Assembly: GCF_002234675.1 (NCBI RefSeq)
Contig: NC_019869.2
Span: 15,299,015 to 15,363,014 of the forward strand
From: Oryzias latipes
Lineage: Eukaryota; Chordata; Actinopteri; Beloniformes; Adrianichthyidae
Direction of reading: 5' to 3'
DNA: 64,000 bases
The notes under the pieces were generated by a model. The model saw only the letters and a list, made by a program, of their open reading frames with translations, did not search any database and was not told the DNA's origin. This document shows, piece by piece, positions 1 to 64,000 of the stretch. The stretch's first letter is position 1; each line of letters starts with the position of its first letter. The position numbers and the translations under genes are program-made.

Positions 1-304
1 ACTCATTAGCAGTGGTGTCTAATAAGCAGCGTCTGACTCTGTGATGAACAGGTGCTGCAGAGACAAATCTGACCCTTCACAGGAGTGGGGGGAGTGCAGT
101 GATCAGGCCTGCTGACTAACAGAAAACTTCAAACTTCAGCTGCATAAGAGTTAAGCCTCCTTCACTCTTTCAGGTTTTTGGGGAACTGTTAAAAAAAAGT
201 GAATTCTCTGTGGTGCAGTGAACTGGATAGCGTGATCATATATTGGTCTGCAGTGTAGCTGAAGGAAAGCCTGTGCAGACGTGTGAATGTAAGCGTAACT
301 CGTC

Positions 305-537
305 TTCAGTTTCTCCTGCGACGTCAGTCCTGTTGGCTACGCTCTATATTTAGCCGGGATGCTGAGCCCAGCTGAGTGGGAGACGGTTCGGAGAGACGGG
401 AAGCAGCTCGTGGAGACAGACATGTGCTTTCATCGGGACGCCAAGAAGCAAACCCCGAAACAATGGAAATTGATGGTCAAAAAGGGGTTCAAACCGCAAG
501 AAAGACAATTGTCAGAAATACATCTTGTTCTTATATA
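305..537 (+). other. Unrecognised protein-like open stretch
   Basis: An open frame runs to TAA at 535-537, with ATG at 359-361. Upstream of that ATG the same frame is open back to at least 305. The translation looks coding (MLSPAEWETVRRDG, then MCFHRDAKKQTPKQW and VKKGF): mixed polar and aromatic composition, few low-complexity runs. I do not recognise a family. A possible acceptor (TCTTCAG, ending 309) precedes it, but I see no convincing donor after the Lys-rich end. It may be a terminal exon of a gene starting left of the window, or a fossil of a mobile-element protein. Confidence 0.25.
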
Positions 538-921
538 AGAGGAAAATATTTGGCAGCATGCGGAGGAAACAAAGCACCACATTAGTCACTAGTTTCTTAT
601 CAAACCATGCTAAAATGCAAAGACACAATGACCTTGGAATGTTTTTTTTAGAGGTAGAGCAAAATGGAGAAAGTAAAAGAATATGACAAAGAATGATTTC
701 ATGTTTAACAATAAGATTAACTCCTTTATACTATAATCAGAAGAAATCTGAAGCTTGCTAAAATTGTTCAGTTTTCTATCGGCTTCAGAGATGCATTGTG
801 ATGTCAGAAGATGCCAATTACACTTTTTTTTTTAATATCTGTGCCTTGATTGCACTTGTATGAGACTATTTATTTCATTAACACTAGCTTGTGTTGATTG
901 AAGGTAGAATTATCAGCCTTA

Positions 922-1606
922 AGGCCCGTACACACCGGGACGAATATTCGCCAGGCGTTATTCGCCAGCGTTTTTCGCCACGTTTTTTGTGTTCACACCC
1001 AGGCGATTTTCGCTGACGATGAGCCGAGCGAACATGCAATTTCCTTCCCTGACATTAGATGGCGCTTAATGTAAACAGAAATACTCCTGTACACAAGGTG
1101 GCGCTGCGCAACTTTACGCTTCTTAAAGTCGCTTTTTACTCAGAAGAAGAGAGCAAGTATTTACACGCTTGTCAGAATCAAACAAAGAAAACATGAATAT
1201 TTCAAGCACCAGTTGCTCCAACTGGTGCTTGGTTCGGGGATATTTTAGAATGTCCGTCATTATTTCTTCGCGGCAGTGTAGACGCTACTTGGCGTCTATC
1301 TTCTTCGCTGGTATGTGTGCTCAGCAAGGCATTTTTGTGTTTGAGCGTCCCCAAGTTGTGTTTTACTGTAACTTCAGAGGCTCCAGACACGTGTGCAAAA
1401 GCGCCATTCTCATTGGTCGAATAGATTTCGACGCGATGCGTCGCAAAAAAAAAACGAACCCTAGGCGTTTTTTTTTTTTGACGCTTTGACGCGTGGCGTT
1501 TTTTCGCGTCGGTGTGCACACTCTCATTGGTGCCCTTTGTTTAGTCACGAGGCGTTAAACGTCGGCGAAAATCGCCGGCGAAATTCGTCCCGGTGTGAAC
1601 GGGCCT
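922..1606. mobile_element. Harbinger-like MITE, TTA target site
   Basis: This 685-bp non-autonomous DNA transposon has terminal inverted repeats beginning AGGCCCGTACACACCGGGAC on the left. The right end, CCCGGTGTGAACGGGCCT, is their inverted match with few mismatches. TTA is duplicated at 919-921 and 1607-1609, the target preferred by PIF/Harbinger elements. The body is rich in CGCC/GGCG motifs and A/T runs. Open frames inside it on both strands have no recognisable transposase, so it would depend on an enzyme supplied elsewhere. Superfamily is inferred from target site and termini only. Confidence 0.8.
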
Positions 1607-1699
1607 TTAGGGAAAAAAAGTTTAATTCAAAAAGAAAAACAGGCCAAGAACAAATCTTGTTTTAACTTAAATCAAATCATTGCTAACTTGTGCTTTACA

Positions 1700-1942
1700 T
1701 GGTAAATGGTGTATACTTATATAGTGCTTTTCTACCTTCTTTAAGGCCCAAGGCACATCACACACCCACACACACGCGGCAGTTCTGCTGCCAAACACTG
1801 GTGCCAGCCTCCCACTAGAGGCAAGGTGGGGTTCAGTGTCTTGCCCAGGGACACCTCAACTCATGGACGTGCAAGGTGGGAATTGAACCTGCAATCTTAC
1901 GATCATGGGTCGACCACCCTACCGCTGCACCACAGCCACCCT
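1700..1942 (-). mobile_element. tRNA-derived SINE, copy 1
   Basis: In reverse orientation this begins with a tRNA-like head (GGCTGTGGTGCAGCGGTAGG, with a B-box-like GGTTCAATTCC). A body with CTTGGGCAAGACACTGAACC follows, and the tail reads AGCACTATATAAGTATACACC. It matches the copy at 40314-40585, which lies on the other strand. The tRNA-like part cannot be a working tRNA: the arms do not pair fully and it runs directly into SINE body. Confidence 0.75.
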
Positions 1943-2758
1943 AAGAATAAAAGCATGATGAGACAAAAGTTTTTGTGGGCCTTCTGTCAGGTCCATGCTC
2001 TTACTAAACACAGATTTGTGTTGAGTACAAAGTGTTACCTGCTGTTCACAGTTTTGATGCAAACCAGACTAATACCAAATGTCACAGTTCCTCAAAAGAC
2101 CACTGGAGGCTGGTGTCACACAAAATAAAAATCTTTTGACCTATGGAAAAGAGTTTGATTGTTTTTTTTCAGCAATAATAAACATATGTACAGCTTGGCT
2201 TGAGGTCTAGGGGGTATGTATAAGGCATTTTAAAATACTTTTTTTTGTGCAGGACAGTATTTTTTGGGGGGTGTTTTTTTGTTTTGTTTTTGCAGGTGGG
2301 TGGACATACAGACAAACCCAATAGAGCTTCAAACCTCACCAAGCCAGGTCCACCGCTGCCTTCCTATTGTCAACTCTAACCAATGTACCAGGTTTCACTT
2401 TTGCCATGTAAATTTGAATACGGGCCATCATTGATTGTTAATTGAGTGCCCATGTTACACATTTGCAAAAGGTTTAGGTTTTTGCTAATGCAACACTTTA
2501 AATGAACCTTTTTTGATCTCCACATTTACAATCCTTATAAGGGGTTTTTATTTCCACACCCCCAAAAGCTAAATTGGGTGGATGTAAGGTGACTCTACTT
2601 GAAAACCTCACATAGAAACCATTTAAACCAGTTAGATGGGGTCTCGCTGGCTTCGACACAGATCATTTATGCAACAACACTTCACACCAGTGGGTTAGCT
2701 TTCCACTGCTTCTTCTTTTATCAGCTTAATGTGTTGTTATCTGTTATGTGTGCTATTA

Positions 2759-3725
2759 CAGTTTTTCTCAGTCGCTTTAGTACAATTCTCAGATCAGAAT
2801 TGAAGTTTGCAAATACGTGTGTGTATTTCTCAAAACAATTTGTACAAACAGCAAAAAACTATGGATTTCTTGGAAAAGCCTGTAACTTGCTCAAAATCTT
2901 TAGTTCATCTCTCAAAACTAAGTCTTTATGTCATTGAACATGTCAGTGCCATCAGAATGTCAAGTCCTTGTGTCATTGTCTACGAACAAGACAGTCAAAT
3001 TACTTAGTCATGTTGTCAATATAACTGTGTACTTTAGAGGGAGGTTCTGATGTAAACTATGGCTAAAGTTTGGATGACAATTATTGTAAAATGTAAGTTA
3101 CACCTTTTTTGTTTGATTGCAAGAGACTGGACAAGATTCACATTTACACTTTTATTGTTCCTATTGTAATTTTTTGACAGACCATGTCATACCAACATAG
3201 AAAAAAACCCACTGCAAACAGTAACACAAACGGAAAAAATAAAGATAGGACAATATTCTGTACAACAGTACAGGCAGTGCAGTAGGAATTGGTGAGGTCT
3301 TCCTACACCTCTTGTCCTTCCTGTATGTTAGGCCACAAATTCTCATCCACATCACAGCAAATATCCTCTCTTGCAATGCAGCGAAATATGTTTGTCACAT
3401 TTTGACAACTTGGTCAACCATTTTGCAGTTAATGACTTATACGATGAACTAGTGACTAGGTGTTTTGAGGAGTAAGACTATTGCACAGTGAACTATATAA
3501 TACATTTTGATCAACATGACATAAACAATTGATTGACAAGAAAAGAGCATAGAATTGTACATAATCATTTGCATTGATGTACCAAAGGAATTGCAACTTG
3601 TTCAAAGAAGTGAGAAACTGCTTATATGATGTGCAAAAGTGACATCATGATGTGAAGATTGAACAAATAGTTTTGGGAATTTCATTCTGATCTGAGAATT
3701 GTACTAAAGCGACTGAGAAAAACTG
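2759..3725. mobile_element. Mariner/Tc-type non-autonomous element
   Basis: A 967-bp element is bounded by a perfect 42-bp terminal inverted repeat starting CAGTTTTTCTCAGTCGCTTT and flanked by TA on each side (2757-2758 and 3726-3727). Beyond the 42 bp the arms diverge quickly. Short open frames inside carry no DDE motifs that I can see. The TA duplication and CAGT terminus fit the Tc1/mariner superfamily. The identical ends suggest either recent mobility or selection for transposase binding. Confidence 0.75.
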
Positions 3726-5090
3726 TAAGACCATCTGTTTCCACCATAGACGCTCCATCACGCACACTCTGTTAATATCTACAAAATAACAGAACAATTC
3801 CACTCACATTTCAGTTTAACATTGAACATGTCAGGTAAATGCCAGCAACATTCCTTTTTTTCCCTCAGAAACTCCAAATCCATCAACCCATCCTTGTAGC
3901 TTTTTATAAATGTTTCATTGAATCCATCCTTTTATTCAACATAGGCGCATGGTTTTGTTCACTTAGTAATCATTTCACAATTTAAAAACATCAATAAAAT
4001 CATCAGTAGAATCGTGGGACAAGAACAGGAGTCACTCATGACAAATTACAATAAAAAATACTCTCTAATTGCTAAGTCAATGGCAGCTTAAGCATTTTTT
4101 TTAATTATTAGTTTTTAAATTAACATTTAATTTGGTGTCTTAGAAGGTCTAAAAATATGTTGGCTGCACTTTACTGAGTATATGGGTGTTGTATTGATTT
4201 CACTAATTATAATTTCACAGGCAAAGACAGTTACTTCCAGGAAAAAAAAGTAACTTTGGGTTGATTTGGTTTGATTTGACAAAGATTTCCCCGTAAAGAT
4301 ATTAAACACACAGTAAATATCTCATTTTTTTTCATTGTTTGGGGCTAAAACTTCCATGTAGCGTCAACTTTGAGTTCAAAGATTTTTTACTAATCCAATT
4401 GTTTACTTTTATGTATATTTTCAGGTAAATTTGTTGGCCAAAAATAATAACCATAAAGAAGTAACAGCGGGAGCTGAAAAAAGGGATCAGGAGCATCACA
4501 CTTTAAAATAGAAAAAAAGAGTTTAATTTTTTTCTGCTCAGCAGATTCCTTGCTCTAGAACTCCCTATGGTTTTTGTTTTTTCCAAGTCTCTTTCTTCTC
4601 ATTGAATCCTGAACCCCAGCTTTCACTGACTCGGGTGAGTCCTGCTATTCTTTCCATGTTCTGCCTCTTTTATGACTTCCTGGAAGAGTCTTGTTGTGTT
4701 CCTGGAGTCGTTTGAGTTGGTTGGTCACCCCGAAGGTTCTCCACTGTTCCAGGTTTTCTCCATTTGAGGAAAACAATTAAACTGGTTCTATGGAGTCATA
4801 AAGCCGCTGAAATGCCTCTGTGACATGCCAGGTACTTTGTTTTTGAAGTTTTTAGACACCTTCTGTTGAAGAGATTTCTTGTTTCTACAGGCCTGACAGA
4901 GATAAGGTTTGATTGATTAAGTGACTCTTCTTTGAAGATTCAGCAAAGGGGCAATAACTTTTTCACAAAGACCCAGTCTGGTTTCAACAGCTTTATTTCC
5001 CTCTTTATAAATAAAGTAAACATAAAAAACATTTGTTTTAATCTCTGGGATTTGTTCTGTATGTAATTACTAAAGTGGGACAGAAATTTT
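3726..5090. other. Intergenic DNA, 3' side of cacng6
   Basis: AT-rich unique sequence with no supportable exon. On the minus strand a further poly(A) signal for cacng6 is possible at 4992-4997 (TTTATT on the plus strand). Confidence 0.5.
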
Positions 5091-5094
5091 CATT

Positions 5095-5100
5095 TTTATT
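5095..5100 (-). terminator. Candidate cacng6 poly(A) signal
   Basis: TTTATT on the plus strand reads AATAAA on the minus strand, about 200 bases after the cacng6 stop codon. It gives a plausible short 3' UTR; a second hexamer lies at 4992-4997. Confidence 0.4.
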
Positions 5101-5300
5101 AAGGTAGCAAGGCACTTTTTGATATAAAAAATGAGAATAGGGGGCAAATGCAGGGCTGCAGCTACAATGGTTCAGAGAAATACTTATCAGTTCCTCTAGG
5201 GTCAACAGAGAAGTTGAACTCTGCAAAAACCAGTCTGGAAAACATTTAGCAGATCCTCTGCTCCTAGAATCCTCTGCAGCTAGAACTGTTTTCCCCATTT

Positions 5301-8300
5301 CTAGCTGCCACTGTCCTTGTGTGGGAAACACCTCTGCCAGGGGCTGCAGGGCAAAGCCAGCAGCAGGAAGAAAACGCCGCCCACAATGAGAATGGCTCCA
5401 GCACAGCCGATACATGACACGGACCAGGACAGCTCGTGGTGAAGAGGAACGGTGTGATCACTGGCCAGGAACGCCAGGATGGACTGGTGGAAGACGACAA
5501 TGGCCAGGAGCACCAGAACCCCTAGAGGAGGGCCCAGACGAGGCGGGGAGGGGGCACATAAGCAACTCTCCGATTTCAAAGATTTCCTTAGCGGCTGCTT
5601 TTACTCACCTGACAGAATAAAGCAGATAGACGCGGGCTTAAGGAAGAACAGGATCTCCTTACTGAGAGCCATGCCGATGCATATGGTCCCCATCACCATC
5701 AGGAACAGACTGAACAGGGACAGCATTGCTGCCGCTACATTTAGATCTGATCAAGAGACAAGGACAGCATTAGTGTCTGCTTTTCACTTTATTGCCTCGC
5801 ATAGCTCCAGTGAGTGTGCAGCATGTTAACATGAAGCTGCGAGCGGAGGGAGAGGTTAGACAGCAGCTCAGAAACACTTGAACGCAGCGTGGGAGGAATA
5901 CATTCGAAGTAGACAGGCTGAAACGGCGCAGGGGGGAGGTCACAGAGAAAAAAAGAGAGGGATGAACAATGGGAAGGGGAAAAGAGGACTGTAAGCAACA
6001 GCGTGCAGAAGGAGGGGTACACTGAGGAGGAAGGAGGATGATCAAAAAAAATCAGTGGGTGGGTGGGGTTGGTGCAGCGGCTGCGGCCGGGAGAACCAAA
6101 AGAGTGGCATGACTCACTCCTCTGTGTTGTCTTCTGAAACATCACAGCGTTCTCTCCTGTGGTGAAAAACTTAAAGTAGGTGCAGTTTGATTCTGCAGAA
6201 GAAGAAAAATAGAGGAGGGAGCTCTCTTAATCTGCACAGTCTTATTGAAATTCATGGAGTCACATTTGTCAGACTCAAAAAGCCTTTCTTGTTCTCCATC
6301 AAACATTCACAATGTCAAACACAAGCTCAAAGGGGGCACAGCTTCCTGTTCATTTTAGCTGTCCCCCATGCCTTTCAGTAATACGGTAAAGCAGTCAAAT
6401 GGATTGTGACACCTCCATTAGTTTGTTCCCTCATTTGCAAACACCAGCTAGGAACATGTGCACACGTCAATCCTGATTTGTGGGATAGGAGCTGATTTTT
6501 CTCCCGTTTATTTTAGCAGAGCAGCTCAGGCTTCTCCACACAAACCTGGTCCAAGTTCCAGATAAATGCACATTTAGGTTATTATAGTGTATGGAATTTG
6601 CCACATGCAGCAAAATAATTAAAAGAAAACACCATATTTGAAAATGTGGCACATTTTGTTTTCTCAGCTCAAGTAAAATCTGTAGTTTTGTCCCATTTTT
6701 AACAACAATCCCTGTGATCTTTTCTTTTTAAAGCCTCACTCCAATCATCTTTTGATCTATTGTAAAAACGTTCCCAGTGGTCTTTTAATTATGATTGTGG
6801 ATTTTTTTGCCAAAATGTTTAGTTTTCTCTGACATTCTGCAGAATGGTAATAGTTTATCAGAAATTCACCTACAAGTTGGTGGTAAGCCTGTCCCCATTT
6901 TCTACCATCCCTTTGGCTTCACTCTCTCCTGCTAGCAAAAACGGACGGGCAATATTGGAGCTAACCAGCTGTACAGTATTGAGCCAAATGCCATCTCGGA
7001 TGTGGAAAACGTAGCACACATGGATCTAGTTGTCTATAAGTGGTTGCATGACTGGACCAGATAAGGAGCATGTGGCCCACCGGCCCACCATCTACAGGCT
7101 TTTTCCAACTGCATTTTTTTATCTAATCCTGATTCATAATGATTTTTATGAAGAAATACTCAAAAATGCAACTTTAAGCTTAATTGTTTTATATATTATG
7201 TCCGCCATCATGAGAAAAATCCCGCGTGAACATGTTAAAAACACCAAAACACAATTTTCATGGGAGTGGGTCTCATTGGCTCTTTATACCCAATTTTTAC
7301 TTAGAAAACATATTTTTTTCTCCAACAAAAGAAGTGCTATGTGCTCCTGAAGCGCTAGTCCTCTGATCAGTTTTACCTTTCAGGGTTTAAATGCTGACTT
7401 CAATACGATGTGTTAGAACCTTTCTTTTTTTTTTGTTTTCATCTTTTAAAAATAGAAATATAAAACAGATTAAAATTGGCTGTTCCAACCAGTCAAACTG
7501 TTTCTCTACCACTCACTTTCTCAACCACAGCTGTCCAAGCTTGTACGCTTGACACATGTCCAGTCATCCACTGTAACTCTCAATCACACTTTCAAACCTG
7601 CAACAGATCAGTCAGCAGACATAACAGACACAAATCCAGCCAAGCAGTCAGTGAGACTTCCGTCACCTCCCGGCAGCTCAGCGGGTCCGCAGCTCTCTCG
7701 TTCTGGGTCAATGTCAGCTACCCACAGGGTCTTGGTGCAGCCCTTCCACAGGCCCAAGTGAGCAGTTAAACAGGACTGCAAAGCAAAGGTCCAAGAGGAA
7801 AAGGTTCAGGAAACCGATTCCTTGCTGAAGAACAGGGGTCGGGAACCTATGGCTCGCGAGCCATATATGGCTCTTTTGATGGTCACATCTAGCTCGCAGA
7901 CAAATCTTTAATTTTAAAATCTTTTTTTCAGTAGACCAGTCCTTCTCAGGCGCACAGTAGTAGCAGTGTTTGGAGAGAAAAAAATCTGCGCCAGCAATCA
8001 GTTTACTATTATCTATTATATCACAGAGTTTTTAATAGCCTGAAAACTGTGAAATGACGTCCCTGCAACTGCACGCTCCCGTCTCTTAGAAAGAGCGCGC
8101 AGCTGGAGGGACGGGATGTGTGAGGAAGAAAGGGGGGAGGTAGTGGACACAGGCAGCAAGGTGCACGGATTGTCATAACTTAAAACACGCAGCCCGTCAC
8201 ATACTGCAGCGTGTGAGTGTGTGTTTGGCTCCACGTATTCATGTGAGCAATCTTTCTCAAATCTAAAGAACATTCACACCAACCTACAATCACATCAAAC

Positions 8301-9812
8301 GGATGGAAGTCTCAACGCCTGCATGAAGCTTAAACTCACCAAGTATCAACCAGACTAGACCATCAGTAAAACCATGCAGCACCAGAAGTCATAATAATGG
8401 TAATAAATACTCATCATTTATCAGCACCAGCATAATAATGTTATTTAAAAGAATCCACATATGTATTCTTCTTTAAAAGTGTTAAAATTATATCAAATGC
8501 ACTCATTCACTTGTATTTTTACTTTTAAACATATTGTAGCGGATTGAGTTGGACTGGGTGGCTGTTAGGTGGGATTCTAAGTTCCGGAGTTCATTGAACA
8601 CATTATGCAAAGATCTGATTGGCCCTCAGTTCTGTAGCTCAGCCTGTCGTTGGGGAGTTTGGACCAATGGGGTTCATCTATGGGCCGAATAAGGGAAATA
8701 GGAGGGCTGTTGCTGCAGTGAGGGAATTAAAAATTGGGAGGAGCGCTCTCGGCGGGACAGATTGAGGAGTTGCCGAAATAGTTGTACGGCGTTGGTTACA
8801 GTCTACAGTAACCAGAATAAAGAACCTTAAAGGAGGTTAAGTCTCCGTGCCTCAGTGTGGGAAAGGGACGCTTCATTATTGTATGGCTCTTTTGAAATTA
8901 CATTTAAAAATATGTGGCGTTTATGGCTCTCTCGGCCAAAAAGGTTCCCGACGCCTGCTTTAGAAGCACACCAAAAATAATCCGACACCCGTGGTTCAAT
9001 CAAAAAAACATGTTCGAAAAGCAGAGAGTTCACGTTCACCTGATTGTTGTAGAAACTCTTTGAGGGTGCCAGCTCCACCCAGAACTCTGTCCCGACACCA
9101 AGAACAGTTAGGACGACGCCCACAATGGCCACGAAGAACGCCAACTTGATCTGCAGAGAAACCAAATATTGGATTTATCCAATGAGAAAAATGTGATGGA
9201 TTCCAATACAATAAAAATGCTTAAAAACAGGCAACTATGTGTTTATTTGGAATACATGTTAACATTTTGAATCCATCAGAACCACAATCAGAGTCTAGAT
9301 TCCCCCCTTTATGTTGATTTCTTGGTAGGGTGGACTCTGATGTGTTTGTATTACTAACTGCTGTTAAAGTTTGAGCTCTTGCTGGCAGCACTTCATCAGA
9401 ATTTCCTTGCAGAGACTTGAATTTGTTGTTCAATCAGTTGCAACAGGTTGTCCAGATCCTGATGATCCTGGATAAATCCTGGTTGCGTTCTTGGAGGAAG
9501 TTTGGTCAGCTCATCCAGAAGTTTCTCCATTTAAGGATAATAGTTCTCAGAAAAAAGTTTCAGAAATGTTTGCAATACAAGACGATGCAATGCAAGACTA
9601 ATCACCTTTCCCTCCTGAGCCTCACTCATGCCATGTCCCATAGACGTTGTCCTGCGGCGCTTTCCACCAAAAGTGCTGCGACCCCCCATCAAGCTGGTCA
9701 AACCTCCTGCACCCGACGCCGGTCCTCCTCCTGCTAACCCTCCAGCTGTCCCCGCCGCCCCCGGGGCCACCATTCGGCCTTCTTCATCACTCACAATAAA
9801 GGTTGACCACAT
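5301..9812 (-). CDS. cacng6: Calcium channel gamma-6 subunit
   Basis: A four-pass claudin-fold auxiliary subunit of voltage-gated (skeletal/cardiac type) calcium channels. Minus-strand coding exons are 9606-9812, 9040-9150, 7667-7775, 6118-6192, 5609-5746 and 5301-5521. All junctions are GT-AG and phases match, giving 861 nt and 286 aa (human CACNG6 is about 260). The start MWSTF is chosen because it matches mammalian MWSNF; four in-frame codons lie upstream. A Gly/Ala-rich cytoplasmic N-terminus of about 70 aa is followed by TM1 (IKLAFFVAIVGVVLTVLGVG) and TEFWVEL. The extracellular loop has GLWKGCTKTLW, CGPAELPGE and the sequon NCTYFKFFTTGEN. TM2-TM4 and a short tail ending FPHKDSGS come next. 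The family motif CEAAH reads CLTAH here, while the conserved GLW is kept. There is no PDZ ligand as in TARPs, so a calcium-channel role rather than an AMPA-receptor role is expected. The paralogue label (a or b) cannot be decided. Confidence 0.93.
6725..7080 (+). mobile_element. Dispersed MITE family B, copy 1
   Basis: This lies in a cacng6 intron. It starts with CTCACTCCAATCATCTTTTG, related to the inverted end (GGAGTGGGTCT) of the copies near 24.7, 50.2-52.3 and 61.4 kb. A protein-like frame at 6951-7061 (NIGANQLYSIEPNAISDVEN) is shared in altered form with two other copies. Confidence 0.6.
7833..8957 (+). mobile_element. Fossil hAT transposon in cacng6 intron
   Basis: The ends CAGGGGTCGGGAACC and GGTTCCCGACGCCTG are near-perfect inverted repeats of the hAT/Charlie type. 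The flanking octamers CTGAAGAA and CTTTAGAA look like a diverged 8-bp duplication. Around 8230-8355 the plus strand still encodes a hAT transposase C-terminus (STYSCEQSFSNLKNIHTNL, then TDGSLNACMKLKL), matching the CEQxFSxxxxIxT dimerisation motif. The rest of the transposase is lost, and an LTR-like segment at about 8536-8872 interrupts the 3' part. Confidence 0.75.
8536..8872 (+). repeat. Possible solo LTR inside the hAT
   Basis: This stretch is unlike the surrounding hAT sequence. It begins TGTAGCGGATTGAG, contains an AATAAA at about 8816-8822 and ends near GGGACGCTTCA. TATTG occurs at both edges and could be a 5-bp duplication, although the TG/CA ends are then offset by two bases. The solo-LTR reading is tentative. 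Confidence 0.3.
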
Positions 9813-12660
9813 GTTGTGTGTCAAAGCAATTTAATGACAGATGATTGCTCTGATGGAATTTAAGTCACTGAAAGTATACAGGAAGGAAAGGAGACAAATT
9901 GTGTTCCTTATTCAGTCAGTCAGCATCAAACAACATCAGTCTATTATTTTATCCGCTAAAGGGCCAATAAATGAAATTTGATGAAAAATTAAATCCACAG
10001 CTTGTCTTTGCGGCAAAAAATAATGTCTGCAAAACTAAACAAGAAAGATCAAGGTGGGATTCTGGCTTTCCTTTAAAAACTGTTTCATAAAAAATGGAGT
10101 ATGGTAGAAAAAAATTCCTACAGACCAATTCATTATCATGAAAGAAAAAACAAACACTTCATTGAAGAGCTGGGGGGGGACTCTTCTGCAAAGCTGTGAA
10201 GAAAAAAAGCAAAGGCAACAGTTAGAAAATGTAATGTTTTTTTTTGTTTTTTGTTTTTTAAGAAGCAAAACTTGAGAGTTTTGTGAAAAAATGTTAAGTA
10301 AGCAAACATCTGCAGATTAGACAGAAAAAAATTCATTATTATAAAATAAATTACAAAAATGACATTGCTCCAAATCATAGTAAAAAAAAAAATCAGTAGA
10401 GAACACAACCACAGACCAGTGAACAACATGGCTGCTTCCATTAACATTGATGCTTTTTTTTTGTTTGTTTGTTTGTTTAATGACAACCTGCATAAGCTTC
10501 ATTGATGCAGGTCATGCAGCAGTAATTATTCTACCTACAGTAACAGACAGAAAAGGAAAAAAAATCTTCTTTTTCTAAGATGTTGCCATACATGCATATA
10601 CAGTATGGCATGTGTTAAGTTTTAGATGAATGCCTTGGTAACCATAAAAAAAATGCACTTATCTGTGTCTTTTTTAAGGGTTTAGTTTTGCGACTTATTT
10701 TGGTCAAATGAAAACCTCACAAATAAGACATTTATTAAATGGTGGTATTCTTTACAAGTTGTAAAAATGTTGTATTCGTTTGTTTACAGTAGTTTGCAGT
10801 TTTCAACAATAAAACTTTCAGTTGTTTTCATTTCAAAATTTTTATATATTTAATCAATGAGCAGGAATTTCAGGTCCAAAGGGCAGCCTTAAAAACACTT
10901 AACATGATGGCCTTTGTTTAGACTTCTATTTTAAGATGGTATGTGACTGCACGCATAAAACTGTGAGTTGGAATCAGGTGTTGCTTTCTATTCTCAGAGG
11001 CCGCAGCTCTTGTCAGGTTCAAGTCATAAACAATGATGTGATCAGAGAGCCTCTGTATTTGAAGGGGATGCACAGATGCAGCGAGGGTGAGTTAAATCTT
11101 GACTGTGAATGAAACAGCTGCTGTGCTCCTCTCAGACAGAGTGACAACAGACTTGTAATCCCGGGTTCACGCCACGTCTTGTTAGCAAAAATGAAAGACA
11201 TCCCATTGAGACGGCCCTTTGCAACAAGAGAGCTTGTTTTGCAAGCAAGATAACTAGCTATAAAATAATTATGTGAAGATACTAAAATAAAGACCAAAAA
11301 ATACCATATTTATCAATTGTCTCCAGGAATGTTTATCAAAATGTATTAATTAATTTTTTTATACATCATGGACAAATGAAAATTACAACACCAAAGTTAT
11401 TATTTAACAATTTGTGAAATCAAAAACAAAAATACATGGACTTCCATTCATTACAAGTTATTTTCTGTTAGTATAAGGGAAGTCTCATATCTGGTTACAA
11501 GTCATGTTCAAGTCATGAATAAGGAGGAAACCTGGTCCAAGTCTTTGGACCAATTCTTTACATCTTTGGTCACAATTGTGACTTGAAATGTTTCAAGTAC
11601 CCCTGAAACTAATTTCTCACTTTTCAACCAAACAATCTATGATCTTAATAAAGAATCAATATTTAGCACGAGTTGAGACAAGCCTTGAGTCTTGATGGGG
11701 TAAACCCAGTTTACTTTTTTAGTCACAGGTCCTCAGGTCAGGTTTAAATTTTGACTTGAGTCGTGTAGTTAGACGTGCTGGTCTGGGGTAAATTATTCAA
11801 TTCCATGTCCGAGGAACTCTTTACATCTTTAAGGAAATATTCAGTGAAACCTGAAGATTCTGGTTCCAGATCAAAGTTGTGTTACACAAGTATGAAAGAG
11901 CCAGGTCTGATCTTAAGTCAAATGTTAAAAGGATTGCTCAAATATTATAGTTAAATTTTATTTCATAGTCAAATCAAACACAATTAAGGCCAAGTCACGT
12001 CTTCCAGAGAAATAGTCAAACTTGGGTTTTGGGCCACAAAGCCAAGTTAGCTTTCTTTACATAATACCTTCTATTTAAAAAGTTTATATAAAGGGCTTTA
12101 AAAAGGCACAAAAACTTTCACAGGAAACTTTCAAAATAAAACAAAATCTAATGTAGCTACATTAGATTTAAAAGTGAAAGTAAAATACTTAAAGTAAAGT
12201 TTAAACCATCTCTTGTCACAAGTCTGAGTTAAACCTCAGGTACTTTAGCAAGAATTTAAGTCAACATCAAAAAACTTGTTGCCTTGTGTGTTCTTGGTAA
12301 GCAAACTCAACATGAAAGTTGATTGTGTCATTTCTTACTTAGAATGTGCCCCATCAGCACCGTGGTTTTGTCTATTTTAGATCATTTATTCCAGACAAGT
12401 GATGTAAAAACATTTAAGGAGAGAAATATCTTTTCACAGTACTGCACTATTCAAAAAACTAATATAAAATTGCAAAGCTTTGCCTAAAATTTATATTTCT
12501 TCTGCTGTCTGAGAAGATGAAATTGCAATGTGCCTATCAAACTAATAAAATTTGAATGTGTTTTGTTTTTTAAATAGCATAGCAAATGTCACTGAATAGC
12601 ACAATAACTTTTTTGGAAGAAAAATCAGAAAATACCACAACTGTGATTCTACATTTATAG
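9813..12660. other. AT-rich flank upstream of cacng6
   Basis: The first few hundred bases should hold the cacng6 5' UTR and promoter, but I see no clear TATA or GC box. From about 11480 to 12260 the motif CAAGTC/AAGTCA recurs irregularly, like a decayed tandem repeat. No exon is supportable. Confidence 0.4.
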
Positions 12661-13210
12661 CACCTTCAGCAACGCAGGTTCAAGCGACCTGCTGCAATGA
12701 GAAGTCTACACTGCACACTTTTTCACACTTTTTTGCATTCACAACCCTCATGTGCATGCATCGCTACGGAAGTAACACGAACATTTTGGGGCTCTGCATA
12801 CAAAACACATAGCCAATTAAGCCACGTTGCAAGTTAAACCAGGTGGAATTTTGACCAGTTATAGGGAGTTGGATTTGGTAGTGATGAATGGATGGCATCT
12901 CTTTTAATTTCCAGAAGGTAAATTGATAATGGAGCAGAAATTAATAATTAGGGTTTGTGCCTTGATGGAATTATTTGATACCAAATTTTTCATATGTTGG
13001 AATACAGCTGTGACAGATTTAGCTTGAAGCAAGATTCGTGAGATTTTCATCACTTCCACAACTGTACCTCTTCCAACTGTAAGTGGCAGACATGCGCTAG
13101 TATCGGGTAGCAGTCCAATGTGAACACCATTTGTTAAAAGTGCATTCAAAAACGCGTTTTCAGTGGGTTTTCGAACCCACGTCACATGCCCAGTGTAAAC
13201 ATCTGTCTTA
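12660..13210. repeat. Dispersed repeat family A, copy 1
   Basis: Collinear with 38021-38456. Shared blocks include GACATGCACTAGTATCGGGT (GCGCTAG in this copy), GATGGCAT followed by CTTTTA, and TTGAAAGTTAAA/TTGCAAGTTAAA with variable spacers. Both copies end in CACACC/GGTGT-like ends typical of MITEs. No coding capacity. Confidence 0.6.
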
Positions 13211-14045
13211 AAGATCAACATGTCAACACCTTTCTAGCTCTGATTTACTACTGTGTCTCAAATAACCATCAGTAATCATTTCATGTGAGGGAAAACAGTT
13301 TCGGATTTTGTGAAATCCACATTCTAACTTCTTGAGTTAGTTAGACTAGGTTGCATCATTTTACCACTAAAAAACTATGTTGCTGCACAAGAAAACCGAT
13401 CCAGAGCAAAAGTGATGTGGGAATAAATGTGTCAACAATCGTTTCCTGCTTAAATATTACACTCAGAAAATTTAGCATAAAAATCCAAAACATAGTGAAC
13501 AACACATAAAAATATTGTGGAATTTTGAAAAATGCAACAAAGGCAATCATCAAGAAAATAAAAATGGTGTTGGTGCTGTTTTTTGGAGCTTTATAAGAAA
13601 CGTTTCATGGCATAAGGTTTTTCACAAGTGATATATTTTGTTGTCCCTACTCATACACAGACTTCTTTTAAGGCTGTCAGTTGGGAACTTTGGAAAAGAA
13701 GCATGAAAATGCCACTAAAAAACACCCCAAAGAGGCTTAGCATCAAAACGTGGAGCCTGTAAAACCTTTCTTACTGTCTCTAAACTGCCCAAAAACACAA
13801 AAAGTCCTCAACTTCCAAAACTCACTGAAGTAGTCAGTTCAGCTTATTTCATCCTAGCTGAGCTTGGTTTCCTCAACAACCCCCTACCAACACACAGTTC
13901 AGCTGCCAAAGGAAAAAAAAAAAAAAAAAAAACCTGAGGCATTGGTTTCGTTTTATGTTTTCTCTCTTTAGCACTCCATGCGTGCCCCACAAAGCTCGCT
14001 GCAACTTGACAAACATCACAACAATGACATTAACAAGTTGCTGAC
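13211..14045. other. Intergenic, no feature seen
   Basis: AT-rich sequence with a 20-base A run near 13912-13931. No exon, RNA gene or clear repeat end was recognised. Confidence 0.4.
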
Positions 14046-14242
14046 CTGGTTGTTGTGTTTGTGGATCTGCTCGAAGTGACGGAGGTCGAGGTGAGGCGAG
14101 TAGGGGAGAGGGAGTGAGCTGTGGAGTGGAGAGTAAGGGGGTGGAGGGGGCGGAAAGGGGGTGGATGTTAGAGTTGGCTCCGTTTGGAGCTGTTTGGTAA
14201 TGGTGGTGGGGGTGTGTGTGTGTCTGTATGGGTGTTGTCCAT
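14046..14242 (-). CDS. Candidate proline-rich internal exon, minus strand
   Basis: A 197-base interval on the minus strand is bounded by a good acceptor (TTCTCTGTAG) and a good donor (CAG/GTCAGC). One frame is fully open and encodes a Pro-rich run (STPFPPPPPPYSPL) followed by a charged segment (HLDLRHFEQIHKHNNQ). Two other frames are partly open because of base composition. I do not recognise the protein and cannot find partner exons with confidence, so it may be a chance match to splice signals in a CT-rich tract. Confidence 0.3.
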
Positions 14243-16384
14243 CTACAGAGAAGTAAAGCACACATTTCTAGGTTTTTCTTTGAGTTTGCAGGCCTTGTGT
14301 CTGTTTTGGAAAGAAAAAAAAGAGGGGAATTGTGTGTTCATGTCTTTATGTTTGTGGGATCTGACCCTGTTGGTGCAAACAGCACTGTGGAGACATTCAT
14401 TGTCGTGAGGACTTTTTAATCACTTAAAAAAAAAACTCTGACAAACAGTGGTAAGAATAAATGGTAAGAACTAAGTGAAGTTTAAACACTTAATCATGAT
14501 GGTTATAGCTGGAATGATGGAGTTCCGATCGTACTATGTAAATGTAGGCCCTCACAGGTTACGGAAGAAAAGAATGTGTGTGTGTTCCATAAACAAGTTT
14601 GCTTATTCTAATTTAAACAATTGTGCTTAATGAGTTTACTATTAAAATAAAAACTTAAGATCACTCACACTAACTCTGTCACCAACAGGGCATGTGTATT
14701 TGTGCATGTGCCTACTCTGTCTATTTTTGACCTCCACCTGTTAATGACATTAAAGTCAACTGAGAGGAAAGAGCCAGGGGTGGGGGGCACTTTAGCTCAA
14801 CCCTCGTTGTGGTGCTCCCACTCTGACTGCGCTAACTGAAGAGTCAATTGCAGGTTTAACACCTCAGCTGAGCGGTGTTGGGCCCGGGAGGTCAGATTTC
14901 AGGGCCGTGAGATCCATTCCACGCGACAGTAAAAACCAGATACGGCTCTGCTGTGCAGACAGTGCAAAACCCGATCCAGTCCAGTGGTCATCTTGTTGCG
15001 TCCACAGGGCCTTTTTCTAGCATGTATGCCTGCTTTTACAAGCAACACGACACTAATGCATGTAAATATAGTATTGCACATTACTCTGTGTTTCTCAATA
15101 CAGTGTATGAATACTTTCCTAAATATTCTGGCAAACTGAATGTGCTGATATCTGGTATTTTGAGTTGTTTTTCCACTAAACTGCAGACCAGATCTCTTTT
15201 CTACAGTAGAGAGCACTTGAAGATGTACACATGGAGGTATCTTTGCTGTGAAACAAGACAAGGACAGTTGAGTAAAATGAGTAAACCTTAATATTTACTT
15301 ATTTAGAAAAGGTAAACCCACATTACCAGCCAGAAGGGAAATCTGTCAAAATCTTGAATAATAACTAGTTCAATTAAAATCACTGAGCTTTTTCTCCCCC
15401 TTTTTTCCATGTCGCTGGTGTTAGATTTCACCTTAAGTGTGAAAATATACAGATTTTTGTTTTTTTTATTTGGTGACAACTGATATTGATAGACATTAAT
15501 TCAGGTTTACAAATATAAAGTCTCAATCACTGCTTTTGCCATTTTGCGTTTTGTCTGTGCTTCATCCACTCTTGGATTTAGAGGGTCGTTGGTCCTCCTG
15601 CTGCCCGAGAAAGAGAGAATACCGCAGTCAGATGTGCCCGGCATTGTGATAAGTGTTGTGTGTGCATGAAAGAAAGTCAAGTGGTCAGAGACACACAAAG
15701 ACACAAAACTAGATGGGAAAGAGAGAAAAGGAAGTACATACCAATGGCAAAAACACATTCTTTACTTTAATATTTTCAGTAGTATCATTATGAAATGTTT
15801 TTTTTCTTGCCTTTATGTCAAAATATAATTTCTTTTCTGTTCCTTTCAGCCTGACAATGAGGCTTCAGGTCTCATGTGTTTGTGTCGTCTGAAGGATGCA
15901 TAGCAGTAACTATTTGAAAACAAATGTTCACACACACAAAAAAATTATTGGAAAATTGGAATTTCAACTTCAAGCCTCTACAGGACTCTTCACTTGCCCC
16001 TTAATGCAATAGTATCTTCTGAGCAGAAGATGGCGCTACCTTGCAAAAAGATTACAGATGGAGAGAAGTAATGCTGCTTTTATCCTTCACGCTACAGGTG
16101 GTAAGGAGCCTTAATATGTTTGCTGCAAAAGGTAACTTCATCTCGACACAGATACCAAGTCCTTCATGGGGGTATCGACCAAGACATTTTTTTAAACCAT
16201 GAAAACATAAATTTAATTACAATAAAAAAATTTATGGCTACATACTATCTTTCCTTGGAGACACATTAAAAAATAAACACAATTTAGGTAGTTTAGAAGC
16301 CATCATGTTTCATCAAGTCACACAGAAGAAAACTGTTTAAGGGATTCGTTTTTAATTGTCTTTATTTTAATTTTCGGCTATTAG
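14243..16384. other. Intergenic, no gene recognised
   Basis: Contains short GT-rich runs and unique AT-rich sequence. Open frames on the minus strand at 14.9-15.8 kb lack matching splice sites or recognisable domains. Confidence 0.4.
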
Positions 16385-17320
16385 TACGACAGAATTTTAA
16401 GGCCATTTTAAAAAAAAAAATTTTAAATTACGACTTTTAAGTCGTAAATTTACGAGAAAGAAAGTCATAACTGTTAAATTACGAGATTTTGAGAAAAAAA
16501 AGTCATAGTTTAAGGACGGAAAAAACCAGAAGTTTTCCTTTTATCAGAGCCTGGCTTGAAAATGAAATTTGTGGAGCCTTTTGTGAAGCTTTATTTCTGG
16601 ATAGGTTTTAAAAACAAAGAGATTCTGAACCTCTTGGCGACTCAAAATCAGATTATTTTCAGTGGAGCCGGCTTTGCGGGGTCTGGTGTCAGTAAAGCGG
16701 AGTTTCATATGTAAAATAAGGAGCTCAGAGACACGTTTGGGTGTAGAGGACCGCTGCAGCCTTTATTCTCCTTTTCATTCACATAACCTGAAGTTCATCT
16801 GTCACCTTACGTCATGAACCTGTCATCCGAACACCTATGCGGAAGTAAACAGTGTCACATACACCCCCTCCTCCACATAAAACGTACCATTTCAACATAA
16901 AACAAAACAGAGGAATGAAAAGTGTCTGTTATATTAGCAGAAGAACATTGATACCTCCACAGACGGAAGCATCACATAAAACATAAAGATCTTGTCTTTG
17001 GTGGAGAAAGAAAGGGTGATTTCTTAATCAAAGGGCTGCAGAGATTCTGCAAACCACTCATCAATAAATAAAACATGAATAAATCGTAAATCAAACAAAT
17101 GAGCTTCCAGACATGTGGAACGTTATCATTAAAATTCAGCTCACCTGTTCAATTGAGTGTAGTCGGTCTGCTCTGCTGCGTGTTTGCGCAGCGTTCACTT
17201 GCTGCTCTGTATACTCACTTCAACTTAAATCTCATAAATTTACGAGATTTTTTCTCGTAAGAGTAATGACTTAAAATCTCGTAATTTTACTTTTTTGGTG
17301 GCCCTTAAAACTCTCTCGTA
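16385..17320. mobile_element. DNA element with TACGAC/GTCGTA ends
   Basis: The left end TACGACAGAATTTTAAGGCC and the right end GGCCCTTAAAACTCTCTCGTA are inverted repeats. Each is followed inward by stacked CTCGTAAATTTACGAG-type palindromes. The 936-bp interior has no transposase. A related end lies at 48385-48552. The superfamily is not assigned. Confidence 0.6.
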
Positions 17321-18836
17321 AATTAAACATTGTAGTGAATGAGATTTTAATTGTGTAACAAACCCCAGTGGTAACTTGGCAAACTACACTCAGCTCCAGT
17401 TTTTCTCCTATTTCAAATGTCCTTCAATCTGAAAGTACGAAGGTTAGCTTCTTGGGCACAAAAGTTTTATGCAACTATATTTTATACAATACTATATTAA
17501 ACAGACACAGCGACAGCAGCAAGAATTATTGAAGAAAAGACTGAAAAATTAAAGGCATCTTGAAAGGTTCTGCAACCGCTTTTAGGCTCTTTCATTGATC
17601 AGTGGTGTATGAGATGCATGTAAGAATCAACAAAGCCAGGATCTCAAAAATCAGTTAAAAGCAAATTAATTGGACTTAATTTTATTTGTCTAAGTTAGTG
17701 GAGATGAAAGAAAAGAATAGGCAAAAAAATCCCTGCAATGTTTTAGAGAACCAGAAACAGCTGGGCAAAAAAGTCCAAAGTTTTTGATTGAATGCGACAC
17801 CTTGGGGTAATTGACCTCTGCGCCCTTCTTTCTCATGTTGCTTTCACTCAGGATGTTTTCATACTGGACACATTTGGAAAGTTTGTGGGAGTTTTCAATC
17901 TGAACACACCCAAGTGGACCCTGGTTCTCAGATCCTTCTTTCAAGATGGTCTTGGTTCGTTTCCATTGGACTGAGCTTCGGTTCCCTCTGAGTTTTCTCA
18001 GTCTGAAGGTACACTGATAAGTATTTATGACATATATATTGTCAGGAAAACAGTGTGAGAAGCAATATGTATAACGTAAAAAGTTGTTTATTGAGCCTGC
18101 ATCTATCGAACCCAATTTCATTGAGTTGCTGTGTCTCATTGTTGCTTCACGTTTCTCTATGGCTCATTGGTTGCTCACCTTTCTACTCTGTTTACATCAC
18201 GTGATGTCCGGCTACGGTGGCTGATTTTGTCCAGTGGTTACGAGCACGGAGCCTATTCAGACTGAGAAAACTCAGAACCTTGCAGCATGTCTTTACCATA
18301 TGGGTAAAAAGTGTAGTACCGGACGTTGATACAGACTTTCTAAAAGCGCATTTTCAGGACTTGATCCGGACCAACAGACTGTTCCAATCTAAATCCACCC
18401 TCAGAGTGCCTTTCTGCTAAACTGTCAATCAGAGATTTGAATTATTACTGAATAAAAACATCAGTTGACATGTTTGTCAAACATAAATTGTCATATACTG
18501 TAACCATTTCAGTCTTGGTGTCTGTTTTGAGGCAAGGATACATATATATACTTACTTTTTATTTTTACAAACCACACTTGCTTTGGTGATTATCTAGAGT
18601 ACTTTAGCTTTGCAGGTGTTTAAAGATGTATCGAGGGTACGTGAGGACAAAACAGCGTTATCTTTAAACTGTTTCATGTTTGAAGCCGGGATGACCTAAC
18701 CGGACTGTCACCATAACAACATTAAGAGGTGAGTTTGCTGCTCTGGCATGACCAGAATAACAGGGGTCAGAGGAGGAAAAAAGGATTAGGTTCCTCACAG
18801 GATTATGAAAGTTGCTAAATATATATATCACTGAAC
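17321..18836. other. Intergenic, repeat-like patches
   Basis: At 17990-18020 and 18235-18270 the words CTCAGTCTGAA and TTCAGACTGAGAAAACTC face each other and could be the ends of a decayed element of about 280 bp. No gene is supportable. Confidence 0.35.
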
Positions 18837-18840
18837 TTAA

Positions 18841-19045
18841 CCCTTGTGCTATCATAGGCACTTTAACATTGGGAGTTGGGTCATCTAGACCCACTAGACA
18901 GTGCGTTGAACCTTTTTTCTTCCATGATTTGTGATCTTCACTAGTGTCCATGGATTACATGAAGTCTTTCCACCTTTATCCACCTTTGTCATGGTAGGGA
19001 GAACACGTCAATGTAAGGGTGGGGTCATCTAAGATAGCACAAGAG
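18841..19045. mobile_element. piggyBac-type MITE, TTAA target site
   Basis: A 205-bp element has ends CCCTTGTGCTATC and GATAGCACAAGAG (inverted, one mismatch) with TTAA on both sides (18837-18840 and 19046-19049). TTAA duplication is diagnostic for piggyBac transposases. A second internal inverted pair (GGGTCATCTAGAC / GGGGTCATCTAAG) is a subterminal repeat. No coding capacity. Confidence 0.85.
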
Positions 19046-19049
19046 TTAA

Positions 19050-21863
19050 AGGATACAGACATTTTTATTGTTTAACAAGTGGAATCTAAAATATAGTTTA
19101 AAATTATTAAATGTCATTCATTTATGAAACTAAATTGAACATTTTGTTAGTTCTGGACATTGCAAATTTTTTAAAGGAAAAGTAGTTTGCTTAAAAAATT
19201 TAAGATAATATTGTTTGTTTCAGAATCCAAACCACAATCAGGACTTCAAAGTCATTGTCTGAGGAACAAGATATAACAGAGGAACAAGATATAACATTTT
19301 ATCCTAATCAATTATATTTTTTTAATAATATTTTTTTTTATCAAGAAACAGCAAATGCTTTTTTTTTCTTCTTTTAGTAGGGAACAGTGAAAATGCCCAG
19401 TAGTCCATGATAATCACAAGATATCACAAGAAAAATCACAGCTAGGAATTTCTTTACATGGAACATTTTTGTCTGTCTATGTTCCAGTAAAATTAAATTT
19501 CAGTCAGACAACTCATGCTTTATTAGAGAATGCTTTATTATCCGTATTTTCTTTTAGTTTGGCATAAGGCTCAGTTCACATACAATAAAACAAGATTTCC
19601 ATAGAAAACTTCAGGTATAAAACTACGCCTAACGGAGCTCACAGGTGGAAGCCGGGACGAGGGTGGGGCGACAAACGCAGCGCTCGCGGAAATGGATGAA
19701 GAGAGCGTAAAGTGGAACGGGTGAGTTAATTGCCTGAACCGCCCGCTGGGAGATGTCAACGCACTGATGAGCTGCCTGCCTGAAATTCTCCCAGGGCCAT
19801 TCATTCAGTGTTAAAATACGTATTTAAGAGTCCTTGATAGTCAGGGGCATGTACAGGATTTTAGAGGGTCAAAAGTTGGAAAAGGGCAACAAAAACATAT
19901 TCTGCCACCAAGCTCAGTTTCCTGCATTTTGAGTTGTACCCTTCCACGATGTTGGCTTTTTTCAGAGCATTGTACACATAACTCTGATCCATCCGGTCGC
20001 TCAACTAGAATCTATTGCTGTGAGGTTCTGCAGAACTTTGGCCCGCTTGCTGATGCTCTGTGCATTAGCTGCTGTGCAGCTGCACTGCTTCACTCGTTCT
20101 TATCTGAGCCGAAAGATGTAGCTGATACTGGCAGCAACATGGCACAGAGTTTTGGTTCGGTACCCATCCTAAGTAAAAACTTAGTAGTGCATGTCTCATA
20201 ACAACAAAATGAGCTGTTTCTCACTGAGATCTTTTAGTTGTTTTCCACGCTGCTGCTAAAAGAGGCTCAGTGGGTGGTGCTGCCAACTAGCGGTTGGAGG
20301 TTTAAGTGGAAAACAAGAGTCAGAGGCTGAAGGACGCTTATAAATAATTAAATAAACATCATCCTGACAGCATTTCAAATCGATAAAAATATCACCAAAT
20401 GAAATATTGTGATACATTACTGAATTGATTTTTCCCACCCCTAGTTAAAACGATAAGAAAAAAAAATAGGACACTAGGGCCCTTTTTAATACAGGACAAT
20501 GGATGTTGACTATTGCCAATCAATCTCCTCCCTGTCATGTCTTTTACTCAGAATGCATTAAGTTTGCCAAATCTACATTATTCATTGTCTAATACTGGAC
20601 TTATTTTTCTATGCAGGTTTGAACGCTGAAAGTTTAAACAAGAGAGAAACGTGTGAAAACGTTCATGTCCAAGCAATGACTATAAAACTTGTATTAAGGA
20701 GTCTTACAGCCTTGAAATATTAAAAAAAATAGTAAAAGAGTAAAGTTTCACGGATTGTTTCAGCCGAACAAATCTGTTCTTCTTGTGTTTTAATTACACT
20801 ACCCAGAATGCCAGGTGTTGTAATTAGGCAGAAAATCTTTAGGAAGAATCGATGAGAAGTTCTATATATTTTCTAATGAGCTGTTAGTGTTATTATTTTG
20901 TTTTTCTATGTAAAAGCCACATATATTGAGTCTTGACTTCCCACCTTTTTTAATCCTTCAATGTATAGCTCTCAAAGAGGCTTTTTTCCATTCATCCTCA
21001 ACAAGCGAAATGTAGACTTAAAAGCCCTCCAGGTAAAGAAGCTGATGATCAAACTGCTGAATTCATGATGAGGAAGAAGAACGAAGGTAAAAGTTACCTT
21101 CAGTAACTTTAAAGAACGATCAGAACGATGCACCAGAATAGATGAAAGAAAACTTTAAATACTAATATTGAGGATTTCTTGGGCCAGAAGCTGAAATGAA
21201 AGTGGATGCCAATAGAACATCAGAAAAAAGATGAACTGGAAATCCAAGCCTCATCAAGCATCAGAATCTTTTAAATAAGACCTGCTGAAAACATCTTTGC
21301 ACACTCAGATGTGATCCCGACGCTGAATATGCAAAAGGGGGTCAACAATAGACAGAGGTGACAGCAGAGGTCGAGGACAGGAAGCAAACCTGGAGCCAAA
21401 CCTGTAGTTCTAAGAATGGCTCTCTATCACACAAACACTGAAGGATCTCCTGACATCAGCAGTAGGTCTGTCAGCCAGCCAACCAGGTAACTGGGACTTT
21501 CCATTGTAAATATTTTGCCCCGACGGAGCAAAACTCCTCTTGAGAAACAGGTGGGGCGCTTTGGGCTTTGTAAATTCCCTGCTTAACCTAGATTTTTTTT
21601 TTTTAAAACACTTCAGATTCTAAGATGACAATAATGATATAATTAGTAAGAAATAGACTTTATGACTTTGTTATCTTGACAATAGTCATCAGTCTTATAG
21701 TTTTCAAGGAATATCATTTACATTTTAGAATAAATAGAAGAATCAAAGAGTTTGGTTGGAGTTTTTGTGTAAAATAAGTAAAAACAAATCACAACAATAA
21801 TAATAATATGAAGAAGAATGTCATTGTACGTGGAAACTTGCTTTCTTCAGTGTACACATGACA
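19050..21863. other. Intergenic, no gene recognised
   Basis: A CpG-containing patch at about 19620-19800 stands out from its AT-rich surroundings but shows no exon I can identify. The remainder is AT-rich unique sequence. Confidence 0.35.
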
Positions 21864-22006
21864 GTAGCCTTGTGGTAGAGTGTCTGCCCTGAGACTGGAA
21901 GGTTGGGAGTCATTCCAAAAACTCTAAAATTAGAACCTAATGCCTCCCTGCTCGACACTCAGCATTAAGTGGTTGTCCCAGAGGGTTAAACTACAAAATG
22001 GTTCCT

Positions 22007-23774
22007 GGGGGGTATTCCAAAAAGCAGGTTACGTGAGTTACCACGGTAAGTTTGAGGTTAAGGAAGGGTATAACCTCAGCTTTTGGTTCCAAAAACCGAG
22101 GTATATTTCATGTTATGCTTAGTTCCCATAGCAACTCATGCTCTGAACGTAACCTGGGGGGTATTCCAGAAAGCACGTTTAAACTATTCTGACTTTAACC
22201 CCATCTCATTTCTATTTTCAAGTTGCCATAGCATATATATATATATATATATACAACTTGACACGTATCGATGTTGTAGAGATAAACTTTTTTACATAAA
22301 TCTAACTTAATTTTTGGCTTCAGTTAAGATGAATCATTTTCTTGAGTTCAGTCAACTTAACAATAACCCGTAGTTATCAGACATTTATTTTACTTTCATT
22401 CTAATTACTTCAATTGAGTAGGTGTAACTTTGGTGCTGCTGTCAGATTGGCAGCGCAAGGAATTGTGGGATACCATTCCCTTTGGGTTTGGGTACAAGTG
22501 TAGGTTTTTGTCTAAATATGTTTAGTTGTAGCTGTTTTATAGTTTTTGCCGAGCTATTTTACCATTATGTTTAATTCTTTCTGCACCATGAGGACAATCG
22601 AGGATGATGAGATTATTTAGCACCCCTAGTGCAACTGATTAATATAAGAACTGAAGTGACAGTCAGAGTCATGATAAATAAATGCATGGTATATATTGTT
22701 AATCTACACTGTATCATTTATTTTAATTTTATGAAAATGAGAAAATCTGCAGCCTCTAACTTAGACATATGAGAGTTCAAGAAGTACAATAAATTAATAT
22801 GGAAAAACGTTTAATTGAATTGGAGTAATATGACTTTTAGTTAGATAAATATGTAAATTTGAGTTGTATAAACAACTATTGAGTTGGATAGACATAAGAA
22901 ATAAGGCTTAATAAATTTAACTCGATTACTTGTTACCAATTGAATCAATTCATTTAAGTTTTATAAGTCGTATATGTAAGGGTTAATGGCCGACAAAGTG
23001 TGCATTGTCACTTTTTAACGCACGCCGTGGAAGCCTGAACCGTCCGACGCCTGCGAAGTGCGTTAAAAAGTGGTAATGCACACTTCGAAGGCCATTAACC
23101 CGATTATACCATGGTGACTTACAAAACCAATAAATATTAACCAGTTTTTAGTCCTTAATTCTTGTTTTTTTTTTTTCTGATTTGGATCGCTTTTCTCACA
23201 AAAAGGTAACTCTTGCAGTCAAGATTCGTCGATATACATATGCTGATCTTTCCGATGGGTTGAATAAAGCATCAGTTCAGAGAGAAAGTTCACCTCTTAC
23301 CGCATGTTTTTGCCAAACTGATGAAGCAAAAGGTTGTTTTAAAGAAGCGCAGTGATATATGTGGTATATCACTTATCAATGCACATCTAGCAGCCAATCA
23401 GAATCGAGTAGTCACCAGGACCATGTTATAAATATACATCACAATGTAATTGGAAACAAGATCAGAAACTCTTGCGTTTACTTTGTCCGTTATTTTTCTC
23501 CAAGCAGAAACTCTTTCTTTTTCTGATGCAGCAGTATAACTTTTTTGATGGACGTATAATCTTCATACGCCATCATTAAAATCTCCGACTCTGTCTCACT
23601 GAAGTATAGCGCTCTCTTTTGTTCTCCACGCATTTCCATGGTGACTCCGGAAATCGGCGATCTATTGAGAATGTCTTTATGTACTTGCCGTGCATGCGCA
23701 TTAACCCAGGGACTTCAGCCAGAGTTCAGGGTTAAAGTCAGGGTAGCTTAATCTTGCTTTCTGGAATACCCCCC
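22007..23774. mobile_element. GGGGTATTCC-ended element inside the SINE
   Basis: Terminal inverted repeats GGGGGTATTCCAAAAAGCAGG (left) and CTTTCTGGAATACCCCC (right) bound this insert. The left-end motif is repeated at 22153-22180, so the 5' side may be a partial duplication or a second nested copy. It contains a (TA)n microsatellite near 22231-22252 and a long hairpin at 22980-23101. No transposase is recognisable; the superfamily is uncertain. Confidence 0.6.
22980..23101. repeat. Long inverted repeat (hairpin)
   Basis: The arms are about 44 bases. The left begins GGGTTAATGGCCGACAAAGT and the right ends TTCGAAGGCCATTAACCC. They match at roughly 40 positions around a loop of about 34 bases, so the locus can form a stable stem-loop as DNA or RNA. 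Confidence 0.8.
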
Positions 23775-24279
23775 TGCTCATGAATGTATCTGCTGGTCAC
23801 CGCATTACCATTCCTCCAGGGCATGGGTCAAATGCCGAGAACAAATTTCACACACCTAGGTGCGTGACAACTAATGGGATTTTAGTTTCTTAACTAATAA
23901 AAACTAGAATTTAAACTTGACTGTGACCATGTCAACTGTTTATGTAGTAAATATACATGTAAGTTTCAATGGATAACTGCAAATTTTCTGTTTTACTACA
24001 AGACCTGAAAATTGGAACAATGTAGCAATAAATATAAGAAAGAAAAACCTCAGTGAAAGCCATTATTGTAAACAAGAACGTCTGAAAAATTCTAATGTTT
24101 TGGTACTGAGGTATTTAATTTACTCTCTGCCTGTTTAACTCACAATTTCATCCACATTTATTGACAATCACCTGCAAAGATATTCTTCTTTAAAAACGCA
24201 CTTTAATGAAAATTGTGTTTTTGGTGTTTTAACCCTTTGCCTGTAGCATTTTTCTCATAACTTAAAAAACGATTTGTTA

Positions 24280-24703
24280 GTATTTGTTAGGTAAAGGACA
24301 CATGTTCTCTGCTCCGTTCCATTCCAATGCTTCCACTGTAGACAAATAGAGCCATTAACTTCACAGTTTTCTTCATCTAGCTCTAAACTGTACAGCTGGA
24401 TAGCTCCAATATTGCTCTCCATTTTTGTTGCACCAGTAATGTTAAGTTGGGGTTGTGAGGGGCTGCAAGCTAGTGGTAGAGAGTATAAACAAAGGGATCA
24501 TGGGAAATGGGGGAAGGCTTACTCCAAGTTAACATTCCCTTGCACAACGCAGAGGTGAATTTCTAATAAACTCCTAACTCTCCGCATAAATTATGTCCTA
24601 GAAAATGACACAGGTTTTTTTTTATGGCTTAAAATAGCAGAATCATAATTAAAAGACCACTGGGAACGACTTTGAAATAGATCAAAAGATGATTGGAGTG
24701 GGT
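24280..24703 (-). mobile_element. Dispersed MITE family B, copy 2
   Basis: The right end GATTGGAGTGGGTCT matches the family terminus. On the minus strand the interior keeps a frame reading NIGAIQLYSLELDEENCE, parallel to copies at 6.95 and 61.65 kb. Confidence 0.6.
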
Positions 24704-27700
24704 CTATAATTATACAAAAACAAAGTCTGATAAGAGACTTCATCTGTTGCCTCTTGTAAAGAGCAGACACAACAAAACCCGAGTGAGAAATCCTTCTTTT
24801 TCCAAAACCTTTAAAATAATTGCAAAAATTGTTTTTTAAATCTCCATATGTTTAGCAATAAAATTGATTCTTCTTCCATCTGGTGACAACCTTTTAAAAC
24901 ACATTTCGAAACAGTAAATTTATTGGCTTTTTAACTAAAAATGTACTCCCCGGTGAGAAAAGATTTCCACATCACATGACACATTGCCTGAGAGGAAGAA
25001 GGAGTTAAAATTATCCTCCAATCCAACTGTCCAATCCTTCTCAAGCTGATCAAGCTGAGTGGAGAAGAGACTGAACAGACTTGATGACTTCCAACTTGCA
25101 GGCAGGTAAGAAAATTTTGTTTCCTTCTGTGCAAAGTTGGAACAAGTTTTTGTTTTCTTTAATCCTTCAGAAAATGAGACTTCCTCCAAAAATGTTGTTC
25201 TGCAAAAGCTATGTAAAAAATTAGTTTTACTAATAAAGACTTTCTTTTATGACAATTTTTTTTATAATTTGGAAACTTCTAAAAAGCTTTTCTACTCCCA
25301 AAAGACATGAGTATAAATTAAGTTAAGTTGTTTAGTTAAAACTTGTCTTACATCACAGTTTTAGGGATGAAAAATAAATTAAAGTAACTTTTACTTTAGG
25401 TGTTTTCATAGTTAAATAACTTTTTTTCTATTATAGTGATGCTAAAATTAAAATAGTTTAATAGTCTTTTGATTTCCACCTTGAATGAATAACAAATGAA
25501 AAAAAAAAATCCCTTTAATAAGTTTTGAGGGGAACAGAAAAATTTGAATGACAAAATGTAAGTATCAGCTTTAAGGCTGCTAGTCAAGCGCTGGAATTGA
25601 CATTTATGCCACGTTGCTGTTAGATTTTATTAGCTTAAACTGATTTATGATTGTAATTTGTAATGTTGTACATATGTTGTTGTATAAAATCTCTAAATTA
25701 ATTTCATTTAGGCAAGATTCTTTGTGAATTAAAGTAATAATCATTAGTTAGGTTTGGTCTAAAATGTTAGCTAAAAGTTTGATTTTTTTTTTTTGTTTAA
25801 ACTGTTTAATAAAATATAAAACCGATAAGGAGCTAGACTTATTTTTTTCAATTGAAAACACATTGCAGTAGCCACGATCACGTTTATCCCGTCCTTGTAT
25901 GTCCCTAAAATGTGAGCAGCACCCTTCTCTGAGCAATTGCACGCCACGTGCAGCACTGAGATGTCAGCCTGACTCTCTGTTGGCTGCCAACCAGACAATT
26001 GTGCGGACAATTCATCATCCCTCACATCACAAATCCTCCTGCTGACAAGCGTGACGCCAACCACATAACCAACAAAGAATCCCAGCAGATGATGAAGTGG
26101 GGCCGAGGCCTCGGTGGCTGAGAGTTTATCTCTGCAGACTGAACATTTAACATGTCAAACAGGAACATTTGACCCTCTGCGTTCATGGGTTGGAGTTATT
26201 GTTCTCCATTTCAGTTGTGTTCAGTTTAATAGACTTGGAAAAGTTTTAAATTGTTGATAAACCTACACAAGTGATATAACCTTACAAAGAATAGTAGACA
26301 TAAAATGAAATGTGGTTAGGATGTGCTGAAAGTTGGGTGAAAGGCGTGACACCTCTGTTGTCTTGATGTTTGTGTTTAAGCTGCTGTGTTGTCAGATCGG
26401 TGAGCATGAGAGCTTTGAAGAGATTTAAAAGTGTCCTTCAACAGTAAGAGTTTCTTCAACCTTGAAGCTGTTAAAAAAAACCAGGTGATTGTCACCAGAA
26501 AAAAAGTTTTGGAGCAGCATTGTGAGTCTCTTTTAAATGGACAACTTTAAAGTTGCTCTATGAATTACAAATGTTATTGTGTTGATGTATCAAGCTATCA
26601 GTCACAGCACCATGTGAAAATGCATTTTACATTTGGGGTGTGAGCTTATTCGGTAGAATTAAGGTATTACGAAATAATACCCAGTCACATTTTGTGTTTT
26701 TTGTTCTACTTTACAGTGATTAAACATGTGTTTAAGGCTCCTGGTTGATGTAGTATAAGTATTTACTAAGATCACGTCCCCAGCAGACTAACGAATTGCA
26801 ACATTCCTTGTTGTTGTAGAAGTTTTGTGAAAGCTTGTTTGGAAGCATTTTAGAATGGAAAAGGTCTCATCTCCCATTTGTAGCAAATTTATCTCTTAGA
26901 AAAATGAGGAAGAACCAGATCAAAACCACTGCGACCAATGATTATTATGAAGCATTGGTTCTATTATAAAACCTGAATCCCCAGAGACTCATCAGAAGAG
27001 AAAGAATATGTGAAAATAAAAAACTGTTTTGGATTTGCATTGAGTTAAATTTTATTAGCTTGACTTACTAGAAAGATTCTCTCCAGAAGTGCTTTAAAAA
27101 TATATAAAACTTATGCAAACAGTAAAAATATTTCAAACAATGACTGAATCCAGTTTGGCCCAAGTTATCCTACTGGCATTTTAATGGTAACCTCCTTAAG
27201 GAAGCGTAAGAGATTTTTTGGGCACCTGTAAAGGAAAACCACGTTTGAACAAAACAATGAAGACAAAAACAGAAACCAAACCACCAGAAGACCAACTTTA
27301 GAGACAAATTAGACAAAATTGTATAAACCGAAAACAACTTTTTTAACCTAAGAGGGTACCTTAAGAGGGTAAACAAAGAAAGAAAAAACCCTAGTTCATC
27401 CTGGAAGGCTAAACAGCACATGAAACCTATAGCAGCAGAACTGAAGGCATGCCTCAGGGTCATCCAAAACGACCTGTACTGGAGGCTTTTGTTCCTGAAC
27501 TGAAGCAAAGTTGGTTCCACAACTGAGAAGTCTGATCGCTGGCTTCTATCCAGGTTTGTAAATTATAGGAATCTTGGAGAAAATTCTCTTTAGGAAATGG
27601 TAGTTATTCCCAACAAAACAGGCTAAAACGACAAGCTAAAGTAGTCGAAAAAATGACCTTTTTTGCTAATTGTCATCAGAAAGCTGGCAGCAGCATTTTG

Positions 27701-30316
27701 GATCAGCTTTTTAGAAGAGTAAAATAGTCAGGACTTGCAGAAGTCAAACCCTAAAGTAACAAATGCATCAAACACTGCCTCTGAGAGAGGATCTTTCTGA
27801 TTCTACATAAATAAAGGTAGCTTCACTTAATGCAGTTCAATTTGAACAGAATGAGCTCTGAAATTAAAAAACAACCTGGGTTTGATTTGAACGTGGGAAA
27901 AACATGTTTTTATAAGACATTAAGGACAGAGTGAAGCATCACAATGTGAAGCGGTTTGTTTCAAAGCTGGATCTTTAGTCCAAAAGTCTTGCGTCAGACT
28001 AATCCATACTGAATGCCTGAAATGTCTGAGGGTATCTCATATTATTCTTCCCGAACAACGTTTTTCTGTGACATCACCCGTCATGATGCTGCTTCACTTG
28101 CAGAGGTGCAAATTCTCACACCTGGATGAGGTCAGGGTGAGGCGGAGCTTAAGGAAAGTTGATCTGTTCTCCTGTGTTATCATGTGAGCATGAATCCATT
28201 TTGCTCAACAAAGATGGGAATGTGTTTGTTTTTTTGGACCTGCACACACTGCAGTGGCTGGCTCCACTTCATCTGTACGGGTGGCAGTTTCAGGCAGATC
28301 TAGGACCTTGTTGCCAATCCCTCATTAAAAAGCATTAAATCCAACCAATCCTATTAGTCTGTCACCCCTTAGGGGCACATGAGAGGCCAGGAGACATATT
28401 CTCCAGTCTGCTGTGGATCTTCTTAGAGGCACGAGCACAAACAACATTGTTCATTCAAACAAAGAACAGTTCACTTTAATACTGTAAATGCGCAAAAAGC
28501 AAAAGCTCCGCAACTTTTTCTCAAATAAAGGAGAAAGTGAAGGATAAGGATAATGATTTTGAAAAACTTTTAAAAAAGAAATCCATCCACATTTGTTTGT
28601 TTTTTTTGACTGACAATCTTTCCAGTTTGTAAACTGAGTCAACATCTCAACTCACCACGTCAAACAGCTGATGTGAGACAGCTCTGTTGAGATGAATGTG
28701 TTCTTGACTTTTTGACGAGTGCTTTTACACGTGACTCACTCAGGTATCACGTCTCTTTAATCTCTGCTAATGTTGCTTTTAAGTATCAGACAGCATGGTT
28801 CTCTGTCAGATTAAAGCTCTCAAGTACTGCCTGAACTCACATCCCCTAAACGCCTCGTTAAAAGAGACTTAAAGGAGCGACCTTGAACGAGAAAACACCG
28901 CCTTTGAGTCTTTTAGCAAAATAGCATGAGTTTGAACTATATGTTGGACAGAATGATTGATGACACCAGGAAGCAAAGGACAATAGCGCGTAATGCTTAA
29001 AACTCAGTGGCCTTGTGGTGGAGCGTCCACCCTGAGTCTGGAAGGTCACACTTAAAGGTGTGTTAGGACTTATACCTTAGGAATACCAGAGATACTAGAA
29101 GGTTTCTTACACATACCATTTTAGATAAAGGCCTATTAAGCTGTAATTAATGGTTATATCTGGGCTATTACACAAACATGTACATTTACTAGTTTTTTAA
29201 TTATTTTACTTATACTTGAATAAATTATTTTTTCACTCTTCTCTTACTGGTTTTTCCTAACTATGTCACTTATTAAAAGTTTCCCAAGTTTCAGTGGAAA
29301 TAAACTTGATCATTCTTTGATCTCCACATTTAGGTGAATGAAAGACAAAACCTGCTTGTTGTCTGTGCAGCCTTTCAAAATAAACTTTTGGGCAATATCT
29401 GTAAGTGATATGGAAGGAATCTCCCTTTACTTTAGATGGAATGGTGTTTTATTTTGAAAATTCTATGCCCTAAATTTAATCTCTTCTGTTCTATTACATT
29501 GATAAACTAGCATTTCATGACTTTGAGTCTCAAAATTGCAAACAGTTTGGACACCACTTTTTTCTTAAAAACTTACTGCTCCAACTTGTAAAAACTGGAA
29601 AAATGTAGTTGAGCTTTCAGACTGACTTTGCTGGTAACCCCTCCCTTTATCCTTCCTTTAGTCACTTCCTGTTCTCTACCTTAAAGTAGTTTACCTTCTA
29701 GGTAAAGGCTTTGAACAGCTTTGAAAACTGATAGTAAGCAACACATTTGTTTATTCTGGAAACCAACAAACTTTAAGGGCTTTTAAAATGTAAAAACCCT
29801 TTGATGTCTTGGTTTTTAAGGTCTTTTCTTTCTCTATCCAGCATGCAAAGTCCCTCTTGGATTTCACGGACAATTAGAAGCTGAAGTTAAAAGGATTAAA
29901 CTCAGCTGATGATCACAGGAAGTCCTTGGAACTAAGAGCGATCACTTGTCTGGCAGTGGTCCCACATCTTTTCCATCAAGACGGCAGACGGACCTCTGAG
30001 GAGACCTCAGCTCAAACCTCAGAGCTTGTCATCCTTTCAGTAAGGCCAAGAAACCTTCCTAATAAAATGAGATTATTCTGAAAGCAAACACAGTTTTGCC
30101 AAAAAACTTTGCCACTAGAACATTTCTAGGGACTTGGATTTGTTTTATTTTTTTGTCCTTTTTGATGTTGTCTGAGCAGAACGATCTGCTGAGCATTTGC
30201 TGGGATGCACCCTTCAATCCAACATGAATAAGCAACATTCAGGGTTTATTTAGCAACAGATATAAAGTCAAAGAAAGCCATAACGTAATTCCTAATTACT
30301 TACACTCCAAGCAAAG
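24704..30316. other. Intergenic region before the pentraxin gene
   Basis: AT-rich sequence with short open frames only. Besides the SINE fragment at 29003-29050 I find nothing supportable. A non-coding first exon and promoter of the pentraxin gene may lie in the last kilobase but cannot be placed. Confidence 0.35.
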
Positions 30317-33300
30317 ATGACCAGAGACAGTCATCCTCCCAGTCTCATGCATTCCCGTGTATTGCACCACCAATGGATTGGAGTCTCCCTGGGGTTTGTC
30401 CTCCCCGTTTTTCCCCTTTGTCCTCTTCTTTTGTGTTACTTCCTGTCATGTGCAGCAGGAGCTGGTAGTTTACCAGGCATAGAATACAGTTATGGCATTA
30501 GCCCCAAGTTTGTTTGCACCCCTGTTCCTCCAGAGGCGGATCCTAGCTGCTATTCCCCACCTACTGTGCCCCATGGACCCAGTGGTAGCTCTCATGATCA
30601 TGGTGGGGGCACCCATCGAAGCATGATGTCGGATGAAGCTAAGGCCACCATCCTGCACCTTCGCGAAAGCCTTGTGAGGCAGAAGGAAACCATCCTTGAC
30701 CAGCGGGAGACCATCAGAGAGCTGACCGCTAAGCTCACCTTGTGCGAAGGTTTTGGGAGTCACCATAGTGTTGGACATCATGAAAACCACCATGAAAGTC
30801 ACCACGACCCTCACCATGACACCCACCACAGTGGCCACCATGAGGACCATCATGGACGCCATGGCAGCCACAGTGGCCCTTCTTCGCTGCACCACAGTCC
30901 CTCAGCGCATGATCATCACCCCTCCCACGGCAGTCACAGACCAGACCTTCATCACAGGAAGGGATCATCGCACAGCAAGCATAGCTCCTTCTCCCCTGAG
31001 CAGACGGGAAAGACCCTGCAGACTCTGAAAGAGAGGCTGGAAAACCTACAGGTAAGATTAGCTCAGTGATTTGCAATTTTCTCAGCTCATATTCAAATCT
31101 GCATACATCAAGAATGCTTCCTGATACAATCCCACAAAGGATCAAACAAGGATCAAATCAGAGCATCATGGGAGAATTCCCCCTGACAGATAAGGGGTCA
31201 TTAACAGCATAAATTGAGGCACAGCTCAGGGTTACTGTGACCAACTTTAACTGTCAGATATTTGAAAAAAACAACAAGTTCCTCAACAGACAATGTTTCC
31301 CTTCTGACCCAGATAAGGAAAAGGGGTTTACAAGGGGAGAGGTTGATGGCTCAGGGTTAACTGAAGATTGCTTTAGCATAGATGTAATGCAGGAGTGTTG
31401 GAACCAGTAGTTGCAGTGGCTTTATCTAAGGTGGTATAAAATGTTCCTGAACTTTAGGCAGGTCTGTTCCCTCACCATGTTGAACTTTTACTTAAAGCTG
31501 AAGATCAGATGCAGTTTGACCTGCAGGCATCAACACGTCAGTGATATTTACGGTGGCCGAGAGATGCAAGACAAGTTTACATTTGAGATACAACGACAAC
31601 AATTGAACAAATACTGAAACACAACAGCAAATCACAGAACAAATTACAGATTCCTGAAAGAAAAAAGCAAATCACGGAACACATTACCAAATCCAGAATC
31701 ACAAAAGCAATCCCGCTACAAATGACCAAATCCAGAAACACAATAACGAGAGCGGAGACACGGCTTTTAACAGAAAGGGACGTAATATAAAACCAATCGT
31801 GTTTGACTTTTTTAAAGTTTTTTACTGTTTTCTTTATGTGGACATTATTAATACATGAAACAGTCCAAAAGCATTTTTTTCTGAAATTGTATTATTACAA
31901 TAAAAATTATAACAATGTTTAGTAGGGTAAAGTTCTTGCTTCACTTCCGGTAGTAAAGGTAATCCCTTTCCGTTAAACAGCCAGCCGGCAAGTGCAAAAC
32001 AGAAGATAGAGAAAAAATTAAGAAAGGGAGCTGCTGCTAACGGAAAGGGAAATAGTCTGAATGCATAAGTATGCGTGTGTGAACATTAGTTGTATTGTGT
32101 ACATGTTGACACGTTTGTATGTGAACATTTTTGAAGCTAACAGGTATGTTTATAATATTTGAGTGTGTGTGTGTGGACAGGCCCCACCCCTTCTAGATTT
32201 GTATTACATCTGAACCTTACCGTAATGATTATAAACATCCAGCAACTTGATGCTTTATGATGCTTCATAGTCTTACCCCTTCTCCCCCCCATTCTGTAAG
32301 CAGCCTTCTATCCCCCTCTCTCTAACATCACTCTCTCTTCTTCCCTCCTTTCCTTTTCCGGTCCAACACCAAAATGTTACAAATATGATCAATATGAACA
32401 AAGTTCGGCCTAAAAAATAATAAATAAATAAATAAAAATAATAGTAAATAAATATGCCTGTGTGAAAGTTAGTTGTTTCATGTCCATGTTTATCTGTGTG
32501 TATGTGACCATTATTGGAGCCAAAAGGTATGTTTGTAACATTTGAGTGTGTGTGGACAGGCCCCGCCCCTTTTAGATTTGTTCTACATCTAAACCTGAAA
32601 GTAGTAACTATAAACTTTCAGCAACTTATGGCCTTATGCTGCTTCATGATTTCACCCCCCCCCCTTTATAATCACCCTCCTATCTCCCCCTCTCTAACAT
32701 CCCTCTATCTTCTTCCCTCCTCTTCTTTTCCGTCCTTCCAACGAAAAAATTTTACACATGTAATTAATATGAATAAAGTTTTGAATAAATTACAAAAGGT
32801 AAAGAAAATTTTGTGGAAAATGCCAGCGCCGGGAATATCTTGAAAAGTTCAAGAATTTGAAGGAAAGAAAGTCATATTGGAAAGAGAGCTGAACATTTTA
32901 ATAGTTGAATGGTTAAAATAGCTAAAAAATTATAGGAGTTAAGCAGCAAAAAATAGTCGAAGATACTATAATAAAGAAAGAGAAACAGGAAAACAATGGG
33001 CTGAATGCTTTATAGCATTCAACGCATGCTATTTATAGCATTCAACCAATAACTTAAAAAAAAATCATACACAATTGGTTTTATATTGTGTCCCTTTCTG
33101 TTAAAAGCCGTGTCTCGGCTTTCGTTGTTGTGTTTCTGGATTTTGTAATGTGTAACAGGGTTGTTTTTGGTAAATTAGTATTTGGTAATTTGCACCCGAA
33201 TTTGGTTTTGTCTTTCAGGACACTGTCATTTGTTCTGTGATTTGCGGTTGTGTTTCAGTATTTGTTCATTTGTTCTGAGATTTGTTATTGTTGTATCTTA

Positions 33301-36300
33301 AATGTAAACGTGTCTTGCACCTCTTGGCCACCATAGGATATTGGACCCATAATGCATTGTGTTAACCAAATTTATAGGCAAAATTCCTAGTTCAGCATAT
33401 TTCAAACATATTTGACAACAACTGAACATGTTCAGGGCTGCTGAGCTCTCTCATATGAATCCTAATTCATATGAATGAAGGGCTCAGAGTAAAGCTTTCT
33501 CGGTCAAAACTATTCCAACCTCACCCCTAATTTGGAGAATTTGAACATATGAGGTCTTCAACATAAAAATCAAGATAAATTTCAAATTTACTAAAAAGAA
33601 AAAAAAAAAACATTCCATTTTGGTTTAAGCAAACATATAATGAAGAGAAGCTGCAACCTAAATAATATAATGTCTTTGGCTGCAGTGGTTCCAATTAGTG
33701 GGAATTTTTACTTTTAAGGTTGAGAAATAGTATGTAGGAGATACACTAATCCATTTTGAAACAATGAGTGTATATTCATTTTTTTACACCATTCCCAACC
33801 TAAGTAATGTTACACTGGTAGAAGAGTGTTAATTAGGCAGCAATATATGTATATTGGGGTCAGAAATGACTTAAGTTTCTCACTGAAAAGTAACGTGATT
33901 CAGTTTTCGTCGGTTCACACATAGTTCACTGGTAAATGGATTGATTAAAAATGATTAAAAATGTCACAATTCTTCAGTCTCTGTAACAGGTATTCAGATA
34001 GTCGGTTTTAAAACAAGTCATGAGTTTTTAAAGTCAAATATGTTCTTTTTCTGACATTTAGATGATGCCGAGGGGTTACTTTTAAAATTTGAACCATACA
34101 GGTCATGGAACACTCATTTACTGGGAATTCGTGGAAAACATCCCTTTGATCTTTCTTGAAGGTGTGAGATAAAACACAATAGAAACTGAGGTTTACCTAT
34201 CACCACCTTCTAAGATGTCTATAGCATCAGTCTGTAGTCATGCACTTAAGGCCACTTGTCAGCTTCACCTTCAATTACTTTTATCCTTCCTGAGGGGCTG
34301 TTAATCATGGCGTGTGCTGGTAGGGGACAAAGCCGGATTTGCTGGTGAGGATGACAAAAGGGGAAGAAAATAAGTGGTGGGTGGGAGTGGCCGGAACCTT
34401 TGTTCTGATTGGCTGCTTTTAGTTTGATCCAAAGTTGCTTGTAAGTTGCATCTTCTTTCAAGTTGCATCTTGATATGTAAGTTGCATCTTCTCTGAATTA
34501 AATTTTTTCTGTTAATGTTGTTTTTGTGTATGTACAGTTTTCTTGGTGTTTTGAAAGGTTCTTTCTACATAAAATTTTCTTTTGTTAATATTAATATACT
34601 TATTTTTTTTTTATTACCTCCACTGTTTTTTCATCTTTAAGAAAATCTAAAATGATATTAAAGAGTGTTGTTTTTTCCTAAACTTTTGCAAACGGAATAG
34701 CTGCTTGATGTGAAGGCATTTTCCAATAAGTTAAGGTTATGGTTTAACATTGTTTATCTGATTATGTTGAATTGCTGTCTTTGAGTTGGAAAAAGGCACC
34801 TTTATAGCTTACAGACATTTTGTCTAAGCAACACCAAAACAATAAAAATGCATAACCTATTCAGAGATGTGTGCAACAGTCTGTTCTTTTTTGTGTAAAA
34901 ATAATAAAACTGGATAGGTAAATGTAAACTTATGTTGCACAGAAAAGCTGTTATTCTCACTGTCCTGTGAGGATGTACATTCCAACATTAAATACTCACC
35001 AACTTCAACAACACATTTAGTTCTAATATACTTGTAATTTGTGGAAACGTTAGTTTTTTCAAAGAATGTGGGCAAATTAAGCCAAATCAAGTGAATAAAC
35101 TGTATTGAACAAACCGAGAACAAATGAATGAGGACAACTTGTAAACAAACTAAACTATAATAATTGTTCTTCAAACAATTTTGTCCTAAAATGTAACTTC
35201 AAAACAAATATTTTTGTGTTTACAGGCTAGAAATTCTTCCAGCTCATATTCCAGCTCCTTAAGACAACTTCTTCAGCGAAAGATCAATGCTCTGGAGGAG
35301 CAGTTGCACAGATTCCATAGAGATCCCCATAGTGACCCTCACAGAGATCATCATGATGACCATCACGAAGATAACCATGGCGGTAGCCACCATGACGACC
35401 ATCGGGATGACCATCACGATACTCATCATGGTACCGGTCACCATGAAGACCTGCACGGTCTAGGCCATCATGAAGACCACCACAGTAGCCATCACAGTGA
35501 CCACAGTAGCCATCACACTGACCACAGATACCACAAGCCAAACAACCACCATAATAATCATCACTATGACCACAGCTATGACTGGCACCATGGTCGGCAT
35601 TATGGTCACCATGGCAACCACCCAAGCAGCCACCATGAGGACCACACCAATGATCATCATGCTGGCGATCACCATGATGATCATCAAGATTATTACCATG
35701 AACATGGACGCAATGGTGACCACCATGACGATCACCATGACGATCACCATGACAACCACCATGAAACCAGCCACTATGACCAGTACCATCAACCCCAACA
35801 CCTGCCCTACAGCAGCAAGGAGACAATTCTGCAAGGTCCTGGTCACAGCAAGTTGGAGACAGTTCTAGGTCAATTACACCCCAGCGGTGGTCATGGTATG
35901 TACACTCACACTTCAAAAAAAAATCAAACATAAAAAACTTTCGATTTGTAAACTGACGATTAGAGAGAAAATCCACTTTTGTTATACAGTTTAAGGGTTT
36001 GAGACACAATAACACAAGTACAATAGCATTTTGTCTTTATTCAGAGTTGCTATTTGTTTTTTGCCGTGTTACTTATGCCAAATTGATACTTTTACAACTG
36101 TTAGTTGTGCTTATAATTTCTTATAGAAGCCCAAATACAAGCTAAAAAAGTAGCCAGAGTCATCTAAGCATGATGTACCATCGTCCGATTTTTTTCCCCC
36201 CTCATTTTCACCATGACACCAGGAAACAAACCGAAGCTGAAGAGCCCCAGTGCTTTTCTCCTTGACTTCCCAATGAGGACCAACTACATGTACGCCAAGA

Positions 36301-38869
36301 TGAAGCGGTCTTTGGTCAATGAGATCTTTGCCATGACTTTGTGCCTGTGGTTAAAGTCAGGCGAGAGTTCTGGCCTTGGAACTCCCATCTCCTATGCCAT
36401 TCCTGGACAAGCCAACGAGCTCGTACTCATTGAATGGAGCAACAACCCAATGGAGCTTCTTATCAACGATAAGGTAAAAATAAAAAGCACTGCTAGATTT
36501 TGCACAAGTCCAAAATAGAACAGAAATAGATGTGTAACTATCACATAATAACACCCATGACCGTTTTGGAAACAACAGGGACATCTGAATGGTTTTGCCT
36601 TTTATGTTGAACAACCCAGAAGATAGTTTCTTCCTTTGTTTGAGATGTGTCTGCCAGAAAACAACTGTGTGTTACACTGACCCACAAACAAACTGTTGAC
36701 GTACTCAGCTATTTCAGTGGCCCCCTAATCTTTTTTTCCCTGTAAAGCTGTGGTGTCTTTTTCTCACCAAGTGGAACCAAGAAGGTCATCTTTTTCCCCA
36801 CCGTATTTCCGTTGTGTGTGCAGCAAGCACAACAAACAAGCAAAGCAATTAATCTCGTTATTGTCTCATGGTGATTGACCTAATTGTCTGTAGGAGACGC
36901 CGATGGGATAAACCATCATGTTTGTTGTCTGGGAGTCACAGACTTGGTCGTCATCAAACTAATAGGTGACACAGTTAAAGGGTTTTGTTCAGAGAAACCT
37001 GTTACCATAGTGATGGGATGATAAATGGAGTCCTAAAACAAGAGAATTTAAACTGAACTATATCTTCTTTATTGTGTTTTTGTTTTACTATCTATGTTTA
37101 GGCAGCTACTATGCCAATAACAGTGACGGACGGAAAGTGGCATCACGTGTGCGTGACATGGTCGACACGTGATGGCGTCTGGGAGGCCTACCAGGATGGG
37201 GTAAAGAAAGGTTCTGGGCAGAACTTATCAGCCTGGCAGTCTATTAAACCAGGGGGGATCTTCATCCTGGGTCAAGAGCAGGTGAAATAAGCAGCACACT
37301 CTTTGGGAATACATGATCAGATAGCCATTCCTCCTCTATGAACAAATCAGAATAATAAAAATACAGTTTTTGCAAAAGCCTCACTTCCTACAAGCTGTGC
37401 TCTTATAAAAAAAATTCTTCTTTTATGGTAATGTTTGTGAAATTTGAGAGGGGCATTTTCCAGCTGGAGATCTATCACCCTGCTTCTGCAGCTGTCCTCA
37501 CCTTGCATCCTGCTGCTTACCTGGATCAGGTGCTTTCACCTGGGTTCACCTGATCCGGATAAGCAATGGTATAGAGATGCCAGGAGAATAAGTATGGAGG
37601 TAGATCTTCACATGCAGGGTTGGGCAGCTTTGTCCATATTTTTTGTACATCTTGTGGACTCAAACTGAAAAACATTTTTTTCTGTTTAGTTTCATATTGA
37701 AGAAGGAATCTGTAGATTTACATAATGGACAAAGACAAGACAGATGAGCTCTGCTCCAAACCAATTGCACATTGGTCACTAATTAGTTCCTATGATAAAG
37801 ATAGTAAGAAATGTTGACTTGTGATAACATAACGTTTTGCTGACTGGTAAGTAAAAAAATGTCCCCCAAACACAAAAATGTGTGGAATTCAAAGTACAGA
37901 ATCATTTCTACTCATATGTTTCCAGAAGTCTTGGAAGTCTGGATGGAATTTTTTTCAGTATGGGGAATTTTTGGAAAATTTTATTTTTCACCCCAACTAG
38001 TTAAAAGTTGATAGCCTTGAGCTACGTTCACACCACCCTCGGAAATACACTTTCAAGTGACAACTTTCACTGAAAAGTCCAGTTAAACATGTGTTTCTGG
38101 CTTCCACTTTCAAAATTCTTGCATTTTCAGGCTCTACATGCAAAATGTGCAGTCATTGAATGTGCGTTGAAAGTTAAATCAGTCGAACTTTGACCAATCA
38201 GGGACAGCTTTGGTATTGATATACGGATGGCATTCCTTTTACTTTACAGAAGTGCAACTCGTTTCAAAATTGATCGTGGAGGAGAAATAAGTAATTGCGG
38301 ATTGTGACGGGATGGAATTATATGATGTAGTTGGCGGACATGCACTAGTATCGGGTAGCAACATTTCAGTGTGAACATCATGTGCAAAACCCACGTTTAA
38401 GAATGCACTTTTACTGCATTCTTAAAATTGTATCCCATGCCTGGTGTGAGCATAGCATAAGAATGGAACCACATTTATATTTAATGCTCTATCTTGGATA
38501 AATATTGGTCTAGACACAATCAAGTTCCCCCAGGATTTTTGCTTCCTGGATTTAGTATCACTCAATTTTTGATCTTATTTAAATGGAGGTAATTCAGCCA
38601 CACTGTAGCTGCAAATCCATTCTACAATTTATGTGAAATCCCTTTACCTCAATCCACAGGACACTATGGGAGGTCGCTTTGACATCACACAGTCCTTCAT
38701 GGGAGAGATGTCGGATCTCCAGTTCTGGTCCAGGGTTCTGACAGCGGATGAGATCCACATCCAGGCCACATGTGGAGGTCACCTCGTAGGTGACGTCATG
38801 TCATGGTCTGAAGAATTGGTGGAGCTCCACGGGGGCCTCAATGAGCTTCCCTATGAGCCCTGCCACTAA
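30317..38869 (+). CDS. Histidine-rich neuronal pentraxin
   Basis: A secreted or membrane-anchored long pentraxin of the NPTX1/NPTX2/NPTXR group, which clusters AMPA receptors at synapses. Coding exons are 30317-31051, 35226-35895, 36223-36473, 37102-37281 and 38660-38869; phases match, giving about 682 aa against about 430 usual. Residues 21-48 form a signal or anchor segment. SPKFVCTPVPPEADPSC and the coiled-coil KETILDQRETIRELTAKL are diagnostic of the group. A first His-rich tract (residues 148-222) follows, then TLQTLKERLENLQ and LRQLLQRKINALEEQL. A 163-residue His/Asp tract (275-437) then replaces most of the second coiled coil; KLETVLGQLH survives after it. The pentraxin domain is intact: MRTNYMYAKMKRSL, the pentraxin signature HVCVTW, DGVWEAYQDGVKKGSG and ILGQEQDTMGGRFD. 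The start could also be Met11. No premature stop or frameshift, so it looks functional. Metal binding by the His tracts is inferred. Confidence 0.9.
30758..30982 (+). repeat. His-rich tract 1 in pentraxin exon 1
   Basis: About 75 residues built on CAC/CAT codons mixed with Glu, Asp, Gly and Ser (for example HHENHHESHHDPHHDTHH). It sits between the two coiled-coil segments, where NPTX1 has a short Gly/Ser linker. Confidence 0.9.
31552..33332. mobile_element. Large foldback element in pentraxin intron 1
   Basis: Inverted arms of about 250 bases begin GGTGGCCGAGAGATGCAAGA on the left and are mirrored at the right end (TCTTGCACCTCTTGGCCACC). Their inner ends read AAAGGGACGTAATATAAAAC and GTTTTATATTGTGTCCCTTT. 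The core holds two head-to-tail units of about 390 bp (roughly 32060-32440 and 32448-32815). Each has GACAGGCCCC, a CT-rich block and ATATGAACAAAGTT/ATATGAATAAAGTT, like the 3' tail of a fish non-LTR retrotransposon. No open transposase frame. Confidence 0.65.
33333..35225. other. Rest of pentraxin intron 1
   Basis: Unique AT-rich intron with an A run at about 33598-33610; no further feature was recognised. The acceptor at 35224-35225 (TTTTTGTGTTTACAG) joins Gln245 to Ala246 in phase 0. Confidence 0.5.
35313..35801 (+). repeat. His/Asp-rich tract 2 in pentraxin exon 2
   Basis: About 163 residues dominated by His, Asp, Ser and Asn. A 12-bp codon unit (GATCACCATGAC) is nearly perfectly repeated at about 35725-35760. 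Because of the CAY/GAY composition, other frames and the antisense strand are also open over hundreds of bases; those are by-products, since only the frame used here splices to a pentraxin domain. Confidence 0.9.
38021..38456. repeat. Dispersed repeat family A, copy 2
   Basis: Located in pentraxin intron 4. The ends GCTACGTTCACACCA and GGTGTGAGCATAGC are inverted repeats (about 13 of 15). The interior is collinear with 12660-13210, including the CTAGTATCGGGTAGCA block. MITE-like and non-coding. Confidence 0.65.
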
Positions 38870-38879
38870 ATCTGGAACG

Positions 38880-38885
38880 AATAAA
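38880..38885 (+). terminator. Pentraxin poly(A) signal
   Basis: AATAAA lies 11 bases after the stop codon and would give a very short 3' UTR. No other AATAAA follows within the next few hundred bases, although variants may be used. Confidence 0.4.
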
Positions 38886-40313
38886 CATTGTTTGGGTTGT
38901 GTACGAAGAATACAGAATATGTATGTCTGAATGTATTATTTATTTATTTTTTTTTTTTGCTCCTGTCTGATCCTTCTGCCTTCTCCACGTACACTCTCTC
39001 TTCCGTGCTCTCAGCAGGACAGCTTTGAGAGCCCTAAAGGGCGCAGAGCTTTGGATTTACTGCCCATGTGCTAACGTCTGTGGCTGTTCTGGGCAATCCA
39101 ACACACATAAGAGGATTTTCTTTTTCTGAAACAGCTCCAGAATTTGCTGGCTGACATTAACTGACTTTCTGTAATCAAGAGAAACGTTACAGACAGGAAA
39201 AGTGAGACTAAAAGGGGCATAAGTAATAAGTCCGTTCAGCCTCTGAGTAGCCTCTGGAGAATTTAATGCAGGTTTTGTTTTTACAGTGCTGGTCAAATTT
39301 GGTTTGGTTGTAGCACAAAGTATTAATGTTGACTTTTGCACATTATATTAGTATTTCATATTGAAACTATACTTCAGGCTTTTCGTAGAAAAACCATGCT
39401 TTTTTTCTAAAATATATTTATAATTTATGTTTAAAACTTGATGTTTTGTCTATTACTGCAAGTGGATTCTTCTGAAGATTTGTTGCACAACTCAGAAAGG
39501 GGTCAGTGAGAGGTGTCGCATGTTTTGGCTACATGCCACCGGGCAGTATAAATACAGGTAAAGCAGTTCTCAGCGTGTCAGAGCTGGAATGGCAGGATTT
39601 ACCTGTGAACACCTGATCTAAGCCCACCTATTTTTGACTTGCTGCAGCCACTAGGCTGAGGCGGCAGCAGCGCATGCTTGGAGGAAAAACCCTCTGGTGA
39701 CATCTGCTTTAGCTGCACTCCCACTTTTTATAACGTTTTTATCCAGTACAAGTCGCATCAGACATTTTTGCTTTCGCTTTGTAGCACTTTCTAAACATTT
39801 GCTTGATTCTGTCTGGTTTTTTTCATGCATGTTGGTAAGGAACTGTTGTTCCTTTGTTTTATTTATACCCTTTCTGGTTGTGTTGATAGTTAAAAAAAAA
39901 AAAGGGATATGCGTTGTACTGATGCCAATAAAACATCATTTTGAAGCTGTACATATTTGCAAACTCTTTACTTGTGATGCCATGTCAACCGCTCTTTGCT
40001 CCAGTGTTGGCATATGGCGCTGGGCCAAAGAGACAGAACGTCTCTATCCGTGTTCTCGTCATCTTGCCACCAAACTGTGTCGCTCATAAGCTCGATGTTT
40101 GTGTGTAAAAAGAGAAATATTTTATTTTTATTCCTGTGTACTTGCTGTAAATATGCCATCTATTTTCCTGTGTTTGAACGACAGCCCCTCCCTATGTGTA
40201 AGCCAAAAAGTTCAACTGTTAATCCATGCTAATGATGCTCCTCAACATGATATTTAATGTAAGGGTTTTGAATAAAAACAATTTCAGATGTTGGCTTTTT
40301 TTGCTGTTATTTG
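38886..40313. other. Intergenic, no gene recognised
   Basis: Contains a T run at about 38943-38959 and unique sequence. Open frames are short and lack family motifs. Confidence 0.4.
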
Positions 40314-40585
40314 GGGCAGCCGTGGTGCAGAGGTAGGGTGGTCAACCCATGATCGTCAGATTGCAGGTTCGATTCCCACCTTGCACACCCATGAGTCAAA
40401 GTGTCCTTGGGCAAGACACTGAACCCCACCTTGCCTCTGGTGGGAGGCTGGCGCCAGTGTTCAGCAGCGGAGCTGCCACCAGTGTGTGACTGTGTGTGTG
40501 ACTGGGTGAATGGGTCTGTTACTGTAAAGTGCTTTGGGCCTTGTAGGTAGAAAAAGTGCTATATAAGTATACACCATTAATGCCA
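40314..40585 (+). mobile_element. tRNA-derived SINE, copy 2
   Basis: The tRNA-like head GGCAGCCGTGGTGCAGAGGT has a B box GGTTCGATTCCC. The conserved body has CTTGGGCAAGACACTGAACC and the tail CTATATAAGTATACACC. This is the same family as 1700-1942 in opposite orientation. Confidence 0.8.
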
Positions 40586-43500
40586 TTTTATCTGAACTAC
40601 AGAATGGTGTTAAAACATCCACGGTTCAGCCTCATTGAGGTCTTTTAAAAAGAATCAAGACATTTGCAAGCACACACATCCTAAATGGATGCAAACAAAC
40701 AACAATGTTCACACCAGCAAAACCATGTTCCACCAATGAGAAGATAAGTGATGATTGCAGGAGTGTCACAGTTTGGCTGAACAGTGAGGTATGTTGATTC
40801 CAAGTGTTGCTAAAACCTTAAGCAGCAGAAATGAGCAGAAAAGGCTTGTAATCCTGCACTGAATGTGGTTTTAATTTGATTAATTGACTCCACATGTCAT
40901 TAATGAAAATAACTGACTGTTAAACATCAAAGGGTTTAAACCAAACATAATCCAGGTATATCCCAAAAAAGTTTACTTTTCAAAGAGGCTGTTGTAAGTT
41001 TAATGTTTGACTGCTTTGCACACGCACAAATTAAAAAAAAGCAAATAATAAAAATGCTGATGCAAATGCTAGTTTGTAATGCATCAAGTCCTGATTTTAT
41101 GTTTAAAAATTCCAACCTGGTTCATTTGAAATTCGCTATTACTTAAAAATGTTAGCTTAAAACCAAACTAAGCTGGTTTTGGAAGCCCAAACAGGAAATG
41201 GGTTAAAAAAAGAGAGAACAAAAGTCACACACCCAGGTGTGTGTTTGCTGTTGGAACAAATCAGAATAAACCTGTTTACAATTGAATGTGGGTGTGCAAA
41301 AGATCTCAGAAGTTCCTCTTAGTATTTTTAAAAAGTAAAAAAAGAAAAACCTTAGCATATTCTCCGACCTCTTTGTATGCAGAGCATTTCCGGAGAGCTG
41401 CTGGCCTCAGGAGGACAAATGTGTCTTCAATCTGGACAGAATGATCTGGATCAGCAATCAGTACCAATGCAAATATCACTAGGGGGCGGTGTAGCTTCTA
41501 TGAAGACTAGAGGACCAGGTAAAATCACTAAACACTTTTTTGGCCAGTTCATTTTTCCAAAACACTTTGAAAAAAAGCTAGCTTGCATAATACATTTCTT
41601 CAGAGCATCCTGAGTGGGCGGTCCAGCATGGAAAGTCTGAACGTGTTTGTGCAGATCTGTGTCGTTTCAGCTTGAAACATCAAAGACTTCTTAGTGATAT
41701 ATTAACTGCTAAATTAAGAATAGAAGTTGACCTTTCAGAGGTATGGAAACATCAGAGACAGCGGCCACTGCTTGTGGTTTCAGGTTCTGGTTTCCACTGA
41801 ATTTGCTACAGCCCCATAAAGAATTATGATCTGGATTCTTCGCCAAAACAGAAATGACATTTTCTGGGGATTTCACAGGTCTCCCTTCTTCATGAACCCC
41901 CAAGGTCTGAGCAACAATTTGAAACAAAAAATTGAGCCATGGAGACTCATAGTGCCTCAACCTGGAGCAGCCGTGAAAATGTGGCTTGGCACTGGAGCAA
42001 CAGCTCCTCTGTGGAGGAAGGGCCACACTGAGGATGAAGAGCAACAAGAGGAGTTTGAGAACATACATTGGGCTCATGAGGGCTCTGTTAATGTAAGTTT
42101 GCCCCAGATGCTCAGTAAAAGAGGGAAAAGATCCATTCTTTAAATCACAGTTACCACATCTTTCTGGAAAAAATGCCACACTGAACACTGAAGTTGACAA
42201 AGTTTCCCAAAACTCAATTAATATCCCACATGTCATGGTAACAGCTTCAAAGTGAGGTTAGTTAGGCTGCAAAAACAGTCAAAACTTGACAAATCTCACC
42301 ACACACGTCATATTGAGATACAGTATAATAAAAAGAATTTCAAAATAAGAGTCCATGTGGTCAGCATCATTAGTATTCTGACTGCTGTCATAGCTACTAT
42401 TGTAAAAGAAAGATTACGTGACTGAACACAGTTACAGGTAGCAGCAAAAATTAGAAGTAGAGCTACTTGCTGTCAAAATATAACTTCAAATTTATGTTGT
42501 TTTTTTGACTAAAACATTTATTGATTCAGCTTGAAGAAAACCTTATGATCGACTCAGATTTTAGCCACCATGACAGTAATATTTGTCAATTGAGCTACCA
42601 ATACTTAATTATGATTCATAGAAAATTCAACAAACCATATAAATAAAGACATAAAGAGGTTTGTTGTGAGGCTAGATTTGTTGCTTTGGAAAATAACTAT
42701 TTGTAATTCCCTCTTTAACTTTTGCTAACTCATTCTGGAGGCTCACAGCTACTCATTCAGTTCAGATTAATTTACAAAGTTTTGCCAACCGTCATTGACA
42801 ATATCAGCCAAAAGCTAGAAGATTGGAATTTCTTTGATAGTTTTCATTGGATATCCTTTAACAAAAAGGTGGCCATGTGTCTAAAAACATGATACTCTCA
42901 AAAGATGCGTACTAAAAATCTCAAAGTATGATAAATTGGCATTGGTTGAAAAAGAAATGAAAATCACTACTTATCTGTATCAGTCCCGGATGAGAAAAAG
43001 TTTTCATGGACTCGTCAGATTCATAGAGAGCACAATTTTGGATTCTAACTTAATTTTATTGGTGATTCTCATAATGACTCCTTTTATTAAAGCGACATTT
43101 TACAGTCCTTCTAATGGATGTTTTTTTTTTTTTTTTTTTTTTTTACTGGAATCATAATATCAGGTCAGTGAAAAGATTCAGATTCAGTCGTGTTCATGTG
43201 TATCCTGTTCTTCCAGATTTTGGGAACTTCAAATAGATACAACAGTCAGGAGTGCCTTTGGAGTTGTGTGACTGACTCACCACAACACATGGCTACAAAA
43301 GGTGCTGGTTTCCCTCCAAGTGAATTTTGCCAGAAAAAGTTGGGACAGAGAAATGACCTAATATCATTAAAGTACTTGTTTTAAATCTGGTTTTTCAACA
43401 TTTTCCCTTTTAATCCAGACCCACATATGTTCATTGTTCATATACACCAATAAATGTGAGCAGAAACTCTAAATTATGTAACAATTAGGTCTGTAAGGGA

Positions 43501-43860
43501 CAGATTTTGCATGATGTTATTCTTCATTTATAGCAGAGAAATGTAAAGAAATCCTTAATATTTAACAGTAAATTATTTTCTGTGCTTGCATTGTGTGGGA
43601 TCAGGGCAAAAGGTCTTTTAAAATCGTGTTTTTTCCAGAGCAGATCTAAATTCCTTCGAAATGGATTAAAAGATAGGCTACATGTAAAAGCCGAGCCTTT
43701 TTAAAAAAAAAATCTTAAAAGTTGAGGGGCAACATGTTTGTTTTAGTTTTTTTTTTTTACATTTTTTTTTTTTATTTAAACAGTTGCTATTACTTTATTT
43801 GCTTTGTTGTTGCACTTCCTTAAATTTTCCAGCAGGTGTCAGAGTTGGATTTCAATTTTT
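40586..43860. other. Intergenic, only weak exon-like signals
   Basis: There are two plus-strand open blocks with plausible splice sites. One is 41382-41519 (acceptor TTTGTATGCAG, donor CAG/GTAAAA). The other starts after the acceptor TTCTTCCAG near 43216 and ends at TAA about 43382. A minus-strand frame at 41709-42077 starts with a signal-peptide-like segment. None is recognised. A long T run lies at 43121-43144. Confidence 0.3.
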
Positions 43861-43879
43861 CTTTGAACACGTTTCCCAA

Positions 43880-43940
43880 CATGCTTTGAGGGATAGTGCC
43901 TCAAGATTGATGAGATTAAGGCGGATTTCGTCTCGTACAG
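43880..43940 (+). promoter_or_regulatory. Possible non-coding first exon of cox6b
   Basis: A purine-rich segment ends TCTCGTACAG followed by the donor GTAGGTGA. The COX6B1 family usually has a 5' non-coding exon; a matching acceptor (TTCTGCTAG) precedes the ATG exon at about 44846. The exon start is not determined. Confidence 0.35.
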
Positions 43941-44861
43941 GTAGGTGAACTGGTTTGTCTTTGAAATTTAAGGTGAGCTTTACAAGTAGTTAATTCAAAT
44001 TTGTATACAAATTCCCAAAAGCTTTTTATAAGTTTGTTGTAAGGATTTTTCTTTTGACATACGCTGCAAATATGTAGATAATATTATTCGCTGTACGCAC
44101 ACACTTAGAGGCTTAGTGAACGCTGGACGGGTTTATATTGATTTACTATATTATTATTCCTTAAAGTTAGAAATAAGGCTTCCTGTGTCATGCATTCAAA
44201 ATATTTCTAAACCAATGAAGTAATTCATCAACGGTAGAGATAAATATGATTTTACATTCTTTTTGTCTTTTAAGTCTATATTTTGTCTTTAACTTTTTGA
44301 ATATTTATGCATTTTATCTTTTTACTATTCTTATTTCTTTATGAATGATTATAGTGAAGGTGTGCCGCTTTGCAGCGATCGGTTCTGATCGGTTTGAATC
44401 GGAAAATTCCGTTTAATTCCTTCTGGCATGATTCGGAAATTAATAAATATTATTCTGGTTTTTTTGTGTGTGTTTTTTTATTCACGTTTATTATTTTACA
44501 TGTGAAATTTTATAGTGGGAGAAACAGCTAAATTATTTTGTAAAAAAAAAATACTATTGATGTTTTACCAGTTTTTCATTGTACTTGTTAAACTATTTGC
44601 TTTTTGTTTCACTGATACTGATAGTTTGGTTATAACTTTCTTAATTAATCAATTAAACATAGGCCAACTTGTAATTCATTTAAACAAGTACGATTTTTTT
44701 TTTTTGTAATAACGATTTACTTTCTCCACCAAACTGTGGCCTCCTGTTTTAAAGTCCATTATCTGATCCTGGCCTGTGTGCAGACTGTTCTACTTCTCTT
44801 GCCTCTGTTGTTTCTCTGAAATTATCTGCATGTTGATGTTCTGCTAGATCTGCATCTGAAA

Positions 44862-47331
44862 ATGTCTTATGAGGAGAAGCTGAAGAACTACAGGACGGCT
44901 CCGTTTGACGCCCGCTTTCCCAACACCAACCAAACCCGCAACTGCTACCAGAACTATCTGGGTAATAACGACGATCTACCTCAGTTCACTCTCATGAAAC
45001 TGCAAGAAAAAAGTGAAAGCACATCTAAATAAACAATTAAAAAAAAAACATGTTCTGTCACTTCTGTTACGGCCCCTTTGTGTCTAGGGGCACCGAGGCG
45101 GCATAACATAAAAAGTAAAGTTTTGGCTAATAATTTAACTGTAACAAAAAACAGCAAACGAATGTCTCCATAAAAATATGACAAATTTATTTACAAATAA
45201 ACAACCAACAAGAACTAAAAGTGAAGCTAAAAGGCCTCAGGGTGAACCCAGGCCAAAATAACAAACAAAACCCCAACTAACTGAAACATGTAAGCTTACC
45301 TGTACAAAGGAAAGGGAAAATAAAGACAAAAACTAACCTCCTTAACCTAACAAAAACAGGAGAAAACATGTACTAAAGAAAATGGCGGTTCACCCCTACA
45401 GCTTCACTTAACATAACTATAAACCAAAAGATTAATCAGAGTGGGCACAAACAAAACTACGAAGGACTACGAATACAAAATACAAAAGTGCAACACACAA
45501 CTAAACAAGAGGTGAAATCAAAAACAAAATGGAGACGAGGGCCAAGCTGCATTGGAGACTTGTTGCAGCCAAGCTCCCTTCTCACCGGCTGGAGGTCCAA
45601 ATGGTGCTTTTAAAGCTGCCTCCACCAGCCTGTCCAAATTGAGGCCACACCTTCATGCACCACACCTGCAAATAATCACAGACATACAAACAAAGATCCA
45701 CAAAACACAGAAGTCCCACTCTAATAAAGAAATAATACACAAAACACAGAACAAACCAAAACCAAATAAGGCCATAGCCAACTTCTTATAAAAGATCTTC
45801 ATCCATCCCATACAGGCTATAGTGATGCATGTTACAAAACTAGTGTTCAATCTGCTGCAGTGTTATGAACTCCGTCCACTTTGCAGCAGATGTCTATAGG
45901 ATTATTCATGTTTGTGTAGATTACTGCTGCTTAAAGCTGAGATGCTCTGAAACAACACATGAGCAGCCGAGCAATTATCCCTTAATTTATCAATTTAAGC
46001 AGGAAATTGACACTCTTTACAAACCTTATGAGTTTTGTTATTATTTTCAGATATTCTGTACAGAAAAATGCATCGATTTAATAATTTCACACTAATGTAT
46101 CCGATCTGCTTTATCTCCATGTTCTTCATCTTATTTAGCGTTTAACTGTCAGAACTAGCATTTGGAATCAACTGAAGAAATTGCTTCTGCAAAGGATCAT
46201 GAAATTTGCGCTCTGTCCTGAATTTTAAAACAGCTTTCACTTCCACAGATCCTAGCGTTCTGCTTGACATGTTGGCCCAGAGAGGTAATAATGTGTAGCA
46301 GACAAGTGTGAGTTAAGATCATTTTAAAATTAGCATGGACATAGAAAGATGTGGTGTACCACAAGGATCTGTTCTCTGCCCCCTACAGATTATTAAAAAC
46401 AAACAAAGTATTTAAATGATCCAGTTTGTGGAACCGTATTATGTTATCAACTGTTTGGTCCCAACATGATTTCCATTAGAGTGGGTCTTTAACACATTTT
46501 ATTTTAGTTTTTTAGTTTTTTGCTTCCGATTCAGGAGTAAATTGACTCACTGAGATTGCAGAAGTGTAGAAAAATGATGGAATACGTCAATTTTACCTCA
46601 AAATGAACACAAATGTACTCAGATCTGCATAAACCCACATAAAAACATTTATGCTGCTATGAGAGAGAACATATTTTGATGCAGAGTCAAAAGTGCGCGC
46701 ATCATTAGCATGCACAAATAAAGATGTACTGTCTTGAAAGTTCAGCAGTTTTCGGTGCCTAACCCTATTGATTCTTCATTTTCTGTCTTCTCTTCAGACT
46801 ACCATCGATGTAACAAAGCTCTGTCGGCCAAAAACCAGGACCCGGCCCCCTGCCAGTGGTACCACAGAGTTTACAAGAGCCTCTGTCCCATCAGCTGGGT
46901 CTGTTCCTCCAACAGCACGCCTCACTGAGCCGCAGCTGCACAGACACAACCGTTCTCACACTTTGTCATAAAACAACAGTAAAACTAATGAATCCTGATC
47001 CTTTTCTTTGATTTATTGGTGGGTCAACAACAGATAACAGGACAACTTTTTATTAAATCACCTTTATTTTTGATCCGTTTACGTCATAAGTGACCACTTT
47101 TAAATTCATTTATTGGATTTATAAGCAGCTGCTTTTATGAATTCATGTCTCTTAAGTTTGATCCTTTAATATGAATAGATGTTCTATCCAACATCTTGCT
47201 TTTGCATAATTTTCTGAATGTAGAAACAGAGAAGGACTGAGCTGATTTTCCATTTGTTGCCATGTTTTTTCACAAAGGTTCAGAAATGGGATGGTCAGCT
47301 GGAGGCTGGAACATTTCCTGGAAAGATCTGA
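44862..47331 (+). CDS. cox6b1: Cytochrome c oxidase subunit 6B
   Basis: A small intermembrane-space CHCH subunit that bridges the complex IV dimer. Coding exons are 44862-44961, 46798-46898 and 47278-47331, giving 84 aa. The N-terminus is [20 protein letters not shown], then [16 protein letters not shown]. The twin cysteine motif is CX9C (NCYQNYLDYHRC) followed by CX10C ([12 protein letters not shown]), the substrate for Mia40-dependent import. The C-terminus is [18 protein letters not shown], as in the family. The last donor (TGG/GTCTGT) is weak but required: reading through it gives a divergent ending VCSSNSTPH, whereas splicing to 47278 restores the conserved C-terminus. AATAAA follows at 47411-47416. 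It resembles COX6B1 in [16 protein letters not shown] and COX6B2 in NCYQN and CPISW; the paralogue name is therefore tentative. Confidence 0.92.
45051..45790 (-). mobile_element. Probable solo LTR in cox6b intron
   Basis: An AC-rich block has a sharp start TGTTACGGCCCCTTTGTGTC. Read on the minus strand it has promoter-like GCTTTAAAAGCACC, AATAAATTTG and an end GGGCCGTAACA, as expected for an LTR of a fish retrotransposon. No flanking duplication could be confirmed and no gag/pol is present. Boundaries are approximate. Confidence 0.45.
46350..46395 (+). mobile_element. LINE reverse-transcriptase relic
   Basis: A short plus-strand frame reads [11 protein letters not shown], the conserved block of non-LTR reverse transcriptases ([13 protein letters not shown]). 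Nothing else of the element is readable around it. Confidence 0.55.
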
Positions 47332-47410
47332 GCGGTTTGAGCGTTTCCCGTCTCCTGTCATCCTCCTAATGTGAAAAACTCTCATCTTTCTGTACAGAAG
47401 AGGCAGCTTA

Positions 47411-47416
47411 AATAAA
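47411..47416 (+). terminator. cox6b poly(A) signal
   Basis: AATAAA 80 bases after the cox6b stop codon. Confidence 0.6.
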
Positions 47417-47419
47417 TGA

Positions 47420-48880
47420 ACCTGTTACTGTGAACCCTGTTGCCCTGGTGCTGTCTGTGTCCTTTCTAGTGCTGAGAACTAGGCTGTACTCTAAAAGACA
47501 AGTGTTAGTGCCCAGAAAACAGTATTTAACTGCTTTTTGTCCAACTGATGTATCTAAAGGTTAAACGGGTGAAGTGGGAACCTCTTTTTTTAATGCAATA
47601 ATGTTACAGAAGATCTTTTTGCCTTATATAAACCTTCAATTTTGTGGTCACAGTATGGTAAATGAGGGAAAAGAAAGATTTTTCCCCCTTTTATTCACTC
47701 AAAGTACAGTTTTAGGGTGACATTAAGAAACTTTTGTCCTCAGGACAAGAAGTCATGCAATTTGGAGGATTCTATTTAAGATCAATTAAAATTGTGCGTT
47801 TCTGTGGGGAGAAAAAAACAACTTGCTGGTCATAAAGGCTCGCCAAGTCCATCATGCTGATATGAATGTTTTATATCCTCTAGAGGATTGCTCACCCACT
47901 CTACTCTTACTTGTACATACACTTTTCAAAGCAGAATGTTCTCAGGAGGCCATTCAATTATCAGCTTTGACAATGTACCGTGGGGGAAGGAGCTACTGGC
48001 AGTGGTCCCCCTGCCGTGGTTGCTGCATGGATACGGGTCCCTCTCCTCTTGGTTTTAATTGCACCTCAGACATGTAGGACCCTTGGTGTGTGTCTGGGGG
48101 GGGTGCTTGGACATCATGGCCAGCAACAGAAGATGTCCTCTCAGTGCCCTACCTGCCATTTTTAACTGCACCCTTTAGTACATATACCCTTTACCCCACA
48201 ACAATATACACACTCCAACACACACAAATACACTCACAAGGAAGGAGGGACCTCTGATCATCTGTCCCTTACCCCATCCCTGGTGGGGGTCCTGGCTACC
48301 ACTGCCTTGGTTGGGGGATGACTGGGCACTCTCCCTAAAATCTAATTGTTTTATTCCTGCATAGTAATATCACTCTTTCTAAAGATCTTGTAAATTTGAA
48401 GCCGGGATAAAATATTATTACATAATATTATTTTCTTTTTGTGGGGTCTAAGACGAAATTTGAAATTGAGATTTACAAAAATATCTCATAAATTTACGAC
48501 ATAATTGAAAGAAAAAAAAGTTGTTAAACTTGCCCTAAAACTCTGTCGTAATATAATGGATTTCTTCAGCAATTATTTATACAAATATGTATACCACCTG
48601 GTTACATAAAGATGGATGTTGCTTCTCAGGTTGTCTCCTGAAGCCTTTAAATGGGATTAAAGATTCAGGAGATTGTAATCTCAGAAAAAATCCTCTGATC
48701 TTTGGCTTCTTTTTTATATTTGTTTTATTCTGGAATCTGTTTGGTGCACTGGTTTAAAAATTAATATTTTTTAAGTTTTCTTTTTCACATCAGGGATGTT
48801 TGCTTGAATTTAATCCCATCACATCCTTAAAATGTATATTTTTTCTTTTACTTAAAATCTGTTATAATGTGTCGTGACCT
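47420..48880. other. Intergenic DNA between cox6b and slc2a3
   Basis: At 47820-48380 a CT/CA-rich stretch (TGCATGGATACGGGTCCC, then CACCTCAGACATGTAGGACC) looks like a fish non-LTR retrotransposon tail, but I cannot name it. At 48385-48552 lies an end of the TACGAC-type element family (CCCTAAAACTCTGTCGTA). Confidence 0.4.
48385..48552. repeat. Solo end of TACGAC-type element
   Basis: GCCCTAAAACTCTGTCGTA matches the right end of 16385-17320, and CTCATAAATTTACGAC-like palindromic words precede it. The left end is not found. Confidence 0.5.
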
Positions 48881-48979
48881 GTTACTTTTGTAACGTTGCG
48901 TCATCTGCAGCATCAGCATCCGTCACCCAGCGGTGTCTGTCAAGGTCATCAACGAGAGCAGTACAGGAAGTGTCCTCCA

Positions 48980-49236
48980 TCCTTGGTGCGCATGCGCTCG
49001 TCCTATTTCGAGTGACCAACTAACCGAATAAAGGATGCGAGCGTACAAGAAGCAGCGGGATGAGGCGATGCTACGCAGGAGCTTAGCGTTTGAGCGTGGG
49101 GGCGGGGCTTCATCCCAGCGACCCCGTCTGATTGGTTGACAATAAAAGTAATGAGAACAAGTGAGGCCGGCTACGTGCGTTCATCCTCGCAGGAGCTGTG
49201 GATGGGAGAATCGTGAGGGGTTTAACTTAAGGACAG
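48980..49236 (+). promoter_or_regulatory. slc2a3: slc2a3 core promoter and non-coding exon 1
   Basis: This is the most CpG-rich stretch upstream of slc2a3. It holds an NRF1-type palindrome TGCGCATGCGC (48987-48997), a GC box GGGGGCGGGG (49098-49107), an inverted CCAAT box ATTGG (49131-49135) and an AT-rich AATAAAAG (49142-49149). Exon 1 is non-coding and ends at 49236 (GGACAG/GTGAGT). The transcription start is inferred to be near 49170-49200. Confidence 0.6.
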
Positions 49237-49497
49237 GTGAGTGTCCGCCCACAGCCACGAGCCACGTCCATCATCTCAATCCGTCCAGATGTTCTCTAAA
49301 TGACTGATTCATTTTTCCCTAAACGGAGCCATGGACAGCGACTAAAGGGGTGTGCTCATTTTTCGCAGTGTCAGTTTGGGCGGGCGGGTCCTTCGAAGTC
49401 TTCATCCCTCCACCTGAACCCCCCCTTAGGAGCGCGTGTCCTCCACGCGTCGTCTCTGACCATTTAAGCTCGTGCTCGTGCGGTCACAGTGCAGAAG

Positions 49498-64000
<14,503 letters not shown>

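Follow-up and report, generated by a model that had tools for sequence, protein, structure and literature searches.

How a neuronal pentraxin could accommodate two long histidine-rich tracts within its stalk, and whether such tracts serve the protein or are the tolerated product of repetitive DNA, are the questions raised by a gene of the medaka Oryzias latipes. Neuronal pentraxins cluster AMPA receptors and act as oligomers, as passages of one study describe (PMC12799932). Here we report a computational analysis of this gene, which lies within a 64,000-nucleotide stretch of contig NC_019869.2 (the window; all nucleotide positions are counted from its first letter). Judged from its sequence, the gene is a complete neuronal pentraxin whose stalk bears two His-rich insertions.

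When spliced from the sequence, five exons with GT/AG borders and phases 0, 1, 0 and 0 yield a single open reading frame of 681 residues plus a stop codon. An in-frame stop at 30293 precedes the start codon, the stop codon of the pentraxin frame ends at 38869, and an AATAAA signal lies downstream at 38880. The exons and tracts are as follows.

Exon 1, 30317–31051, forward strand: start codon, hydrophobic leader, two cysteines (Cys67 and Cys78), coiled coil 1 including Cys143, then His tract 1 and the beginning of coiled coil 2
His tract 1 (residues 146–225), 30752–30991, forward strand: 29 His among 80 residues, by translation; AlphaFold2 places a helix at its first residue only
Exon 2, 35226–35895, forward strand: His tract 2, flanked by coiled-coil 2 sequence (before it the remainder of the first half, after it a vestige of the second)
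His/Asp tract 2 (residues 276–436), 35316–35798, forward strand: 60 His and 30 Asp among 161 residues, by translation, spacing counts and simulations
Exon 3, 36223–36473, forward strand: first part of the pentraxin domain, by splicing and domain matches
Exon 4, 37102–37281, forward strand: middle of the pentraxin domain, by splicing and domain matches
Exon 5, 38660–38869, forward strand: last part of the pentraxin domain, followed by the stop codon, by splicing and domain matches

The initial annotation had described an intact five-exon neuronal pentraxin with His tracts of about 75 and 163 residues, adding some 250 residues. This description agrees with our model: the exons spanning 30317–38869 splice in frame, the tracts measure 80 and 161 residues by the borders set here, and the protein exceeds human NPTX1 (432 residues) by 249 residues.

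The predicted pentraxin domain assigns the gene to the neuronal pentraxins. Among solved protein chains, the C-terminal region of about 200 residues matches NP2 (291 bits, E = 3.9e-86) and NP1 (290 bits, E = 8.7e-86) best, and the runner-up is a serum amyloid P (SAP)-like pentraxin at 89 bits; the Pfam family PF00354, for which the cut-off is 25 bits, scores 115.7 bits over residues 483–670. Compared with the human motifs, the calcium-site motif GQANE is identical and GQEQDTMGGRFDITQ retains E, Q, D, D and Q, which we take to be calcium ligands of the pentraxin domain. In identity to human sequences, the domain stands at 59% to NPTX1, 59% to NPTX2 and 51% to NPTXR, whereas the NPTX1 and NPTX2 domains are 71% identical to each other, and the medaka protein is therefore not simply a near copy of any one of these. 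A second Pfam match, of eIF-3c_N over the stalk (E = 0.0036), scored 16.2 bits where 24.2 are required, and was judged to be a chance hit of low-complexity sequence. A scan with six peptide patterns found no match to the pentraxin domain in viral contigs. Among the matches listed from the titles and abstract openings of the open-access literature, none was a His-rich pentraxin, although a report elsewhere in the literature is possible; likewise, His tracts go unmentioned in the passages of four open-access papers on teleost neuronal pentraxins.

An argument for function had also been drawn from the preservation of the frame across all junctions and through more than 480 bp of repeat. All junctions are in frame. 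The open frame through the repeat is weak evidence, because tract 2 is open, wholly or in part, in other frames as well: a forward frame at 35464–35868 (134 codons) covers about two thirds of it, and on the reverse strand the frames at 35284–36036 (250 codons) and 35460–35864 (134 codons) cover the whole tract and part of it, respectively. Open reading frame length was thus dropped as evidence.

The tracts could in principle be spliced out of the mature mRNA by alternative splicing within exons 1 and 2, which we regard as highly improbable. In-frame dinucleotides are available for such events, with 16 GT in exon 2 (from 35286), four GT in exon 1 (from 30520) and 12 AG in exon 2 past 35256. Exon 1 also has a weak in-frame donor (cut after 30673, score 2.0), the use of which would cost the protein not only tract 1 but also half of coiled coil 1, and an in-frame AG before 35820, just beyond tract 2, has 9 pyrimidines of 16. 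Against this stand three features that say more than the open frame does. On a rough donor matrix, all internal donors of exon 2 score 1.5 or less, compared with 3.0, 3.0, 3.5 and 7.0 for the real ones. The four internal acceptors of exon 2 with at least 11 pyrimidines are all out of frame (the real acceptors have 10, 10, 11 and 13 of 16), and because the 670 nt of exon 2 are not a multiple of three, skipping this exon would shift the frame. Splicing around a tract is therefore predicted to be unlikely.

Stalk architecture and histidine spacing

Tract 1 occupies the linker that separates the two coiled coils; tract 2 lies inside coiled coil 2. We compared the stalk with those of human NPTX1, NPTX2 and NPTXR, using a MAFFT alignment. 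Coiled coil 1 is identical to these sequences at 24, 24 and 16 of 41 positions, respectively, and the first half of coiled coil 2 (residues 226–273) at 26, 20 and 12 of 47 positions. Coiled coil 2 does not continue at full length: its first half is followed by the 161-residue interruption, beyond which alignment of the second half is weak and limited to about 16 residues (7 of them identical to NPTX1). The earlier statement that the second coil is mostly replaced is thus apt for the reduced second half, but not for the first half, which is retained.

The stalk contains three cysteines, Cys67, Cys78 and Cys143. In the MAFFT alignment, Cys67 and Cys143 each share a column with a cysteine of human NPTX1 and NPTX2, and Cys78 falls about one column off the second of theirs. 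An NSS glycosylation sequon at residue 248 is offset by one alignment column relative to the NSS of NPTX1 (residue 154). Neuronal pentraxins are thought to form inter-chain links through three cysteines in coiled coil 1, according to passages of PMC12799932.

In AlphaFold2 predictions, for which exons 1 and 2 were supplied separately and without alignments, exon 1 forms helices at residues 106–146 and 227–244, with a mean pLDDT of 90–93 for residues 111–140 and lower values at the ends. Exon 2 forms a helix at its residues 10–32 (residues 255–277 of the protein) and no later helix of at least four residues. Within the tracts no helix of at least four residues is predicted, and confidence is low there. 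This pattern suggests that, in the stalk, long disordered segments probably connect a series of helical pieces.

The tracts differ in composition. Tract 1 contains 29 His, 5 Asp and 3 Glu among its 80 residues, and tract 2 contains 60 His, 30 Asp, 6 Glu, 12 Gly and 5 Pro among 161. The whole protein has 109 His among 681 residues, compared with 6 of 432 in NPTX1 and 8 of 431 in NPTX2, as counted in the human sequences. Given the presence of Gly and Pro, long helices are unlikely within the tracts even with metal.

We counted His pairs at 12 lags per tract and compared the counts with those of 5,000 shuffles. In tract 2, i,i+4 pairs number 39 (21.5 expected) and i,i+8 pairs 33 (21.1 expected), neither of which was reached in any of the 5,000 shuffles, and there is a single i,i+2 pair where 21.8 are expected. 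Tract 1 follows the same trend, with 15 i,i+4 pairs (9.7 expected; 59 of 5,000 shuffles), 16 i,i+8 pairs (9.3 expected; 4 of 5,000) and one i,i+2 pair (10.0 expected). The placement of His in the tracts is thus nonrandom for its count, and its rhythm is HHxx with a period of four. This spacing is a new observation, going beyond the initial annotation.

Repeat decay and selection on the tracts

A 12-bp DNA repeat alone would produce a rhythm of period four without selection, and the silent third codon base can help to discriminate between the two. At a distance of 12 bp, agreement within tract 2 is 0.61, 0.61 and 0.43 at codon positions 1, 2 and 3, respectively. At the other offsets tried, it is 0.09–0.49 at position 1, 0.51–0.63 at position 2 and 0.29–0.49 at position 3. 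The background at position 2 is high because His and Asp codons share that base, and since the 12-bp value is close to this background, position 1 alone carries the period in tract 2. In tract 1, the contrast between codon positions is absent (12-bp identity of 0.38, 0.32 and 0.34).

Third bases give a more composite picture of tract 2. Among His or Asp codons for the same residue four apart, the third base is equal in 24 of 54 cases (26.9 expected), which is the level of the shuffles and rules out a recent pure 12-bp DNA repeat as the source of most of the tract; its His codons are mixed (27 CAC and 33 CAT). Eight codons apart, the third base is equal in 30 of 42 cases (21.0 expected; 10 of 2,000 shuffles), and between neighbouring codons in 7 of 27 (13.4 expected). 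Tandem Repeats Finder (TRF) reports short tandem arrays with units of 12, 21 and 24 bp. The agreement at eight codons, the alternation between neighbours and these arrays together indicate that part of tract 2 retains a memory at the DNA level.

We simulated the neutral decay of tract 2, starting from each of three 12-bp units and giving the transition rate three values (nine settings of 150 runs each), stopping each run once its third-base decay equalled that observed. Without slippage, the 1,350 runs ended with no more than 45 His and no more than 23 i,i+4 pairs, short of the 60 and 39 observed; 30 runs were free of stop codons, about 98% having acquired them. The lack of matching runs supports selection for His and for its spacing. 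A second simulation of tract 2, with ongoing in-frame slippage, comprised ten settings, of which two were without slippage, and 1,190 of its 1,200 runs finished. At least 60 His were present in 3 of these 1,190 runs and at least 39 i,i+4 pairs in 7. All successful runs combined a mixed 24-bp unit with one of the two highest slippage rates, 0.1 and 0.2 per mutation; the 12-bp unit reached the observed values in no run, and the zero-slippage settings did so in 0 of 240. The codon pattern of tract 2 is thus hard, though possible, to obtain by neutral repeat decay, and selection on its His and their spacing is favoured, not proved.

These results bear directly on the possibility that the tracts are a tolerated low-complexity expansion, in which CAY/GAY repeats grew by slippage in the linkers of a relaxed, fast-changing paralogue and act only as a spacer. 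We consider this somewhat unlikely. Such an origin fits the tandem arrays still present, the third-base agreement at 24 bp with alternation between adjacent codons, the occasional success of slippage from a mixed 24-bp unit and the uniform codon positions of tract 1, as well as the distance of the pentraxin domain from NPTX1 and NPTX2 relative to that between the two. It accords poorly with a 12-bp period that is held at position 1 of tract 2 and lost at position 3, with the mixture of His codons, and with simulations in which, in the absence of slippage, the observed His number and spacing were never reached and nearly all of the 1,350 decay runs gained stops.

Candidate functions of the tracts

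The functional reading that we favour is that zinc or copper cross-links adjacent stalks. On the basis of the sequence and of analogy with known proteins, the tracts may bind Zn or Cu between neighbouring chains and thereby partly replace the reduced half of coiled coil 2, making clustering metal-dependent; we hold this to be plausible, if somewhat short of an even chance. In passages of PMC12799932, neuronal pentraxins form disulphide-linked assemblies, and coiled coil 2 of NP2 forms oligomers of which the trimer is the smallest unit, the others being multiples of it. The medaka protein would be secreted as a disulphide-linked trimer or hexamer, as are NP1 and NP2, and such an assembly would place three to six copies of each tract side by side. 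Pairs of His at i,i+4 could then bind Zn(II) or Cu(II), in part across adjacent chains by analogy with histatin 5, and the metal would join or stiffen the otherwise disordered stalk. In this way metal binding would stand in for part of the oligomerising role of coiled coil 2, the second half of which is reduced, and the strength of receptor clustering would then depend on extracellular metal.

Known systems offer partial parallels. The medaka protein shares with NP1 (NPTX1) and NP2 (NPTX2) the order of its domains, the presence of three cysteines in the stalk, coiled coil 1 together with the opening half of coiled coil 2, and the GQEQD motif in the pentraxin domain; it departs from them in its two additional His-rich tracts and in the reduction of the other half of coiled coil 2. 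Histidine-rich glycoprotein (HRG), the His-rich region of which is regarded as a metal and pH sensor, is similarly secreted and carries a long His-rich region, but its domains are unrelated. The likeness in composition to HRG proposed in the initial annotation holds broadly, but the pattern differs, as HRG has GHHPH pentads and the medaka tracts have HHxx tetrads. Histatin 5, a short salivary peptide without homology to the medaka protein, has i,i+4 His sites, and its zinc is believed to bridge two monomers, each of which contributes two His, as passages of PMC10004757 describe. The prion protein (PrP) octarepeats form a disordered, His-bearing repeat tail that binds copper and zinc and oligomerises with zinc, according to PMC12522110; they are unlike the tracts in their eight-residue unit with one His each, in a zinc-induced shift towards β-sheet and in the absence of homology. 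This β-sheet precedent argues against metal cross-linking, as do the Gly and Pro within the tracts, the occasional matches in the slippage runs, the traces of a DNA repeat, the confinement of the period to codon position 1 in tract 2 and the lack of codon-position contrast in tract 1.

Besides the tolerated spacer, the main rival, and the main functional one, is a pH switch, which we judge unlikely. The tracts would change their charge on passing from acidic granules to neutral extracellular fluid, being condensed or folded inside and extended once released. With textbook pKa values, the charge of tract 2 would be about −25 at pH 7.4, +8 at pH 6.0 and +22 at pH 5.5, and that of tract 1 would go from about −1 at pH 7.4 to +21 at pH 5.5. 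However, such a change is expected of any His/Asp-rich segment, and it needs neither the strict period of four nor the scarcity of i,i+2 pairs. Handling of Ca2+ or polyanions is still less probable, and indeed improbable. The sarcoplasmic histidine-rich calcium-binding protein, which binds Ca2+ with low affinity, provides the model: the Asp/His tract would bind Ca2+ at low affinity and feed the known Ca2+-dependent clustering of pentraxins. The 30 Asp and 6 Glu of tract 2 would suit this role, but the acidic runs are short, and tract 1 has 5 Asp and 3 Glu among its 80 residues against 29 His. The oligomerisation data, as given in passages of PMC12799932, point both ways: Ca2+ drives NP2 lacking coiled coil 1 to higher oligomers, but the oligomers of coiled coil 2 alone are Ca2+-independent, and the authors assign the Ca2+ effect to the pentraxin domain.

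Returning to metal cross-linking, zinc is released by some synapses, and a bolder version can be formulated, which we regard as doubtful. The protein would be a metal-gated synaptic or extracellular organiser, in which part of the trimerisation stalk has been swapped for HHxx sequence and Zn(II) or Cu(II) at synapses reversibly zips the stalks together, setting the strength of clustering; given its position close to a gamma-1/gamma-6-type calcium-channel subunit gene, it may also represent a separate, old neuronal pentraxin duplicate lost by mammals. If this were true, a variant with ordered stalk His pairs would connect AMPA-receptor clustering to synaptic zinc and offer a direct test, and the gene would show how a low-complexity segment that binds metal can take the place of a portion of a coiled coil. 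Another fish neuronal-pentraxin-like gene, zebrafish nptx1l, is expressed in cranial ganglia, the spinal cord and pharyngeal arches, with no expression in the forebrain, according to passages of PMC4690400.

Neighbouring genes and mobile elements

Exons of a calcium-channel gamma subunit lie at about 5038–9830 of the window on the reverse strand; they match solved gamma-1 (3.2e-15) and are related to gamma-1 and gamma-6, and we take the subunit to be gamma-6. Human NPTX1 and NPTXR likewise share chromosomes with calcium-channel gamma genes. In combination with the gamma gene found here, this linkage suggests that the pentraxin gene could be a further old duplicate.

A glucose transporter gene, closest to GLUT3 (2.7e-109) and GLUT1 (1.1e-107), occupies about 56700–64000 on the forward strand and reaches the window end. 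Within it, at 57236–58165 (forward), adjoining open reading frames of 123 and 185 residues had no Pfam match at E 0.01 and look, by eye, like a retroelement remnant. A Tc1-type transposase frame of 301 residues (PF01498 and PF13358) lies at 51203–52108 on the forward strand. Intron 1 of the pentraxin gene contains, at 31549–33335, an element with terminal inverted repeats (arms of 112, 109, 90 and 54 nt, 73–87% complementary), 40-nt repeats close to its termini and, internally, a direct duplication spaced by about 380 nt; the element is likely to be a non-autonomous DNA transposon.
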